Source: an uncultured Flavobacteriales bacterium
GTDB taxonomy: Bacteria > Bacteroidota > Bacteroidia > Flavobacteriales_D > Sanyastnellaceae
DNA length: 64,000 bases
Direction of reading: 5' to 3'
Assembly (NCBI GenBank): GCA_905478325.1
Contig: CAJQIB010000004.1
Coordinates: 62,001 to 126,000 of the forward strand
Position numbers and translations under genes: made by a program. Shown one piece after another: positions 1 to 64,000 of this stretch (positions are counted from its first letter, which is position 1; each line of letters opens with the position of its first letter). The notes under the pieces are model-generated. The model searched no databases, had not been told where the DNA came from, and worked only from the letters and a program-made list of their open reading frames with translations.

Positions 1-2
1 CC

Positions 3-1016
3 TATGCCGCACAATCGGACGTTCAGGCCTTCACAGACGGATGGTTTGTGGAGACCATGCCGGATTTGAACCAGCGCCAACCTTTGTTGGGGGATTACCT
101 GATTCAAAATACCATCTGGTGGATTGAGTATCTGGGCCTCGGCGGAATTCGGATGGACACCTACCCGTATTCGGATGCGGAATTCATGAGCCGCTGGACG
201 TGTGAAATCATGGCGGCCTATCCGGAATTCAATATCTGTGGGGAAGAATGGAGTTTGAATCCGGCGGTATTGGCCTACTGGCAGCGCGATCAGGTCAATG
301 CCAATGGCTACACCTCGTGTTTGCCGGGATTGCTCGATTTTCCGCTCCACGATGCGTTGATCAAAAGCCTCACGGAAGAGGAGGCCTGGCATTCCAATTG
401 GGTCCGTTTGTATGAGATGTTGGGCAATGATTTCCTGTATGCACATCCGGACGACCACATCATTTTTCCGGACAACCATGACATGAGCCGGATCCATACC
501 CAGTTGGGAGATGATGCCCGCAAAACTCGATTGGCCCTTGTGTTTGTGGCAACGATGCGCGGCACCCCTCAATTCTACTATGGGACAGAATTCCTCATGT
601 CCAATACCGGCGACGATAGCCACGGCAACATCCGCAGTGATTTTCCTGGGGGATGGGAGGGCGATGCGGTAAATGCGTTTACCGGTGAGGGCTTGACCGC
701 AGAAGCCTTGAGCTTTCAGACGGAGTTTAGCGAGTTGTTACAATGGCGCAAGACCGCCTCAGCGGTTCACGGAGGGGATGTCAAGCATTACGTACCTGAG
801 GCCGGCACCTATGTGTATTTCCGATTCAATGAGGATCAGAAAATCATGATGCTCTTGAATCAAGGCGATACGTCAGAGACCTTGGATTTGTCGCGTTTTC
901 ACGAGGTGCTTCCTGCAGATGCACGTCTGACCAACGCATTGACCGGAGAGCTTATCGTCGCCTCTACAACGCTCGAAGTACCCGCCTGGGCGGCCTGGAT
1001 TCTGGAGGTCGAGTGA
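3..1016 (+). CDS. Alpha-amylase family glycosidase (SusA/cyclomaltodextrinase-like), 5' truncated by window edge
   Basis: The frame is open from the window edge to the stop, so only about the last 337 residues of a GH13 enzyme are present. All three catalytic positions are visible: the nucleophile Asp in GIRMDTYPY (codon at 156), the acid/base Glu in CGEEWS (about 243) and the transition-state Asp in FPDNHDMSR (480). The late part is a small C-terminal beta domain ending WAAWILEVE. The motif style (PDLNQRQPLL, GEEWSLNPAV) is that of Bacteroidota periplasmic neopullulanase/alpha-amylases that cut maltodextrins. No Sus genes are visible downstream. A GTG at 48 is internal, because the preceding codons (W-F-V-E-T-M-P) continue the conserved region. 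The family is secure; exact specificity is not. Confidence 0.9.
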   Translation, partial: YAAQSDVQAFTDGWFVETMPDLNQRQPLLGDYLIQNTIWWIEYLGLGGIRMDTYPYSDAEFMSRWTCEIMAAYPEFNICGEEWSLNPAVLAYWQRDQVNANGYTSCLPGLLDFPLHDALIKSLTEEEAWHSNWVRLYEMLGNDFLYAHPDDHIIFPDNHDMSRIHTQLGDDARKTRLALVFVATMRGTPQFYYGTEFLMSNTGDDSHGNIRSDFPGGWEGDAVNAFTGEGLTAEALSFQTEFSELLQWRKTASAVHGGDVKHYVPEAGTYVYFRFNEDQKIMMLLNQGDTSETLDLSRFHEVLPADARLTNALTGELIVASTTLEVPAWAAWILEVE

Positions 1017-1035
1017 GTTGTTTTGGCAGGTCGTC

Positions 1036-1383
1036 TCAGGCCTTCCGGACAAACTCCGACTTGAGCCCCATGGCGCCAAATCCATCAATCTTGCACGCGA
1101 TGTCATGCTCGCCATCGACCAAGCGAATGTTCTTCACCTTGGTGCCGGCTTTGACCGGCTTCGGCGCTCCCTTGACGGGCAAGTTCTTGATGACAATGAC
1201 GGAGTCTCCGTTTTGAAGCGGGTTGCCATTGGAGTCCAAGACCTGATCCGAATCATCGGCTTCTTGTGATTCCGAAGCGGCTTCAGGGCTCCACTCATGA
1301 AAACATTCAGGACAATTCAATAGCGTGCCGTTGGAATAAGCATACATGCATTGGCATTGAGGGCAAGGCGGGATATTGTCCAT
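1036..1383 (-). CDS. PhnA/YjdM-type zinc-ribbon protein
   Basis: A 115-residue protein convergent with the amylase. The N-terminus carries a CPxC-x(17)-CPxC zinc ribbon (CPQC and CPEC), followed by an acidic linker and a C-terminal SH3-like PhnA domain (VLDSNGNPLQNGD, VKGAPKPVKAGTKVKNIRLVDG, DGFGAMGLKSEFVRK). The ATG at 1383 gives MDNIPPCPQC, the usual start of the family; an in-frame ATG at 1440 would add 19 residues with no family resemblance. The family was named after the E. coli phn locus, but a direct role in phosphonate use was not upheld and its function is unclear. No phosphonate genes are nearby. Confidence 0.88.
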   Translation of the reverse strand: MDNIPPCPQCQCMYAYSNGTLLNCPECFHEWSPEAASESQEADDSDQVLDSNGNPLQNGDSVIVIKNLPVKGAPKPVKAGTKVKNIRLVDGEHDIACKIDGFGAMGLKSEFVRKA

Positions 1384-1527
1384 GGCGCGAGTTCGTTGAA
1401 TGACTAAGGTCAGGCATTTCCGCCGCATTCTACATTCCATTCACGTCGAGTTTCATTTGCACCTCGTTCGAAGTCATCTGAGCAACCTTTCCCCGAGCAT
1501 CAGGAGCCTGGTGATTTTAACAATTCG

Positions 1528-1559
1528 TTGTCAAAACTCGATGTCGCTTTCTAGATTTG
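1528..1559 (+). promoter_or_regulatory. Bacteroidota-type promoter for the 1612 outer-membrane protein
   Basis: A TTG at 1528-1530 is followed after 21 nt by TAGATTTG (1552-1559). This matches the TTG-N17-23-TANNTTTG promoters of Bacteroidota. Transcription would begin near 1565, leaving a leader of about 45 nt containing an 8-T run. Confidence 0.6.
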
Positions 1560-1611
1560 GAGATGAATCTTTTTTTTCTTGCATCTGTTATGAACCTTTT
1601 AATTTTCAGTT

Positions 1612-2235
1612 ATGAAAAAGATTTTTTCAATCTTAGCGGCTGCAGCTTTATTTGCAGCGACGAGCACTTTTACTCAAGCTCAAGACGACGGGGCAAGGGA
1701 ATTTGCTGCTTACAACGTTGGCGTTGGCATCAGCCCATTTGGCCCTTCATTGAACTTCACGCACAATCTGTCTGAGCAGACAACGGTCAATGTTGGCGTT
1801 GGGGCTTTTTCAGGTGACAATCCTGTTTCTCAAGAAATAGGTGGGGTCACTTTCGATGGTACAGCTGCAACCAACTGGATGGGTGTATTCTTGAACCATC
1901 GTCCATTCGAAGACTTTGATTGGCTTCGATTCAGCGTTGGAATTGGCATCGGAGGCATCGAAGGAACACTCACAGATCAAAATGATGAGAATCACGCTTA
2001 CTCTATTCTGTACGATAACAATCCCGTCGGTTACGTAGGGATTGGTTTTGGATCGCGACCTGTGAAAGGATTCACCGTAGGATTTGACATCGGTGGTTTG
2101 CACACATCAGGTGGTGATGTTACATCAACAGGAACAACTGCAGTGAACATGGCTGTCATGGATGAAATTCCAAACACACTAGGCTATGGCCGTGTTCTGC
2201 CAAACCTACAGCTTTCGGTGGGTTACGGTTTCTGA
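1612..2235 (+). CDS. Secreted outer-membrane beta-barrel-like protein, function unknown
   Basis: A 207-residue protein with a clear signal peptide (MKKIFSILAAAALFAATSTFTQAQ, cleavage expected after AQA or AQ). The mature part is rich in alternating Gly/aromatic beta strands (YNVGVGISPFGPSLNF, VNVGVGAF, FSVGIGIGGI, GYVGIGFGSRP, VGFDIGGL) and ends in an aromatic residue (VGYGF), typical of an outer-membrane beta-barrel of eight or so strands. It stands alone, with its own promoter (1528-1559) and terminator (2264-2296). It could be a small porin-like or structural protein; no named family is recognised. Confidence 0.75.
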   Translation: MKKIFSILAAAALFAATSTFTQAQDDGAREFAAYNVGVGISPFGPSLNFTHNLSEQTTVNVGVGAFSGDNPVSQEIGGVTFDGTAATNWMGVFLNHRPFEDFDWLRFSVGIGIGGIEGTLTDQNDENHAYSILYDNNPVGYVGIGFGSRPVKGFTVGFDIGGLHTSGGDVTSTGTTAVNMAVMDEIPNTLGYGRVLPNLQLSVGYGF

Positions 2236-2263
2236 ATCGGATTCAGCGATTGACTTGTGAATG

Positions 2264-2296
2264 GCGCGCTTCTGCAATGCAGGGGCGCGCTTTTTT
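2264..2296 (+). terminator. Rho-independent terminator of the 1612 gene
   Basis: GCGCGC at 2264-2269 pairs with GCGCGC at 2285-2290, with an inner CTGCA/TGCAG stem, followed directly by six T. The opposite strand has no T tail, so the structure serves the plus strand only. Confidence 0.85.
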
Positions 2297-2361
2297 GTCT
2301 TCACATCAGCCTTTTTGATTCAACCAGTTTGTGCGTTTAACCCTTGCAAGGTTTACATCGG

Positions 2362-3735
2362 TTACTTTCCGATACAGAAATTGCTAAAGATGTGATCGAG
2401 GATGTCCTCCGGGTCAATTTCTCCCGTGATGGTGCCAAGGTGGTGCAGCGCCTGCCGGACATCGCTGGCAACGAGGTCACCGGGAATTCCGTTGGACAGC
2501 CCGGCCCGTGTGGTCACCAAGGATGCGTTGGATTCCATGAGCGCTTCGTAGTGCCGAAGGTTGGTGACCATGATCGATGATTCTGAATCGTCTGTAAGCC
2601 CCAGCGCCTCCAATCGCACCTTCAATTCCTCGATGCCCTTCCCTTCGGCGGCGGCAATGGAGAGGCTCTCCCACCCGGACAATGCAGGCGCATCAGCAAG
2701 ATCCGTCTTGTTCCACAAAGCGATGACGTCCGTTTCGGGTCCGATCTCCAATGCACTTAATGCGGCGTTGGCCTCGGCGACGGAGTCTTGGCTCGCGTCA
2801 AGGACATACAGCACCAACGAAGCCCGCTTCGCCGTTTGCCAGGCCCTTCGAATCCCCTCGGACTCGATGGAATCATCGGTCGCTCGAATCCCTGCAGTAT
2901 CGGTAAAGCGAAACTTGGATGACCCCAAAACACACGTGTCTTCGATGGTGTCGCGTGTCGTGCCGGGAATGGGACTGACGATGGCCCGGTCGTCCCCAAG
3001 CAAGGCATTGAGTAGGGTAGATTTCCCGCGGTTCGGAGCGCCCAAGATGGCGACAGGAATGCCATCCCGAATGGCATTGCCCTTGCGGAATGAATCGGCC
3101 AAGCTGGCGATGCGTGCAATCAAGGTTTCCAGCAGCTGATCAAAGCGAGCACGGTCTGCAAACTCGACGTCTTCTTCGGCAAAGTCCAATTCCAATTCAA
3201 GCAATCCTGCAAACCCGATCAGCTCGGTGCGCAAAGCCGTGATTTCTTTAGCGAACGTTCCTTTGAGTTGTTCCATGGCCAGCCGGTGCGCTCCAGCATG
3301 TTCTGCGGCAATCAAATCACCGACAGCCTCCGCTTGGGTCAAGTCCATCTTGCCATTGAGGAAAGCGCGTGCAGTGAATTCCCCAGGACCCGCATGGCGG
3401 CACCCTGCATCCATCAATGCCCGGACGGCCTCCGTTTGAATGAAGGTGGAACCGTGTACCCCAAACTCCACCGTGTTTTCGCCGGTGTAGGTTCCGGGTG
3501 CTCGGAACACGGTTGCCAAGCACTCGTCGACGGTCTCACCTGCGGCATTCCTCAGGATGCCAAATACGGCGCGGTGCGATTCCACAGCAGCGAGGTCCTT
3601 CGAAAAGACCCGGTTCGCCAAGTCAAATGCATCTGGACCAGATACCCGGATTACGGCGATTCCGCCCATTCCCATGGGTGTAGACAACGCACAAATGGTT
3701 TTTCCATCAAAAGCTGCGGCAATTCCTCGGTTCAT
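2362..3735 (-). CDS. mnmE: tRNA uridine-5-carboxymethylaminomethyl modification GTPase MnmE
   Basis: With MnmG this GTPase installs the cmnm5 group on U34 of tRNAs reading two-codon boxes. The 457-residue length is normal. The N-terminal tetrahydrofolate-binding domain begins STPMGMGGIAVIRVSG; a helical domain follows; the inserted G domain has G1 GAPNRGKS (about 232-239), G2 TTRD, G3 DTAG and G4 NKTD; and the protein ends in the invariant FCIGK, whose Cys is required for modification. The ATG at 3735 (MNRGIAAAF) was chosen over an in-frame upstream ATG at 3930, because the latter lies inside the divergent sucD. The gene is separated from sucD by about 50 bp. Confidence 0.96.
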   Translation of the reverse strand: MNRGIAAAFDGKTICALSTPMGMGGIAVIRVSGPDAFDLANRVFSKDLAAVESHRAVFGILRNAAGETVDECLATVFRAPGTYTGENTVEFGVHGSTFIQTEAVRALMDAGCRHAGPGEFTARAFLNGKMDLTQAEAVGDLIAAEHAGAHRLAMEQLKGTFAKEITALRTELIGFAGLLELELDFAEEDVEFADRARFDQLLETLIARIASLADSFRKGNAIRDGIPVAILGAPNRGKSTLLNALLGDDRAIVSPIPGTTRDTIEDTCVLGSSKFRFTDTAGIRATDDSIESEGIRRAWQTAKRASLVLYVLDASQDSVAEANAALSALEIGPETDVIALWNKTDLADAPALSGWESLSIAAAEGKGIEELKVRLEALGLTDDSESSIMVTNLRHYEALMESNASLVTTRAGLSNGIPGDLVASDVRQALHHLGTITGEIDPEDILDHIFSNFCIGK

Positions 3736-3786
3736 GGTGCGAAATTCGCCTAAATTCGCGGCGCGAACAACCACATCCACTGAATC

Positions 3787-4665
3787 ATGAGCGTACTCGT
3801 CAACAAAGACTCTAAAATCATTGTCCAAGGATTTACCGGCAGTGAAGGAACTTTCCATGCTGGACAGATGATTGACTACGGCACGCAAGTGGTGGGAGGC
3901 GTCACTCCAGGCAAAGGAGGGCAGGAACATTTGGGCAAGCCGGTATTCAATACGGTGAGTGAAGCGGTGACGGTAACCGGAGCGGATACCAGCATCATTT
4001 TCGTTCCGCCAGCATTTGCAGCGGATGCGATCATGGAAGCTGCTGATGCCGGGATTGGTGTGATTGTGGCCATCACGGAGGGAATTCCTGTCGCTGATAT
4101 GACCCGTGTGAAAATGTATGTGGATAGTCGAGACTGCACTTTAATCGGTCCGAATTGTCCAGGCATCATTACGGCTGGAGAAGCCAAAGTGGGCATCATG
4201 CCCGGTTTCATCTTCACACCAGGCCGCATCGGTATCGTTTCAAAGTCAGGCACGTTGACGTATGAAGCGGTTGACCAAGTGACCAAAGCAGGAATGGGAC
4301 AATCCACAGCCATCGGCATTGGAGGAGATCCCATCATCGGTACCACCACGTTGGAAGCCGTTCAGCTCCTCATGGCGGATGACGATACAGACGGCATCAT
4401 CATGATCGGTGAAATCGGAGGCGATTTAGAAATTAAAGCCGCCCGTTGGATTCAGGAGCACGGCACAAAGCCTGTCGTTGGATTCATCGCTGGTGTGACG
4501 GCTCCCAAAGGGCGTACTATGGGACATGCCGGAGCCATCGTGAGTGGTGAAGAGGAATCAGCGGAAGCCAAGAAGCGCGTGTTGCGTGAATGTGGCGTGC
4601 ACGTAGTGGATAGCCCCGCTCACATTGGAGCGAAGATGGCTGAAGTTTTAGGCGTCACCGCCTAA
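3787..4665 (+). CDS. sucD: Succinate--CoA ligase, alpha subunit
   Basis: The alpha subunit of succinyl-CoA synthetase, a TCA-cycle enzyme making succinate and a nucleoside triphosphate. The 292-residue chain shows the CoA-binding Rossmann domain ([18 protein letters not shown]), the ligase domain ([21 protein letters not shown]) and the phospho-histidine in [10 protein letters not shown] (His about 247). The beta subunit gene sucC is not adjacent, so it must lie elsewhere. It is divergent from mnmE and its stop is only 3 bp from the convergent GH109-like gene, with no terminator between them. Confidence 0.96.
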
Positions 4666-4668
4666 GTA

Positions 4669-6081
4669 TTAGATGTCTCGACCGATGGGGTGAGGAACGG
4701 ATTGTTTCCAACGTCCTGCGGTCAAATCTGGAATGTCCATGCGCTTGGATCCCGATGCCACAGAGGCTTCGGACAAGGCTCCAACCAGGGACCAAAGGGC
4801 TCCGTCATAGACATTCATGTCGAGCGATTCTCCGAGATTCAAGCAGCGAATTAACCGGTACATCATGATGAAGTCCATGCCGCCGTGGCCCTGCTGGTGG
4901 TCGTCTGCAAGGCGCTGCAAGCGGCTCCAAAGGGGATGCTCGTATTGATCTTGGAATTCACTTTTTTGCTCGTCTTCCAACCAATCGTGTCCACCCCAAG
5001 AGGCACCATGGTCAATGTACAAACGGGAAGGGTAACCGTAGTGGGCGGCTTTCGATCCAATGACCTTGTCCAAGCGTGTATAGGGTCGTCCGCTGTGCAC
5101 GTCGAATTGCAACATGATGGATCGCCCTTGGGCTGTACCAATCAACGTGGTGTTGACATCGCCACAAACGACTTGCTTGGACATCTTGCGCAACTCCCGA
5201 TCATCCGAGGCTGCCAACGCTTCGGACAAAGCGGCTTCTCGTGAACTCATCGAAGTCAAGTGCGTCAAATTGTCACCGCGGAGAATGTCAAAGTACATGC
5301 AGACTGGACCCAGTCCATGTGTGGTGTAGAGGTTGCCATTGCGCTCGAGGTGGTGGCGCAAACGCCAGCGGTCCTCGTAATACGCGGGGTCAATCATCAA
5401 TTGCCGGAGGTCATGGATGTACGCGCATTCCGCATGGGTCAACGTACCAAAGACGCCTTCTTCAATCATCTTCAATATCCACAACTCTTCCCGGTTGTAG
5501 CAGCAATTCTCCAGCATGATACAATGCTGTTGGGTCTCTTCGGCGGTGCGAATCAGCTCAATGCTATTTTCTGGAGTGTACGCAATGGGGACTTCCGAGG
5601 CCGCATGCAAACCATTCCGCATGGCCTCGAGTGCCATGGGGGTGTGCCATTCCCAAGGAGTGCAAATCAAAGCGAGGTCTGCAACTTCCGTCCGCATGGC
5701 TGCTTTCCAGGCCAGCTCTTCGCCTGTAAAAACCTGGGGAACACTCGTTTGAAAAGCACGGATTTGTTCCAATGCCTTATTCACCTTGGTGCCATTGATA
5801 TCGGCGATTGCGGTGATTTCGGCGTGGCCCTGCTGAACGAGCCATTGCAACATGTCAATCAAGCTCTGCCCGCGATTGCCCAATCCGAACAAAGCAATTC
5901 GAACTTTTGGGAGGGCTTCCGCCTTCAGATCAAAGGCACTGCCGTCAATCCCGGCAGTCTTGACTTTGTGGGCGATGTAGTCTGGAAAATCTTCCGGGTG
6001 TCGTGGTGCTTTGGAAAAGGAACTGAATAGCCCACCCAATCCGAGGAAACCACTTGCTTTGAGGAAATCTGATCTGCGCAT
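4669..6081 (-). CDS. Gfo/Idh/MocA-fold protein, GH109 alpha-N-acetylgalactosaminidase-like
   Basis: A 470-residue exported protein. The N-terminus (RRSDFLKASG followed by a Gly/Leu stretch) resembles the degenerate Tat-type leaders common in this family. An NAD-binding Rossmann fold follows (IALFGLGNRG, about 62-71; ADINGTK). The core matches GH109 glycosidases, which cleave alpha-GalNAc by an NAD-dependent redox mechanism: CTPWEWHTPMALEAM, SEVPIAYT, MLENCCYN (Tyr about 195), AYIHDLR, RNGNLYTTHGLGP (His about 255). In characterised GH109 enzymes the equivalent Tyr and His contact substrate. It is the last gene of a folK-dNK-GH109 minus-strand run, 25 bp after dNK. The fold is certain; the substrate is inferred. 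Confidence 0.85.
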   Translation of the reverse strand: MRRSDFLKASGFLGLGGLFSSFSKAPRHPEDFPDYIAHKVKTAGIDGSAFDLKAEALPKVRIALFGLGNRGQSLIDMLQWLVQQGHAEITAIADINGTKVNKALEQIRAFQTSVPQVFTGEELAWKAAMRTEVADLALICTPWEWHTPMALEAMRNGLHAASEVPIAYTPENSIELIRTAEETQQHCIMLENCCYNREELWILKMIEEGVFGTLTHAECAYIHDLRQLMIDPAYYEDRWRLRHHLERNGNLYTTHGLGPVCMYFDILRGDNLTHLTSMSSREAALSEALAASDDRELRKMSKQVVCGDVNTTLIGTAQGRSIMLQFDVHSGRPYTRLDKVIGSKAAHYGYPSRLYIDHGASWGGHDWLEDEQKSEFQDQYEHPLWSRLQRLADDHQQGHGGMDFIMMYRLIRCLNLGESLDMNVYDGALWSLVGALSEASVASGSKRMDIPDLTAGRWKQSVPHPIGRDI

Positions 6082-6106
6082 GAACGCAAGATAATCGCAG
6101 AGTTCG

Positions 6107-6745
6107 TTATGGAGTCAATTCGTACACACCGGGTTTTCGTGGCGTGAGAATCAAATCAATGAGTCGCTGCGCATCTTTTGGATTGGAAACAAAGTCCAAG
6201 TCGGTTGTGTCAATCCAGAGAATTCGGGAACCGCGCGCATACCGATAATGTTGCTGGTAGTGCGATGCGATTTTATCGAGATACTCTTGGGTGATGTCCT
6301 GCTCATAACTCCTCCCGCGCGCCTTGATTTGCGCTCGGATTTTTTCAGGGCTCGGATGCAGAATAGCGGTGACTTCAGGTGTAGCGACGTCTGCCTCCAT
6401 CAGTTTGAACATGGTCTGAAAAAGCTTGAATTCAGCAGCAGGCAGGTTCGCCTTGGCAAAAATCATGCTTTTCACAAAGCTGTAGTCAGCGATGAGCTTC
6501 TGTCGAAATAAGTTGCGTGCACCCAATCTTTTCTTCAGTTGACGATACCGATCGCTGACAAAGGCCAGTTCAACGCTCAACGCATAGCGCTCCGGATCTT
6601 CATAAAATGGCTTCAAAAATGGGTTTTCTTCGAATTGTTCCAGCATCAAATCGCTGCCCAAGTGATCCGCTAAAATCTTGGCAAAGGTGGATTTTCCAGC
6701 GCCGATGTTGCCTTCAATGGCAATGTATGCATAAGGGGATTTCAC
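6107..6745 (-). CDS. Deoxynucleoside kinase (dNK/dCK-dGK family)
   Basis: A cytosolic kinase that phosphorylates deoxynucleosides for salvage. The P-loop is GNIGAGKST near the N-terminus; the DRYRQLKKR region holds the substrate-specificity Arg, and a LID-like stretch KARGRSYEQDI follows. Length is about 212 residues, normal for the family. No ATG is available: a GTG at 6745 gives MKSPYAYIAIEGNIGAGKS, which looks like family starts, while a TTG at 6760 would add five residues. The gene sits just after folK and probably shares its transcript. Whether it prefers dA, dG or dC cannot be told from the sequence. Confidence 0.9.
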   Translation of the reverse strand: MKSPYAYIAIEGNIGAGKSTFAKILADHLGSDLMLEQFEENPFLKPFYEDPERYALSVELAFVSDRYRQLKKRLGARNLFRQKLIADYSFVKSMIFAKANLPAAEFKLFQTMFKLMEADVATPEVTAILHPSPEKIRAQIKARGRSYEQDITQEYLDKIASHYQQHYRYARGSRILWIDTTDLDFVSNPKDAQRLIDLILTPRKPGVYELTP

Positions 6746-6769
6746 GAGAGGAAGGTCCAATTTTCAATT

Positions 6770-7285
6770 CTACAATCCAGGAGCGGGCCAAAGCTGCACC
6801 GAAGATACATCCGGACACGCGCTCAACAGTTCATCTACGGTAGGTCCATCTGGGGTTGCTCGAATATCACGAGCCAACTCCGCCATTGGGAGCAAGACAA
6901 ATTTCCTCAGGTGCATGCGCGGATGAGGTAAGGTGAGCTCGGGAGTGTTCCATACCACTCCCTCGATTGCGAGCAGGTCCAGGTCCATGGTGCGTGATAC
7001 GTACCCTGCATTCTTTTCAATGCGCGTGCGGCCCAACTCTTTTTCAATTTCCAGCAATGCGTGCATGATGGATTCTGGAGCAGGAGAATGGTCCCATGCG
7101 AACATGACCACTTGATTCAAAAAATCAGGTGTGCCGTCGGGCATTCCCCATGCAGGGGTATTGTACCGGTTGGAACATTGCGGCAAAACACCCCACAATT
7201 CCTGCATCTTTTGGATGGCTTTGTCAAGCAAATGCTCCCGGTCTCCCAAGTTGCTTCCAAGGCCGATCAAGTGTCTTCGCTTCAC
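6770..7285 (-). CDS. folK: 2-amino-4-hydroxy-6-hydroxymethyldihydropteridine pyrophosphokinase
   Basis: HPPK transfers pyrophosphate from ATP to 6-hydroxymethyl-dihydropterin in folate synthesis. Motifs are IGLGSNLGDRE at the N-terminus, the Mg/ATP motif RTMDLDLL and the signature LPHPRMHLRKFVLLPM. There is no in-frame ATG; the GTG at 7285 (MKRRHLIGLGSNLG) gives a typical N-terminus of 171 residues, while a GTG at 7309 would add eight. The start faces sppA across about 150 bp, so the two genes are divergent. It heads the minus-strand run folK-dNK-GH109. Confidence 0.93.
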   Translation of the reverse strand: MKRRHLIGLGSNLGDREHLLDKAIQKMQELWGVLPQCSNRYNTPAWGMPDGTPDFLNQVVMFAWDHSPAPESIMHALLEIEKELGRTRIEKNAGYVSRTMDLDLLAIEGVVWNTPELTLPHPRMHLRKFVLLPMAELARDIRATPDGPTVDELLSACPDVSSVQLWPAPGL

Positions 7286-7383
7286 GGTGCAAACATGGTG
7301 TGAAAACACGTTCGGTTGAATGAAGCAGGGGTTTGTTAATAAACACTGAATTTAAACGGATTGGGTCAAAAACCTCCATGCAC

Positions 7384-7417
7384 TTGGGTAAAGCTTGAGG
7401 GCCAAACGTTAGCTTTG
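7384..7417 (+). promoter_or_regulatory. Bacteroidota-type promoter for sppA
   Basis: TTG at 7384-7386, a 23-nt spacer, then TAGCTTTG at 7410-7417, twenty nucleotides before the sppA ATG. The -7 element is a perfect TANNTTTG match; the spacer is at the long end of the accepted range. Confidence 0.5.
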
Positions 7418-7437
7418 ACTCACTTAAAAAAATATCC

Positions 7438-9297
7438 ATGTCGTTTTTGAAAAATACCCTCTCCTCTTTCGTTGGAGCATCTGCAGCGCTATTGATTAGC
7501 GGTACCATTTTGATTTTCGTTTTTGTAGGAGCCTTGGTTGGAGGGTTTGCTTCAGCATTCGAATCGGATGACATGGATGAAGAGCAAGGGCTCGAAGAGC
7601 CGACCGTATTGGTCATGAAGTTGAACGGTCCCATCATGGAGCGCGGAGCAGGAGGCTCGGCCATTGATATTGGAGGATTGGGATCGGATACAGGATTGGG
7701 ATTGCTCGAAATCTTAAAAGGCCTGGAAGAGGCTGCTGAGGACGACGACGTGGAAGGGCTGTATTTGAACTTGACTTCCGTAGCGGCATCACCATCGACA
7801 ATGGAAGATTTGCGCGCGGGCTTAGAAACGTTCAAATCCTCAGGCAAGTGGATCATGGCATGGAGTGAAATGACCACGATGGGAGCCATGTATCTGGGTT
7901 CGGTCGCTGATGAAGTGTTCCTGCATCCCAACGGTTTCGCGGATTTTAGTGGCATGCGTTTGCAAACGACCTATTTCACAGGGATGTTGGATAAGCTCGG
8001 AGTGGAGATGACCGTGTTGCGCGGACCGGACAATCAATTCAAGAGTGCCGTTGAGCCCTTTACCCGCACGAGCATGAGCGATGCCAATCGCGAACAGATG
8101 AATGCGCTGTTGGATGGAATTTGGAGCGAAGTCAGATCAGGCATTGCTTCAGGACGCAACTTGAGTGAAGACAAGGTGGATGAGATTGCAGCTACGCTGT
8201 CTTTGCGTGTGGCGGAAGACGGGGTCAATGTCGGCCTGTTCGATGGGTTGATGTACGAGGATGAGGTGAAGGATTGGGTTCGTGAGCAAGTCGGTGAGGA
8301 GCCAGAATATTTGACATTCAGTGACTACCTCATGCCGACGATGGAAGAAGCCGCACTGGACTTGAGCTTCATGAGCTTTATGAACGAGCCAGAAGGGGAA
8401 AAGGAGGAGGAGGAGCCTCTTGGCGGTCGCTTGGCTGTGATCTATGCGGTGGGTGCGATTGAGTCAGGAGAAGGAGATGACCAAACAATTGGATCTGAGA
8501 CCTTGTCCAAAGCATTGCGTCAGGCGCGCCTCGCTCCGGATGTGGAAGCGGTGGTGCTGCGCGTAAACAGTCCTGGAGGATCTGCTTTGGCTAGCGATGT
8601 CATTTGGAGAGAAACACAATTGCTGCAGGAAGCCGGAAAAACTTTGGTCGTCAGTATGGGAGATTTAGCTGCTTCAGGGGGGTATTACATCAGTGCTGGA
8701 GCGGACCGTATTTATGCCAACTCCACCACAATTACCGGTTCTATCGGTGTGTTCGGGATGTTGCCGCATGCCGGTGAATTGCTCAAGGACAAGATGGGAT
8801 TGGCTTTTGATGATGTTCGTACACATCCTCATGCTGGGATTGGGTTGGACGAACCTTTGGATGGGCTGCAGATGGAAGCGATGAATGCATCGATCACCGA
8901 TATCTACAATGATTTCGTTTCGATTGTAGCGGAGGGACGCGGCAAGTCCTTTGATGAAGTGAATGAAATGGCCCGTGGACGGGTTTGGACTGGAGCGGAT
9001 GCGAAGGAGCGTGGACTGGTCGATGTCATCGGAAACTTGGACGATGCCATCGCGGGAGCGGTTGAATTGGCGGGATTGGATTCACTGGGAACTGACGATG
9101 TCGTTTATCTGCCTGAAATGAAAGATCCAATCGAAGCCTTCATTGAACAGTTTGCCGGTGTGACCGTGGCAGGCGAAGTCCTGGAGCGCATGGGCATGTC
9201 TCAACTGCAGACGCTCGAACTGATGCGTGTGCATCGGATGTTGGAGTCGGGAGATCGAGTTCAAGCGCGCATGCCTTACCAGATTGAAATCCGCTGA
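7438..9297 (+). CDS. sppA: Signal peptide peptidase SppA, 67K type
   Basis: A membrane-anchored Ser/Lys protease that degrades cleaved signal peptides. The 619-residue, double-domain form has an N-terminal transmembrane segment (about 14-38). The N-terminal domain holds the catalytic Lys (about 202, in DNQFKSAVEPF) and the C-terminal domain the catalytic Ser (about 413, in GDLAASGGYYIS), with NSPGGSALAS as the oxyanion region. A short acidic linker (EGEKEEEEP, about 319-327) joins the two halves. It is monocistronic, with its own promoter, and is followed by an inverted repeat at 9313-9352. Confidence 0.95.
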   Translation: MSFLKNTLSSFVGASAALLISGTILIFVFVGALVGGFASAFESDDMDEEQGLEEPTVLVMKLNGPIMERGAGGSAIDIGGLGSDTGLGLLEILKGLEEAAEDDDVEGLYLNLTSVAASPSTMEDLRAGLETFKSSGKWIMAWSEMTTMGAMYLGSVADEVFLHPNGFADFSGMRLQTTYFTGMLDKLGVEMTVLRGPDNQFKSAVEPFTRTSMSDANREQMNALLDGIWSEVRSGIASGRNLSEDKVDEIAATLSLRVAEDGVNVGLFDGLMYEDEVKDWVREQVGEEPEYLTFSDYLMPTMEEAALDLSFMSFMNEPEGEKEEEEPLGGRLAVIYAVGAIESGEGDDQTIGSETLSKALRQARLAPDVEAVVLRVNSPGGSALASDVIWRETQLLQEAGKTLVVSMGDLAASGGYYISAGADRIYANSTTITGSIGVFGMLPHAGELLKDKMGLAFDDVRTHPHAGIGLDEPLDGLQMEAMNASITDIYNDFVSIVAEGRGKSFDEVNEMARGRVWTGADAKERGLVDVIGNLDDAIAGAVELAGLDSLGTDDVVYLPEMKDPIEAFIEQFAGVTVAGEVLERMGMSQLQTLELMRVHRMLESGDRVQARMPYQIEIR

Positions 9298-9312
9298 TAG
9301 GAGTGAGGTTGG

Positions 9313-9352
9313 TACGTGAATTCGAAGTCTTTATGATGTCGATGTTCACGTA
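9313..9352. repeat. Inverted repeat TACGTGAA/TTCACGTA between sppA and the lipoprotein gene
   Basis: Perfect 8-bp arms at 9313-9320 and 9345-9352 enclose 24 nt. There is no T tract directly after the second arm, so this is a poor terminator. It lies 28 bp before the lipoprotein start and could be an operator or a weak 3' end structure. Confidence 0.4.
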
Positions 9353-9379
9353 ATTCTTGTTGTTGACTTATATTCGGAC

Positions 9380-9823
9380 ATGCCGACATTCAGCTCTAAG
9401 ATGTGCGCCATTGCGGGCATTGCAATCGTGTTTTTATGCTACGGATGCCAAGATCAAAAAGGGCTTCCTCGTGAGGCCTTGAACCCAGACGCGTCGCCTT
9501 CAATGGAGCTTCCCGGTCCTTCTTGGGAAAACGCGTCGGTTGACGTGATCTCGGCTGAGGTGGTTGGAGATTCGCTTCGAGTGGTCGTGGGCTACGGAGG
9601 TGGATGCGGCGACCACCGGTTCAGTCTGATGACATCCGGTCCAGCGATGAAAAGCTTGCCGCCGAAACAGCCGGTAGTAGTTGTCCATGAATCAACGGGA
9701 GACCCGTGTCGTGCTTTGATTCAGAATGAACAAATGTTTGATTTGTCGCGTTATAAATTGTCCCCTCATGGGACGACTATTGTCCTCCTTGATTCGCTTA
9801 TTTTACCCTATTCCTATGACTGA
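9380..9823 (+). CDS. Small lipoprotein of unknown function, coupled to the S1 protease gene
   Basis: A 147-residue protein with a lipoprotein signal peptide: a hydrophobic stretch, then lipobox FLCYGC with the lipidated Cys at about 23. The mature chain is a short beta-rich domain with a GYGGGCGDHRFSL motif and a second Cys in DPCRALIQ, suggesting one disulfide, and a DLSRYKL segment near the end. I do not recognise a named family, though similar GGCG-(D/E)H lipoproteins occur in Bacteroidota. Its last 8 bases overlap the start of the protease gene, so the two are probably translationally coupled. A role as inhibitor, chaperone or surface partner of the protease is only inference. A TATATTCG box at 9369-9376 would place transcription start almost on the ATG. 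Confidence 0.7.
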   Translation: MPTFSSKMCAIAGIAIVFLCYGCQDQKGLPREALNPDASPSMELPGPSWENASVDVISAEVVGDSLRVVVGYGGGCGDHRFSLMTSGPAMKSLPPKQPVVVVHESTGDPCRALIQNEQMFDLSRYKLSPHGTTIVLLDSLILPYSYD

Positions 9824-12083
9824 TCTCCAGCGCTCTTTTCGAACTGGCATCGTTTGTCTCGTTGCTCTTTGTTTTGCCCAATGTTCTCTCGCCCAAATTA
9901 GCAGAGGAGGCTCTCCTGATTGGGATGTTGTTGTGGAAGAGATTCCAACGTTCCGATTGCCTGCCATCGACCGGGGTTCATTGGACGCAGAGGATGCTGT
10001 AACGGACACCTACAAAGAGGTGCCTTGGCGTTTTGGGGTGGAGTTTGAAGTGGACATTTCACCAGCTCAACAAGGTCAATGGACAATGGAGGCGAATGAG
10101 CGGATCTGGCGCATGCAATTTGACTCACCTGAGGCGTTGGCTTTGAGTTTCTATTTCGATGAATTTGAGGTGCCGAAAGGAGCGCAGTTGTTCGTTTGGA
10201 ATGCAACTCGAACGGACTTCATTGGAGCGTTTGACCATCGAAACAATAAGGATTGGGGCGGTCTAGCGCTTGGACAAACAGCAGGTTCGTCCGTTGTCAT
10301 CGAGTACCATGAACCCTTGAATGCTGCTTTTGAAGCAGTCCTTCACATTGCGCAAGTCGTGCACGCGTACCGCAGTGTATTTCGACCAGAGGCTGTTTTG
10401 GAGAATCGAGGGCCTTATGGCAACTCAGGTGCTTGCAACATCAACGTGAATTGTCCGGAGGGCATTCCATGGGCAACAGAAAGCAAGAGTGTGGCACTCA
10501 TCCTACAGGGCGGATTTGCCGCTTGTACAGGGGCGTTGGTCAACAACACGGCGCAAGATGGAACACCCTATTTCTTGACGGCCAACCACTGCTTGGGGAA
10601 TCCCAACAACTGGATTTATTTGTTCAATCATGAAATCGCTGACTGCACGGGCAATACAAACAGCGCACCGACCTCCGATGTCATCAGCGGAGGAACCTTG
10701 AAGGCGAGCAATGCAGGAAGCGACTTTGCTTTAGTGGAATTGAGTGAAGCTCCACCTGCATCCTATAACGTTCAGTATGCGGGCTGGGATGCGAGTGGAG
10801 AGAATCCATCCACAGTGACCGGGATTCACCATCCGAGTGGGGATGTCAAGAAGATTTGTTTTGATGAAGACGGCCCCAATGCTCAGAATGCCGCTGGCGC
10901 CGCTGTGTGGTATATCAACCAGTGGGAAGATGGAGTGACAGAGCCTGGTTCGTCAGGTTCTCCTTTGTTTGATCAAAACCACCGTGTCGTCGGACAGTTG
11001 TATGGAGGCTCAGCAGCCTGTTCCGGTTCCGTGAACAATGGCCTCGTTGATTACTATGGACGTTTTGACGTGAGCTGGGATGGAGCGTCAGCGTCGACTC
11101 GATTGTGGGACTGGTTGGATCCGGCCAATTCGGGCGTGTTGATTTTGGACGGTTGGCCAGAGGGTGCCGTAGCCTATGACGTGGACGCTGGGGTGCAAGT
11201 GACAGGATTGCCTGAAACCATCTTGTGCGGTGTTCAAACGATTTCTCCAGGGGTGACTTTGACCAACATGGGGTTGAATGATTTGGTGTCAGCAACGGTG
11301 AATTACAGTTTAAATGGAGCGTCTCCGCAAAGCATTGAATGGACTGGATCACTCGCGCAATACGAGTCTGAAGCCATCGACTTACCAACCTTGACAATCG
11401 CCTCTGGAACGAATGAATTGGAAGTTTGGGTTGAAAATCCCAATGGGGCTGAGGATGAGAATGCGTTCAATAATGCATCTGCAGGATCCTTTAGTTCCTT
11501 TTCGGGGCCAACGGTCAATTATGAGATGATCTTGACGTTGGATGACTACGGGAGCGAGGTGACGTGGGAGTTGCGACAATTGAGCCAGGTACTGTATACG
11601 GGAGGTCCCTACCAAGATGATCTGGATGGGACGGAAGTAGCATTGGAGTGGTGCTTGGAAGCGGGATGTTATACGTTTGAAATCTCGGATAGCTATGGCG
11701 ATGGATTGTGTTGTGAATATGGAGAAGGAGGATGGGAAATCTTGGATCCCCAGGGCAATTCGGTGGCTACGGGTGGCGAGTATACAGAGGTAGACCAAGA
11801 AACATTTTGCACACAAGCTGTTGATGTAACGTCGCTGGACGGAGCGATGCGTCCACTGTTGTTTCCGAACCCAACCAATGGTCAGTTTACGATTCAGGCC
11901 AACCAATGGCGTGGCGGTCAGTGGCGTTGTGTGGATGCAACGGGGCGTGAAGTAGCTCGAGGTCAGCTGGGACAAGGACCAACGGATGTTGGTGTCGATA
12001 GCTGGACGCCGGGAGTCTATTTTATTCTTTTGGAACACGCTGACCAAGGGGCCATCTCGTTGCCTTTGTTCGTGAATGAATGA
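9816..12083 (+). CDS. Secreted trypsin-like (S1, lysyl endopeptidase-like) protease with T9SS sorting domain
   Basis: A 755-residue extracellular serine protease. A signal peptide (to about 27, ending SLAQ) precedes a propeptide-like region. The catalytic domain has His258 (TANHC), Asp303 (GSDFALVEL) and Ser380 (GSSGSP), with several Cys pairs, in the arrangement of lysyl endopeptidases. From about residue 459 follow a CARDB-like beta domain, a Gly-Asp-Gly-rich module (CYTFEISDSYGDGLCC) and a type A T9SS sorting domain (LFPNPTNGQF ... GVYFILL). The ATG at 9816 gives a proper signal peptide and overlaps the lipoprotein stop by 8 bp; an in-frame ATG at 9726 lies inside that gene. P1 preference is not determined here. 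Confidence 0.93.
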   Translation: MTDLQRSFRTGIVCLVALCFAQCSLAQISRGGSPDWDVVVEEIPTFRLPAIDRGSLDAEDAVTDTYKEVPWRFGVEFEVDISPAQQGQWTMEANERIWRMQFDSPEALALSFYFDEFEVPKGAQLFVWNATRTDFIGAFDHRNNKDWGGLALGQTAGSSVVIEYHEPLNAAFEAVLHIAQVVHAYRSVFRPEAVLENRGPYGNSGACNINVNCPEGIPWATESKSVALILQGGFAACTGALVNNTAQDGTPYFLTANHCLGNPNNWIYLFNHEIADCTGNTNSAPTSDVISGGTLKASNAGSDFALVELSEAPPASYNVQYAGWDASGENPSTVTGIHHPSGDVKKICFDEDGPNAQNAAGAAVWYINQWEDGVTEPGSSGSPLFDQNHRVVGQLYGGSAACSGSVNNGLVDYYGRFDVSWDGASASTRLWDWLDPANSGVLILDGWPEGAVAYDVDAGVQVTGLPETILCGVQTISPGVTLTNMGLNDLVSATVNYSLNGASPQSIEWTGSLAQYESEAIDLPTLTIASGTNELEVWVENPNGAEDENAFNNASAGSFSSFSGPTVNYEMILTLDDYGSEVTWELRQLSQVLYTGGPYQDDLDGTEVALEWCLEAGCYTFEISDSYGDGLCCEYGEGGWEILDPQGNSVATGGEYTEVDQETFCTQAVDVTSLDGAMRPLLFPNPTNGQFTIQANQWRGGQWRCVDATGREVARGQLGQGPTDVGVDSWTPGVYFILLEHADQGAISLPLFVNE

Positions 12084-12116
12084 GGTTCTTCTACGCTTAT
12101 ACTGACTCCATTGAGC

Positions 12117-13301
12117 ATGGTCGTGTGGCTCGTTGATTTGGCCGCCGCCATAACGGCCTCCCCGCTAGCGGCGACAGCGACATGCGTTGCGGTGGTGATG
12201 TCGTGGAGTCACGAGAGCTGGTTGCATCGGTCGGTAATGCGAAGCGTTCGTGTCCAAGAGCTCCCTTTCACACCATTAGACGGCAAAGATCCTCGAATAA
12301 GCGTGGTCATTTGCATCCGAAATGGGGCGTCCCATTGGGATGCTTTGTGGAAATCCTTGAAAGAACAACAGGGTATCGTGTGGGAGTTGGTCTTGGTGGA
12401 TGATGCTTCGACGGATGGTCTGCAATCACGCTGGTCAGAAGCAAAGAAGGAGGAGGTTGGTTTTTCCGTACAATGGCTTGAAATGGTGGCTTCTCGGCCA
12501 GGGAAGAAGGACGCACTGCAATGGGGAGTAAGTCATGCCAAGACTCCGCTGATTGCGGTTACCGATGTCGATTGCATACCGAGTCATGCGTTCTGGCTTT
12601 TTCAATTGCACGCGGAATTCCTGTCGGGTGCTGATGGTGTTCTTGGAGTCAGTTTGCCGCTCCGATCAGCGGGTTCTGGATTGCTTGGGGCATGCCAACA
12701 ACTGGATGCCTTGCGCATCGCCCGTTCGTATGTAGGATGGGCTCAATCCGGAAGTCCCTACATGGGAGTAGGTCGAAACATGGCGTATAGAAAAGAGTTG
12801 TTTCAGGGGTTTTCTGAACATGAAGATGTGCCTTCTGGTGACGATGATTTGCTGGTGCAGTCGTGGCTACAGCGGGACGAAATTCAGGTTGTGCCTTTGA
12901 TTCATCGTTCAGCCCAAACGGACACGCACGCGCCGGTTACATGGGCGGCATGGTCTCGTCAGAAACAACGGCATTGGACCACTGCATGGCGTTACAGTGC
13001 AAAGCACCAGTGGGGACTAATGTTCCCGAGAATTGCGGCAGTGCTGGTTTGGACGAGTATGGGCGCTTGGATTTGGAGTGGATTTCAGGAAGGGGTTTTG
13101 CACAATGTTTTATGGATAGTCGGTGGTCTATTGCTCGGAGGATGGGGGTGGAGGATGCTTAACTTTCGGTCATTCGCTCAAGCGTGCGGAACACCCTCTT
13201 CGTGGTATTGGTTGGGCTGGGCTCAGCCCTTTCTCGATACCTGGTTAGGGTGGCAGGTTGGCCGGTCACGGGGATTTCGAAATTCGGATTCTTGGGATTG
13301 A
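12117..13301 (+). CDS. Membrane glycosyltransferase, family 2
   Basis: A 394-residue GT2 enzyme transferring sugar from a nucleotide sugar. An N-terminal hydrophobic segment (about 5-28) precedes the GT-A domain: VVICIRNGA, the LVLVDDASTDG nucleotide site, TDVDCIPS (DxD metal site), GDDDLLVQSW (base region) and QKQRHW, equivalent to the QxxRW motif of processive enzymes. Two hydrophobic segments close the protein (about 300-350). The product may be a cell-surface polysaccharide or lipid-linked glycan; no partner genes are adjacent. The ATG at 12117 was preferred to a TTG two codons upstream. Confidence 0.87.
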   Translation: MVVWLVDLAAAITASPLAATATCVAVVMSWSHESWLHRSVMRSVRVQELPFTPLDGKDPRISVVICIRNGASHWDALWKSLKEQQGIVWELVLVDDASTDGLQSRWSEAKKEEVGFSVQWLEMVASRPGKKDALQWGVSHAKTPLIAVTDVDCIPSHAFWLFQLHAEFLSGADGVLGVSLPLRSAGSGLLGACQQLDALRIARSYVGWAQSGSPYMGVGRNMAYRKELFQGFSEHEDVPSGDDDLLVQSWLQRDEIQVVPLIHRSAQTDTHAPVTWAAWSRQKQRHWTTAWRYSAKHQWGLMFPRIAAVLVWTSMGAWIWSGFQEGVLHNVLWIVGGLLLGGWGWRMLNFRSFAQACGTPSSWYWLGWAQPFLDTWLGWQVGRSRGFRNSDSWD

Positions 13302-13373
13302 GGCAGTTTCCAAACGCAGCGGCATCACCCAATCTCCTCTCACCCTCATCGGTGAGTGTCATCGATCGCATCA

Positions 13374-13991
13374 ATGCCAAACATGGACGTGAATCCGAAC
13401 CTATCAGACAAAGCACGCTACGATTATGCGCTGGTCTTACGTGCCACCAAGGAAAAGGATCAAAAAGCATACGCTGAATTGATGGAGCGTTACCGTGACT
13501 CTATCTTTCATTTGGTCAATAAGATGGTTTTCAGTTCGGACGACGCGGAGGATTTGACGATGGAAACGTTTAGCAAGGCATTCCAGCGGCTAGAACAGTA
13601 CACTCCAGCCTTCGCCTTTTCGACGTGGTTGTTCAAAATTGCTTCGAATCATACGATTGACTTCATTCGGAAGAAGCGCATCAAGGCGCTGTCCTTAGAT
13701 CAGGGTTTCCAAAATGATGATGGGGACTCCATTGAGATCCACGTTGCTGATGATGGACTCGATCCGTTCCAATCATTGGAGAAAAAGGAGCGCATTGAGC
13801 GGATGCGGGATGTTGTCGGACAATTGAAACCGCGCTACCGACGCTTGGTAGAATTGCGCTATTTCGAAGAGCGGAGCTACGAGGAAATTTCCGAAGAATT
13901 GGATTTGCCTCTTGGAACGGTCAAGGCGCAGTTGTTTCGTGCTCGGGACATTTTGTTCCAGGTGATGAAGGAGGTACGCGAGACCATTTGA
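13374..13991 (+). CDS. RNA polymerase sigma factor, ECF type
   Basis: A 205-residue sigma70-family factor. Region 2 is visible in AYAELMERYRDSIFHLVNKM, DAEDLTMETFSKAF and FSTWLFKIASNHTIDFIRKK; region 4 in YRRLVELRYFEERSYEEISEELDLPLGTVKAQLFRAR. A charged insertion of about 25 residues separates the two. The ATG at 13374 is taken as start (MPNMDVNP); a GTG at 13356 and an ATG at 13383 are alternatives. No anti-sigma factor is adjacent. The next gene is rsmG, 12 bp downstream, and they are probably cotranscribed. Its regulon cannot be read from here. Confidence 0.92.
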   Translation: MPNMDVNPNLSDKARYDYALVLRATKEKDQKAYAELMERYRDSIFHLVNKMVFSSDDAEDLTMETFSKAFQRLEQYTPAFAFSTWLFKIASNHTIDFIRKKRIKALSLDQGFQNDDGDSIEIHVADDGLDPFQSLEKKERIERMRDVVGQLKPRYRRLVELRYFEERSYEEISEELDLPLGTVKAQLFRARDILFQVMKEVRETI

Positions 13992-14003
13992 CCCCAAAAT
14001 AAC

Positions 14004-14630
14004 ATGATGGATTACGAAGCCTTGCTGCCTGGATTGCCTCCAGGAGCAGCAGATCAATTGCGCGCGTTGAAGCCCTTGTATGAGGAATGGAACGCCGCCA
14101 TTAACGTGGTGTCGCGAAAGGACATGGAAGCTTTTGATGAGCGCCACGTGTTGCACAGTTTGGCGATTTTCCGAGCCATGCCGTTTGCCCCTGGATCTCG
14201 GGTATTGGACGTGGGGACTGGAGGAGGTTTCCCTGGCATTCCTTTGGCAATAGCGTGTCCCGATGTGGAATTCGTACTCTGCGATGGCATCAGGAAAAAA
14301 GTCAAAGTTGTCCAAGCGATCGTGGATGCGATGCAACTCAAGAATGTGTCTGCCGTGCACGGAAGAGCAGAGGAACTGAAAGGAGAGCGATTTGATTTTG
14401 TGGTGAGTCGCGCGGTAAAGCGGTTGAATGGCTTTGTGCCTTGGGTGCAAAATCGATTTGATCGCCGGACCATCAATGCATGGCCCAATGGAATTCTCTA
14501 TTTGAAAGGGGGGGATCTTCAAGAGGAATTAGCCGAAGTTTCTCAGCCCACCGAGGTGATTGAAGTTTCGCAGTGGTTCCCTCAACCTTTTTTTGAGACA
14601 AAGGCGGTTGTCTACGTGAAGATGCAGTGA
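14004..14630 (+). CDS. rsmG: 16S rRNA (guanine-N7-)-methyltransferase RsmG
   Basis: Methylates G527 of 16S rRNA with SAM. The 208-residue length and motifs fit: an N-terminal helical part with YEEWNAAINVVSRKD, motif I DVGTGGGFPGIPLAIA, an acidic motif II followed by DGIRKKVKVVQ, the NVSAVHGRAEEL segment and DFVVSRAVKRL. It starts with two tandem ATGs (14004, 14007), 12 bp after the sigma factor. Loss of this enzyme gives low-level streptomycin resistance in other bacteria. Confidence 0.95.
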   Translation: MMDYEALLPGLPPGAADQLRALKPLYEEWNAAINVVSRKDMEAFDERHVLHSLAIFRAMPFAPGSRVLDVGTGGGFPGIPLAIACPDVEFVLCDGIRKKVKVVQAIVDAMQLKNVSAVHGRAEELKGERFDFVVSRAVKRLNGFVPWVQNRFDRRTINAWPNGILYLKGGDLQEELAEVSQPTEVIEVSQWFPQPFFETKAVVYVKMQ

Positions 14631-14641
14631 GACGCGTCAGT

Positions 14642-14688
14642 TTGAAAAAAACGGCAAAAAAGAAGAGGAACCCCTTTGGGTCCCTCTT
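14642..14688 (-). terminator. Rho-independent terminator, minus strand
   Basis: An 11-bp stem with one mismatch (14663-14673 with 14678-14688, loop of about 4 nt) is followed on the minus strand by a T-rich tail covering 14642-14662. It ends transcription of the response regulator gene, whose stop lies about 105 nt upstream, and separates it from convergent rsmG. The plus strand has no T tail. Confidence 0.75.
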
Positions 14689-14792
14689 CAATAACCTGCA
14701 AGAAATTGAAACCAACACAGTATTCTCAGACCGTGTTTGACTCTTAGACGGATGAAAAAACGGGGGGTTGCCTTCGAACCGAAAAAAAAACG

Positions 14793-15509
14793 TTAGACGG
14801 ACTCAAATCGATATCCGACTCCACGGGCTGAGAGGAAGAATTTCGGATTTTTAGGGTCCGGTTCAAAGTATTTTCGGAAGGCGAGTATGTAGTTGTCAAT
14901 CGTTCTTGTGCTAGGGAATGCACTGTATCCCCAAACAACTTCTAGAATCTCTTCTCGGCTCACGACTTCTCCTGACTTTGAGGCCAATAAACGGAGAAGA
15001 AGCGCTTCTCTTTTCGAAATAGAACGCTCCTCACCGGCCTGTGTTTTGATGGTGTATGTAGCGAAATCAATCCAGCAATTGGCGTGGAAATCAATGCGTG
15101 TTGACGCCATGCTGCGGCCTTTACCCTGGCCCAAACGGATGAGTTTGCGGACGCGTAGGAGCAGTTCTTCTAAGTGAAAAGGCTTTCCGAGATAATCATC
15201 CGCTCCAATGCGAAGGCCCTCAACGCGGTCTTCAATTTGATTTTTTGCGGTCAAAAACAAGATGGGAAGCTCCATTCCTTCAAGTCGGAGTGACTTGCAA
15301 ACGGAGAGCCCATCGAGCTTGGGCATCATCACATCCAATACAGCTACGTCGACGCGGTTCTGGCGAGCGAGGCGCAGCGAGTCGTCGCCGTTGGACGCTT
15401 CGAGGACGAACCACCCCTCTTTTTCAAAGTTTAATTTGAGCATCCGACGCAAGGCTAGGTCGTCTTCGGCAAGAAGGATGCGCGGTTGAAGTGGAGGCTG
15501 CTCCTGCAT
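14793..15509 (-). CDS. OmpR/PhoB-family response regulator (RprY-like)
   Basis: A 238-residue two-domain regulator. The receiver domain has the acidic pocket LLAEDD, the phosphoacceptor Asp in VAVLDVMMPKLDG (about 60), Thr in FLTAKN and Lys in LGKPFH. The winged-helix DNA-binding domain shows SKREALLLRLLASKSGEVVSR and ARGVGYRFE at its end. No histidine kinase gene is adjacent, so it is an orphan here. It is divergent from the menaquinone cluster, with about 30 bp between the two starts, so its own promoter region is shared with menI; control of the men genes is possible but not shown. Confidence 0.93.
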   Translation of the reverse strand: MQEQPPLQPRILLAEDDLALRRMLKLNFEKEGWFVLEASNGDDSLRLARQNRVDVAVLDVMMPKLDGLSVCKSLRLEGMELPILFLTAKNQIEDRVEGLRIGADDYLGKPFHLEELLLRVRKLIRLGQGKGRSMASTRIDFHANCWIDFATYTIKTQAGEERSISKREALLLRLLASKSGEVVSREEILEVVWGYSAFPSTRTIDNYILAFRKYFEPDPKNPKFFLSARGVGYRFESV

Positions 15510-15539
15510 GTGGTAAATTTCGGACGAAAATATTTGGGA

Positions 15540-15956
15540 ATGGCCATGGATGAAAAGAGCATGAAGCCCAACATCGGAGATGCCTTGGGCATTGAAGTGT
15601 TGGAAGTAAAAGCGGACCGGGTTTCAGGACGCATGCCGGTTGATAGTAGGACGCATCAGCCGTATGGACTGTTACACGGCGGAGCGAGTGTTGTGCTCGC
15701 TGAAACGTTGGGGTCTGTGGGGTCCCATTTCTTGGTAGCTCCAGAGGGCAAGCAAGCGGTAGGAATCGAGGTCAATGCCAACCATGTTCGCGGTGTTCGT
15801 TCCGGTTGGGTTCATGGAGAAGCCGTTTTGCAGCACAAAGGGGGGAAATTGCATGTTTGGAACATCACGATTGTAGATGACAAGGAGCGATTGATTTGCA
15901 CGAGTCGTTTGACGGTGATGATCGTGTCTGGACCTGAAAAAAAATCCCATGCCTGA
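15540..15956 (+). CDS. menI: Hotdog-fold thioesterase, probable DHNA-CoA thioesterase
   Basis: A 138-residue PaaI/YdiI-type hotdog protein. The active-site region is GLLHGGASVVLAETLGS, with the catalytic acid Glu in LAE; IEVNANHVR and a C-terminal strand follow. Family members hydrolyse aryl-CoA thioesters. Its position as the first gene of a menaquinone cluster points to hydrolysis of 1,4-dihydroxy-2-naphthoyl-CoA. The ATG at 15540 is used; an ATG at 15546 is equally good and 15486 would extend into the divergent regulator. The last codons contain an 8-A run (15937-15944), and the stop overlaps the menF start by 8 bp. Confidence 0.85.
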   Translation: MAMDEKSMKPNIGDALGIEVLEVKADRVSGRMPVDSRTHQPYGLLHGGASVVLAETLGSVGSHFLVAPEGKQAVGIEVNANHVRGVRSGWVHGEAVLQHKGGKLHVWNITIVDDKERLICTSRLTVMIVSGPEKKSHA

Positions 15957-16920
15957 ATGTGATCTTTGGTGGAGAAATCCCGGCGCGGACTCCGATGAGA
16001 TCTGGACGTTGATTCCGGATGCCTCGGGGCCGACTGTTTTTCATCTAGCTCCGTTTGTTTCCTCCGAACACCACCCCCGATGCGCTGTTCGAGGTCGCAT
16101 TGAGCGCAGCGCAGCGCCTGTTCCAGGAACCATTTCATTGCCATCGTCCAAGGACCATTCGGTCGTCGGGCAATCTGATTATTTGGAGACGATTCGCTTG
16201 GCTTTGGATTCGATTGCAAACTCGGATCTGCAGAAGGTTGTGCTGAGTCGTTCGGATTGGTGGGATGAGAAGGGAGATCCCGAAAGCGTGTTTATCCGGA
16301 AGTGCAAGGAACATCCCAATGCGCTGGTCTACCTTTTGAACATCCCCGAAGCGGGCGTGTGGTTAGGCGCGACTCCTGAGTTGTTGTTAAGCCAACAGGG
16401 TCGTCATTTTGAAACGGTTTCCTTGGCAGGTACACGCCATGCAATCAACGGGGACTGGACAGCCAAAGAAGTTCGAGAGCAGGCTCTGGTAACCGAGTTT
16501 ATCGCAAGTCAATTGCACCTTCAGCAAGCTGAAAATGTCGTCATCGATTCAGCGAAGGACTCCGCTTATGGTCCCTTTGTTCACTTGCAATCTCGGATTC
16601 AGTTTGATTCCGATGCCGAAGTAGACCAATGGCTTGATGCGTTGCATCCGACGCCAGCTGTCGGTGGTGAACCGCGTGAAAGTGCGCTTGATTTCATCGC
16701 CTTGCATGAGCGAAAGTCCCGAGGATACTATGCGGGTTACCTTGGTTGGTCCACCGGTGATCAATCGACTTACTATGTGAATTTGCGCTGCATGCAGTGG
16801 TTTGCAGACGGCGCACGCTTTTATGCTGGTGGTGGAATTGTTTCCGGTTCCAATGCAGCAGCGGAATGGGAAGAAACCGTAATGAAGCTTCAATCCATTC
16901 GTCAACTTTCTCGTGGATGA
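15949..16920 (+). CDS. menF: Isochorismate synthase (chorismate-binding enzyme)
   Basis: Converts chorismate to isochorismate, the first step to menaquinone. The 323-residue chain is short, having little of the N-terminal half. The chorismate-binding core is complete: DLQKVVLSR, GATPELLLSQ, ETVSLAGTRHA, VREQALVTEFI, LHPTPAVGGEP and the signature ERKSRGYYAGYLGW, with RFYAGGGIVSGS near the end. MenF is preferred over anthranilate or ADC synthase because of the cluster. It overlaps menI by 8 bp and is followed 28 bp later by menD. Confidence 0.93.
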   Translation: MPECDLWWRNPGADSDEIWTLIPDASGPTVFHLAPFVSSEHHPRCAVRGRIERSAAPVPGTISLPSSKDHSVVGQSDYLETIRLALDSIANSDLQKVVLSRSDWWDEKGDPESVFIRKCKEHPNALVYLLNIPEAGVWLGATPELLLSQQGRHFETVSLAGTRHAINGDWTAKEVREQALVTEFIASQLHLQQAENVVIDSAKDSAYGPFVHLQSRIQFDSDAEVDQWLDALHPTPAVGGEPRESALDFIALHERKSRGYYAGYLGWSTGDQSTYYVNLRCMQWFADGARFYAGGGIVSGSNAAAEWEETVMKLQSIRQLSRG

Positions 16921-16948
16921 GCAGGCCGCAAGGCCGTAACTTTACCCC

Positions 16949-18631
16949 ATGAAATCGTCTAGCCATCCCGGAGCATTTCATGTCCTGGACGCTCTGGCTT
17001 CTTGTGGATTGCGAGACGTTGTCGTTTCCCCTGGTTCACGACACGCGCCGTTGGTCATTGCAGCAGAAGCGCATGCTCAGTTGCGGGTAACTATCGCTCT
17101 GGATGAACGCACTGCAGGATATGTGGCGTTGGGCATGGGATTGAGCAATCGAATTCCGGCAGTGGTCATTTCAACTTCGGGGACGGCAGCGGTCAATCAT
17201 GGACCGGCGATCGCAGAAGCACATTTTCAAAGGACACCTCTGATTAGCATCACAGCGGATCGACCGGTTGGTCGCAGGCATGAAGGCTTGGGTCAAGTCG
17301 TTCGTCAACAGCACCTCTTTCAAGCCCATGCGCTTTGGGAAGGAGAACTCGACGAAACCAGGATGAGCGAATCGGTTTTGCGTTCCCAAGCTCAGCAAGC
17401 ATGGAACGCTGCTTGCTGCGGACCTGTCCACATCAACATCCCTTTTGAAGAGCCTTTGTATGAATTGCGGGAATGGGAGGATGTACAGGATGAGGCCGAT
17501 TTAGAGCCAGCTGTCCTGCCGGAAGAAATGACCATCCCCGAAGACCTGCTGGATCATTTATGCACGCATGACCCCCGCGTTTTGGTGTTGCTAGGAGCCC
17601 ATGCTCCCGATTCAACTTGGGCTGCATTGTCTTCAGTGATTTCGACCAAGGTGGCGACGTTTGTGGATGTTTTTAGTCAGGTGCGAGGAGAAGACCTGGA
17701 CGGATCTGCCGAACGTGTGTTAGCGGGGTTGTCTGGTGTGGATTTAGAAGAATTGAAGCCGCACTGTATCATCAGTGCGGGGCTGCCTCCAATGAGCAAA
17801 GCGCTGCGGAAAAAATTAGCGTCGTTTCATGCGGATCACTGGCATATTGGATCGGATGGCGAGGGGTGGGATCTGTTTGGTCAGGGTGTTCAACAGTGGA
17901 AGGTGCCAGCGCCGGAAGGAATGATGCTTTTGCTGGACTCGTTGCCCGAATACAATGCATTTGCCGCTGGATGGAATGTCCTCATGGACCGAATTCACGC
18001 TGTAGAGAAACGCGTTTTGGCATCGTTTGATATGCCCTGGAGCGACTGGTCTGCTTTTTCTGCGCTCTCACGTGCGCTTGGTGTGTCGCATCCTCTAGGC
18101 GCGCTTCACTTCGCCAACTCGACATCCGCTCGCTACGCCCAGTGGTTTCCTTGGAACGCGGCTCGTTTGCATGCCAATAGAGGCGTGGCAGGGATTGATG
18201 GCTGTTTATCAACGGCCGTTGGAGATGCCCGGATGCATCCCGACCACGAAGTCGTTCTCATTACGGGAGATTCTGCTTGGCTGTATGATTTGAATGGTCT
18301 TATGGTCAAGCCCATGCCAGTGAATTTGAAAGTGATTGTCATCAACAATGGAGGAGGAAATATCTTTCATTGGTTGAATGGACCGAAGGAGGTCGGTATG
18401 CTTGAATCTCATTTTGAGGTTCCGTTCTTAAAGGATGCTGCATCCTCCGCAGCGCTGGTAGGGCTTGCCTATTTCCGAGCCAATGACGCTGCTGAACTTG
18501 AAAATGTTTTTGATGCATGGAGCAACAACAAAGCTCCTGCATTGTTAGAAATTCAAACGCCTGGTGCGACGTCTTCTCGATGTTTCCAAGAATTGCAGGA
18601 AGCGTTGGGGAAGGAAATGCAAACGGGTTAA
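16949..18631 (+). CDS. menD: 2-succinyl-5-enolpyruvyl-6-hydroxy-3-cyclohexene-1-carboxylate synthase
   Basis: A thiamine-diphosphate enzyme that adds the succinic semialdehyde unit from 2-oxoglutarate to isochorismate. The 560-residue chain has the Pyr domain ([22 protein letters not shown] with the activating Glu, [21 protein letters not shown]), a central domain, and the PP domain with the ThDP motif [11 protein letters not shown] running to INNGGGNIF. It begins 28 bp after menF; a TAACTTTA sequence lies just upstream of the ATG, but I would not call a separate promoter. Confidence 0.95.
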
Positions 18632-18651
18632 GTAACACATCCCACACGAAT

Positions 18652-19476
18652 ATGAGTCAACGAACTTGGACCACAATTAAGACGTACGAGGACATTCGAT
18701 TTGAATGGTGCGATCACGTCGCTAAAATCACAATCAATCGGCCGGAGGTATACAATGCCTTCCGCCCTGAAACCAACATTGAAATGTTGGATGCCATGAG
18801 CATTTGTCGTGATCGCAATGACATCGGCGTCGTTGTCTTCACCGGAGCTGGCGACAAAGCATTTTGCAGTGGTGGCGATCAAAATGTCAAAGGCAGCGGC
18901 GGTTACATCGGAAAAGATGGTGTACCCCGATTGAACGTTTTGGATTTGCACAAAGAGATCCGTTCGCTGACCAAGCCTGTGATTGCGATGGTCAATGGAT
19001 ACGCCATTGGGGGCGGGCATGTCCTACATGTTGTTTGTGACCTCACCATTGCTTCTGACAATGCGCGATTTGGTCAAACGGGACCGAAAGTAGGCAGCTT
19101 CGATGCCGGGTTTGGTTCGAGTTATTTGGCCCGCCACGTTGGTCAGAAGAAAGCACGTGAAATTTGGTTCTTGTGCGAGCAATACTCTGCTGTGGAAGCC
19201 GAAACCATGGGCATGGTGAATAAAGTCGTTCCGCTTGAAGAATTGGAAAACACGACCATGGAGTGGTGTGCAACCATGATGAAGCGATCGCCGATGGCCT
19301 TGCGTATGATCAAGCGTGGTTTGAACGCAGAATTGGATGGTCAACGCGGCCTGATGGAGTTTGCCGGTGATGCCACTTTGATGTACTACTTGATGGAGGA
19401 AGCGCAGGAAGGCAAGAATGCGTTCTTAGAAAAGCGTGATCCAGACTTTCAGCAATTCCCCAAATTTCCAGGATGA
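18652..19476 (+). CDS. menB: 1,4-dihydroxy-2-naphthoyl-CoA synthase
   Basis: A crotonase-fold enzyme closing the naphthoquinone ring of o-succinylbenzoyl-CoA. The 274-residue chain has the oxyanion-hole regions ([21 protein letters not shown]) and the catalytic segment [13 protein letters not shown]. Gly in QTGPK, where type II enzymes carry Asp, indicates the bicarbonate-dependent type I form; the SFDAG Asp is present. The ATG at 18652 ([15 protein letters not shown]) is the family start; an in-frame ATG at 18517 lies inside menD. It shares an ATGA overlap with menA. Confidence 0.96.
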
Positions 19477-20408
19477 ATGGCCGTGATTGGATAGAAGCCT
19501 CGCGCCTGAGAACCCTTCCCCTTGCTGCTGCATGTGTTATGGTAGGGGCCGCAGTGGCATTTAGCTCGGCCCAAGACAGTCCACTTGCTTCTGTGCGGTT
19601 TTGGCCGGTTTTCGCTGGCATAATCTTGACTGTATTTGGACTCCAAGTGTTGTCCAATTGGGCGAATGATTTGGGCGACCATGAAAACGGAGCAGACGGC
19701 CCTGATCGCACAGATCGAGCAGTTGCTTCAGGACGTATCTCGCCAAAAAGCATGAAACGCGCTGTGATTCTTTTGGCCGTTTTGGTCCTGTTCGGTGGCA
19801 TGGGCACCGTAGCCATGGCGTTGCAAGGAACCGAACTATTCCTGTCCGCTATCATCTTGATTTTATTGGGCATACTGGGCATTGTTGCTGCGTATCGATA
19901 CACCGCCGGAAAAAACCCATATGGATATGCCGGACTAGGAGATGCCGCTGTCTTTATTTTTTTCGGTTGGGTAGGGGTAGCTGGAACGGCGTTTCTCTTA
20001 TCGCACACCTGGTCTTGGACGTGGTTATTGCCGGGCACGTTCACTGGAGCATTGAGCGTAGCGGTTTTGAATTTGAACAACATGCGGGATTTCAAGTCCG
20101 ATGAGGCCGCGGGAAAGCGCACGTTGGTTGTGCGCTTGGGATGGGACAAGTCCAAGCGGTACCATGTGTTTTGTTTCGCCTTGGCTTGGTCGGCATGGTG
20201 GTTGTTCAGTCTTGCTGTTGAGCCGGGTCAATGGCGCGGTGCGCTGTGGATTTTTGCCTTGTCTCTTTTGCATCTCGGACATCTTGTTCGCGTCTTTCAA
20301 ACCTCAGACCCGCAGGCCTTGGACCCGGAATTGAAACGTGTCGCTTTGAGCACGGCCTTGATTGCCTTGTTTTTATTGCTGGCTCAAACCCAAGATTTAG
20401 CGGTATGA
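19473..20408 (+). CDS. menA: 1,4-dihydroxy-2-naphthoate polyprenyltransferase
   Basis: An integral membrane UbiA-family prenyltransferase attaching the polyprenyl tail to DHNA. The 311-residue chain has about eight or nine hydrophobic segments. The first Asp-rich motif is [11 protein letters not shown] and the second [19 protein letters not shown], both needed for Mg and prenyl diphosphate binding. The start overlaps the menB stop by ATGA, and its own stop overlaps the menC start the same way. Confidence 0.95.
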
Positions 20409-21499
20409 TGGCCCGTGGAATGCGCATGGATGGATTGACGCTTCGGGTCATTCGACACCCGCTTGTGTTCCATCGACCCGCGCAGACTTCACGGGATGTA
20501 CTGACATCAAAGCCGACCTATTTCTTGTTGGCCCACCATCCAGACGGTCGATTCGGTTGCGGTGAGTGCAGTCTCATTCCAGGCCTCAGTCCGGAATCAG
20601 AAGAAGTCGCTCTGAAAGCCCTTCAGGATGTGGTGAAATCGGCTGTCTTAGACCCCGATTCGATTCCTGCTCAATTGCCAGCAGTGCGCTTTGCAGTGGA
20701 GATGGCGTTGATGGATCTTGTCAGTGGTGGCAAGCAACGACTCGTTGACAATGCGTTTTCCCAAGGTGAGACGTCCATTTTAATCAATGGGTTGATTTGG
20801 ATGAATGAGCCTCAGCAGATGGTGCAGCAGGCAACGGATTTGATCCAACGGGGGTTCAAGACATTGAAAATGAAAATTGGCATTGGCTCCTTTTCAGAGG
20901 AGTTGGAGTGGTTGAAAGTGATTCGAGATTTGGCGCCATTGGCGGCAGGTTTCACGTTGCGAGTAGACGCCAACGGTGCTTTTTCGCGAAAGGATGCCGA
21001 TTGGACGCCCCTTCAAAAGTTGGAGCGTTTGGCGGATTTAGGAATCCACAGCATTGAACAACCGCTCATGGCTTCAGACCCCATTGGCCTTGCTGAACTG
21101 TGCAGAGAGAGTCCGGTTCCCGTTGCTTTAGATGAATCTTTGATCGGTGTGTTGGGTGCTGACCAAGACCGTTTGTTGGATTCAATTCGCCCCCAGTATC
21201 TCATTTTAAAACCCAGTTTGATTGGTGGGTTGGATGCTGGGCAAACGTGGGTGGATAAGGCGCTAGAATATGGGGCGGGGTGGTGGACGACGTCTGCATT
21301 GGAATCCAATGTTGGATTGAATGCCATAGCCCAGTGGACGGCAGGCCTGTTGGAGGACGAAGAGACGCCGTTGCCCCAAGGATTGGGGACAGGCGGATTG
21401 TTTTCCAATAACGTCAACTCGCCATTGGTCATTGAAGGTGAGCGGTTGCGGTTTGACGCGGATAGGGGATGGGCGTGGCCAAAATCGTTTGAAGCATGA
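20405..21499 (+). CDS. menC: o-succinylbenzoate synthase
   Basis: An enolase-superfamily dehydratase making o-succinylbenzoate. The 364-residue chain has the capping domain (TYFLLAHHPDGRFGCGECS) and a barrel with the catalytic Lys of LKMKIG, metal ligands in RVDANG, SIEQPL and ALDESL, and the second Lys in LKPSLIGG. Two ATGs (20405 and 20408) stand at the start; the first overlaps the menA stop. An in-frame ATG at 20231 lies inside menA and was rejected. It overlaps menE by ATGA. Confidence 0.94.
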   Translation: MMARGMRMDGLTLRVIRHPLVFHRPAQTSRDVLTSKPTYFLLAHHPDGRFGCGECSLIPGLSPESEEVALKALQDVVKSAVLDPDSIPAQLPAVRFAVEMALMDLVSGGKQRLVDNAFSQGETSILINGLIWMNEPQQMVQQATDLIQRGFKTLKMKIGIGSFSEELEWLKVIRDLAPLAAGFTLRVDANGAFSRKDADWTPLQKLERLADLGIHSIEQPLMASDPIGLAELCRESPVPVALDESLIGVLGADQDRLLDSIRPQYLILKPSLIGGLDAGQTWVDKALEYGAGWWTTSALESNVGLNAIAQWTAGLLEDEETPLPQGLGTGGLFSNNVNSPLVIEGERLRFDADRGWAWPKSFEA

Positions 21500-22545
21500 T
21501 GGATTCAGGGATGCTACATTTCGCCAACGGTTCTGTACCGTTGAAGCCCGACTCCATGAGCCGAGCGCTTGAGTTGGCATCGGATCCGTGGGAAGTCAAG
21601 GTGGTGCAGGTTTTGTCATCCTGGTGGAGTTCGTTGGATACCATGGAGATGAAGACCTCGGGTTCGACCGGTTCTCCTCGTTTGATTCAACACTCAAAAT
21701 CGGCCATTGAAGCCAGTGCTATCCGGACGTTGCAGCACTTTCAATTAAGCCCTGGAGCGCGTATAGCTCTCGCCATGCCTGCCGAATTTGTAGGTGGCAT
21801 GATGATGGTCATCCGAGCAGCCGTTGGTAGCTTGGAATTGGAAGTCGTGGAACCGAAGTTGATGCCTTCTTTTTCGAAGAACACAATGGACTTTGTAGCG
21901 CTCACCCCGGCGCAAGCGCGCGCGATGTGCGCCTCAAAAAAGCATGGCCAACAGATGGGTCAGTGGAAGACGTTATTGCTCGGAGGAGCGCCTGTTCAAT
22001 CGGATTGGCTTGGAGGGTTGTCAAAGGAATTAAAGGTCTACGAGTCCTTTGGAATGACGGAAACGATCAGTCACTTTGCCGTTCGGCAAGTGGCGCCAAT
22101 TCTAGAAGATGCATTTCAATGTCTTCCCGGGATTGAAGTTTCCTCAGAATCCAATGGGGCGTTGAGCGTCCAATTGCCCAATCAGTCAATGGTACAAACG
22201 AACGATGCCGTGGAGATCGTCAATTCTCGGACATTCCGATGGCTCGGTCGCCTCGACGACGTGATCAATTCGGGTGGGGTGAAGGTGCATCCCAGTGCCA
22301 TTGCGGCCCTCCTTTCGCCAAACATTGCGGAGCCTTTTGTGGTCTATGGACGGCCCCATGAGGGATTGGGAGAGGAGGTTGTTTTGAGAATCCATGCACA
22401 AGAAGAGCCGCAGGATGCCGACCAGAGGCGCGTTGAGCTGAATCACGTGTTTTCTACGTCGCTGCCTCGGAACCACGCGCCGCGTTCGATAGAATGGAAG
22501 CCCATGGAAAAAACCCGCTCAGGAAAATGGAAAAGCCCCCGATGA
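21496..22545 (+). CDS. menE: o-succinylbenzoate--CoA ligase
   Basis: An ANL-superfamily adenylating enzyme that activates o-succinylbenzoate with ATP and CoA. Motifs are the P-loop MKTSGSTGSPR, LLLGGAPV, SFGMTET (AMP binding), RWLGRLDDVINSGGVKVHP (hinge) and the C-terminal catalytic Lys in KTRSGKWKSP. At 349 residues it is shorter than most ANL enzymes (about 450-500) and seems to lack part of the N-terminal domain, as in other Bacteroidota MenE. The start overlaps menC and the stop overlaps rdgB, each by ATGA. Confidence 0.94.
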   Translation: MMDSGMLHFANGSVPLKPDSMSRALELASDPWEVKVVQVLSSWWSSLDTMEMKTSGSTGSPRLIQHSKSAIEASAIRTLQHFQLSPGARIALAMPAEFVGGMMMVIRAAVGSLELEVVEPKLMPSFSKNTMDFVALTPAQARAMCASKKHGQQMGQWKTLLLGGAPVQSDWLGGLSKELKVYESFGMTETISHFAVRQVAPILEDAFQCLPGIEVSSESNGALSVQLPNQSMVQTNDAVEIVNSRTFRWLGRLDDVINSGGVKVHPSAIAALLSPNIAEPFVVYGRPHEGLGEEVVLRIHAQEEPQDADQRRVELNHVFSTSLPRNHAPRSIEWKPMEKTRSGKWKSPR

Positions 22546-23150
22546 TGACAAAGGAAGATCTACCGGTGTTGGTATTTGCGACCCACAATGCAAACAAAGC
22601 AGCTGAAGTCGAGCGCATGTTGGAGGGGCGTTACCGAATCCTCACCTTGAATGACATCGGCTGCAATGAAGAAATCATTGAAGATGCGACCACGTTGGAG
22701 GGCAATGCGCAAATCAAGGCCCGCTATGTCAAGACACAGTATGGGTTGGATTGTTTTGCTGACGATACGGGACTAGAAGTCGACGCCTTGGGTGGGCTTC
22801 CGGGTGTCAAAACAGCCCGATATGCAGGCGAGAATGCAGACTCAAGTGCGAACATGGAAAAGCTGATTCACGCGTTGGACGGGGTTTCAGAAGACAAGAG
22901 GCAGGCACGGTTCCGTACGTGTATTTGCCTGATCCAGGGTGAAGAGGAAGTTGTGTTAAAGGGGGTGTGTGAAGGCAGGATTGCGCTGGCATTGGAAGGC
23001 ACAGAAGGGTTTGGATACGATCCGATTTTTCATCCAAATTCAGAATCCAGAACGTTTGCTGAAATGAGTCCGGCAGAAAAAAACACCGTGAGTCACCGTG
23101 GTCAGGCGGTGCGAAAAATGGTGAATGCATTGTTGGCAAGGTTTCAATGA
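22542..23150 (+). CDS. rdgB: Non-canonical purine NTP pyrophosphatase (RdgB/HAM1)
   Basis: Hydrolyses dITP, XTP and related noncanonical nucleotides. The 202-residue chain has the ATHNANK substrate motif, FADDTGLEVDALGGLPGV, ARYAGENAD, GFGYDPIF and SHRGQAVRKM. The ATG at 22542 overlaps the menE stop by ATGA; an ATG at 22494 would extend it 16 residues into menE without family similarity. It is the last gene of the overlapping men run, though unrelated to quinone synthesis. Confidence 0.95.
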   Translation: MMTKEDLPVLVFATHNANKAAEVERMLEGRYRILTLNDIGCNEEIIEDATTLEGNAQIKARYVKTQYGLDCFADDTGLEVDALGGLPGVKTARYAGENADSSANMEKLIHALDGVSEDKRQARFRTCICLIQGEEEVVLKGVCEGRIALALEGTEGFGYDPIFHPNSESRTFAEMSPAEKNTVSHRGQAVRKMVNALLARFQ

Positions 23151-23205
23151 AAATTGCGCGTGAACGCTAAGAAGTTGCATCTTTGTCCTGTAAACTGCAG
23201 TGCAG

Positions 23206-24159
23206 ATGAATTATCTGGATTTTGAAGAGCCCATTCGCTTGTTGCGTGACCAGCTTGCCCAGGCAAAAGAGTTGCAAGAGACGAGTGATGTGGACATGGA
23301 GGCCTTGGTGCAGGACTTAGAGTCTAAAATTCGAGAAGTCACTGAAAAAGTGTACTCGGATTTGACTCCGTGGCAACGCGTGCAAGTCAGCCGTCACCCA
23401 GACCGACCGTATACCTTGAACTACATCGACGCCATCACCGGCGGTCGATTCATGGAATTGCATGGAGACCGGACCGTCAAAGATGACAAAGCCATGGTTG
23501 GAGGCTTTGGCTTTATTGATGACCAATGTGTCATGTTCATCGGTCAACAAAAAGGCATCAACACAAAAATGCGGCAGTATCGAAATTTCGGTATGGCCAA
23601 TCCGGAAGGGTACCGGAAAGCCTTGCGCTTGATGAAGTTGGCTGAAAAATTCAATCGACCGGTTGTAACGCTCATTGATACTCCTGGAGCATATCCTGGA
23701 CTTGAAGCGGAAGAACGCGGTCAGGGAGAGGCCATTGCACGCAATCTCATTGAGATGTGTCAGTTGAAAGTGCCCATCATTTGTATCGTCATTGGAGAAG
23801 GAGCCTCAGGAGGGGCTTTGGGCATCGGGATCGGAGACCGCGTTTTGATGTTGGAGAATACCTGGTATTCCGTAATCAGTCCTGAATCGTGTTCTTCCAT
23901 CTTGTGGAGGAATTGGGAACATAAAATGGAAGCTGCTGCTGCATTGAAATTAACGGGGGAGGACATGCTCAAATTGGAGTTGATCGATGGGATCATTCCA
24001 GAGCCGCTTGGAGGAGTCCATGCAGATCGAGAAGCGATGTATGACTTGGTAAAAAAGGAAATCAAAACGCACTTAGCGAAGCTCATGCCGATGGACGCCA
24101 ATAAGCGTGTCGATCAGCGAATTCGTAAGTTCTCGTCGATGGGAGTCGTCGATGGCTGA
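23206..24159 (+). CDS. accA: Acetyl-CoA carboxylase carboxyltransferase, alpha subunit
   Basis: The alpha half of the carboxyltransferase that makes malonyl-CoA for fatty acid synthesis. The 317-residue chain shows the N-terminal coiled region, [62 protein letters not shown] and [15 protein letters not shown]. The beta subunit accD is not adjacent. An ATG at 23206 is used rather than a GTG two codons earlier. A TTG-N21-CATCTTTG sequence at 23154-23185 may be its promoter. Confidence 0.96.
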
Positions 24160-24213
24160 GGTTGTCTCGGGATTGCTTAGTTTTGTCACGAATTTGAAGA
24201 TTCACAACACAGT

Positions 24214-25926
24214 ATGAACCGTATTTATTACACCATGAAGTCTCCAATCACGTTGGTTGCTGCTTCCCTTTTGTTTCTCGCCGGATGTACCGGCCTGGGA
24301 AGCATGGAAAAAGAAATTGAAGCTTTGGGTCTCCAAGCAACACCTGAACCGCTGATTTTACGCGGTGACCAGGTGGAACTGAAGATTGAAGGCAAGTTTC
24401 CACCCAAGTACTTTGCTAAAAAAGTCAGCATGGAAGCGACCCCCGTTCTCACATGGGAAGGAGGTGCCGCTGAATATGACGCCCAGGGATTCCAGGGCGA
24501 GGATGCCGCTGGAAATTTCCAAGTCATCCCATTTGAAGCAGGCAAATCGTTCGTCTATGAGGCGTCAGTTCCTTTTGACGCCGCAATGGAAGATGCGGCT
24601 GAATTGGCTGTCCGAATCTCCGGAACACAAGGCAACAAATCGGCTACGTTTGATCCGGTGGTCATTGGAGCGGGTGTGATCACGACTCCATTGTGGGTGC
24701 AGTCAGATGACCAGTTCATCGCTGTTCCTGATGCGTACAAGCGTGTCATCTCTTACACGCAAGAAGCTACAGTCAACTATTCTGTAAATGCATCAGGGGT
24801 GCGCGGATCAGAATTGCGAGATGCCGATTGGCAAGAGCTCAAGACGTTGATCAAATTGGCTGCGTCTGCAGACAGTGTGACGTTGACAGGAGTGAACATC
24901 GAGTCGTATGCGTCACCAGAGGGTGAGATTACACTGAATGAAGATTTGGCCAGCGACCGTGCAGGTTCTGCTGCCAAAGCAATGGCCAATGAGTTGAAGC
25001 GATCTAAAATTGCTACCAACGATGCCTTTTACAATGAATCTCCTAAGGGAGAGGATTGGAATGGGTTTAAGAGCTTGATGAAGGCTTCTTCGATTGCGGA
25101 CAAGGATTTGATCTTGCGCGTGTTGGAGATGTATTCTGACAAGAACAAGCGAGAGGAAGAAATTCGCAACATCGCCAAGACGTACAAGGAGATCGAGAAG
25201 GACATCCTTCCTGAACTGCGTCGTTCTCAGATGGCAGTGAGCTATGATGTTGAAGGCTACACGGATGAAGAGTTGATTGCTATGAGCATGGAGAGTCCGC
25301 AAATGTTAACGGCAGATGAGTTGTTGTTCGCGGCGACTTTGTTCGAATCGGTAAATGATAAATTGACCGTTTTTGAAAACGCGATGCGCGTGCACACAAC
25401 TGATTTCAGGGCATACAACAACGCTGGGTGGTGTTTGACTGAAATGGGCCGCAATACACAAGCGAAGGAGTTGTTCAATCAAGCGTTGACTTTAGGCCGG
25501 AACAAAGCTGTTTTGAACAATGTAGCAGCAATCAAGCGTCAGGAAGGCGATGTTGATGGTGCAATGAAATTGCTCAACGAAGCGAACGGAGCAGGTCCTG
25601 AAGTGGCTTACAACAAAGGCATCATTTTGATTCAAAAGGGTGACTATCCTTCTGCGATTTCAAACATGGGTCGTTCATCTACGGTCAATGTAGCGTTGGC
25701 TAAGATGCTCAATGGAGATGCCTCTGGTGCAAAAACAACCTTGGAGAATGCAGGCGACGACAGTGCTGTCGCAAGCTATTTGATGGCCGTTGCATGTGCC
25801 CGTTTGGGTGATGCGAACGGTGTGAAAGTTCATTTGGCTGAGGCTTTAGCTAAGGATCCTGGATTGCGTGCTAAATCTGAAAAAGATTTGGAATTCCGCA
25901 ATGTCAGAGACCAGCTGGGCATGTAA
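24214..25926 (+). CDS. TPR lipoprotein with OmpA-like segment
   Basis: A 570-residue lipoprotein with lipobox FLAGC (Cys about 25). The N-terminal third is beta-rich. Around residues 190-265 is a segment resembling the OmpA C-terminal fold (VTLTGVNIESYASPEGEITLNEDLASDRAGSAA), which in true OmpA binds peptidoglycan. The C-terminal third is TPR-like (FRAYNNAGWCLTEMGRNTQAKELFNQALTLG and repeats). It probably sits in the outer membrane facing the periplasm, perhaps in envelope structure or protein assembly. An alternative ATG at 24235 gives a shorter signal peptide. A TAGTTTTG box at 24178-24185 precedes it, and a strong terminator follows. Confidence 0.8.
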   Translation: MNRIYYTMKSPITLVAASLLFLAGCTGLGSMEKEIEALGLQATPEPLILRGDQVELKIEGKFPPKYFAKKVSMEATPVLTWEGGAAEYDAQGFQGEDAAGNFQVIPFEAGKSFVYEASVPFDAAMEDAAELAVRISGTQGNKSATFDPVVIGAGVITTPLWVQSDDQFIAVPDAYKRVISYTQEATVNYSVNASGVRGSELRDADWQELKTLIKLAASADSVTLTGVNIESYASPEGEITLNEDLASDRAGSAAKAMANELKRSKIATNDAFYNESPKGEDWNGFKSLMKASSIADKDLILRVLEMYSDKNKREEEIRNIAKTYKEIEKDILPELRRSQMAVSYDVEGYTDEELIAMSMESPQMLTADELLFAATLFESVNDKLTVFENAMRVHTTDFRAYNNAGWCLTEMGRNTQAKELFNQALTLGRNKAVLNNVAAIKRQEGDVDGAMKLLNEANGAGPEVAYNKGIILIQKGDYPSAISNMGRSSTVNVALAKMLNGDASGAKTTLENAGDDSAVASYLMAVACARLGDANGVKVHLAEALAKDPGLRAKSEKDLEFRNVRDQLGM

Positions 25927-25944
25927 TTGCTCGAAAGCATTTCG

Positions 25945-25981
25945 AAAAAGGCCGCTCCATTTGGAGTGGCCTTTTTCGTTT
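25945..25981 (+). terminator. Rho-independent terminator of the TPR lipoprotein
   Basis: A long stem, AAAAAGGCC(G)CTCC against GGAG(T)GGCCTTTTT (25945-25976, ATTT loop), followed by TCGTTTTT. The A/T arms make it usable on both strands, but only the plus strand has a gene upstream. Confidence 0.88.
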
Positions 25982-26013
25982 TTAAACCGCGAGAACTTGG
26001 TTACTTTGGTCAG

Positions 26014-27345
26014 ATGAAATACGCGACGGTTGTTTTTTGTTTGCTTCTTGGGATGTTCAATGCGTTCGATGGATTGGGCCAAACGAGCAAAGAGGTCAGT
26101 ACCCATTTATTCGATTTGCCTGGCGTAGAATTTGACGCAATTCCTGCACCTTCTCCGTTTGAATCATCTTGGGTTTTGATGGTGAAACAGCCTTTTGACC
26201 ATGAACACCCTGAGTTGGGGAGTTTTCGTCAAAAAGTATATCTGTCTCATTATGAAGCGGACCGTCCTGTTGTTTTGGTGACAGAAGGGTACAATCGAGG
26301 AAGAAATTATGCGAGTGAACTGGCAACGGCTATCGGAGCCAATCAAGTGGTTGTGGAGCATCGGTTCTACGGAGCCAGCATGCCAGACTCCATGGACTAT
26401 ACGTATCTAACGATTCGTCAAGCTGCAGCTGATTTGCATCGGATCAAGGAGATGTTGGCCGGTCTGTATGAAGTGCCGTGGTTGGCTTCGGGGATTAGTA
26501 AAGGAGGTCAAACGACGTTGTACTACCGGTACCTCTATCCGGAAGATGTTGCGGTGAGCGTGCCGTATGTAGCACCCATCAATTTGGCTTTGGAGGACAC
26601 CCGGATTTATGACTTTCTGAATGTTGTGGGCTCTCGATCGTGTCGAAGGGACATTCTCGAGATACAACGACGAATTCTATCGGATTATGAAGCATGCTTG
26701 ACGCGTTTAAAGTGGCACGCGAAGGGTGAGGGGTTGGAGTTTGGTTATTTGAGTTTGGAAGAGGCCTTTGAATATGCCGTGCTCGAGTATCCTTTTTCAT
26801 TTTGGCAATGGGGGATGGATTGCTCTGACATACCCGATGCCTCAGCGGACTTAGAGGTGGTTTTGGACCACTTTTTAGAAGTGAGCGGCTTGGCTTTTTT
26901 CTCGAATACGAGCATGACAGATTATGCGTCACATTATTACCAGTGTGCGCGTGAGTTTGGTTACTACAGCTATGAAACGGAGGCGGTTTCCGATTTGCTT
27001 CGCGCCCTTCCAACAGACGTCAATCCATCAGCAATCTTCACTCCGAATCACGAAGAGGTTCCTTACGATGGAGGAGCATTGGCTCGGGAGGTGTACGATT
27101 GGTTGGAGGCATCGGGCGAACGCATTCTGTACATCAATGGAGCTTTGGATACGTGGAGTGCAACAGCGATGCCAAAGCGCGAGGACCGCGACGCCCTTTA
27201 TTTCTTTTTAGAGGGTGAAAGCCACAGCTCAGCGCGGATTCGAACGATGGATTCGGATCAAAAGCGAGAAGTCAAGAAGGCATTGGAGCGGTGGTTGGAA
27301 ATGCCCATCACCGGATCGCTCTCTGAAATTGAGGAGGCGGACTAA
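26014..27345 (+). CDS. Secreted S37-like peptidase (PS-10 family)
   Basis: A 443-residue protein with a signal peptide (MKYATVVFCLLLGMFNAFDGLGQ). It has an alpha/beta-hydrolase fold with the nucleophile in ASGISKGGQTTLYY, followed by YPEDVAVSVPYVAPIN, very close to the GGSKGG signature of peptidase family S37, whose Streptomyces member is a tripeptidyl aminopeptidase. The acid is likely the Asp in NGALDTWSA and the base His in GESHSS. The ATG at 26014 was chosen for the signal peptide; an in-frame TTG at 25927 overlaps the terminator. The stop overlaps that of convergent trmH by 3 bp. It has no T9SS domain, so it is probably periplasmic. Confidence 0.85.
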   Translation: MKYATVVFCLLLGMFNAFDGLGQTSKEVSTHLFDLPGVEFDAIPAPSPFESSWVLMVKQPFDHEHPELGSFRQKVYLSHYEADRPVVLVTEGYNRGRNYASELATAIGANQVVVEHRFYGASMPDSMDYTYLTIRQAAADLHRIKEMLAGLYEVPWLASGISKGGQTTLYYRYLYPEDVAVSVPYVAPINLALEDTRIYDFLNVVGSRSCRRDILEIQRRILSDYEACLTRLKWHAKGEGLEFGYLSLEEAFEYAVLEYPFSFWQWGMDCSDIPDASADLEVVLDHFLEVSGLAFFSNTSMTDYASHYYQCAREFGYYSYETEAVSDLLRALPTDVNPSAIFTPNHEEVPYDGGALAREVYDWLEASGERILYINGALDTWSATAMPKREDRDALYFFLEGESHSSARIRTMDSDQKREVKKALERWLEMPITGSLSEIEEAD

Positions 27346-27866
27346 CCGGGCAATCCGATGCGCTTTGCAGCATGCCATAGAACAATGCCCGCACAGACGC
27401 TGACATTCAGACTTTGTTTGACTCCGAATTGGGGGATTTCCACCACAATTTCGGATGCATCACACGTGTTAGGCTCAACGCCTTTCACTTCATTGCCAAA
27501 CACAAGGGCCCATTTTTCTCCGACTTTTGGCTCCCAGTTGAGGATGGAAATGCTGTTTGTTGTTTGCTCAATCGATGCGATTTTATAGCCTTGTTCGCGC
27601 AATTTCATAATGGCTGAAAGTGCATCGGAATGGGCTGACCAAGGCACGTGTTCATCGGCACCCAAGGCACTCTTAAGGATGTCCCTCTGAGGAGGGTGAG
27701 CGGTGTAGCCGCACAAGTCGATGCCGCTAATTCGAAAGGCATCTGCCGTTCGGAAGAAAGCACCGACATTGAGTCCAGATCGAATGTTCTCAAGAACAAC
27801 TCTCACGGGCACGGTCTCGGATTCGGTATACGCTTCTGGACGCGTGCGTTCTCCCAATGGGCTCAT
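27342..27866 (-). CDS. TrmH-family (SpoU) RNA 2'-O-methyltransferase
   Basis: A 174-residue SPOUT methyltransferase. The three family motifs are LENIRSGLNVGAFFRTADAF, WALVFGNEVKGV and IPQFGVKQSLNVSVCAGIVLWH, which form the SAM-binding knot. The target (tRNA Gm18 or an rRNA 2'-O site) cannot be fixed from sequence. It overlaps the uvrB stop by ATGA, so the two form one minus-strand unit. Confidence 0.92.
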   Translation of the reverse strand: MSPLGERTRPEAYTESETVPVRVVLENIRSGLNVGAFFRTADAFRISGIDLCGYTAHPPQRDILKSALGADEHVPWSAHSDALSAIMKLREQGYKIASIEQTTNSISILNWEPKVGEKWALVFGNEVKGVEPNTCDASEIVVEIPQFGVKQSLNVSVCAGIVLWHAAKRIGLPG

Positions 27867-29890
27867 GCTTTTTTGGATTCTAAGAGTTTCTTCAATGCCA
27901 AGTATTCATCACGTAAACGAGCGGCTTCCATAAAGTCAAGATCTTTTGCTGCGCGTTCCATGACCTTCTTCGTACGCTCGATTGTTTTCTGAAGCGCCTC
28001 AACACCCATGGCATTCACAACAGGGTCAGCAGATAGTGTTTCCATGGTGACATCGGGTTCTGCCGCCAAATGGCGTGGCCGGTCTTCGATGCTATTGCTT
28101 TGCTCGAACATGGTATTCCGCTGTTTCTTAATCTGAGTCGGTTTCATGCCATGCTTCACGTTGTATGCCTCTTGCTTCTCTCTTCTCCGTGCTGTTTCGT
28201 CAATCGTCATGGCCATGGACTTGGTGATCCGGTCACCATACATGATGACACGGCCTGAGATGTTTCTAGCCGCTCTGCCCGCAGTTTGAGTCAGTGAGCG
28301 GTTTGATCTCAGAAAGCCTTCTTTGTCCGCGTCCATAATCGCAACCAGTGCGACTTCAGGAATGTCCAAGCCTTCCCGCAAAAGATTGACGCCGACGAGC
28401 ACATCGAATACACCGTCTCTCAATTCTCGTATGATTTCGACACGGTCCAATGTTTTGACATCGGAGTGGATGTAGCGTGTTTTGATGCTCAGGCGTTCGA
28501 GGTATTTGGTCAACTCTTCAGCCATACGCTTGGTCAGGGTGGTCACTAGAGTGCGGTCTCCTGCGGCTATGGTGCCTTGAATCTCAGTCACCAAATCATC
28601 CACTTGGTGTTCACAAGGCCGGACTTCGATGGGCGGGTCTAACAATCCAGTAGGGCGAATCACTTGTTCCACGACGATGCCTTCAGACTTCTCCAATTCA
28701 TAATCGGCGGGTGTTGCAGAAACATAGAGCAGCTGCCCCGTGATGTCATGAAACTCATCGCCTTTGAGTGGACGATTATCCAGGGCAGAAGGTAGTCGGA
28801 ATCCATAGTCAATCAGGGCAGTCTTTCGCGAGCGGTCACCACCGTACATGGCCCCAATTTGAGGCATGGTCACGTGACTTTCATCCACGATGAGTAGGAA
28901 GTCATCTGCGAAATAGTCGAGCAAGCAAAAAGGGCGTTCTCCGGGTTTTCTGCGGTCGAAGTACCGGCTATAGTTCTCGATTCCATTGCAGAAGCCGATT
29001 TCCTTGATCATCTCTAAATCATACAAAGTTCTTTCCTCCAACCTTTTGGCTTCCAGGAATTTGGATTGCTCTTGAAAGAAGTCTTTTTGTTTCTCCAAGT
29101 CCTGTTGAATTTCCCAAACAGCTTGGTCTGTTGTTGATTTACTCGCGACGAATAGATTCGCTGGGTAGATGACGATGTCGTCAAACGTGTGTAGGGTCTG
29201 TCCGGATTCCGGGTCAATGGTCTGCAATGCTTCGATTTCATCTCCCCAAAATTGAATGCGCAAAGCATGATCTGCATAGGCTAAGAACACATCGACGGTA
29301 TCGCCTTGAACGCGGAATGTACCCCGCTTGAACTCCGCACGTGTTCGGCTATACAAGCTGCTGACCAGGGCGTGCAAGAAGGCATTGCGCCCCCATTTCT
29401 GTCCAACGTTGAGAGGGATAATGCTTTTGTGAAACTCAACCGGGTTGCCGATGCCATAGATGCAGCTAATGGATGCCACAACAATGATGTCCCGTCGTCC
29501 ACTCAGCAAAGCTGAGGTCGTGCTTAACCGGAGCTTTTCAATCTCCTCGTTGATTGCCAAGTCCTTTTCTATGAAGGTGTTGGTTGAGGCGATGTAGGCT
29601 TCAGGTTGGTAGTAGTCGTAGTAACTGACGAAATACTCAACGAGATTCTCAGGGAAAAACTCCTTGAATTCCGAGTATAGCTGTGCGGCTAACGTTTTGT
29701 TGTGACTGAGGACCAGCGTCGGGCGTTGTGTCTGCGCGATGACATTGGCAGCCGTGAACGTCTTTCCTGATCCTGTAACTCCTAGAAGTGTTTGGTGCTT
29801 GGTGCCTTGTTGCACGCCCTCCACAAGTTGTCGGATGGCCTCGGGTTGATCACCCGCAGGTTTGTATTCGCTTTGGAGTTTGAATTTCAT
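27863..29890 (-). CDS. uvrB: Excinuclease ABC subunit B
   Basis: The damage-verifying helicase-like subunit of nucleotide excision repair. The 675-residue chain has Walker A GVTGSGKTFT near 38-47, the beta-hairpin region VSYYDYYQPEAYI, DEIEA, DESHVTMPQI (DEAH-like box), helicase motifs LTKRMAEELTKYLE, VGVNLLREGLDIPEV and QTAGRAARN, and a C-terminal UVR domain (KDLDFMEAARLRDEY). A TAAATTTG -7 element lies on the minus strand at 29911-29904. Confidence 0.97.
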   Translation of the reverse strand: MKFKLQSEYKPAGDQPEAIRQLVEGVQQGTKHQTLLGVTGSGKTFTAANVIAQTQRPTLVLSHNKTLAAQLYSEFKEFFPENLVEYFVSYYDYYQPEAYIASTNTFIEKDLAINEEIEKLRLSTTSALLSGRRDIIVVASISCIYGIGNPVEFHKSIIPLNVGQKWGRNAFLHALVSSLYSRTRAEFKRGTFRVQGDTVDVFLAYADHALRIQFWGDEIEALQTIDPESGQTLHTFDDIVIYPANLFVASKSTTDQAVWEIQQDLEKQKDFFQEQSKFLEAKRLEERTLYDLEMIKEIGFCNGIENYSRYFDRRKPGERPFCLLDYFADDFLLIVDESHVTMPQIGAMYGGDRSRKTALIDYGFRLPSALDNRPLKGDEFHDITGQLLYVSATPADYELEKSEGIVVEQVIRPTGLLDPPIEVRPCEHQVDDLVTEIQGTIAAGDRTLVTTLTKRMAEELTKYLERLSIKTRYIHSDVKTLDRVEIIRELRDGVFDVLVGVNLLREGLDIPEVALVAIMDADKEGFLRSNRSLTQTAGRAARNISGRVIMYGDRITKSMAMTIDETARRREKQEAYNVKHGMKPTQIKKQRNTMFEQSNSIEDRPRHLAAEPDVTMETLSADPVVNAMGVEALQKTIERTKKVMERAAKDLDFMEAARLRDEYLALKKLLESKKA

Positions 29891-29950
29891 GCGGTAGGTG
29901 CTTCAAATTTACGTGCGGTGAAGCGCAATTCATCCGAGATTTTAAGAAAC

Positions 29951-29981
29951 AAAAAAGCCAGGCTTTTGGCCTGGCTTTTTT
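29951..29981. terminator. Bidirectional intrinsic terminator between rplI and uvrB
   Basis: AAAAAAGCCAGGC and its complement GCCTGGCTTTTTT enclose a TTTTG loop. Both strands have T tracts after the stem. In context it ends the minus-strand rpsF-rpsR-rplI transcript before uvrB. Confidence 0.88.
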
Positions 29982-30000
29982 CTTGCAGTTGTTGTGGCAA

Positions 30001-30447
30001 TCAGTCTGCCACTACATCAAATTTCACCGTAACGATGACTTCTTTGTGCAACTTAATCGTTGCTTCATACGAACCGAGTTCTTTGATGCTGTCATCGGTG
30101 AAGTGAATCAACTTCCGGTCAATGTTATGACCGGCAGCTTGAATGGCTTCAGCCAATTGAATGGAGTTGACAGAACCAAAGATCTTGCCGCTTTCGCCGG
30201 CTTTCGCTCCGATTTTTAATGTCAATCCTTCCAGTGACTTGCCCAATGATTGAGCCAATTCCATCGCTTTCGCAGCCTTGTGAGACTGTTGCTTGATGAC
30301 TTCTGCTACCACCTTCCGTGCGGAAGGAGTGGCGGATGTAGCCAACCCTTTTGGGATGAGGAAATTGCGTGCGTAACCGCTTTTGACGGTGACGATGTCG
30401 TTTTTGCTACCAAGTAGTTCGACGTCTTGCTTCAGAATGATATCCAT
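30001..30447 (-). CDS. rplI: 50S ribosomal protein L9
   Basis: L9 binds 23S rRNA and spans toward the neighbouring ribosome. The 148-residue chain starts MDIILKQDVELLGSKNDIVTVKSGYARNFLIPKGLA, the family signature, followed by the long connecting helix and C-terminal domain (FGSVNSIQLAEAI, KLIHFTDDSIKELGSYEATIKLH). Last gene of rpsF-rpsR-rplI. Confidence 0.97.
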   Translation of the reverse strand: MDIILKQDVELLGSKNDIVTVKSGYARNFLIPKGLATSATPSARKVVAEVIKQQSHKAAKAMELAQSLGKSLEGLTLKIGAKAGESGKIFGSVNSIQLAEAIQAAGHNIDRKLIHFTDDSIKELGSYEATIKLHKEVIVTVKFDVVAD

Positions 30448-30458
30448 GATCGTCGGAT

Positions 30459-30722
30459 TTAGCGGAGGTTGTCAGCCACATATGGCATCAAAGCCAGGTG
30501 ACGTGCCTTTTTGATGGCCTGGGCCACCTTGCGTTGGTACTTCAGGGAGGTGCCTGTCAATCGACGAGGCAAAATCTTGCCCTGCTCGTTGCAGAGCATC
30601 AACAAAAAACTAGCATCCTTGTAGTCGATGTACTTAATGCCTTTCTTCTTGAAGCGGCAGTACTTCTCCTTCTGGGTGTCAATGCTGATGGGGTTCAGGT
30701 AACGGACATTCTTGTCAGCCAT
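30459..30722 (-). CDS. rpsR: 30S ribosomal protein S18
   Basis: S18 pairs with S6 on the 30S platform. The 87-residue chain has [47 protein letters not shown]. It sits between rpsF and rplI with short gaps (19 and 11 bp), the conserved order in Bacteria. Confidence 0.97.
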
Positions 30723-30741
30723 GGTGATTCTTTTTTAAGAA

Positions 30742-31110
30742 TTAAGCCTCTTCGGCAGTTTCAGGAGCGGCCGTAGGGGCTTGGCTCGACTTGTTGCGGC
30801 GTGACTCAGCATACACAGTGTGATGCTTGTCCATCCGAGTCGATAGGAATCGGATGATGCGCTCGTCTCTCCGGAATTCAGTTTCGAAGGGCAGGATTAC
30901 AGGAGCCTCAGCCTCAAACTCAAACAGTTGGTAGAAGCCCGAAGACTTCTTCTGAATGGGATAGGCCAATTTTCGTAATCCCCATGATTCCTCATGATCA
31001 ATGGTAGCACCATTGTCCTTGAGGTATGCACGGTACTTCTCTACTGTTTCCGCTACCTGCTCAGCAGATAGCACGGGAGTCATAATGAAAACAGTTTCGT
31101 AACGATTCAT
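30742..31110 (-). CDS. rpsF: 30S ribosomal protein S6
   Basis: The 122-residue chain starts [15 protein letters not shown] and has the conserved [25 protein letters not shown] and the [17 protein letters not shown] end of the domain, with a C-terminal Ala/Thr/Glu-rich tail. It heads the rpsF-rpsR-rplI unit. A good promoter lies upstream at 31138-31168 on the minus strand. Confidence 0.97.
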
Positions 31111-31137
31111 GTAGAACGGGGTTTGTTAAATGGGGGG

Positions 31138-31168
31138 CAAAAGTAATTCAGGAACCGCTGAAAAACAA
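31138..31168 (-). promoter_or_regulatory. Promoter of rpsF-rpsR-rplI
   Basis: On the minus strand, TTG at 31168-31166 is followed after 20 nt by a perfect TACTTTTG -7 box at 31145-31138. The rpsF start is 28 nt downstream. Confidence 0.65.
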
Positions 31169-31293
31169 TAACTGATCGTGCTGATTTCGAGTGGCTTTAT
31201 TCCAATCTGAGTGGGCCGTTGTTCGTTGTCTGTTCAAAACTCCGCTTCCTTCGCCAAGAACAGCGCCCGATATTCGCAGAGTCTATCAATAAA

Positions 31294-33084
31294 ATGGAAT
31301 CGAGCAACGCAACCTATACCGTATCCGCCCTCAAATATCGTCCACAGGAATGGGACGCCGTTGTAGGACAAGAAGGGATTACACGTACCCTCAGGCAAGC
31401 CATTGATCAAAATCAAGTGGCTCAAGCCTATTTGTTTTGCGGTCCAAGGGGTGTCGGTAAAACCACGTCGGCGAGGATTTTCGCTCGGGCCATCAATGAT
31501 TTTGATGCAAATTCAGGAGAAGACTATGCGTTCAATGTCTTTGAATTGGATGCCGCCTCCAACAATAAGGTTGAAGACATTCGATCCATTGTAGACCAAG
31601 TGCGGATCCCGCCTCAACGCGGTAAGTATAAAGTGTACATCATCGATGAGGTGCACATGCTTTCTCAAGCGGCGTTTAACGCTTTCTTGAAGACGTTGGA
31701 GGAACCGCCGCCTCATGCGGTGTTTGTTTTGGCTACAACCGAAAAGCATAAAATTCTTCCCACGATCCTGTCGCGTTGCCAAATCTTTGATTTCCATCGC
31801 ATCACTGTGCCCGACATGGTGACACATTTGCAGGGCATTTGCACGCAAGAAGGAATCGAAGCCGAAGAAGCTGCTTTGCACGTCGTGGCAGTGAAGGCAG
31901 ATGGAGCGTTGAGAGATGCGCTGAGTATTTTTGATCAACTGGTGGCCTTCGCTGGGAAGAAGTTGACGTACGAGGTGGTAGCGGAGCATTTGCATGTTCT
32001 CGATCATCAAACCTATTTTGAAGTGTTGCGTTGTGCGCTGGCCGGCGAAGTCGCTCCGGCACTGCTGGTCCTCGACGGGATCATCGCACGCGGTTTTGAC
32101 CCCCATCACTTTATCTCAGGATTGGGATCCCACCTGCGCAGCTTGTTGGTGAGTAAAGATGCCTCCACGGTTCAGCTCATGGAAGGAACGGATGACCTGC
32201 GAAGGCAATTTGTTGAGCAATCGCAACAGACGGATTTGCACTTTCTGGTTCAAGCGCTCGATCATGTGAATAAAGCGGATGTTCAATACCGAGGTAGCAA
32301 TCACCAGCGACTCCTTGTTGAGCTTACGCTGATGCAAATCTGCTCCCTTCGAGGAGTGGATAAAAAAAAAAATAGCCTCATAGCGATTCAAGCGGATGCT
32401 TGGCGGGCGAGCCGCTCAGTGAGCCGCCCCGCAATTCCTCCAACGCAGAAACCTCCTGTAGAGCGCGATGTGGCTCCTGAACCTGCCATGCCTGTGAAGG
32501 GTATAGATGTCGCGGAAGCTCAGCCGATGCCGGTCGCATCCGAAGATGTGATTCCGGCAGCTGTGGCTGCTGAAGAAAGGCAGGAGCCTCAGAAGTCCCC
32601 TGAAGTGGGGGTCTTGAAAAAACGCAGGGTAGCCCTATCGAAACCAAAGTCGCTCCAATCGTTGGTGGTGGACACACCGGAGGTGGTCAAGGAATTCGAA
32701 CCCGTCTTGCGCGAAGAATTTGATTTGGGGCAGCTTCAGGAGGCTTGGAATCAGTTTGCGGAGGTGCAGAGACGAGCGGATCTACTCAATTTAAGTTCGA
32801 CGCTTTTGGCGTGTTCGGTTGGATTGGAAAAGAAACAAATTCAAATCAAGCTGCTGAATAGAGTTCAAGAAGAGCAAATCAAGGAGGTTCGTGTCCAATT
32901 GCTCGAATATCTCAGAGGTGCTTTGAAGAACGATTTCATCGAACTGAACTTGCACGTCCCTGCAGCTGCTGAATCCGAAGTTTCGTCTCAATTCTTAACG
33001 GAACGCGAGCGATACGATGTTTTTGTGGACAAAAATCCACATTTAGACACGTTGAGAAAACGACTGGATTTGGATTTGGGATAA
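31294..33084 (+). CDS. dnaX: DNA polymerase III subunit gamma/tau
   Basis: The clamp-loader ATPase. The 596-residue full-length (tau-like) chain has Walker A GPRGVGKTTSA, DEVHMLS (Walker B), LEEPPPHAVFVLATTEKHKI, sensor residues near SRCQIFDF, domain III ending LLVELTLMQICSL (about 340-352), then a Pro/Glu-rich linker and a basic-to-helical C-terminal domain. The four zinc-ligand Cys usually found after ARIFARAIN are absent. Codons 357-360 are an 11-A run (32362-32372); shifting frame there gives K then TAG, so a gamma-like product of about 360 residues is predicted. The ATG at 31294 fits the family; an earlier in-frame TTG at 31219 adds unrelated residues. Confidence 0.96.
   Translation: MESSNATYTVSALKYRPQEWDAVVGQEGITRTLRQAIDQNQVAQAYLFCGPRGVGKTTSARIFARAINDFDANSGEDYAFNVFELDAASNNKVEDIRSIVDQVRIPPQRGKYKVYIIDEVHMLSQAAFNAFLKTLEEPPPHAVFVLATTEKHKILPTILSRCQIFDFHRITVPDMVTHLQGICTQEGIEAEEAALHVVAVKADGALRDALSIFDQLVAFAGKKLTYEVVAEHLHVLDHQTYFEVLRCALAGEVAPALLVLDGIIARGFDPHHFISGLGSHLRSLLVSKDASTVQLMEGTDDLRRQFVEQSQQTDLHFLVQALDHVNKADVQYRGSNHQRLLVELTLMQICSLRGVDKKKNSLIAIQADAWRASRSVSRPAIPPTQKPPVERDVAPEPAMPVKGIDVAEAQPMPVASEDVIPAAVAAEERQEPQKSPEVGVLKKRRVALSKPKSLQSLVVDTPEVVKEFEPVLREEFDLGQLQEAWNQFAEVQRRADLLNLSSTLLACSVGLEKKQIQIKLLNRVQEEQIKEVRVQLLEYLRGALKNDFIELNLHVPAAAESEVSSQFLTERERYDVFVDKNPHLDTLRKRLDLDLG
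32351..32375 (+). promoter_or_regulatory. Putative programmed slippage/frameshift site in dnaX
   Basis: GAGGAG (32351-32356, Shine-Dalgarno-like) lies five nucleotides before eleven A (32362-32372) and T-A-G (32373-32375). In frame the codons are AAA AAA AAA AAT. A -1 ribosomal shift, or a transcript with one extra A, reads AAA TAG; a transcript lacking one A reads ATA GCC TCA TAG. Both shifted frames therefore stop within four codons. Confidence 0.65.
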
Positions 33085-33166
33085 AACACAGATTCAAATT
33101 CCACGTGGATCGGGACTTTTTCTATTTTCAATTGAACGACTTGACCTCATTAGTGGTTTAAACAAC

Positions 33167-35584
33167 ATGAAGCGCATTTTTTCGGTTTTTACGATTTTTG
33201 CTGTCGTGGCCTTTTCGACGGAAATGTTTGCCCAATCCATAGGGGTGATTCGAGGAAAGGTGACCGATGCGGTGACCAACGATCCCGTTCCCTTTGCCAA
33301 TGTGGTATTGCAGGGTGAAATCAAAGGGACAACGACTGATTTCGATGGTATTTTTGAATTGGCACAGGTTCCTACAGGGCTTCGTAATGTGCAATTTAGT
33401 TTTGTAGGCTACGATGCCATAACCATTTTTGAAGTCGAGGTCACGCCATCGAGACCAGCCGTCATCAGTGTGGTTATGAAGCCGTCGACTGTCGCAATCG
33501 CTGAAGCCGAAGTGCAGGGTTCGCGACGCGCTACGCAAGCCGAAGCACCTCTGAGCGTTCGGAGTTTGGGTTCCAATGAAATCAAGCGAAACCCAGGAGG
33601 AGGTCGGGACATTAGCCGGGCGATTCGCACGTTGCCGGGGGTGGCTGCCATCCCTAGTTTTCGAAACGACATTGTCGTTCGAGGAGGGGCTCCCAATGAA
33701 AATCGGTTTTACATCGATGGCATCGAAATCCCCAACATCAACCACTTCGCGACACAGGGAGCGAGCGGCGGTCCGGTAGGCATGATCAATGTTGACTTGG
33801 TTGAGAACATCGATTTCTATGCCGGAGCTTTTCCCGCAGCCCGTGGAAATGCCCTGAGTTCCGTGATGGAGTTCAGCTTCAAAGAAGCGCGAACCGATGA
33901 ATGGACGGCCAACATGGTCGTGGGTACGAGCGACCTGGGATTGACCCTCGAAGGCCCAACAGGTGAAAAGTCATCGCTCATCATGAGCATGCGCAGAAGT
34001 TATTTGCAGCTGCTTTTCGAGGCCATCGGACTGCCGTTTTTGCCGATCTACAATGACTACCAGTTCAAGTGGACGGCGCGTCCTGATGACCGCAACGCCA
34101 TCACTGTCATTGGTTTGGGGGCGTTGGATAATTTCGAACTGAACTTGGGCATTGCTCAGGACTCCGCCCAAGACAATTATCTTGACCAAGTGGCCATTTT
34201 GGGAGCGTTGGACATCCAACGGCAATGGAACTACACGCAGGGCGTGAAGTGGGATCGGTATCAAGACAACGGAAAATGGACATTCGTCGCGAGTCGGAAC
34301 ATGCTCAACAACCGCGCCTTCAAACACTTGGACAATGACGAAGAGAACCGCTTGATTCGGGATTACCTCTCTCAGGAGATTGAGAACAAGTTCCGGGCAG
34401 AGCGGAAATTATTTCTGAAAGAAGGAATGGAGGCGACCTATGGTGTGTTGTACGAGTATGCTAAATACAACAATAGCACTTCAGAAAAGCGACTGAATCC
34501 AGCCACGGGTGCACTGGAGTCGGTTGACTTCCAATCGGATTTTAAGGCACACAAATACGGCGCATTTGTTCAAGCCAATCGGCGATTGATGCAGGAGCGA
34601 TTGACATTGTCAGCTGGGATGCGTATCGATGGCTCGACGGCTGCGTCGGGGCTGGTGAATCCTTTGAAACAGTGGTCTCCTCGGGTGTCTGCGAGTTTCG
34701 CCTTTGCTCCGGGCTGGACCTTCAATGCCAATGCGGGCATGTATTCTCAACTTCCCGCCTACACCATCCTAGGGTATGCAGTGGGTGATGCGCGCGTCAA
34801 TGCGACGGACTCCACGTCGTATCTCAACAACAGGCAATTGGTTGCAGGTTTGAAGTGGGACGGCAGTGAAAAGAACTTCGTGGTCTCTGTGGAAGGCTTT
34901 TTCAAGGGCTATCAAAACTCTCCGATCAGTTCATTGCAAGGGGTGGCCTTGGCCAATTTGGGAGCGGACTTTGGGGTGGTGGGCAATGAAGCCGTAACCT
35001 TTGATGGATTGGGGCGGTCATATGGGGCGGAACTCCTGCTTCAACAACGTCTTTACAAAGGCTTTTACGGGCTGTTGGCCTACACCTTTGTACGGAGTGA
35101 ATTTGAAGATAGCTCAGGTGAATTTGTTCCGAGCAGCTGGGACAACCGCCATATCCTAAGCATGACGGGAGGGAAGAAATTCGAGAATGGATGGGAAATT
35201 GGGACGCGCTTGCTTTTCAGTGGAGGATTGCCTTACACACCAACGGATGCAGGTTCTTACAGCATTGAAAGTTGGGATTTTTACGGTCGGCCTTTGTTGG
35301 ATTACAGCTTACTGAATTCAGAACGCAACGGGGCATTCCACCAACTGGACATTCGCATTGACAAGAAGTGGTTTTTTGAGCGGTGGTCGCTCGATGTATT
35401 CATGGAAGTACAGAATGCTACTGGTGCGGCCGTTCCGCAACCCAACTTCAGTGATGTGGCACGAAACCCATTGACAGGTGCGCCTGTCCCATCGCAGACC
35501 CAGCCGGGGTTCTATGACCAACGACAAATTGACCCGAGTAATGGAGCGGTTTTACCTGCTTTGGGAATCATCATCGAACTTTGA
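33167..35584 (+). CDS. TonB-dependent outer-membrane receptor with carboxypeptidase-like regulatory domain
   Basis: An 805-residue transporter. A signal peptide (to about 24, ending EMFAQ) precedes a CarboxypepD_reg-like beta domain (GKVTDAVTNDPVPFANVVLQG, about 28-105). The plug domain runs RNPGGGRDISRAIRTLPGV, NDIVVRGGAPNENRFYIDGIEI, and the barrel follows to the end. Without a SusD gene beside it, it is unlikely to be a SusC-type glycan importer; siderophore, vitamin or peptide uptake are all possible. The small membrane-protein gene at 35588 begins 3 bp after its stop. Confidence 0.92.
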   Translation: MKRIFSVFTIFAVVAFSTEMFAQSIGVIRGKVTDAVTNDPVPFANVVLQGEIKGTTTDFDGIFELAQVPTGLRNVQFSFVGYDAITIFEVEVTPSRPAVISVVMKPSTVAIAEAEVQGSRRATQAEAPLSVRSLGSNEIKRNPGGGRDISRAIRTLPGVAAIPSFRNDIVVRGGAPNENRFYIDGIEIPNINHFATQGASGGPVGMINVDLVENIDFYAGAFPAARGNALSSVMEFSFKEARTDEWTANMVVGTSDLGLTLEGPTGEKSSLIMSMRRSYLQLLFEAIGLPFLPIYNDYQFKWTARPDDRNAITVIGLGALDNFELNLGIAQDSAQDNYLDQVAILGALDIQRQWNYTQGVKWDRYQDNGKWTFVASRNMLNNRAFKHLDNDEENRLIRDYLSQEIENKFRAERKLFLKEGMEATYGVLYEYAKYNNSTSEKRLNPATGALESVDFQSDFKAHKYGAFVQANRRLMQERLTLSAGMRIDGSTAASGLVNPLKQWSPRVSASFAFAPGWTFNANAGMYSQLPAYTILGYAVGDARVNATDSTSYLNNRQLVAGLKWDGSEKNFVVSVEGFFKGYQNSPISSLQGVALANLGADFGVVGNEAVTFDGLGRSYGAELLLQQRLYKGFYGLLAYTFVRSEFEDSSGEFVPSSWDNRHILSMTGGKKFENGWEIGTRLLFSGGLPYTPTDAGSYSIESWDFYGRPLLDYSLLNSERNGAFHQLDIRIDKKWFFERWSLDVFMEVQNATGAAVPQPNFSDVARNPLTGAPVPSQTQPGFYDQRQIDPSNGAVLPALGIIIEL

Positions 35585-35587
35585 TGC

Positions 35588-36040
35588 ATGCAACCAAAGC
35601 TTTGGGATGAAGGAATGAGTTGGTCCTGTTTGCCTCATGCCGTGAGTTCTCTCATTTGCACTGGGGCAGCTATTATCAATGAATGGTGGATTTGTGGTGT
35701 TGTTGGAACACTGTCCTCGGTGCTCTTTTTCACGGCTCGCACGGGGCTGCAGTGGCAACGCGAGTCTCGCAGTTTTCGGTCTTCTACGGGTTGGATGATT
35801 GCAGGTGCCTGGATCGGTTGGGGAAGATGGCGCATACTTCCGAATGATGCCCAACTGTCACTCGATCATACCAAAGAAACGTTGATGAACCGGCGCGGGG
35901 CATATGATGTTGGAATCGAATCGTGGGAATTGATGTGGCATCAAAAGAATGGAGTTGTCCGTGTGTTGCATGACTTCACAGACCGCGAAATGGCGCAAGA
36001 TGTGCTCCAGGAAGTCACGAATTTGGATTCGCCGATTTAA
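35588..36040 (+). CDS. Small membrane protein of unknown function
   Basis: A 150-residue protein with two hydrophobic stretches (about 14-28 and 32-48), then a Trp-rich region (STGWMIAGAWIGWGRWRIL) and a soluble C-terminal part. I recognise no family. It starts 3 bp after the TonB-receptor stop, so it is likely cotranscribed and might act with the receptor, but nothing in its sequence demonstrates this. Start codon ATG at 35588 is the first in frame. Confidence 0.65.
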   Translation: MQPKLWDEGMSWSCLPHAVSSLICTGAAIINEWWICGVVGTLSSVLFFTARTGLQWQRESRSFRSSTGWMIAGAWIGWGRWRILPNDAQLSLDHTKETLMNRRGAYDVGIESWELMWHQKNGVVRVLHDFTDREMAQDVLQEVTNLDSPI

Positions 36041-36064
36041 GCGGAATCGGTTATCTTCGAAGGC

Positions 36065-36424
36065 ATGCGCATTGACAAATTCCTATGGGCCATACGGGTG
36101 TTCAAAACACGATCTCTTGCTAGCGCTCATTGCCGTGAGGGCAAGGTTTTTATAGGCGAGAAAGTGGTGAAGCCAGCTCACGTTTTATCCGGGGAGGAAA
36201 AAATCCGGGTTCGAAAGGGTGCGGTTCAATTTGAGTGGAAGGTGCTTTCGTTTCCAAAAAGCCGTGTCGGTGCAGCACTTGTCGAAACCTATGCCCGGGA
36301 TGTTACAGCGCCTGAAGAAGTGAAGAAGTGGGAAGATATCCGAGCCGCTCAGCGTGACTTGGGGCGTCCAGTTGGTCGGCCAACAAAGCGTGATCGCAGA
36401 GATTGGGAAAAGCATTTTGAATGA
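36065..36424 (+). CDS. hslR: S4-domain RNA-binding protein (HslR/Hsp15-like)
   Basis: A 119-residue protein with an S4 domain at the very N-terminus (MRIDKFLWAIRVFKTRSLAS, VFIGEKVVKPAHVLSGEEKI), followed by a basic tail (RPTKRDRRDWEKHF). The E. coli homologue binds stalled 50S subunits carrying peptidyl-tRNA. A TATCTTCG box (36052-36059) lies only 5 nt before the ATG, so the transcript may have almost no leader. It shares an ATGA overlap with the GNAT gene. Confidence 0.9.
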   Translation: MRIDKFLWAIRVFKTRSLASAHCREGKVFIGEKVVKPAHVLSGEEKIRVRKGAVQFEWKVLSFPKSRVGAALVETYARDVTAPEEVKKWEDIRAAQRDLGRPVGRPTKRDRRDWEKHFE

Positions 36425-36888
36425 AAAAGGACTTTGTAATCCGGAACATCACGGCGTCGGAGACGCGTCCTGTTCGGCATGAGGTTTTATGGCCGCATCT
36501 GCCGAGTGCCGCGTCTTGTGTGATTGACATCGATGATCAAGTAGGGGCGCACCATGTCGGTGCTTTTGACTCGAATGGAAAATTAGTGGGTGTTTGTTCG
36601 TTGTTTCAGCAACGTTCAGAGCGCTTTCCTCACGCCATATCGAACGATGCTGCGGTGTATCGATTGCGTGTGATGGGGACCGTTGAAGAAGTTCGAGGTC
36701 ATGGTGCAGCAGCAGCGATAATCGACTACGTTTGTCTTTGGTGCAGCCGTCAAAGCATAGTGTATGTGTGGTGTGATGCTCGCGAGGTTGCATTCGGTTT
36801 TTATGAGCGAATGGGATTTGAATTTGTGTCCGATAAATTTGAAATCGAGCACATCGGCCTCCATCGAATGATGGCTCGGTCACTTTAA
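36421..36888 (+). CDS. GNAT-family N-acetyltransferase
   Basis: A 155-residue acetyl-CoA-dependent transferase. The GNAT core is visible: YRLRVMGTVEEVRGHGAAAAIIDYVC (motif A with an R/QxxGxG-like pyrophosphate loop) and the late FYERMGFEFV segment. The N-terminal VRHEVLWPHLP resembles YjbC/ElaA-like members. The substrate is unknown. It overlaps hslR by ATGA and is followed 23 bp later by the aminotransferase. Confidence 0.87.
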   Translation: MKKDFVIRNITASETRPVRHEVLWPHLPSAASCVIDIDDQVGAHHVGAFDSNGKLVGVCSLFQQRSERFPHAISNDAAVYRLRVMGTVEEVRGHGAAAAIIDYVCLWCSRQSIVYVWCDAREVAFGFYERMGFEFVSDKFEIEHIGLHRMMARSL

Positions 36889-36911
36889 TTTTAGGGCTTC
36901 ATTTTCTAGTC

Positions 36912-38117
36912 ATGCCGATACTATCCAACAAAGGGCTTCGAATGCCCGACAGCCCTATTCGGAAGCTGACTCCTTTTGCCAATGCTGCAAAAGAGCGGGG
37001 GGTGCATGTGATTCATTTGAACATTGGACAACCGGATATAGAAACACCGGATATAGCCATGCAGGCCATTCGAGACATCGACCGAAAGGTTTTAGAATAC
37101 AGCCCCAGCGAGGGATATTCCTCATATCGAAAAGGCCTCTCTCAGTATTACCATGGTGTTGGAGTCGATGTGACGTCAGAAGATATCCTGGTGACAACGG
37201 GAGGGTCAGAAGCGTTGATGTTCGCCTTCCTCGCCTGTTTAAATCCGGGGGATGAGATTATCATTCCTCAACCTTTTTATGCCAATTACAATGCGTTCGC
37301 TGAAATAGCGGGTGTCCATATTGTTCACGTAACAGCTTCGATTGAAAATGGTTTTGCCCTGCCTCCGATGGAGGATTTTGAGGCCATGGTCAATGAGCGA
37401 ACCAAGGCCATTTTAATCTGCAACCCGGGCAACCCGACCGGAACGAATTACGCAGATTCAGATTTGGAGGGGTTGGCGAAACTGGTCAAGAAGAATGATT
37501 TGTTCTTGTTCGCTGATGAGGTGTATCGTGAGTTTACCTACGGCGGGGAATTGCCGCGTAGCATCATGAGCATACGAGGGATCGAGGAGCATGCCGTTAT
37601 GATCGATAGTGTTTCCAAACGATACAGCATGTGTGGAGCGCGAGTGGGCTGTTTGGTCACGAGGAATTCAGAGGTAAAAAGCGCTGCAATGAAATTTGCA
37701 ATGGCTCGACTGAGCCCGCCCACCGTGGCGCAGATTGCCGCGGAGGCCGCTCTTCAAACACCGGATTCGTATTTCGATGCGGTCCGTTCGGAATACATGA
37801 AACGTCGGGACGAGTTGGTGAACGGATTGAATCAGATTGAAGGAGTGGAGTGTCCGATGCCTGGTGGTGCTTTTTATGCCGTTGCAAAATTGCCCATTGA
37901 CGATGCTGATTTGTTTTGTCAATGGATGCTGGATTCCTTTGTTTGGGAAGGGTGTACTGTAATGATGGCGCCCAACACTGGATTCTATGCGACGCCTGAG
38001 TTGGGGAGGCAAGAAGTCCGCATGGCGTATGTATTGAAACTGGAAGAAATTCAAAAAGCCGTTCAATGTTTGCGTCACGGACTGGAGGCATACGCCGCTC
38101 GTGCAGACCATTCTTGA
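36912..38117 (+). CDS. Pyridoxal-phosphate aminotransferase, class I (aspartate aminotransferase-like)
   Basis: A 401-residue fold type I aminotransferase. Features are LNIGQPDIETPD, YSPSEGYSSYRKGLSQYY, TTGGSEALMFAFLA (phosphate loop), CNPGNPTGTNY, FADEVYREF with the PLP-binding Asp/Tyr, and the Schiff-base Lys in DSVSKRYSMCGARVG, then RRDELVNGL and a C-terminal Arg region (EVRMAYVL). Aspartate is the usual substrate for this subgroup, but alanine or a broader range cannot be excluded. Confidence 0.92.
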   Translation: MPILSNKGLRMPDSPIRKLTPFANAAKERGVHVIHLNIGQPDIETPDIAMQAIRDIDRKVLEYSPSEGYSSYRKGLSQYYHGVGVDVTSEDILVTTGGSEALMFAFLACLNPGDEIIIPQPFYANYNAFAEIAGVHIVHVTASIENGFALPPMEDFEAMVNERTKAILICNPGNPTGTNYADSDLEGLAKLVKKNDLFLFADEVYREFTYGGELPRSIMSIRGIEEHAVMIDSVSKRYSMCGARVGCLVTRNSEVKSAAMKFAMARLSPPTVAQIAAEAALQTPDSYFDAVRSEYMKRRDELVNGLNQIEGVECPMPGGAFYAVAKLPIDDADLFCQWMLDSFVWEGCTVMMAPNTGFYATPELGRQEVRMAYVLKLEEIQKAVQCLRHGLEAYAARADHS

Positions 38118-38265
38118 TTGGCCTGAAGTTCACGTGAAACGCAGAGGGCTATTTTGCTTTGGGGAGGTGAGAATGTGAAGCGGCCTGCATTGGGTTGGCT
38201 GGGGCAATGTGCATTCCACAATGTCTCATGTGTATCTTGCTACATTATTCGATAATCACCACCAA

Positions 38266-41200
38266 ATGAATCGCCTTTACTCGCTGCTCCCATGGAGTCT
38301 TTTTTTCGTTTTTGCAGGATGTTTGTCCCTGCAAGGAAATGCTCAAACAGCCGATACCACGTGGGTCCAGACGTTTACCTGGGAAGAGCAAAACAACCCG
38401 GCGACCAACTATGAAAGTCCTGGACGTCGATGGTTCGATTTTCCATCGTCCACAAATGACACGGCGTATCAAAAGGTATTGATGTACCATACGTTGAAGT
38501 GTTTTGAGGATGGCACTGCAGGAGGTTTGGGCTATGCTTGTGGAGAATGGGATTATCTCACGTACAATTATTTATTTGATCACACAGGAACATTAGACAG
38601 CAACCTCTTAACTCATCCCCATTGGCTTGTTGACGATGTGAACTTTGTGGCGGATACGCTGATTTATGTGCCTGAAAGTGAGACGGTCTCCGATACCATT
38701 CGCACCCTGTATGAGCTGATTCAATTGGGTGATGTTGAAGCCACGGAGGAAGCTTCCAATACAAGTTTGGTGTGGTCTGACGCCATGAGCTCGGCCAATT
38801 TTGTGCCGCAAACGGCGCGTTATCAGTGGTTGTGGACAGCATCTGAACTTGGCGTTATGGGGTGGGTTGATTCCACATCTGCGGGTTTTGAACTTCCTTG
38901 GATCGAGGAGTTGTCTGAGCAACGGGATGGCGCACAGTGGAAGGCGTATTGGACCACTCAGGATTCCTTGGCTGGTTTTTGGAATGGTTCTGCTGCGGCT
39001 TCGTCTGGAGTGTCTGATTTGAATAACGCGGGTCGCTTTGTTTGGAATGAACCCTTGATTTGGGATGGTGAAGCGCATTTGATTATTGAACTTCAACTGC
39101 AGGAGGCGATTTGGAATGACCCGGCTTCGGTCGTCATTCCATCTGTGGATGCGCCAGAGCAAACGTGGCGAGCAACCTCTGCAGGTCATTTTATTCGGTT
39201 CGACGGCAATGACCGCTTCGAAGTGGTTGCTTCAGAATTGGATGGTATCGGAGCAGAAGTCACCGTTGAATTTTGGCAGCGAGGAAACGAAATTTTTCAG
39301 CCAGAAAACAACTCCATTTGCGAGGGGTTCAATGCTTTGAACCAGCGAGAGCTCAATATTCACCTTCCCTGGTCCAATGGACGCGTATACTGGGACGCCG
39401 GATACGATGGTGGGTACGATAGAATTGACCAAGCAGCAGCTGCTGAACAGTATAAAGGCGTTTGGAACCACTGGGCTTTTGTCAAGAATGCAACGGAAGG
39501 AGTGATGTCGATTTATTTGAATGGATTGCTGTGGCACACAGGACAGGACCTGGACAATGCGTTTGGAGAAATGGTTCGTTTTCACATCGGATGCAATGGC
39601 AATGGTGGCAATGATTATCGGGGCGACGTCGATGAGTTTAGGATCTGGGCGTCAGCATTGAACGCTGCAACCATTGCAGAATGGATGGATCAGACACCTG
39701 GTGAGGAGCATCCGCAATTCGATCAGCTCAAGGCGCATTTTGATTGGGAAACGGAAGGAGGGTATCAAATTGATGGCGTTGGAGCCTCAGGCTTTTTTCA
39801 TGGCAACGCTGGAAGGATAGCGCATGGAGGTTCTGATGCCTTTATGCGTCAAGGTGCAATGCCCGATGCGGCCCGTCCCGTCATGACGTGGTTGAGCGGG
39901 ACACCCGTTTCGTATGAATCCATTGTGGTCGACCGAACAGTCCCCGTTCCTCCGCTCAGTGTATCTGAATGGGCCGTGTTTGGCAATGACGTCAACTGGA
40001 CTGCGTTGGAGTACGCTTGGCCGCACGATGCTGTTATGGAAACCCGCATGTCAACCGGAGAGCTGTTGGCGACTTACCCCGTTCAAGGGGCGTCGGTCAT
40101 TCTTGTCAACGACACGCTGGAGTATTTTTCTCCGTCATTTGAAGTCATTGATCGTTATGAATTGGCACGTTATATCACACCGTACGGAATCGGACTCACT
40201 TTGGGCGATGAAGGCTGGACATGGGTGTTTGACGTAACCGACTTTGTGGGCATGCTGCGTGATAGTGTGGAGCTGCAAGCTGGAAATTGGCAAGAGCTTT
40301 TGGACCTTCGATTTGCCTTTATTGAAGGGACTCCTGCTCGCGATGTGAAGCGGATTGAAGCGTTTTGGAAGGGGCAGTACAATTTGAGCAGTTTTGATGA
40401 AAACGTCACGGATCATGTCTTTACTCCTGTTTCTGGGGAAGCCATGTTCAAACTCAAAACCCGTGCAAGTGGGCATGGTTTTGGATCGGGCAACAACTGT
40501 GGTGAGTTTTGCTATAACGCCCATTCCGTTCAAGTAAACGGAGAGACTCAGTGGACCTGGGAAGTCATGAGGGAATGTGCAGACAATCCCTTGTACCCTC
40601 AGGGAGGGACTTGGATTTATGACCGTGCGGCCTGGTGTCCGGGCGCTCCCGTGGATACCAAAGAGTTTGAATTGACCTCTGTTGTGACTGCGGGTGAGCC
40701 TTTCGCTGTGGATTATGACATTACATATGATCCCGATGGCAACTATCGCTTTGAAGGCCAAGTCGTTGCTTACGGCGAGGCCAATATGGAACATGACGTC
40801 GAAATCTCGGAAGTTTTGGCTCCTTCAGATAACAAGTTACAGTCCCGATTCAATCCAATTTGCGAGTCGCCACAAGTCATCATTCGCAACAACGGCGCTG
40901 AACCATTGACGAGCTGTACATTCAATTATGGCATTCAAGGGGGAGAAGAAGCGACCTTCCAATGGACAGGTGAACTCGCGTTTTTAGAGTCGGCTGTGGT
41001 GGATTTGCCCTACATCGACCCGTCTCTTTCTGAAGGAGACAACGAAGAAGAGTTGATCTTTGAAGTGGCGGTCAATGCTCCCAATAATCAATTGGATCAA
41101 GAGCCTCGGAACAATGCTACGACCAGTCGATTTCATCGTGTTCCAACGTGGGCTTACCCCGATTTGGATGACAACCGCATCATTGTGTGGACCAAAACGA

Positions 41201-41781
41201 ATTTAGTCCCGAGTGAAACAACCATTGAGTTGACTGATGCCGCAGGCAACGTGGTGTGGGAACGTGGTTATGCAGAAGCCAATACAACCTTCCGAGATAC
41301 CCTGTCTCTGAATCAAGGCTGCTACCGATTGACCATTTATGATTCGGGAGATGATGGGCAAGGCTTTTGGGCCAACAATGATGGCAGCGGGTATACACGT
41401 GTCAAAAAAGTGGCGGGTGGAAATTTCATCAATTTTGAGCCGGACTTTGGCAAGTCCATTTCACAGGCTTTCTTCTTTCAAACGAATCTGGTTGGCGTGG
41501 AGGAGTTCGTTTCGAACCGTCAGTTCGGATTCCAGGTGTTTCCGAACCCCAGTGATGCACAATTCAATGTGCGTCTTGATGGATGGAATGAGGGGCAGTT
41601 GGCGAACTGGAGTTTGCGTGATCCCATGGGAAGATTGATTGATCAAGGAGCAAGAAGGCTGAATTCGGGTGAATTGCTCGCTCTGTCTTTCAAGGAATGT
41701 CCACAGGGGACCTACGCATTAACGGTCACCAATGAGATGGGACAACACACGACCCAGTGGATTCAAGTGAGTCGCAAGTGA
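38266..41781 (+). CDS. Giant secreted PNGase F-related protein with LamG domain and T9SS sorting signal
   Basis: A 1171-residue secreted protein. After the signal peptide (to about 27, ending GNAQ) comes an N-terminal PNGase F-like part (FTWEEQNN, RWFDFPS, CGEWDYLTYNYLFDH). A concanavalin/LamG-type domain covers about 308-477 (GAEVTVEFWQRG, WNHWAFVKN, VDEFRIWASAL). About 669-815 resembles the PNGase F C-terminal domain (ASGHGFGSGNNCGEFC, VNGETQWTWEVMRECADNP, YPQGGTWIYDRAAWCPG). A CARDB-like domain, a GDxGDDG module (CYRLTIYDSGDDGQGFW) and a type A T9SS domain (VFPNPSDAQF) end it. It may release N-glycans, but the catalytic Asp/Glu were not verified. The ATG at 38266 gives the signal peptide; 38209 is too early. 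Confidence 0.87.
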   Translation: MNRLYSLLPWSLFFVFAGCLSLQGNAQTADTTWVQTFTWEEQNNPATNYESPGRRWFDFPSSTNDTAYQKVLMYHTLKCFEDGTAGGLGYACGEWDYLTYNYLFDHTGTLDSNLLTHPHWLVDDVNFVADTLIYVPESETVSDTIRTLYELIQLGDVEATEEASNTSLVWSDAMSSANFVPQTARYQWLWTASELGVMGWVDSTSAGFELPWIEELSEQRDGAQWKAYWTTQDSLAGFWNGSAAASSGVSDLNNAGRFVWNEPLIWDGEAHLIIELQLQEAIWNDPASVVIPSVDAPEQTWRATSAGHFIRFDGNDRFEVVASELDGIGAEVTVEFWQRGNEIFQPENNSICEGFNALNQRELNIHLPWSNGRVYWDAGYDGGYDRIDQAAAAEQYKGVWNHWAFVKNATEGVMSIYLNGLLWHTGQDLDNAFGEMVRFHIGCNGNGGNDYRGDVDEFRIWASALNAATIAEWMDQTPGEEHPQFDQLKAHFDWETEGGYQIDGVGASGFFHGNAGRIAHGGSDAFMRQGAMPDAARPVMTWLSGTPVSYESIVVDRTVPVPPLSVSEWAVFGNDVNWTALEYAWPHDAVMETRMSTGELLATYPVQGASVILVNDTLEYFSPSFEVIDRYELARYITPYGIGLTLGDEGWTWVFDVTDFVGMLRDSVELQAGNWQELLDLRFAFIEGTPARDVKRIEAFWKGQYNLSSFDENVTDHVFTPVSGEAMFKLKTRASGHGFGSGNNCGEFCYNAHSVQVNGETQWTWEVMRECADNPLYPQGGTWIYDRAAWCPGAPVDTKEFELTSVVTAGEPFAVDYDITYDPDGNYRFEGQVVAYGEANMEHDVEISEVLAPSDNKLQSRFNPICESPQVIIRNNGAEPLTSCTFNYGIQGGEEATFQWTGELAFLESAVVDLPYIDPSLSEGDNEEELIFEVAVNAPNNQLDQEPRNNATTSRFHRVPTWAYPDLDDNRIIVWTKTNLVPSETTIELTDAAGNVVWERGYAEANTTFRDTLSLNQGCYRLTIYDSGDDGQGFWANNDGSGYTRVKKVAGGNFINFEPDFGKSISQAFFFQTNLVGVEEFVSNRQFGFQVFPNPSDAQFNVRLDGWNEGQLANWSLRDPMGRLIDQGARRLNSGELLALSFKECPQGTYALTVTNEMGQHTTQWIQVSRK

Positions 41782-41918
41782 TTCAATGCTCTGATTTCTT
41801 GACGTGAACCAGCTGTGTAGCTCTTTATTTTGATTTGTTTGACCTTTTTGTGTCAAAAAAACGGATTTTGTTGGTAATTTTTTAAATAATTCGGAGTGAC
41901 CCCCCTCAAATTTAGGGG

Positions 41919-41926
41919 TACCTTCG
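41919..41926 (+). promoter_or_regulatory. -7-like TACCTTCG box and GGGG palindrome upstream of glnN
   Basis: TACCTTCG lies 27 nt before the glnN ATG. Just upstream, ACCCC (from 41900) and GGGGT (41915-41919) form an inverted repeat across an A/T-rich centre overlapping the promoter, a candidate operator. No TTG at the expected -33 distance was found, so the call is tentative. Confidence 0.4.
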
Positions 41927-41953
41927 TGAAATTATTAGAAAAAACCGACTTTC

Positions 41954-44140
41954 ATGAGTATTTCTCGCCAAAAAGCCCTTGAGGATGTGTTAGAACGCAC
42001 TCCGCGGTACCGGGAGCGTCCTTCGAATAAAATTTCACAGTATTACGGTGAGAACGTATTCAACTTGCATACGATGCGAGAGTACTTGACAGATGAGGCT
42101 TGTGATGGCATCATGGATGCGATGGACAACCACACTTCGATCAGTCGCTCTATTGCAGATCAAGTGGCGTCTGCTTTGAAGGAATGGGCCATTTCACGAG
42201 GAGCTACCCACTACACGCATTGGTTTCAACCTTTAACCGGAGCAACGGCAGAGAAGCATGATAGCTTCATTACTCCAACCGGAGATGGACGTGCGATCGA
42301 GAAATTCGACGGTTCGCTTTTGGTACAGCAAGAACCGGATGCGAGTTCGTTTCCTAACGGAGGGATTCGAAACACATTTGAAGCAAGGGGCTATACCCTT
42401 TGGGATCCAACATCCCCGGCATTTGTTTGGGAGAGTACATTGTGCATCCCGACGATCTTCATCAGCTATACAGGATTTGCGCTGGACAATAAGATGCCTT
42501 TGTTGAAGGCATTGGCACGAGTGGATTCTGCTGCAACGGATGTGTGCCAGTATTTCGATAAGAATGTCACCAAGGTGGTGGCCACGTTGGGATGGGAACA
42601 GGAATATTTCCTTGTCGATAAATCCCTCCACGGTGCACGACCTGACTTGCAGTTAACGGGCCGGGCGTTGTTTGGCGCACCTCCTGCGAAAGGGCAGCAG
42701 CTTGACGATCACTATTTCGGAAGCATACCTGCACGCGCAAGTGCCTTCATGAAAGAATTTGAGTTGGAATCCCACAAGTTGGGAATTCCGGTAACGACAC
42801 GGCACAATGAAGTGGCGCCGAATCAGTTTGAGTGTGCTCCTGTGTTTGAAGAAGCCAACTTGGCCAATGACCACAATCTGTTGCTGATGGAGGTGATGGA
42901 GCAAGTCGCTCGGAAGCACGATTTCAGGGTGCTTCTTCATGAAAAACCATACCCAGGGCTCAACGGCTCCGGTAAGCACAACAACTGGTCTCTTGGAACG
43001 AATACGGGAGTAAATCTCTTGAAGCCGGGCAACAACCCGAAAACGAATTTGCGCTTCTTGACGTTCTTCATCAACACGTTGGCCGCTTTGAATACGCACG
43101 CGGACATCGTGCGTGCATCCTTTGCGTCAGCAGGAAACGACCACCGACTGGGAGGGAACGAAGCGCCTCCAGCTATTGTTAGTGCCTTCATCGGTTCTCA
43201 ATTGTCCGAATTGCTGGATGAATTGGAAACCAGCATCAAGGCGGGGAAATTGACTCCAGAAGACAAGACCGCACTCAAGTTAGAAATTGGTCGAATCCCT
43301 GAGGTTTTGCTTGACAACACGGATCGCAACCGGACCTCTACGTTTGCGTTTACAGGCAACAAATTTGAATTGCGTGCAGTTGGAAGTACGGCCAATTGTG
43401 CTGTGCCGATGACTGTTTTGAATACGATTGTGTCGGAACAGTTGGAGTCATTTAAAGTCGCTGTCGATCAGCGAATAGACAAAGGCGAAAAGAAGGACGA
43501 TGCATTGCTCAAAGAACTTCAGAAGTTAATTACGCAGAGCAAAGCGATTCGGTTTGAAGGAAATGGCTATTCCGATGAATGGGTTGTCGAAGCTGCCAAG
43601 CGAGGTCTTTCCAATTTGAAAAACACGCCTGAGGCATTGGAAGTATTCAATCGTCCAGAGGTGATTGAGCTCTTTGAGAAGCAACAAGTTCTCCGGAAGG
43701 AAGAAGTCCATGCTCGCGTGGAAGTGGAATTGGAGAATTACATTTTGAAGCTTCAAATTGAGGCCCGCGTTCTGTTGCAAATGGCTCGAGGAACCATTTT
43801 GCCAGCAGCGATAGATTACCAAAGTCAGTTGCTGTTGAATGTCCAAAGTTTGAACGATGTCTTTGGAGAGGATGCCCCAAAATATGGTGGCGCTCAGTTG
43901 GAATTGGTCAAACAAGCAGGCGCTTTAATTCAACAAATCCACCGGGAATCGTTGGAGTTGGATTCAATCCATGATGCTTTGGAAAAACTGGAATCTGCAT
44001 CAGAGAAAGCCAAAGGTTACGCAGAGAAGATGTTCCCAAGCATGGAGGCGTTGGGAGCAACGTGTGCGCAATTGGAAGTCACTGTGGACGATGCGTTATG
44101 GCCTTTGCCGAAATTCACAGAATTGTTGTTTACACGATAG
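41954..44140 (+). CDS. glnN: Glutamine synthetase type III
   Basis: Assimilates ammonium into glutamine with ATP. The 728-residue length is that of the GS III family, much longer than GS I. Motifs include HWFQPLTGATAEKHDSF, the catalytic VATLGWEQEYFLVDK, TTRHNEVAPNQFE, LHEKPYPGLNGSGKHNNWSL and GGNEAPPAI, with a long C-terminal helical extension. It stands alone between two terminator-like regions, has a promoter-like upstream palindrome and is followed by a strong terminator. Confidence 0.96.
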   Translation: MSISRQKALEDVLERTPRYRERPSNKISQYYGENVFNLHTMREYLTDEACDGIMDAMDNHTSISRSIADQVASALKEWAISRGATHYTHWFQPLTGATAEKHDSFITPTGDGRAIEKFDGSLLVQQEPDASSFPNGGIRNTFEARGYTLWDPTSPAFVWESTLCIPTIFISYTGFALDNKMPLLKALARVDSAATDVCQYFDKNVTKVVATLGWEQEYFLVDKSLHGARPDLQLTGRALFGAPPAKGQQLDDHYFGSIPARASAFMKEFELESHKLGIPVTTRHNEVAPNQFECAPVFEEANLANDHNLLLMEVMEQVARKHDFRVLLHEKPYPGLNGSGKHNNWSLGTNTGVNLLKPGNNPKTNLRFLTFFINTLAALNTHADIVRASFASAGNDHRLGGNEAPPAIVSAFIGSQLSELLDELETSIKAGKLTPEDKTALKLEIGRIPEVLLDNTDRNRTSTFAFTGNKFELRAVGSTANCAVPMTVLNTIVSEQLESFKVAVDQRIDKGEKKDDALLKELQKLITQSKAIRFEGNGYSDEWVVEAAKRGLSNLKNTPEALEVFNRPEVIELFEKQQVLRKEEVHARVEVELENYILKLQIEARVLLQMARGTILPAAIDYQSQLLLNVQSLNDVFGEDAPKYGGAQLELVKQAGALIQQIHRESLELDSIHDALEKLESASEKAKGYAEKMFPSMEALGATCAQLEVTVDDALWPLPKFTELLFTR

Positions 44141-44176
44141 AGCGAGATAGGTTTTACAGGCTTTTGCCGCATTCAG

Positions 44177-44221
44177 AAGAGGGGGCATTTCTTGAATTGG
44201 AAATGGCCCCTCTTTTATTTG
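44177..44221 (+). terminator. Rho-independent terminator of glnN
   Basis: AAGAGGGG(G)CATTTC pairs with GAAATG(G)CCCCTCTT across a TTGAATTG loop (44177-44214) and is followed by TTATTT. Confidence 0.88.
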
Positions 44222-44309
44222 AATCGAATTTGCAGTGGTTTTTCTGATGAACATTTCTTAGTTCTAGCCTTCGTGCCTTACATTCGGGGACTGATTTAAC
44301 GGTATATAA

Positions 44310-46310
44310 ATGCACAACTTCCTGCAAGCTTTCTACACACGGATTGGCACCACCTTTCTGTTGATGACCATCGTGATAGGCACGGCCTTCTCTCAAACCA
44401 ATTATACAGCCGAGGCGGACGCGGCGTATGCGAGAGGTGGATTTCATGTTTCCGCTCAAGAATACATCAAGGCTTACGCCAAGGTGAAGGATATTGATGA
44501 GAAGGGACGGATTGCCTTCATGATCGGAGAAAGTTTCCGAATGTTGATGGATCCAGGAGCTACAGAAGAATGGTATGACAAGGCCATTGGACTGCGTTAC
44601 GGCGAAAGCCATCCTGAAGTCTTTTTGAATTACGGTGAGGTCATGTCATCTCAACAGAAGTTTGATGATGCCATTGAGTGGTACATGGCATACCAGAAAA
44701 ATGGAGGCGATCAAGCGGTTGCTGAACAGAAAATCACAGCTGCGGACAATGACGCATTGGCTCTCGATGAGCCACCAAGTCGTTACCGCGTTGAGAATAT
44801 GTTGTTGCTCAATTCGGATTCCTACGATTATGGTGCCGGCTATGCTTCGGATAAGGCAGATGAGGTTGTTTTTGCCTCATCCCGAGAGTCCGCAACAGGA
44901 TCTGGTGAAGATCCCATTACCGGGCAGAATTTCATGGATTTGTTCTACTCTGAACAAGACAAGAAGGGACGATGGAGTACTCCTGAGCCTTTGAACAGTA
45001 CGATCAATACGTCATCCAATGAAGGAACAGTGACCTTTGATAAAAAGTATAAAAAAATCTATTTCACGCGGTGCATTTCCGATGATGAGAATTCATTTGC
45101 GTGTGACCTTTATCGCGCGGATGCCATGGGCAATCGGTATGGGCCTGCGGAGGTCGTAGAGTTGATTGACCGAGATTCCAATGACAGTTCTCAAGTGGGC
45201 CATCCGTCATTCACAACGGACAACAATTTCCTGATGTTCGTTTCGGACATGCCAGGAGGTCAAGGAGGGAAAGACCTCTGGTATGTTAGTTATGATAGCA
45301 AGGAAGATGCTTTTGGAAGTCCCGTCAATATGGGTACCAACATCAATACTGCAGGGGATGAGATGTTCCCAACGATGCGTTTTGATGGAGCGTTGATTTA
45401 CTCTTCTTCAGGTAAAGGAGGCATGGGAGGATTGGATATCTTCCAAGCGAATCCAGGGAATGGAGCCATGGCTTTTGAAATGAGTACAGCCATGCCTTAC
45501 CCGATCAACAGTTCATCGGACGATTTCGGGTTGATTTATGCCGACAATGAAGATCGAGGCGTATTCACGTCAAGCCGACCAGGAGGCAAAGGAAAAGATG
45601 ACTTGTACGCCTTTAGTTTGCCTGAAATGGAGTTCTGTTACCGTGCCAATGTCTATGATTACGATACGGGAATGCCTTTGATGGCAGACATGTCGATCAG
45701 CAGTTCTACGGGTGATTCTTGGACCTTGACTGCAGATGCAGATGGGTCGATTGCCTTGTGCGATAAAGAAATAAAAGGGTCAACGACATACGACGTGGAT
45801 GTGAAGCTTGAAGGTTACATCGGCACAGGTGATCGTTTTGCGACGGTTGGAATGACCGAAAGCACAACCTTCGCTAGGGAATATTTTTTGAAGGAGGTTG
45901 TTTTGGATGAAGAATATGCGATGCCATTGGTTCTCTATCCTTTCAATGAAGCAGAACTCTTGATTGATGCGACGGTAAACAGTGCGGATTCATTGAGCTA
46001 TTTGCTGGACATTATGGAACGCAACGAATCGTTTGTGATTCAATTGGAGTCTCATACGGACAGCCGTGGTCAGGACGGATACAACAAGGAGCTTTCTCAA
46101 CGTCGAGCCCAAACGTGTGTGGATTACCTCGTAAGTCGTGGTATTGAAGTTGATCGTTTGGTGGCTTTAGGACAGGGAGAAACCATGTTGTTGGTTTCAG
46201 ATGCTGAAATCAATCGCATGTCCTCCGAAGAAGAAAAGGAGCGCGGACACCAGGCCAATCGAAGAACGGTTTTCCGAATCTTGCGTTTTGATTATGCCCC
46301 TGGCAAGTGA
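44310..46310 (+). CDS. PorE-like OmpA-family protein (TPR, beta-propeller, OmpA domain)
   Basis: A 666-residue secreted protein: signal peptide (to about 29, ending AFS), TPR-like repeats (about 35-150), a PD40-type beta-propeller (DEVVFASSRESA, NFLMFVSDMPGGQGGKDLW, ALIYSSSGKGGMGGLDIFQ, GVFTSSRPGGKGKDDLYAF), a carboxypeptidase-like beta domain, and an OmpA C-terminal peptidoglycan-binding domain (LESHTDSRGQDGYNKELSQRRAQ). This domain order is that of PorE, which anchors the type IX secretion system to peptidoglycan. Two T9SS cargo genes in the window fit, but other OmpA proteins share this layout. Its stop overlaps the purM GTG start. A TACATTCG box lies at 44279-44286. Confidence 0.85.
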   Translation: MHNFLQAFYTRIGTTFLLMTIVIGTAFSQTNYTAEADAAYARGGFHVSAQEYIKAYAKVKDIDEKGRIAFMIGESFRMLMDPGATEEWYDKAIGLRYGESHPEVFLNYGEVMSSQQKFDDAIEWYMAYQKNGGDQAVAEQKITAADNDALALDEPPSRYRVENMLLLNSDSYDYGAGYASDKADEVVFASSRESATGSGEDPITGQNFMDLFYSEQDKKGRWSTPEPLNSTINTSSNEGTVTFDKKYKKIYFTRCISDDENSFACDLYRADAMGNRYGPAEVVELIDRDSNDSSQVGHPSFTTDNNFLMFVSDMPGGQGGKDLWYVSYDSKEDAFGSPVNMGTNINTAGDEMFPTMRFDGALIYSSSGKGGMGGLDIFQANPGNGAMAFEMSTAMPYPINSSSDDFGLIYADNEDRGVFTSSRPGGKGKDDLYAFSLPEMEFCYRANVYDYDTGMPLMADMSISSSTGDSWTLTADADGSIALCDKEIKGSTTYDVDVKLEGYIGTGDRFATVGMTESTTFAREYFLKEVVLDEEYAMPLVLYPFNEAELLIDATVNSADSLSYLLDIMERNESFVIQLESHTDSRGQDGYNKELSQRRAQTCVDYLVSRGIEVDRLVALGQGETMLLVSDAEINRMSSEEEKERGHQANRRTVFRILRFDYAPGK

Positions 46311-47485
46311 TAGAGGATCATTCTCGTTATGCTTCCCGGGGAGTTTCTTCTGGTAAAGAGGAAGTGCATGCGGCGATTGCGGATGTAGACAAAGGACTTT
46401 TTCCAAAGGCTTTTTGTAAAATCATTCCGGATTACCTCACCGGTAGCCCTGACCATTGTATTGTAATGCATGCTGACGGTGCGGGTACGAAATCCGCGTT
46501 GGCGTATATGTACTGGAAAGAAACAGGCGACCTGTCTGTCTGGAAAGGCATAGCTCAGGATGCCCTCATTATGAATTTGGATGACTTGATCTGCGTCGGG
46601 GCCACCGGCCCAATCTTGGTTTCGAGCACAATCGGTAGGAACAAACACCTCATTACTGGAGAGGTCATTTCAGCGATCATTCAAGGGACAGAAGAGTTGC
46701 TTGAGGAATTGAGAGGAGCTGGAGTCGATGTTCAAAGTACCGGAGGTGAGACTGCGGATGTGGGAGATTTGGTACGAACGATTATTGTGGATTCTACCGT
46801 AGTTGCGCGCATGAAGCGCTCCGATGTCATCGACAACGCAAACATCGCACCGGGACAGGTCGTCGTTGGATTGTCCAGTTCAGGACAGTCACGTTGGGAG
46901 TCGACATACAATGGTGGTATGGGATCGAATGGTTTGACTTCGGCCCGTCACGATGTGTTCAAGAAGGATTTGATGCAGCGTTTTCCAGAGAGCTTTGATC
47001 CCAATACGGATGCCCAGTGGGTGTATACTGGATCGCATGGTTTAACGGATGCGGTTGAAGGTGTGCCCATCGATGCGGGTAAATTGGTTCTGTCCCCAAC
47101 GCGCACCTATGCCCCCTTGATTGCCGAAATTCTTCCCAAATTCAAGGGGCGAATTATGGGCATGGTCCATTGCTCCGGTGGCGCTCAGACCAAAGTACTG
47201 CACTTCACGAAAGACGTGCATGTGATCAAAGATGATCTGTTTCCAACGCCTCCTTTGTTTCGCATGATTCAAGAAGAGTCTGGAACGGAATGGTCTGAAA
47301 TGTATAAGGTCTTCAATATGGGGCACCGGATGGAGATATACACGGATGCAGACGCTGCGGCGGATATCATTTCCATGGCAGAAGCCAATGGTATTGATGC
47401 GAAAATTATAGGTCGATGTGAACCTCACATGGGTCAACGTGTAACCGTCAAAGGTGAGCACGGAACGTTTGTTTACGGAGATTAG
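46307..47485 (+). CDS. purM: Phosphoribosylformylglycinamidine cyclo-ligase
   Basis: AIR synthetase of purine biosynthesis. The 392-residue Bacteroidota-type chain begins [20 protein letters not shown] and shows [39 protein letters not shown] and [10 protein letters not shown], with HCSGGAQTK in the C-terminal half. No ATG is available: a GTG at 46307 overlaps the preceding stop (GTGA) and gives the expected N-terminus. It is the first of purM-prfA-pyrF. Confidence 0.94.
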
Positions 47486-47493
47486 CTAAGCCC

Positions 47494-48588
47494 ATGAAAC
47501 GCGAGGAGGAATTAATGACCAAACTCGCCTTCATCGTGGATCGTTACCGTGAAGTCGAGAAAAGTGTAGGTGACCCCGAAGTGGTGTCGAACCCAACCCG
47601 TTATCGTGATTTGATGCGGGAGTACAAGAAGCTTACGCCTCTTGTAGAGATTCACAAGACCCTAACAGCTTGGGAATCGGATTGGAATCAATGTCAAGAA
47701 TGGATTCTCAACGGTGACGCAGACTTTGTTGCGCTTGCCAAGGAAGAAATGCCTCAAATTCAGGACAAGTTGGAAAAGGGGTACGCTGCGTCTCGTTTGA
47801 TGTTGCTTCCACGTGATGAGGCGGATGACCGTCCCGTTATGATGGAGTTGCGCGCTGGAACGGGAGGAGACGAGGCGGCATTGTTTGCCGGAGATCTGTA
47901 TCGCATGTACAGTCGTTTTGCAGAATCAAAAGGGTGGAAGGTGCAATTGGTGAATGCCAACGAAGGAACAGCAGGCGGATACAAGGAAATCATTGCACGC
48001 GTTGAAGGTGAGGGCGTTTATGGCTTACTCAAATTCGAAAGTGGTGTGCACCGTGTGCAGCGTGTACCTGAAACAGAATCTCAAGGTCGCGTTCATACGA
48101 GTGCAGCGACTGTTGCAATCATGCCCGTTGCTGAAGAGGTGGACATTGCACTCGATTTGTCGGATGTGCGTCGAGATACATACAGAGCGAGCGGTGCAGG
48201 AGGGCAACACGTCAATAAGACGGAGTCTGCGGTGCGTCTCACACACAATCCAACCGGGGTCGTGGTCGAATGCCAAGACGGCAGATCACAGCACCAGAAT
48301 TATGAGCATGCGTTGGAAGTATTACGCACTCGGCTATTCGAACGTGAGCGTGAAAAGCAGCACGCTGAACAAGCCCTCACTCGGAAGACGTTGGTCAGTT
48401 CAGGGGACCGCTCGGCAAAAATTAGAACGTACAATTTCCCACAGGGTCGTGTTACGGATCATCGCATACATTTCACATCGCATGCCTTGCCTTCAATTTT
48501 GGGAGGCGATTTGCAAGGTGTCATCGACGCGCTGCATCAAGCTGAACAAGCGGAATTGTTAGCCGCTCAAACAACAGAAAACACATGA
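47494..48588 (+). CDS. prfA: Peptide chain release factor 1
   Basis: Releases peptides at UAA and UAG. The 364-residue chain has the PxT-type decoding motif ([22 protein letters not shown]; Pro-Glu-Thr in place of Pro-Ala-Thr, as often seen in this phylum), the catalytic GGQ in [18 protein letters not shown], and the SQHQN region. There is no in-frame stop early in the gene, so it is not the frameshift-controlled prfB. It begins 9 bp after purM and overlaps pyrF by ATGA. Confidence 0.96.
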
Positions 48589-49403
48589 GAAATCGAGAAG
48601 AACTTTTTGAGAACATACAGCTCAAGTCATCTTTCTTATGCGTGGGTTTGGACCCGGATGCTGAACGAATTCCAGCGTCTTGCGGTACAGGGGTTCAAGG
48701 CATGGAGCAATTTTGCAAGTCCATCGTTGATGCCACACACGACTTGGCTGTGGCTTTCAAACCAAACTTGGCCTTCTTTGAGCAATACGGATCTGAGGGG
48801 TGGGCGGCTTTAGAACGTATCATAGCGCACATTCCGAAGGATTGCATGGTGATAGCGGATGCGAAAAGAGGGGACATCGGAAACACTGCCGCACGCTATG
48901 CCCAGGCCATGTTTGAAGGGTTGGGTGCGCATGCAATTACCGTGGCACCGTATATGGGAGAGGATAGTGTTCGCCCCTTTGTTGATTTCCGGGAGGGGTG
49001 TTGGACAATTCTGTTGGCCATGACGTCCAATCCAGGTGCTCAGGATTTTGAGTTTCATGGAAACCCTCCACTGTTCGAGCGCGTGATGGAACGTGCACAA
49101 ACATGGGGCAGTCCAGATGAGTTGATGTTTGTTGTCGGTGCAACACGCCCAGAAGCCATCGCCCGTGCGCGAACCGTCGCTCCAGATTCGTTTTTCCTTG
49201 TGCCAGGAGTTGGTGCGCAGGGTGGTGCATTGCGGGAAGTCGTTGATGCGGGATGGAATGCTCAATGTGGGTTGTTGGTCAATTCTTCGCGAGGAATTCT
49301 ATACGCCAGTTCGGGATCTGATTTCGCTGAAAAAGCACGAGAATCGGCATTGAATTTGCGCAATGAAATGAAAGCCATTCTTCAAGAGAAGACGAACGGT
49401 TGA
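48585..49403 (+). CDS. pyrF: Orotidine-5'-phosphate decarboxylase, type 2
   Basis: Makes UMP from OMP. The 272-residue length is that of the long (type 2) form. Motifs are [23 protein letters not shown] and the catalytic [18 protein letters not shown], followed by [13 protein letters not shown] and [10 protein letters not shown] at the phosphate-binding end. Overlaps prfA by ATGA; purM-prfA-pyrF is a recurrent cluster in Bacteroidota. Confidence 0.95.
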
Positions 49404-49422
49404 GAAACCTTAATTTGTGGCC

Positions 49423-50442
49423 ATGATTCGCCCTATCAATCGTATCCGACTGGCTGTCATTCTTTTTGTTGGAGTGCTGCTTGTTGGGAGTGTCGGATTT
49501 ATGGTGATCGAGGACTATACATTGGTGGAGGCCATGTACATGACCGTGATCACGATGTCCACTGTTGGCTTTGGCGAAGTGAGACCACTGTCTCAATTAG
49601 GAATGATTTTTACAGCTTTCTTGGTGGTCGGTAGTATCGGTACCTTCACCTTTGCTATTTCAGCAAGTACCAACTATTTTTTAGATGGAGCATACAGAGA
49701 ACGCCTTCGAGTTAAACGAATTCAACGCATCATGAAAGGATTGCACGGACATGTGATCGTCTGCGGATATGGACGAGTCGGGGAGAAAGCGGTACAGGAA
49801 TTGCGCGATCATGCACACGATGTCGTCATCATTGAATCGGACTTAGAGTTGGTCAAACAATTGCAGAAAAAGGGCTGGCGAGTGTTGGCGGGTGATGCCA
49901 CGCTTGATGAGAACTTGGTGGATGCGGGCATTGATCGAGCGAAATCACTCATTACTACGCTCCCAGACGATGCGCAGAATTTGTATGTGGTTCTTTCGGC
50001 TCGAGAGAAACGTCCAGACCTGCTCATCATTTCTCGGGCATCTAAATCCAATGCAGTGAGCAAGTTACGTGTTGCTGGAGCTCAAAATGTAATCATGCCC
50101 GACCAGGTGGGAGGCGCGCACATGGCTTCTCTTGTTGCGATTCCTGACGTTGTGGAGTTTATGGATCACATTCGTATCCAAGGGATTGACGCGGTCAACT
50201 TAGAAGAGGTTTCGGTATCGCAGTTGCCAGAAAACTTGCAGCTTCAGACGTTGGGAGAGATGGACGCAAAGAATCGAATTGGGGTCAATGTCATTGGGCT
50301 GAAGCGCGCCTCTGGCGAAATGGTGATCAATCCAGCCCCCGAAACGCGTTTGGATCAATCCGTGAAATTGTTCGTCCTTGGCACAGCAGATCAGATACGT
50401 CTGTTGAACGAATTCCTTGGAATACAAAGTCCAACGCTATAG
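49423..50442 (+). CDS. Two-TM potassium channel with RCK/TrkA-N domain
   Basis: A 339-residue channel subunit. Transmembrane helix 1 is about 10-28, the selectivity filter STVGFGE follows at about 46-52, and helix 2 spans about 58-78. The RCK_N domain (HVIVCGYGRVGEKAVQEL, VIIESD, VLAGDATLDENLVDAG) and RCK_C (GVNVIGLKRASGEMVINPAPET) bind regulatory ligands such as Ca2+ or nucleotides. It is MthK-like in layout. An ATG at 49423 was chosen over a GTG two codons earlier. Confidence 0.93.
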   Translation: MIRPINRIRLAVILFVGVLLVGSVGFMVIEDYTLVEAMYMTVITMSTVGFGEVRPLSQLGMIFTAFLVVGSIGTFTFAISASTNYFLDGAYRERLRVKRIQRIMKGLHGHVIVCGYGRVGEKAVQELRDHAHDVVIIESDLELVKQLQKKGWRVLAGDATLDENLVDAGIDRAKSLITTLPDDAQNLYVVLSAREKRPDLLIISRASKSNAVSKLRVAGAQNVIMPDQVGGAHMASLVAIPDVVEFMDHIRIQGIDAVNLEEVSVSQLPENLQLQTLGEMDAKNRIGVNVIGLKRASGEMVINPAPETRLDQSVKLFVLGTADQIRLLNEFLGIQSPTL

Positions 50443-50502
50443 GAGTCGCTTCCTGCAAAGTGCTTTTGTATATTGGTGCTTTTCGAATAAACACAACGAT
50501 TC

Positions 50503-52044
50503 ATGCACCGTATTTTTTCACTTTTGGTGGCTCTTTTCGCCCTCATTTCGCCAGCCGTAGCTCAAGCAAGCGCCATTGACGATAGCATCAATAGCTTCAT
50601 GGAGCCCGTTACGAATGCGATTATGAAAGTGATCTTTTTCACTGTTTCATTCGGTGACTTGTCTATTCCATTCGTTTTGATCTGGCTATTGGCTGGAGCG
50701 CTATTCTTCACGTTTTACTACCGTTTTGTCAATATTCGTGCCTTTCGACACGCTCTTGATGTCGTTCGTGGCAAGTTTGATGATCCGAGTCACATCGGCG
50801 AAGTCAGTCACTTTCAAGCACTGACTGCGGCGTTGAGTGGTACCGTTGGTGTAGGCAATATTGCAGGTGTGGCATTTGCAGTTTCTCTGGGTGGTCCAGG
50901 AGCTACTTTCTGGATGATCGTAGCGGGTTTGTTGGGCATGAGCTCCAAGTTCATCGAATGCACGTTGGGTACCAAATACAGAAAGACCAATGATGATGGG
51001 TCTGTTTCCGGCGGTCCCATGTACTATTTGCGTGACGGATTGGCCAAACAAGGCAAGGCAGGCTTGGGTAAGGTTTTAGCAGCAATTTTTGCAATTGCAT
51101 GCATTGGAGGGAGCTTTGGAGGAGGAAACATGGTCCAAATCAATCAGGCTACCAAGCAATTAATTTTGGTTACAGGGGGTGATCAGTCCTTCTTGTTTGG
51201 TAACAGTTGGATTTTCGGAGTTGTCATGGCCATGGTCGTTGGGATGATTATTATCGGCGGGATTAAGACCATTGCGAAAGTCACTGATAAGGTGGTGCCG
51301 TTTATGGTGGGTGTTTACGTGCTCGGAGCATTGTTTGTGATCTTTGGAAACATTACAGAGGTGCCAGCAGCATTCGCTCTAATCGTTAAAAGTGCTTTCA
51401 CTTCAGACGCGGCTTATGGCGGCTTAGTTGGAGTTTTGATTATCGGATTTCAACGTGCTGCGTTTTCAAATGAAGCGGGCATTGGTTCGGCTTCGATCGC
51501 ACATTCTGCGGCAAAGACAGATGAGCCAGTGAGTGAGGGGATTGTCGCTCTCTTGGAGCCATTCATTGATACGGTGGTCATTTGCACAATGACAGCTTTG
51601 GTGATTGTTATCTCGGGCTATGGATCATTGGATCAAGATCAGGTGTTGGGCTTGGCGAAATCCGGTGACTTGCAAGCAATCGAGCTAACATCGAGTGCGT
51701 TCGCGCAGACCATGAGCTGGTTCCCGATTGTGTTGTCTGTAGCTGTAATCCTGTTTGCTTTATCCACCATGATTAGCTGGAGCTATTATGGACTGAAGGC
51801 CTGGACGTATTTATTCGGAGAATCTCGAGGTGCAGATCTTTCTTACAAAGCAATTTTCTGCATGTTCGTTGTTGTTGGTTCTGCGATATCAGCGAAGAGT
51901 GTGTTTGATTTTGGGGATGCCATGATTTTTGCCATGTGTTTCCCGAATGTCTTGGGATTGTATTTCTTGGCGCCTGAAGTCCGAGCAGATTTGAAAGATT
52001 ACCTGAAGCGAGTGAAGTCTGGTGCAATCAAACGATTTGACTGA
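50503..52044 (+). CDS. Alanine/glycine:cation symporter
   Basis: A 513-residue AGCS-family sodium-amino acid symporter with about eleven transmembrane helices. The N-terminus has a signal-like hydrophobic stretch. Family features are [91 protein letters not shown] and [11 protein letters not shown]. It stands alone between the channel and the HhH protein. Confidence 0.94.
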
Positions 52045-52085
52045 AGACGGGTGCGTTTGTAAACGAAAGAGTTAGAGGAGAGAGA

Positions 52086-52760
52086 ATGAGTGCAGAACAG
52101 CGTGTGGTGTCTTTTGTTGTCTTGGTTTCGTGGTTGATTTGGGGTGGTGTGATGGCTTATTCTTGGACGAATGCCAACGCTCGAGCTCACGTTTATTCGG
52201 AGCAGATGGTACCTTCCTTTCTGGATTTCCTGTCGGAATTCCCACTCGAAACGGTTCAGGACATGCCGTTTGAATCTCTTTCAAGGAATCAACAGAAAGC
52301 CAATGGCACCAGAGATGGATCGCGTGTCGCTCAGCGTGATACGGAACAGGTCAACCGGTCGTACAACTTAAATGAAGTGGACAGTGTGTTTTTGGAGTCG
52401 CTTCCCAGGATTGGACCGAAATTAGCAGGGAGAATTTGCCGGTTCAGGGAGTTGTTGGGAGGGTTTTATTCGGTCGAACAACTGGGTGAAGTTTGGGGGA
52501 TTTATCCGGATCAACTTGAGGCTATTCTTCCCTGGTTTCATCCTGGTGACGGAGTCTATCAAAAACTATGCGCAGACTCGGCGTCGTGGGATGAGTTGCG
52601 CCGGCATCCGTATATTGGATTTCAGGGTGCGCGTCGCATCGAACGTTACCGTTTGCAACACCAATTGAATGCTGTTTCTGATTTACTGGACGCGGTTCCC
52701 ATATCAGATAGTCTCTATCGGTGCTGGGAGCCGTATCTTCGTCTCTGCATATCTTCTTAG
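52086..52760 (+). CDS. Helix-hairpin-helix membrane-anchored protein
   Basis: A 224-residue protein with an N-terminal transmembrane helix (about 7-27), a low-complexity polar linker, and a DNA-binding HhH pair like ComEA: NLNEVDSVFLESLPRIGPKLAGRICRFRELLGGF (about 95-130) and IGFQGARRIERYR (about 178-190). In ComEA such domains bind incoming DNA in transformation. Whether this one does is not shown, and no other competence gene is nearby. It is followed 17 bp later by apt. Confidence 0.85.
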   Translation: MSAEQRVVSFVVLVSWLIWGGVMAYSWTNANARAHVYSEQMVPSFLDFLSEFPLETVQDMPFESLSRNQQKANGTRDGSRVAQRDTEQVNRSYNLNEVDSVFLESLPRIGPKLAGRICRFRELLGGFYSVEQLGEVWGIYPDQLEAILPWFHPGDGVYQKLCADSASWDELRRHPYIGFQGARRIERYRLQHQLNAVSDLLDAVPISDSLYRCWEPYLRLCISS

Positions 52761-52777
52761 TAGCGCACATCAATTAA

Positions 52778-53335
52778 ATGAGCCAATCCTTGACGACTGA
52801 CATCCACAGTGTTCGAGTTGAACTTGAACAAACAGTCAAGTCAATTCCAGACTTCCCCGAAACGGGAGTGATTTTTCGAGATCTTTCTCCGGTTTGGCAA
52901 AACGCATCGCTTTGCGAGAAGTCGATTGTGGAGCTGGCTTCGATGGTTGAATTGGATTCAGGGTTTGCGCCTGACGCGGTAGTTGGAGTTGAGAGCCGGG
53001 GATTCATTTTTGGAATGCCTTTGGCCCTTCATTGGAACGTCCCTTTTGTTCCTTTTAGAAAGCCAGGGAAGTTACCCGGAACGCTTTTTACCGAAAGCTA
53101 TCAGTTAGAATATGGAACAGCAGAGCTTCAGTGTCAAGTAGACTGCTTGAAGCCGGGAATGAAGGTGTTGATCCATGACGACGTGCTTGCAACCGGAGGC
53201 ACGGCATTGGCTGCGAATAAATTGGTAGAACTTACGGGCGCGGAAACCATGGGATTTGCGTTTGTTATAGAGCTTCCTCAGCTCCAAGGAAGAGGCCGAT
53301 TGGATTCTTCAATTCATTCTTTATTAACGTATTAA
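52778..53335 (+). CDS. apt: Adenine phosphoribosyltransferase
   Basis: Salvages adenine to AMP using PRPP. The 185-residue chain starts with the hood region ([21 protein letters not shown]) and has [27 protein letters not shown], the PRPP-binding [14 protein letters not shown] and [11 protein letters not shown]. It lies between the HhH protein and an acyl-CoA dehydrogenase with short gaps. Confidence 0.95.
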
Positions 53336-53345
53336 GTCGTACATA

Positions 53346-54497
53346 ATGGATTTTAATTTCACTGAAAATCAAAAGGCAATTCAGGCCAGTGTTCGCGATT
53401 TTGCTCAACAACATATTTTGCCAAATCGCATGGTTTGGGATGAGAGCCAGCACATGCCTAGGGAGCTTTTTCGAGAAATGGGAGCGATGGGGTTGATGGG
53501 ACTTCTTGTTCCAGAGACATACGGGGGCGCCGGACTGGGTTACTTTGAATATAAGATTGTGATTGAGGAAATCGCACAAGTTTGCGGCTCGATTGGTCTC
53601 TCTGTTGCTGCGCACAATAGTTTGTGCACGAATCATATTTTAATGTTTGGAAGTGAGGATCAAAAACAACGTTTCTTGCCCTCGTTGGCATCGGGTGAGC
53701 ATTTGGGTGCTTGGGGATTAACAGAGGCGAATACAGGTTCGGACGCCATGAGAATGCAATGCACAGCGTCCCGAGATGAATCCCGAAAGGGGTGGGTGAT
53801 GAATGGTACAAAGAATTGGATTACCCATGGGATCTCAGCAGAGATAGCGGTTGTTTTAGCCCGCACGGGTGACTTGCTTGATAGCAGGGGGATTACGGCC
53901 TTTGTGGTGAGAAGGGAGCAGGCTGGATTTACTGGTGGTAAAAAAGAAAACAAATTGGGCATGCGTTCGTCGGAGACTGCAGAAATGGTCTTTACCGATT
54001 GTTTCATTCCGGACGATCAGGTCCTTGGAACTGTTGGCGAAGGATTTGTTCAGGCCATGAAAATTTTAGACGGCGGGCGAATCAGCATTGCGTCACTTTC
54101 ATTGGGTATCGCGAAGGGTGCTTTGAAAACGGCTCGTGATTATTCGTTAGAAAGGGAACAATTTGGTCAGCCCATTGGTCGATTTCAAGCCATCGGATTC
54201 AAATTGGCAGATATGCATACAACCATTGAAGCGGCGGACTTACTCACGTTAAAAGCGTGCAGTTTAAAGGAGCAAGGTTTGCCAGTAACGAAGGTGTCTG
54301 CCATGGCAAAGTATGAGGCTTCAGAGGTGTGTGTGAAGGTGGCTACGGAAGGCGTTCAAATCTTTGGAGGCTATGGTTACACGAAAGATTTTCCGGCTGA
54401 GAAATACTACCGAGATAGCAAGCTTTGTACAATCGGGGAGGGTACAAGTGAGATCCAAAAAATTGTCATTGCGCGTGAGTTGATTCGCGAGGAATGA
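53346..54497 (+). CDS. Acyl-CoA dehydrogenase (short/medium-chain type)
   Basis: An FAD enzyme of beta-oxidation or branched-chain degradation. The 383-residue chain has the N-terminal helical domain ([21 protein letters not shown]), the central strand domain with [18 protein letters not shown] and KNWITHG, and the C-terminal helical domain with [33 protein letters not shown], in which the Glu of GEGTSEI is the catalytic base. Electron transfer goes to ETF. The exact chain length is not clear from sequence. Confidence 0.94.
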
Positions 54498-54514
54498 AAA
54501 GGGGCAAATGATTT

Positions 54515-54545
54515 TTGACTTTTCATGCATTTAACGTAACTTCGC
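54515..54545 (+). promoter_or_regulatory. Promoter of rpsU
   Basis: TTTG at 54515-54518, a 19-nt spacer, and TAACTTCG at 54538-54545, ending 17 nt before the rpsU ATG. The TTTG-N19 spacing is exactly that of Bacteroides promoters; the last part of the -7 box is TTCG rather than TTTG. Confidence 0.7.
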
Positions 54546-54562
54546 GTCCCAATTTTGAACTC

Positions 54563-54754
54563 ATGCTCTCGATTCCAGTGAAGGAAGGTGATAACATAGA
54601 ACGCGCCTTAAAGCGTTTTAAAAAGAAATTTGATCGTACGAAACGTATGAGAGAATTGCGTGCTCGTCGTGAATTTGTGAAGCCGAGCGTGCAGAATCGG
54701 GAGCAAATGAAAAAGGCCGTATATAAAAATGGTCTAAATATGAAAAACGAGTGA
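54563..54754 (+). CDS. rpsU: 30S ribosomal protein S21
   Basis: A 63-residue basic protein: MLSIPVKEGDNIERALKRFKKKFDRTKRMRELRARREFVKPS. The ATG at 54563 follows the promoter at 54515-54545; an in-frame TTG at 54515 falls inside the promoter itself and is not used. It is a separate short transcript, ended by the hairpin at 54777-54814. Confidence 0.96.
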   Translation: MLSIPVKEGDNIERALKRFKKKFDRTKRMRELRARREFVKPSVQNREQMKKAVYKNGLNMKNE

Positions 54755-54776
54755 GGAATTCCTTTGTTTTTTAGAT

Positions 54777-54814
54777 GAAATGGGCGAAATTGTCGAGCGA
54801 CTTTCGCCCATTTT
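54777..54814 (+). terminator. Rho-independent terminator of rpsU, abutting xerC
   Basis: TGGGCGAAA at 54781-54789 pairs perfectly with TTTCGCCCA at 54802-54810, with extra A/T pairs outside and TTTTG-TTTTG after. The xerC TTG start is 4 nt past the T tract. Confidence 0.85.
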
Positions 54815-54817
54815 GTT

Positions 54818-55714
54818 TTGAACCAAGTTTCGCCACATATTTCAGAGTTCCTTGATTATCTCCTAAAAGAGAAGAGGGGAAGCGTCCACACATTGCGCTG
54901 TTATCGCTCGGATTTGAATCAATTGATTCGATTTATGATGGAACAATATGGTTGTGAGGACTTGCGTGAGATAGAAGCGGAGTGGTTGCGGTCGTATGTC
55001 GTAGAGATGATGCGCAACGGAAAGGCTCCCCGAACCATCCATAGAAAAATCAGTGCGTATCGAACCTATGTTCGATTTTCGAAACGTCAAGGTCTCATGG
55101 ATTTGGATCCTACGGATTCCGTTTCGTTACCCAAGCTTTCAAAGCGTCTTCCCAATGTGATTCCTGAGCATGCAATGAATGAATTGTTTCAGGAAGAGGT
55201 GTTTCCTTCTGACTGGAAGGGTAGGAGAGATCGCAGTGTGATTGCGTTGATGTATGAAACGGGGATACGACTGTCGGAGTTGATTGCTCTGGAAACAAAT
55301 GATCTTGTGCGAGATCAAAGTGAGCTGCGCGTTTTTGGTAAGGGCAATAAGGAGCGTCGGGTTCCGTTAATGAAGGAGACCATTGAAAGCGTCGAAGAGC
55401 ATTTGAGAATGAGACCGTTTAAATCTCGATTTCTGTTCGTTTCAGATGCGGGCAGGAGCCTGTATCCCTCGTTTGTTTACAGACGCGTTCATCATTATCT
55501 CTCTTTAGTGAGTTCTCTACAGAAGCGCAGTCCCCACGTCTTAAGGCATTCGTTCGCTACCCACTTGTTGAATCGCGGAGCTGAATTAAACGCTGTTAAG
55601 GACTTACTGGGTCATGCATCGTTGAGCTCAACGGAGGTTTACACACACCAATCGCTAGCGCGATTGAAAGAATTACATCAGGACAGTCCGTTGAACGTCA
55701 GGCCAACGGAGTGA
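54818..55714 (+). CDS. xerC: Tyrosine recombinase XerC-like
   Basis: A 298-residue site-specific recombinase resolving chromosome dimers at dif. The N-terminal SAM-like core-binding domain (SEFLDYLLKEKRGSVHTLRCYRSDL) precedes the catalytic domain with Arg in TGIRLSEL, Lys in VFGKGNKERRVPL, the HxxR box PHVLRHSFATHLL, His in LLGHASL and the nucleophile Tyr in TEVYTHQ. No ATG is near the N-terminus; TTG at 54818 gives the expected start. The rpsU terminator lies immediately upstream, and hpf follows. Confidence 0.94.
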   Translation: MNQVSPHISEFLDYLLKEKRGSVHTLRCYRSDLNQLIRFMMEQYGCEDLREIEAEWLRSYVVEMMRNGKAPRTIHRKISAYRTYVRFSKRQGLMDLDPTDSVSLPKLSKRLPNVIPEHAMNELFQEEVFPSDWKGRRDRSVIALMYETGIRLSELIALETNDLVRDQSELRVFGKGNKERRVPLMKETIESVEEHLRMRPFKSRFLFVSDAGRSLYPSFVYRRVHHYLSLVSSLQKRSPHVLRHSFATHLLNRGAELNAVKDLLGHASLSSTEVYTHQSLARLKELHQDSPLNVRPTE

Positions 55715-55734
55715 CCGCAACACTTCTGTATTCG

Positions 55735-56037
55735 ATGCAAGTGCAAATTCATTCGGTTCATTTTGACGCGGATCAGCGTCTTCTCGACTTTATTCAAGAG
55801 AAATTAGAAAAGCTCAACACGTTTCACGACCAGATTATGACATGTGAGGTTTTCCTTCGAATCGAAAAAAATGATCAACGTGAGAATAAATTGTGCGATG
55901 TCAAGCTTCATGCTCCTGGAGTAGACTTTTTTGCCAAACGACGTGCGACAAGCTTCGAGGCTTCACTTGATGAGGTTGTTGAAGCCTTGCGCCGGCAAAT
56001 TCGAAAGCACAGAAAGCAACGAGATGTTGCTGTGTAA
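55735..56037 (+). CDS. hpf: Ribosome hibernation promoting factor (short form)
   Basis: A 100-residue HPF/RaiA-family protein, MQVQIHSVHFDADQRLLDFIQEKLEKL followed by a basic strand region (FFAKRRATSFEASLDEVVEALRRQIRKHRKQR). It binds the 30S subunit in stationary phase. The long-form C-terminal dimerisation domain is absent. The ATG at 55735 is preferred to a GTG at 55711 that overlaps the xerC stop. Confidence 0.92.
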   Translation: MQVQIHSVHFDADQRLLDFIQEKLEKLNTFHDQIMTCEVFLRIEKNDQRENKLCDVKLHAPGVDFFAKRRATSFEASLDEVVEALRRQIRKHRKQRDVAV

Positions 56038-56075
56038 TTCGTTGATAGTTAAGTCTGTATAGGGTGCTGTATTTT

Positions 56076-56101
56076 GGTTTCAGGAAAAGATTCCTGAAGC
56101 C
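56076..56101 (+). other. Stable hairpin downstream of hpf
   Basis: GGTTTCAGGAA (56076-56086) and TTCCTGAAGCC (56091-56101) form an 11-bp stem with one G-T pair and an AAGA loop. No T tract follows, so it is probably a 3' processing or stabilising structure, ending just before the tRNA promoter. Confidence 0.5.
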
Positions 56102-56132
56102 ATTGTATGCACGAGATTCTTTCTTACATTTG
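56102..56132 (+). promoter_or_regulatory. Promoter of the tRNA-tuf operon
   Basis: ATTG (56102-56105), a 19-nt spacer, then a perfect TACATTTG -7 box (56125-56132). Transcription would start near 56139, about 40 nt before the first tRNA. It is the best promoter match in the window. Confidence 0.72.
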
Positions 56133-56179
56133 CCGTCCTGAAAACCGGGCGATTTATCGCCTTGTTCTTTGAAAATGAT

Positions 56180-56253
56180 GCCGATGTAGCTCAGTTGGCC
56201 AGAGCAGCTGATTTGTAATCAGCGGGTCGGGGGTTCGAATCCCTCCATCGGCT
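56180..56253 (+). tRNA. tRNA-Thr (TGT)
   Basis: A 74-nt tRNA with a perfect GCCGATG/CATCGGC acceptor stem, D arm with TAGCTCAG, anticodon TGT within a CTGATT/AATCAG arm and GGTTCGAATCC T arm. CCA is not encoded. Confidence 0.95.
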
Positions 56254-56291
56254 CATCATCATTGTCTTCTTTAGGGAAGATAGTTGGAATT

Positions 56292-56374
56292 GGGGGTACG
56301 CCGGAGTTGGAGAGCCGGGACAGACTGTAACTCTGTTGTCTCTGACTGAATAGGTTCGAATCCTATTACCCCCA
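56292..56374 (+). tRNA. tRNA-Tyr (GTA)
   Basis: An 83-nt class II tRNA with acceptor GGGGGTA/TACCCCC, anticodon GTA within CAGACT/ACTCTG, a long variable arm and GGTTCGAATCC. CCA is not encoded. Confidence 0.95.
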
Positions 56375-56406
56375 CACCTGATTGACCGAGCGCGGTTAAT
56401 CAACAA

Positions 56407-56479
56407 GCGGAAGTAGCTCAGTTGGTAGAGCATCAGCCTTCCAAGCTGAATGTCGCGAGTTCGAATCTCGTCTTCCGCT
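56407..56479 (+). tRNA. tRNA-Gly (TCC)
   Basis: A 73-nt tRNA with acceptor GCGGAAG/CTTCCGC, anticodon TCC within a CAGCCT/AAGCTG arm and AGTTCGAATCT T arm. CCA is not encoded. Confidence 0.95.
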
Positions 56480-56498
56480 CAAACCCGCGAGGGTATAA

Positions 56499-56570
<72 letters not shown>

Positions 56571-56619
56571 CGAGTCCATTTAATGTGAAATCAGTAGTTA
56601 ACTAAAAAACAGCTAGGCT

Positions 56620-57807
56620 ATGGCTAAAGAAACGTTTGACCGGTCCAAGCCGCACGTGAATATCGGCACGATCGGACACGTAGACCACGGTAAGACAACC
56701 CTTACTGCGGCAATTACGAAAGTTCTCGCGGATGCGGGATTCAGTGAAGCACGTTCGTTCGATCAGATCGACAACGCGCCGGAAGAAAAGGAGCGTGGAA
56801 TCACGATCAACTCCTCACATGTCGAATACCAGACAGGCAACCGCCATTACGCGCACGTTGATTGTCCTGGTCACGCTGACTATGTGAAGAACATGGTTAC
56901 TGGTGCCGCACAAATGGATGGAGCCATCTTGGTGGTTGCAGCAACGGATGGTCCAATGCCACAGACACGAGAGCACATCTTGCTCGGACGTCAGGTAGGG
57001 ATTCCTCGTATCGTTGTGTTCATGAACAAAGTGGACATGGTCGATGATGAGGAATTGCTCGAGTTGGTAGAAATGGAAATCCGTGAGTTGCTTAGCTTCT
57101 ACGATTATGACGGAGACAATGGTCCCGTTGTTCAAGGTTCCGCTTTGGGCGCTTTGAATGGAGAAGGCAAGTGGGTTGATTCCGTCTTGGCTTTGATGGA
57201 AGCAGTTGATTCGTGGATTGAAATCCCACCGCGTGATAATGAGAAGCCATTCTTGATGTCTATTGAGGACGTGTTTACGATCACTGGTCGTGGAACCGTT
57301 GCAACGGGCCGTATTGAAACTGGAGTAATCAACACGGGTGATGCCGTTGATATCTTGGGTATGCAAGACGAGAATCTTTCTTCAACCATTACAGGTGTCG
57401 AGATGTTTCGTAAGATCTTGGATCACGGCGAAGCAGGTGACAATGTAGGTTTGCTGCTTCGTGGAATTGAGAAGTCACAAATCCGACGTGGTATGGTCAT
57501 TGCCAAGCCAGGAACGATTACTCCTCACACCAAAATCAAGGCAGAGGTTTATATCTTGAAGAAAGAAGAGGGAGGCCGTCACACGCCATTCCACAACAAA
57601 TATCGTCCACAGTTTTACTTCCGTACAACGGATGTAACAGGTGAGATTATGTTGCCTGAAGGCCGCGAAATGGTTATGCCAGGTGATAATGTATCCATTG
57701 AGGTGCATTTGATCAACCCGGTTGCTATGGATGTAGGCTTGCGTTTTGCCATCCGTGAGGGTGGTCGAACCGTAGGTGCAGGTCAAGTAACAGAGGTGAT
57801 TGCGTAA
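56620..57807 (+). CDS. tuf: Elongation factor Tu
   Basis: Delivers aminoacyl-tRNA to the ribosome. The 395-residue chain has G1 GHVDHGKTT (about 18-26), the [14 protein letters not shown] effector region, [18 protein letters not shown] and GSALGA, then beta-barrel domains II and III ending [10 protein letters not shown]. The Gly-His-Val-Asp-His-Gly-Lys loop and the conserved His in DCPGH are intact. Cotranscription with the flanking tRNAs is likely. Confidence 0.98.
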
Positions 57808-57831
57808 TCAACTCTCGAATTTGAATCATAC

Positions 57832-57867
57832 GGAAGAAGTCGCTCCAGAAGTGGGGCGGCTTCTTCC
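57832..57867 (+). other. Strong hairpin between tuf and tRNA-Trp
   Basis: GGAAGAAGTCGCTCC (57832-57846) and GGGGCGGCTTCTTCC (57853-57867) pair over 15 bp with two G-T pairs and a 6-nt loop. There is no U tract after it; the tRNA-Trp acceptor begins 7 nt later. It may be a partial terminator or a tuf/tRNA processing site. Confidence 0.6.
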
Positions 57868-57873
57868 TCATCT

Positions 57874-57946
57874 ACGGGCGTAGCTCAATTGGTAGAGTAG
57901 TGGTCTCCAAAACCATTGGTTGCAGGTTCGAGTCCTGCCGCCCGTG
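57874..57946 (+). tRNA. tRNA-Trp (CCA)
   Basis: A 73-nt tRNA with acceptor ACGGGCG/CGCCCGT, anticodon CCA within TGGTCT/AAACCA and GGTTCGAGTCC T arm. Position between tuf and secE is conserved in many bacteria. Confidence 0.95.
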
Positions 57947-57961
57947 CAAAACAATACTTAG

Positions 57962-58180
57962 ATGTCTCAATTCACTCAATACATTCAGGATTCATACCAA
58001 GAGTTGGTTACGAAAGTAACTTGGCCTTCTTGGAAAGAACTTCAGGGAGCTTCTGTTTTGGTATTCGTAGCATCATTAATTGTTGCGGGTATGGTTTTTG
58101 TCATGGATTGGGTTTTTGGAGTGAATGCTGCAGACTCGGTATGGCGTGGATTGGTCGGAATGATTTATGAGGTGCTTTAA
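57962..58180 (+). CDS. secE: Preprotein translocase subunit SecE
   Basis: A 72-residue single-span SecE: an amphipathic helix and the KVTWPSWKELQGAS hinge, then a transmembrane helix (about 30-50). It completes the SecYEG channel. It begins 15 bp after tRNA-Trp and 24 bp before nusG. Confidence 0.96.
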   Translation: MSQFTQYIQDSYQELVTKVTWPSWKELQGASVLVFVASLIVAGMVFVMDWVFGVNAADSVWRGLVGMIYEVL

Positions 58181-58204
58181 AGATTGAAAGTGCAAAACAC
58201 TGTC

Positions 58205-58756
58205 ATGAGCGATATCGAAAAGAAATGGTACGTAGTGCGGGCCATCAGCGGTCAGGAAAAGAAGATCAAGGAGATCCTCGAAGCCGAGATTGCTGCTGAA
58301 GGCTTGCAACATTATGTCGGCCAGATTCTGATACCCGTAGAAAAGGTGTTTCAAATCAGAAATGGCAAAAAGGTCAGTAAGGAAAGGAATTTATTTCCTG
58401 GCTATATCTATTTAGAAGCTGCGTTGATTGGAGAAGTTCCGCACGTTGTGAGAGGTGCTACAGGTGTGATTGGATTCCTTGGAGCAAAGAAACGAGGAGA
58501 GCCAATGGCTGTGCGTCAAAATGAGATGAACCGCATCTTAGGTGTAATCGATGAGATGGCGGATACGGAAGAGGAAATCAACATTCCTTACAAAATCGGG
58601 GAACTGGTGAAAGTAACCGATGGTCCATTCAATGGCTTCAATGGAAGCATTGAAGAAGTGAACGAAGAGAAAAAGAAATTGAAAGTGATGGTCAAAATCT
58701 TCGGGCGTAAAACGCCAGTGGAGTTAGGCTATTTACAGGTCGAGAAAGAAGTATAA
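58205..58756 (+). CDS. nusG: Transcription antitermination/elongation factor NusG
   Basis: A 183-residue NusG: an NGN domain (KKWYVVRAISGQEKKIKEIL, LFPGYIYLEA, VIGFLGAKKRGEP) binding RNA polymerase, and a C-terminal KOW domain (IGELVKVTDGPFNGFNGSIEEV). The ATG at 58205 is used; a TTG at 58184 would add seven residues. It couples transcription to Rho or to the ribosome. Confidence 0.96.
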   Translation: MSDIEKKWYVVRAISGQEKKIKEILEAEIAAEGLQHYVGQILIPVEKVFQIRNGKKVSKERNLFPGYIYLEAALIGEVPHVVRGATGVIGFLGAKKRGEPMAVRQNEMNRILGVIDEMADTEEEINIPYKIGELVKVTDGPFNGFNGSIEEVNEEKKKLKVMVKIFGRKTPVELGYLQVEKEV

Positions 58757-58844
58757 ACCCGGAACAGACAGCCGAAACTATCGCGATGCCCCTACGAATG
58801 CTTCCCATTTGCGCGTGTTAAGGACTGTTCAATATAAATGACCA

Positions 58845-59282
58845 ATGGCTAAAGAAGTAGCTGGACTGATTAAGCTGCAAATTAGAGGTGGCGCTGCCAA
58901 CCCTTCACCTCCCGTCGGACCGGCTCTCGGTGCGAAGGGTGTGAATATCATGGAGTTCTGTAAGCAATTCAACGGCAGAACTCAAGATAAGGCTGGCAAA
59001 GTTTGCCCTGTTGCGATCACGGTCTACAGTGACAAGTCTTTTGACTTTGTCATTAAGACGCCCCCTGCTGCCGTGCAGCTCATGGAGGCCGCCAAATTAA
59101 AAGGCGGTTCACCAGAGCCCAATCGGATTAAGAAGGGTAAGGTGTCTTGGGACCAGGTTCGTCTAATTGCAGAAGACAAGATGCCTGATTTGAACTGTTT
59201 CTCAGTGGAGTCTGCCATGAAAATGGTAGCGGGAACAGCGAGAAGTATGGGGCTTCGAGTCGAAGGAACATCACCCTTCTAA
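58845..59282 (+). CDS. rplK: 50S ribosomal protein L11
   Basis: The 145-residue chain begins [42 protein letters not shown] and ends with the rRNA-binding C-terminal domain ([17 protein letters not shown]). L11 forms the GTPase-associated centre with L10. First gene of rplKAJL. Confidence 0.97.
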
Positions 59283-59300
59283 CGTCAATAATTGCGCAAA

Positions 59301-59996
59301 ATGGGACAGTTATCAAAGAACCAAAAGGCATACGCTGAAAAGGTCGATCCTGACAAAGTGTACTCTTTATCCGAAGCGACAGCTTTGGTGAAGGCGTGCT
59401 CTAATTTCAAGTTCGATGCTTCAGTTGATATTGCCGTGCGTCTCGGCGTAGATCCTCGTAAAGCAAACCAAATGGTGCGTGGAACGGTTTCCCTTCCTCA
59501 CGGAACAGGAAAGACAGTTCGTGTTCTCGTCATTTGCAATCCTGACAAAGAGCAGGAAGCAAAGGATGCAGGAGCGGATTTTGTAGGACTCGACGAGTAC
59601 ATTGACAAGATCAAGGGCGGTTGGACCGACGTTGATGTTATTATTACCACGCCCCAAGTGATGGGCAAGGTAGGTGCATTGGGCCGAGTACTCGGACCCC
59701 GTGGACTGATGCCTAACCCGAAATCGGGAACCGTCACAATGGACGTTGGCAAGGCTGTACAGGATGTAAAAGCTGGAAAAATTGATTTCAAGGTAGACAA
59801 GTACGGTATCGTACATGCCTCCGTTGGAAAGGTTTCCTTCGATGTAGAGAAGTTGAATGAGAATGTATCAGAAGTGCTTGGCACGTTGATGCGTTTGAAG
59901 CCAGCGTCTGCTAAAGGAGCTTACATGATGAGTGTTTGTTTAAACTCGACCATGGGACCTGGAATCAAAGTTGACCAAAAAACGGCATTGGCCTAA
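59301..59996 (+). CDS. rplA: 50S ribosomal protein L1
   Basis: The 231-residue chain has the two L1 domains: [36 protein letters not shown] and [15 protein letters not shown], with [18 protein letters not shown]. In other bacteria L1 also represses its own mRNA. The ATG at 59301 is used; a TTG at 59292 precedes it by three codons. Confidence 0.97.
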
Positions 59997-60007
59997 TCTG
60001 AGAAACT

Positions 60008-60532
60008 ATGACTCGTATAGAAAAAAATCAATTGATTGACGAGCTTTCTCAGATGCTGATAGAGAGGAATGTTGTGTATTTAACGGATGCTTCCGGACTA
60101 GATGCAGAGCAGACGACTCTATTGCGCCGAGAAAGTTCAAAAAAGGACATCACCGTTCGGGTGGTGAAAAACACGTTGTTGCGGAAAGCAATGGAGCGCG
60201 TAGAGGACAAAGATTACAGTGAGTTGTATGACACACTGGTTGGCCAAACTGCGCTTTTGATGAGTGATGTAGGTAATGCACCTGCACGATTGATCAAAGA
60301 TTTTGCGAAGAAGCACGACAAGCCTGTTTTGAAAGCGGCCTATGTTGAGGAAGCTTGTTACGTAGGAGCGAACCAATTGGATTTTCTGGTTTCGATTAAG
60401 TCGAAAGAAGAAGTCCTTGGAGAGATTGTTGGCCTATTGCAATCACCTGTCAAGAATGTTCTTGGCGCGTTGCAATCAGGTGGCAATACCATTTCTGGTT
60501 TGGTCAAAGCCCTGGAAGAACGGGGTGCTTGA
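60008..60532 (+). CDS. rplJ: 50S ribosomal protein L10
   Basis: A 174-residue L10 (MTRIEKNQLIDELSQMLIERNVVYLTD, VRVVKNTLLRKAMERVED) that anchors the L7/L12 stalk. Only 11 bp separate it from rplA, so there is no room for a long L10-binding leader like that of E. coli; autoregulation must act elsewhere. Confidence 0.96.
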   Translation: MTRIEKNQLIDELSQMLIERNVVYLTDASGLDAEQTTLLRRESSKKDITVRVVKNTLLRKAMERVEDKDYSELYDTLVGQTALLMSDVGNAPARLIKDFAKKHDKPVLKAAYVEEACYVGANQLDFLVSIKSKEEVLGEIVGLLQSPVKNVLGALQSGGNTISGLVKALEERGA

Positions 60533-60575
60533 CACTGAATTTAATTAATAGAATCAAATAATTCAATCATCAATC

Positions 60576-60956
60576 ATGGCTGATTTGAAAACAATGGCAG
60601 AACAGTTGGTAAACCTCACTGTAAAGGAGGTAAACGAACTCGCCACAATCTTGAAGGACGAATATGGCATTGAGCCAGCAGCAGCAGCAGTAGCAGTAGC
60701 AGCACCCGGAGCGGGTGGTGGTGATGCCGGTGCAGCTGAGGCACAAACGGAATTCGATGTAATCCTTAAAGCCGCTGGAGCTGCAAAGCTTGCAGTTGTT
60801 AAGGCAGTAAAAGAACTCACTGGTCTCGGCTTGAAAGAGGCGAAAGAAATCGTTGACGGAGCTCCTGGCACTGTAAAGGCAGGTGTTTCTAAAGACGAAG
60901 CTGAAGCTCTCAAGACTCAACTCGAGGAAGCTGGTGCAGAAGTTGAGCTTAAGTAA
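60576..60956 (+). CDS. rplL: 50S ribosomal protein L7/L12
   Basis: A 126-residue stalk protein: an N-terminal dimerisation helix region, a flexible hinge of Ala and Val encoded by repeated GCA/GTA codons (about 60680-60705), and the C-terminal domain [44 protein letters not shown] that recruits elongation factors. The strong hairpin before rpoB follows. Confidence 0.97.
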
Positions 60957-60977
60957 GCCCAATAGCTAACCGTTTTC

Positions 60978-61019
60978 AGGTCCAGGTGGGGAAGCAGGTT
61001 CCCCGCCTGGACCTTTATT
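60978..61019 (+). terminator. Attenuator-like hairpin between rplL and rpoB
   Basis: A 16-bp stem (60978-60993 with 60999-61014; one T-G pair) and GCAGG loop is followed by TTTATT, a short, interrupted U tract. In E. coli a partial terminator at the same place lowers rpoBC expression relative to ribosomal proteins; this looks like the same arrangement. Confidence 0.75.
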
Positions 61020-61076
61020 GCCTTGTTTTAACCTGTCACCGCCATCGCCTGTTTCCTCTTAAGATCACAATCCACC

Positions 61077-64000
61077 ATGACTTTGGTGAAACACACTACC
61101 GCCGAGCGCATAAGCTTTTCATCCGTTGAAATGCCGTTGTCACGTCCAGATTTTCTGGATATTCAACTCCGCTCTTTCCAGGAATTCTTCCAATTGGAGA
61201 CGAATCCTGAAAACCGTGAATCGGAAGGCCTATTCAAGGTTTTTAGTGAGAATTTTCCCATTACGGATACACGAAATCAATTCGTGCTCGAATTCCTCGA
61301 CTATTTCGTAGATCCCCCGCGTTATTCTATCAATGAATGCATTGAGCGTGGCTTAACATACAGCGTGCCTTTAAAGGCAAAGCTGAAGCTGTATTGTACG
61401 GATCCGGAACACGAGGATTTTGAGACCATCGTCCAGGATGTTTACCTGGGTACGATACCTTACATGACGCCGCAAGGGTCTTTTGTAATCAATGGGGCAG
61501 AGCGCGTCATTGTCAATCAATTGCACCGTTCTCCCGGGGTATTCTTCGGCCAAAGTCGCCATGCGAATGGCACGAAGCTTTACAGTGCACGGATTATCCC
61601 GTTTAAGGGGTCTTGGATTGAGTTTGCAACGGACATCAACAGTGTCATGTATGCTTACATCGATCGCAAGAAGAAGTTGCCCGTTACCACATTGCTGCGG
61701 GCGATCGGCTTTGAAACCGACCGAGATATTTTAGACATCTTCAACCTTGCTGATGAAGTTAAGGTTAGCAAAGCAGGCTTAAAGCGTGCCATCGGCCGAC
61801 GTCTCGCAGCGCGTGTTTTGAAAACATGGGTAGAGGACTTCGTTGATGAGGATACAGGTGAAGTCGTTTCTATTGAAAGAAATGAGGTGGTCCTCGATCG
61901 TGAAACGATCGTCGAGAAGGATCATATTGATTTGATTGTTGATTCGGGTAGCAAGTCCATAATTCTGCACAAAGAGGATATCAACCAGGCTGACTATGCG
62001 ATAATCTACAATACGCTTCAAAAAGACAGCTCGAATTCTGAAAAAGAAGCCGTTGAGTATATCTACCGTCAATTGCGGAATGCTGAGCCACCAGATTTGG
62101 ATACAGCACGTGGTGTAATTGACAAGTTATTCTTCTCTGAGCAACGATATGACTTGGGTGAAGTTGGACGTTTCCGAATTAACCGAAAGCTGAATATCAA
62201 AGACGATGTTCAAAATCGTACGTTAACTAAGGATGACATTCTTCTGATTATCAAGTACTTGCTTGATTTGGTGAATTCAAATGCAGATGTCGATGACATT
62301 GACCACCTATCGAATCGAAGGATCCGAACAGTAGGAGAGCAGTTGTATAGCCAGTTCGGAGTTGGTTTGGCGAGGATGGCTCGAACCATACGAGAGCGTA
62401 TGAATGTGAGAGACAATGAGGTCTTTACTCCAACGGATTTGATCAATGCCAAGACGCTGAGCTCGGTGATCAATAGTTTCTTTGGAACGAACCAGCTGTC
62501 TCAGTTTATGGACCAGACGAATCCGCTGAGTGAGGTAACGCACAAGCGGCGTATCTCAGCACTCGGGCCTGGTGGGCTTTCCCGTGAACGGGCTGGTTTT
62601 GAGGTTCGTGACGTACACTACACGCACTATGGTCGTCTATGCACAATTGAAACGCCTGAGGGACCTAACATTGGTTTGATCAGTTCATTGTGTGTTTTCG
62701 CAAAAGTGAACCGCTTAGGATTCATTGAAACACCCTACCGCCGCGTTAAGGACGGAAAGGTTTCAAACAAGCCGGAGGATGTTATATACCTCTCAGCTGA
62801 AGATGAAGACTCAAGCTTGATTGCACAGGCAAATGCTCCGATCACAAAAGATGGAACATTTAAGAATGACATTGTGAAGGCGCGAATGGAAGGAGATTTC
62901 CCTCAAGTGGCTCCGGACCAGTTGAATTATATGGACGTTGCTCCTAACCAGATCGCTTCGATTGCTGCATCATTGATTCCGTTTTTGGAGCATGATGACG
63001 CCAACCGTGCCTTGATGGGGTCCAACATGATGCGTCAGGCAGTGCCGTTGATGCGTCCAGTGGCTCCAATTGTAGGAACAGGTCTGGAGAAATCAGTTGC
63101 TGAAGATTCTAGAATCTTAATGCGAGCTGAAGCAGATGGTGTTGTAGAGTTTGTTGATTCAGATTTCATCCATATCAAATATGCGATGGACGAAAAGGAT
63201 CAATTGGTCACATTTGAAGAAGATGTGAAGATCTATGATATTCCGAAGTTCAAGCGAACGAACCAAGGGACTTGCATGAACTTGAAGCCCATCGTTGAGA
63301 GGGGTGCACATGTGAAGGCAGGACAGATTTTGGTTGAAGGGTACTCAACGGATAACGGTGAGCTCGCTCTGGGTCAAAACATGAAGGTCGCTTTCATGCC
63401 TTGGAAGGGGTACAACTTTGAGGATGCTATTGTAATCAATGAGCGCGTGGTTCGTGAAGATGTCTTCACCTCCCTGCACGTTGATGAATATGTATTGGAA
63501 GTTCGTGATACAAAGCGTGGTGTTGAAGAATTGACAAGTGATATTCCAAACGTTAGCGAAGAAGCTACGAGTGATTTGGATGAAAACGGTCTGATCCGCG
63601 TAGGAGCAGAGGTCAAGGAAGGCGACATCCTCATTGGAAAAATCACTCCTAAAGGAGAGTCAGATCCGAGTCCTGAAGAGAAATTGCTTCGTGCAATCTT
63701 TGGAGATAAGGCTGGAGATGTGAAAGATGCTTCATTGAAAATGCCGCCATCTGGACAAGGGGTCGTCATCGACAAGAAGTTATTTAGCCGTGCGATCAAA
63801 GACCGTAAATCTAAAGCTGCTGACAAGGCTGTCTTGGAAACGATCGATAAGCAATTTGATGTCGAAGCCGCGGACTTGAAAAAAGTCTTGGTGGAGAAGT
63901 TGATGAAGCTAGTTGGCGGTAAAGTGTGTCAGGGAGTCAACAACTACTACAAAGAGGAGCAAGTCAAGAAGGGAGTGAAGTTCACTCAGAAGATCTTGAC
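61077..64000 (+). CDS. rpoB: DNA-directed RNA polymerase subunit beta, 3' truncated by window edge
   Basis: The open frame starts ATG at 61077 ([34 protein letters not shown]) and continues to the window edge, about 974 codons. Recognisable segments are [22 protein letters not shown], the rifampicin region [67 protein letters not shown] (Gln, Asp, His, Arg and Ser at their usual wild-type positions) and [22 protein letters not shown]. The rest, and rpoC, lie beyond. Confidence 0.98.

Follow-up and report, generated by a model that had tools for sequence, protein, structure and literature searches.

An A11 run at the domain III border of dnaX

The dnaX gene, which encodes the tau subunit of DNA polymerase III, occupies 31294..33084 on the plus strand of the window (the whole 64-kb stretch of DNA that was analyzed). 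Standard decoding from the ATG at 31294 gives a protein of 596 aa, with a computed mass of 66.6 kDa. TIGR02397 matched this protein at 383 bits, above its cut-off of 250, with the match ending at residue 350, and PRK14971 (NCBIfam) scored 649 bits, short of its curated cut-off of 685. Pfam matches were obtained for DNA_pol3_delta2, the ATPase lid, and DNA_pol3_gamma3, and the C-terminal part matched a tau C-terminal HMM, which includes the window's own copy, with an E value of 6e-38.

Domains I to III, common to tau and to a predicted gamma, are encoded by 31294..32361 (plus strand). They are followed by eleven consecutive A's at 32362..32372, a predicted slippage run that starts at codon 357 and is read as AAA AAA AAA AAT through codon 360. 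In order, the site comprises an SD-like GAGGAG (32351..32356), GAT (32359..32361), the A11 run, and then TAGCCTCATAG. The codons for the tau-specific linker and C-terminal domain (32373..33084) are reached only if the run is read as 11 or 11 + 3n A's; in computed translations, the long frame was kept with 11 or 14. One extra A, or a −1 ribosomal shift, leads to a TAG at 32373..32375 and a predicted gamma of 360 aa (40.2 kDa) with the C-terminal residues KKKK, while one A fewer leads to a TAG at 32381..32383 and a predicted gamma of 362 aa (40.3 kDa) with the C-terminal residues KKKIAS. The PF12169 (domain III) match ends at residue 358, inside the first codons of the run. An earlier note on this DNA had placed the A11 run at codons 357 to 360, with stops within four codons in both shifted frames, a break at the end of domain III, and a gamma-like product of about 360 residues near 40 kDa; the sequence and the computed translations bear out each of these points.

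A run of at least 10 A's is not, by itself, improbable within 64 kb. Shuffled sequences contained a mean of 0.93 matches, and the 2 overlapping matches seen in the window were equalled or exceeded in 26 of 100 shuffles. The 2,375,099-base genome holds 34 distinct runs of A9 or longer on both strands (counted from 48 overlapping matches) and two A11 runs, the dnaX run included. The other A11 lies on the minus strand of contig C57 (98 to 108), where it stands 27 nt ahead of a plus-strand ORF of 364 aa (135 to 1229) and is also overlapped by mechanical minus-strand ORFs. The dnaX run stands above chance because it is conserved in relatives.

Conservation of the run among relatives

We compared 295 dnaX loci, 292 of them distinct in domains I to III (there were three identical pairs). 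They came from 56 same-order genomes, phylum and class samples, and 80 organism-titled loci. A true dnaX, judged from E values, was present in 56 of 60 same-order genomes, the window's own included. The titled loci were the best 80 of 593 candidates; the phylum and class samples used 70 of 126 matches in one set and 100 of 146 in another, the rest of the latter being already in the collection; and L059 and L073 were left out as repeats. The run was scored in the stretch between 30 nt ahead of and 170 nt past the point where the domain I to III match ends.

A run of A9 to A13 was found at the site in 247 of the 295 loci, a share that is no unbiased estimate because the fetched subsets were chosen by hand, mainly one or a few per family and, beyond an even automatic draw, without randomization. 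The modal length was 10: runs of 9, 10, 11, 12, and 13 A's occurred in 30, 191, 24, 1, and 1 loci. The other 48 loci had a longest A stretch of 2 to 7 at the site, and none of the 295 had a longest run of exactly 8. Run length thus shows a sharp threshold, at 9 A's, which is also the length that a survey of bacterial slippage worked with, as described in the passages cited here (PMC1088944). Outside the site, these genes held 8 runs of A9 or longer in 463,130 bp. Among distinct loci, the run was carried by 223 of the 254 counted as Bacteroidia (the same class by kinship, with the 80 titled loci assigned from their titles alone) and by 21 of the 38 from other classes of the phylum. The site is thus conserved in most sampled Bacteroidia and in about half of the sampled loci of neighboring classes.

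Within the window's genus, a true dnaX was found in 19 of 22 genomes (own included), and all 19 carried an A10 or A11 run; 17 were fused in frame, one (L007) had tau in the +1 frame, and one (L009) was cut off. Six loci, namely, L296, L309, L310, L333, and L334 (Prevotellaceae, Bacteroidaceae, or Bacteroides) and L304 (Bacteroidales), had a fused tau and no run of at least 8 A's at the site, which therefore seems to have been lost in that group. Absence of the run from 48 loci, including all five titled Bacteroidaceae, Bacteroides, or Prevotellaceae, suggests that gamma is not needed by all.

The run was found in each of the three codon phases, 10 being its most frequent length in every one, and so it encodes different residues in different genes. 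Lysine stretches of at least 3 at the site had only AAA codons in their interior in 173 of 177 cases, while such stretches elsewhere in the tau part did so in 1 of 25, and AAG made up 2046 of the 6009 lysine codons in domains I to III of the collected genes. The three phases and the AAA-only stretches indicate selection on nucleotides and not on lysines.

Three arrangements of the tau-coding part

An HMM built from 139 in-frame loci was used to call the tau domain at E values up to 1e-3. Among loci with both the run and a detectable tau, the tau part was fused in frame in 149 (the window included), lay one frame back (split −1) in 73, and lay one frame forward (split +1) in 15. L301 was excluded from the split set since its run is intact and its frame breaks only some 150 codons farther downstream. 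No tau match was obtained for nine run loci; eight had less than 500 nt of sequence left, and the ninth, L127, had a 222-aa open −1 frame through the run.

The zero frame closed within 60 codons in 93 run loci. Tau was found in the −1 frame in 73 of them and in the +1 frame in 15, and the remaining 5 either lay within 400 nt of a contig end (4 loci) or had the 222-aa open −1 frame (L127). That the short genes had simply lost tau was therefore rejected: 88 of the 93 have it in a shifted frame. Loci without the run comprised 42 fused genes, one split +1 gene (L321), and five without a tau match. L321, from a Bacteroidales MAG, has a zero-frame stop and tau in the +1 frame, yet no A run, and reflects either an error or another mechanism.

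Arrangements differed even between close relatives. The window gene (A11, fused) shares 90% of its residues with L007 (A10, +1), and L107 (A9, −1) and L108 (A10, fused) have 98.7% aa identity. On a FastTree tree of domains I to III, at least 49 arrangement changes were required (an exact number is inflated by tree error), against a mean of 75 and a minimum of 70 in 50 shuffled labelings. Arrangement is thus inherited and not noise, yet it is labile. The split −1 arrangement was found in four of five titled Flavobacterium loci (L279, L288, L290, and L303, all A10). The fifth, L287 (Flavobacterium sp. YO12), has an A9 run that turns the −1 arrangement into +1, by a real change or a sequencing error. 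Flavobacterium johnsoniae is presumably split −1 as well, while the four titled loci from Pedobacter or Aquimarina are fused. In a 0.49-Mb single-contig genome of the same class (L243), dnaX stops just where domain III does, and a search of that genome with the tau C-terminal part encoded in the window gave no match at E values up to 1; this may be a replicase that naturally has gamma alone, or one whose tau has diverged beyond detection.

Paired stops in the non-tau frames

Slippage would yield mRNAs in all three frames, and both non-tau frames would then be expected to close soon after the run. In 138 of 149 fused genes, both closed before 10 codons had passed, compared with 29.2% of the 1705 positions that follow other AAA codons in these genes. 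The third frame was closed in 68 of 73 split −1 genes (null, 58.1%) and in all 15 split +1 genes (null, 50.4%). Genes without the run had both frames closed in 10 of 41 cases, against 17.4%.

The enrichment persisted when the collection was thinned to one locus per 70% identity cluster, which left 84 loci. Both frames were closed in 43 of 50 fused (null, 30.2%; p = 4e-16), 25 of 29 split −1 (null, 29.4%; p = 3e-10), and 4 of 5 split +1 genes (null, 20.1%; p = 0.007). For the third frame of the split −1 genes alone, the count was 25 of 29 against 60.3% (p = 0.0025). A −1 ribosomal shift never enters this third frame, and its closure therefore speaks most directly against purely ribosomal −1 shifting, with moderate strength in the thinned set. 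The earlier note had predicted a programmed slip producing a gamma-like DnaX and had named a long A run with nearby stops in relatives as a check on it; the prediction is supported both by the run in 247 of 295 loci and by the strong enrichment of nearby stops in both non-tau frames.

Transcriptional slippage and ribosomal frameshifting

These results suggest that slippage of transcription on the A run very probably makes both tau and gamma from one dnaX gene. RNA polymerase would slip on the run to give mRNAs with more or fewer A's. Those with 11 (or 11 + 3n) A's would encode full-length tau, and those with other numbers would run into the stops just past the run in both other frames and yield gamma, a product of about 360 aa with domains I to III only. 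Slippage would fill all three frames at the mRNA level; in that case, the tau part may sit in any frame at the DNA level, and it has switched many times. The run, its conservation, the three arrangements, and the paired stops are observed in the sequences; the slip at transcription, its efficiency, and the existence and clamp-loader role of both proteins are inferred.

Ribosomal −1 frameshifting on the run, of the E. coli dnaX type, would instead be the source of gamma where the gene is fused and of tau where it is split −1. We consider it unlikely: it leaves the 15 split +1 genes and the closed third frame unexplained, and at least 9 A's are maintained though 7 would suffice for a −1 shift. 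The run codons of the window include an in-frame A_AAA_AAA, as such a shift could use, and lack an in-frame A_AAA_AAG heptamer. AAG, the E. coli slip codon, is the last run codon in 33 of 73 split −1 genes, in 45 of 149 fused genes, and in 4 of 15 split +1 genes. The 37 tRNAs of the genome include a single tRNA-Lys (UUU), and in the passages cited, one tRNA-Lys is held to favor ribosomal shifting in E. coli, whereas Thermus has two (PMC5009743, Atkins et al.). Runs of AAA lysine codons are also known to make ribosomes slide, according to the cited part of PMC4363877.

Slippage and SD-assisted shifting had both been put forward in the earlier note; the first is favored here, and the second is doubtful. 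An SD-like core was found upstream of 63 of 247 runs, a twofold enrichment over control windows (12.6%). Broken down by arrangement, the counts were 38 of 149 (fused), 13 of 74 (split −1, with L301 counted), and 8 of 15 (split +1), so cores are no commoner in split −1 genes than over all runs. SD sequences are not recognized by Bacteroidia ribosomes according to the passages cited from PMC9976891, which, with a core at 63 of 247 runs, makes SD assistance doubtful. SD stimulation appears weak, and the GAGGAG at 32351..32356, a feature not generally conserved in relatives, probably has no function here.

A GC-rich stem downstream of the run, also described in that note, can be drawn with −23.0 kcal/mol over 68 nt, a stability no greater than that of shuffled sequences (z = −0.31), and is not conserved. 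It is kept in L004 (99% identical) but not in L005 and L006 (95%), and the regions from L005, L006, and L007 fold with z scores of −2.02, −0.79, and 0.75 through pairings other than those of the window stem. The stem was therefore rejected as a stimulator. Over the collection, downstream folding was slightly stronger than in control windows (mean z of −0.63, −0.57, and −0.48 against −0.26), and z fell below −2 for 29 of 237 loci compared with 17 of 237 controls, yet no downstream stem was conserved, and Rfam identified no known RNA element in 31200..33200 at E values up to 1. The single tRNA-Lys, the SD enrichment, and the slightly stronger folding do allow for some ribosomal contribution, and a mixed transcriptional and ribosomal mechanism is possible.

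The site sits in the linker after domain III, where a lysine-rich segment with no decoding role might arise incidentally. This reading is very improbable in view of the codon choice, the threshold at 9, the three phases, and the paired stops, and it is contradicted by the 88 split genes in which tau is out of frame with the gene start. Phase variation at the DNA level, in which the run would change length between cells and switch tau on and off, is slightly less probable again. Length and frame do differ between close relatives such as L107 and L108, but the run keeps tightly to 10 A's whatever the arrangement, two closed frames fit production of two proteins better than an on/off switch, and tau belongs to the essential replicase. 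Assembly or sequencing error in the homopolymer, which may affect single genomes such as L287 (A9 where four other titled Flavobacterium loci have A10) and L301, was rejected as having next to no likelihood, since the A11 and its frame are common to four genomes of the genus (own included), the split −1 arrangement recurs in Flavobacterium, and arrangement follows the tree.

Comparison with known dnaX systems

Transcriptional slippage is the established mechanism in Thermus thermophilus dnaX, where it takes place on an A9 run and yields tau and gamma at 1:1 (passages of PMC1088944 and PMC5009743). Three features of that system, at least 9 A's at the tau/gamma border, tau in a single ORF, and nearby stops in both shifted frames, are present in the window dnaX. 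As far as the cited passages describe it, the Thermus gene likewise has its run in the later part of the gene and stops in both other frames, and its gamma comes from mRNAs of altered length. The differences are that the window has A11 and its relatives A9 to A13, that the phylum is another one, that the window genome has one tRNA-Lys and not two (PMC5009743, in the part cited), and that the window's relatives, unlike Thermus, alternate between three frame arrangements.

Antonov et al. (2013) listed 17 two-ORF dnaX genes from 12 genera and proposed transcription slippage for them; every one is −1 in its DNA, and nine have 10 A's (PMC3711429, in the sections cited). Gene and kind of A run are the same as in the window, and from these sections the cluster appears to equal the split −1 arrangement of the window's relatives. 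The two-ORF layout, with a zero-frame stop after the run and tau in the −1 frame, was found in 73 relatives, unlike the window, which is fused; +1 and fused arrangements, found here, contrast with the 17 listed genes, all of which are −1. The same sections regard transcriptional realignment as indicated where gene clusters that share a function shift frame in opposite directions (PMC3711429), and Bacteroidota dnaX shows such opposite directions. E. coli dnaX resembles the window gene in principle, with tau in the 0 frame and gamma after a −1 shift, but the window lacks an A_AAA_AAG heptamer and an Rfam match, and neither its SD nor its stem is conserved.

In kind, then, dnaX slippage is already known from the cited parts of this literature, as the Thermus mechanism and as the two-ORF class with 10 A's of 2013. 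In the portion of the dnaX and slippage literature covered, which took in 8 of 458 matches in one case and, for the 2013 paper, sections of its main text, we found no report of near phylum-wide conservation of the run, of the +1 arrangement, of repeated switching, or of the paired-stop signature.

Implications

A 2012 review states, in the passage cited, that beyond enterobacteria and Thermus most bacteria keep no dnaX frameshift signature and may not make gamma (PMC3290774). With the signature in 223 of 254 distinct Bacteroidia loci, the disputed question of whether gamma is needed can be tested in many culturable species, and dnaX becomes a natural reporter for slippage by RNA polymerase. 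Slippage that yields a shorter product was called difficult to detect in the cited part of the 2005 survey (PMC1088944); the paired-stop test provides a comparative means of finding it. Split dnaX genes would encode tau only via the slip, and a gene model ending at the zero-frame stop would miss it.

On balance, we favor the view that most Bacteroidota dnaX genes are frame neutral: an A10 run would supply every frame in a constant proportion, both gene halves would be able to drift freely against each other and would have switched frame tens of times, and selection would keep only the run length and the stops in the two non-tau frames. If this is true, gamma would be a conserved product throughout the phylum, made by RNA polymerase and not by the ribosome, which would fit ribosomes that ignore SD sequences.
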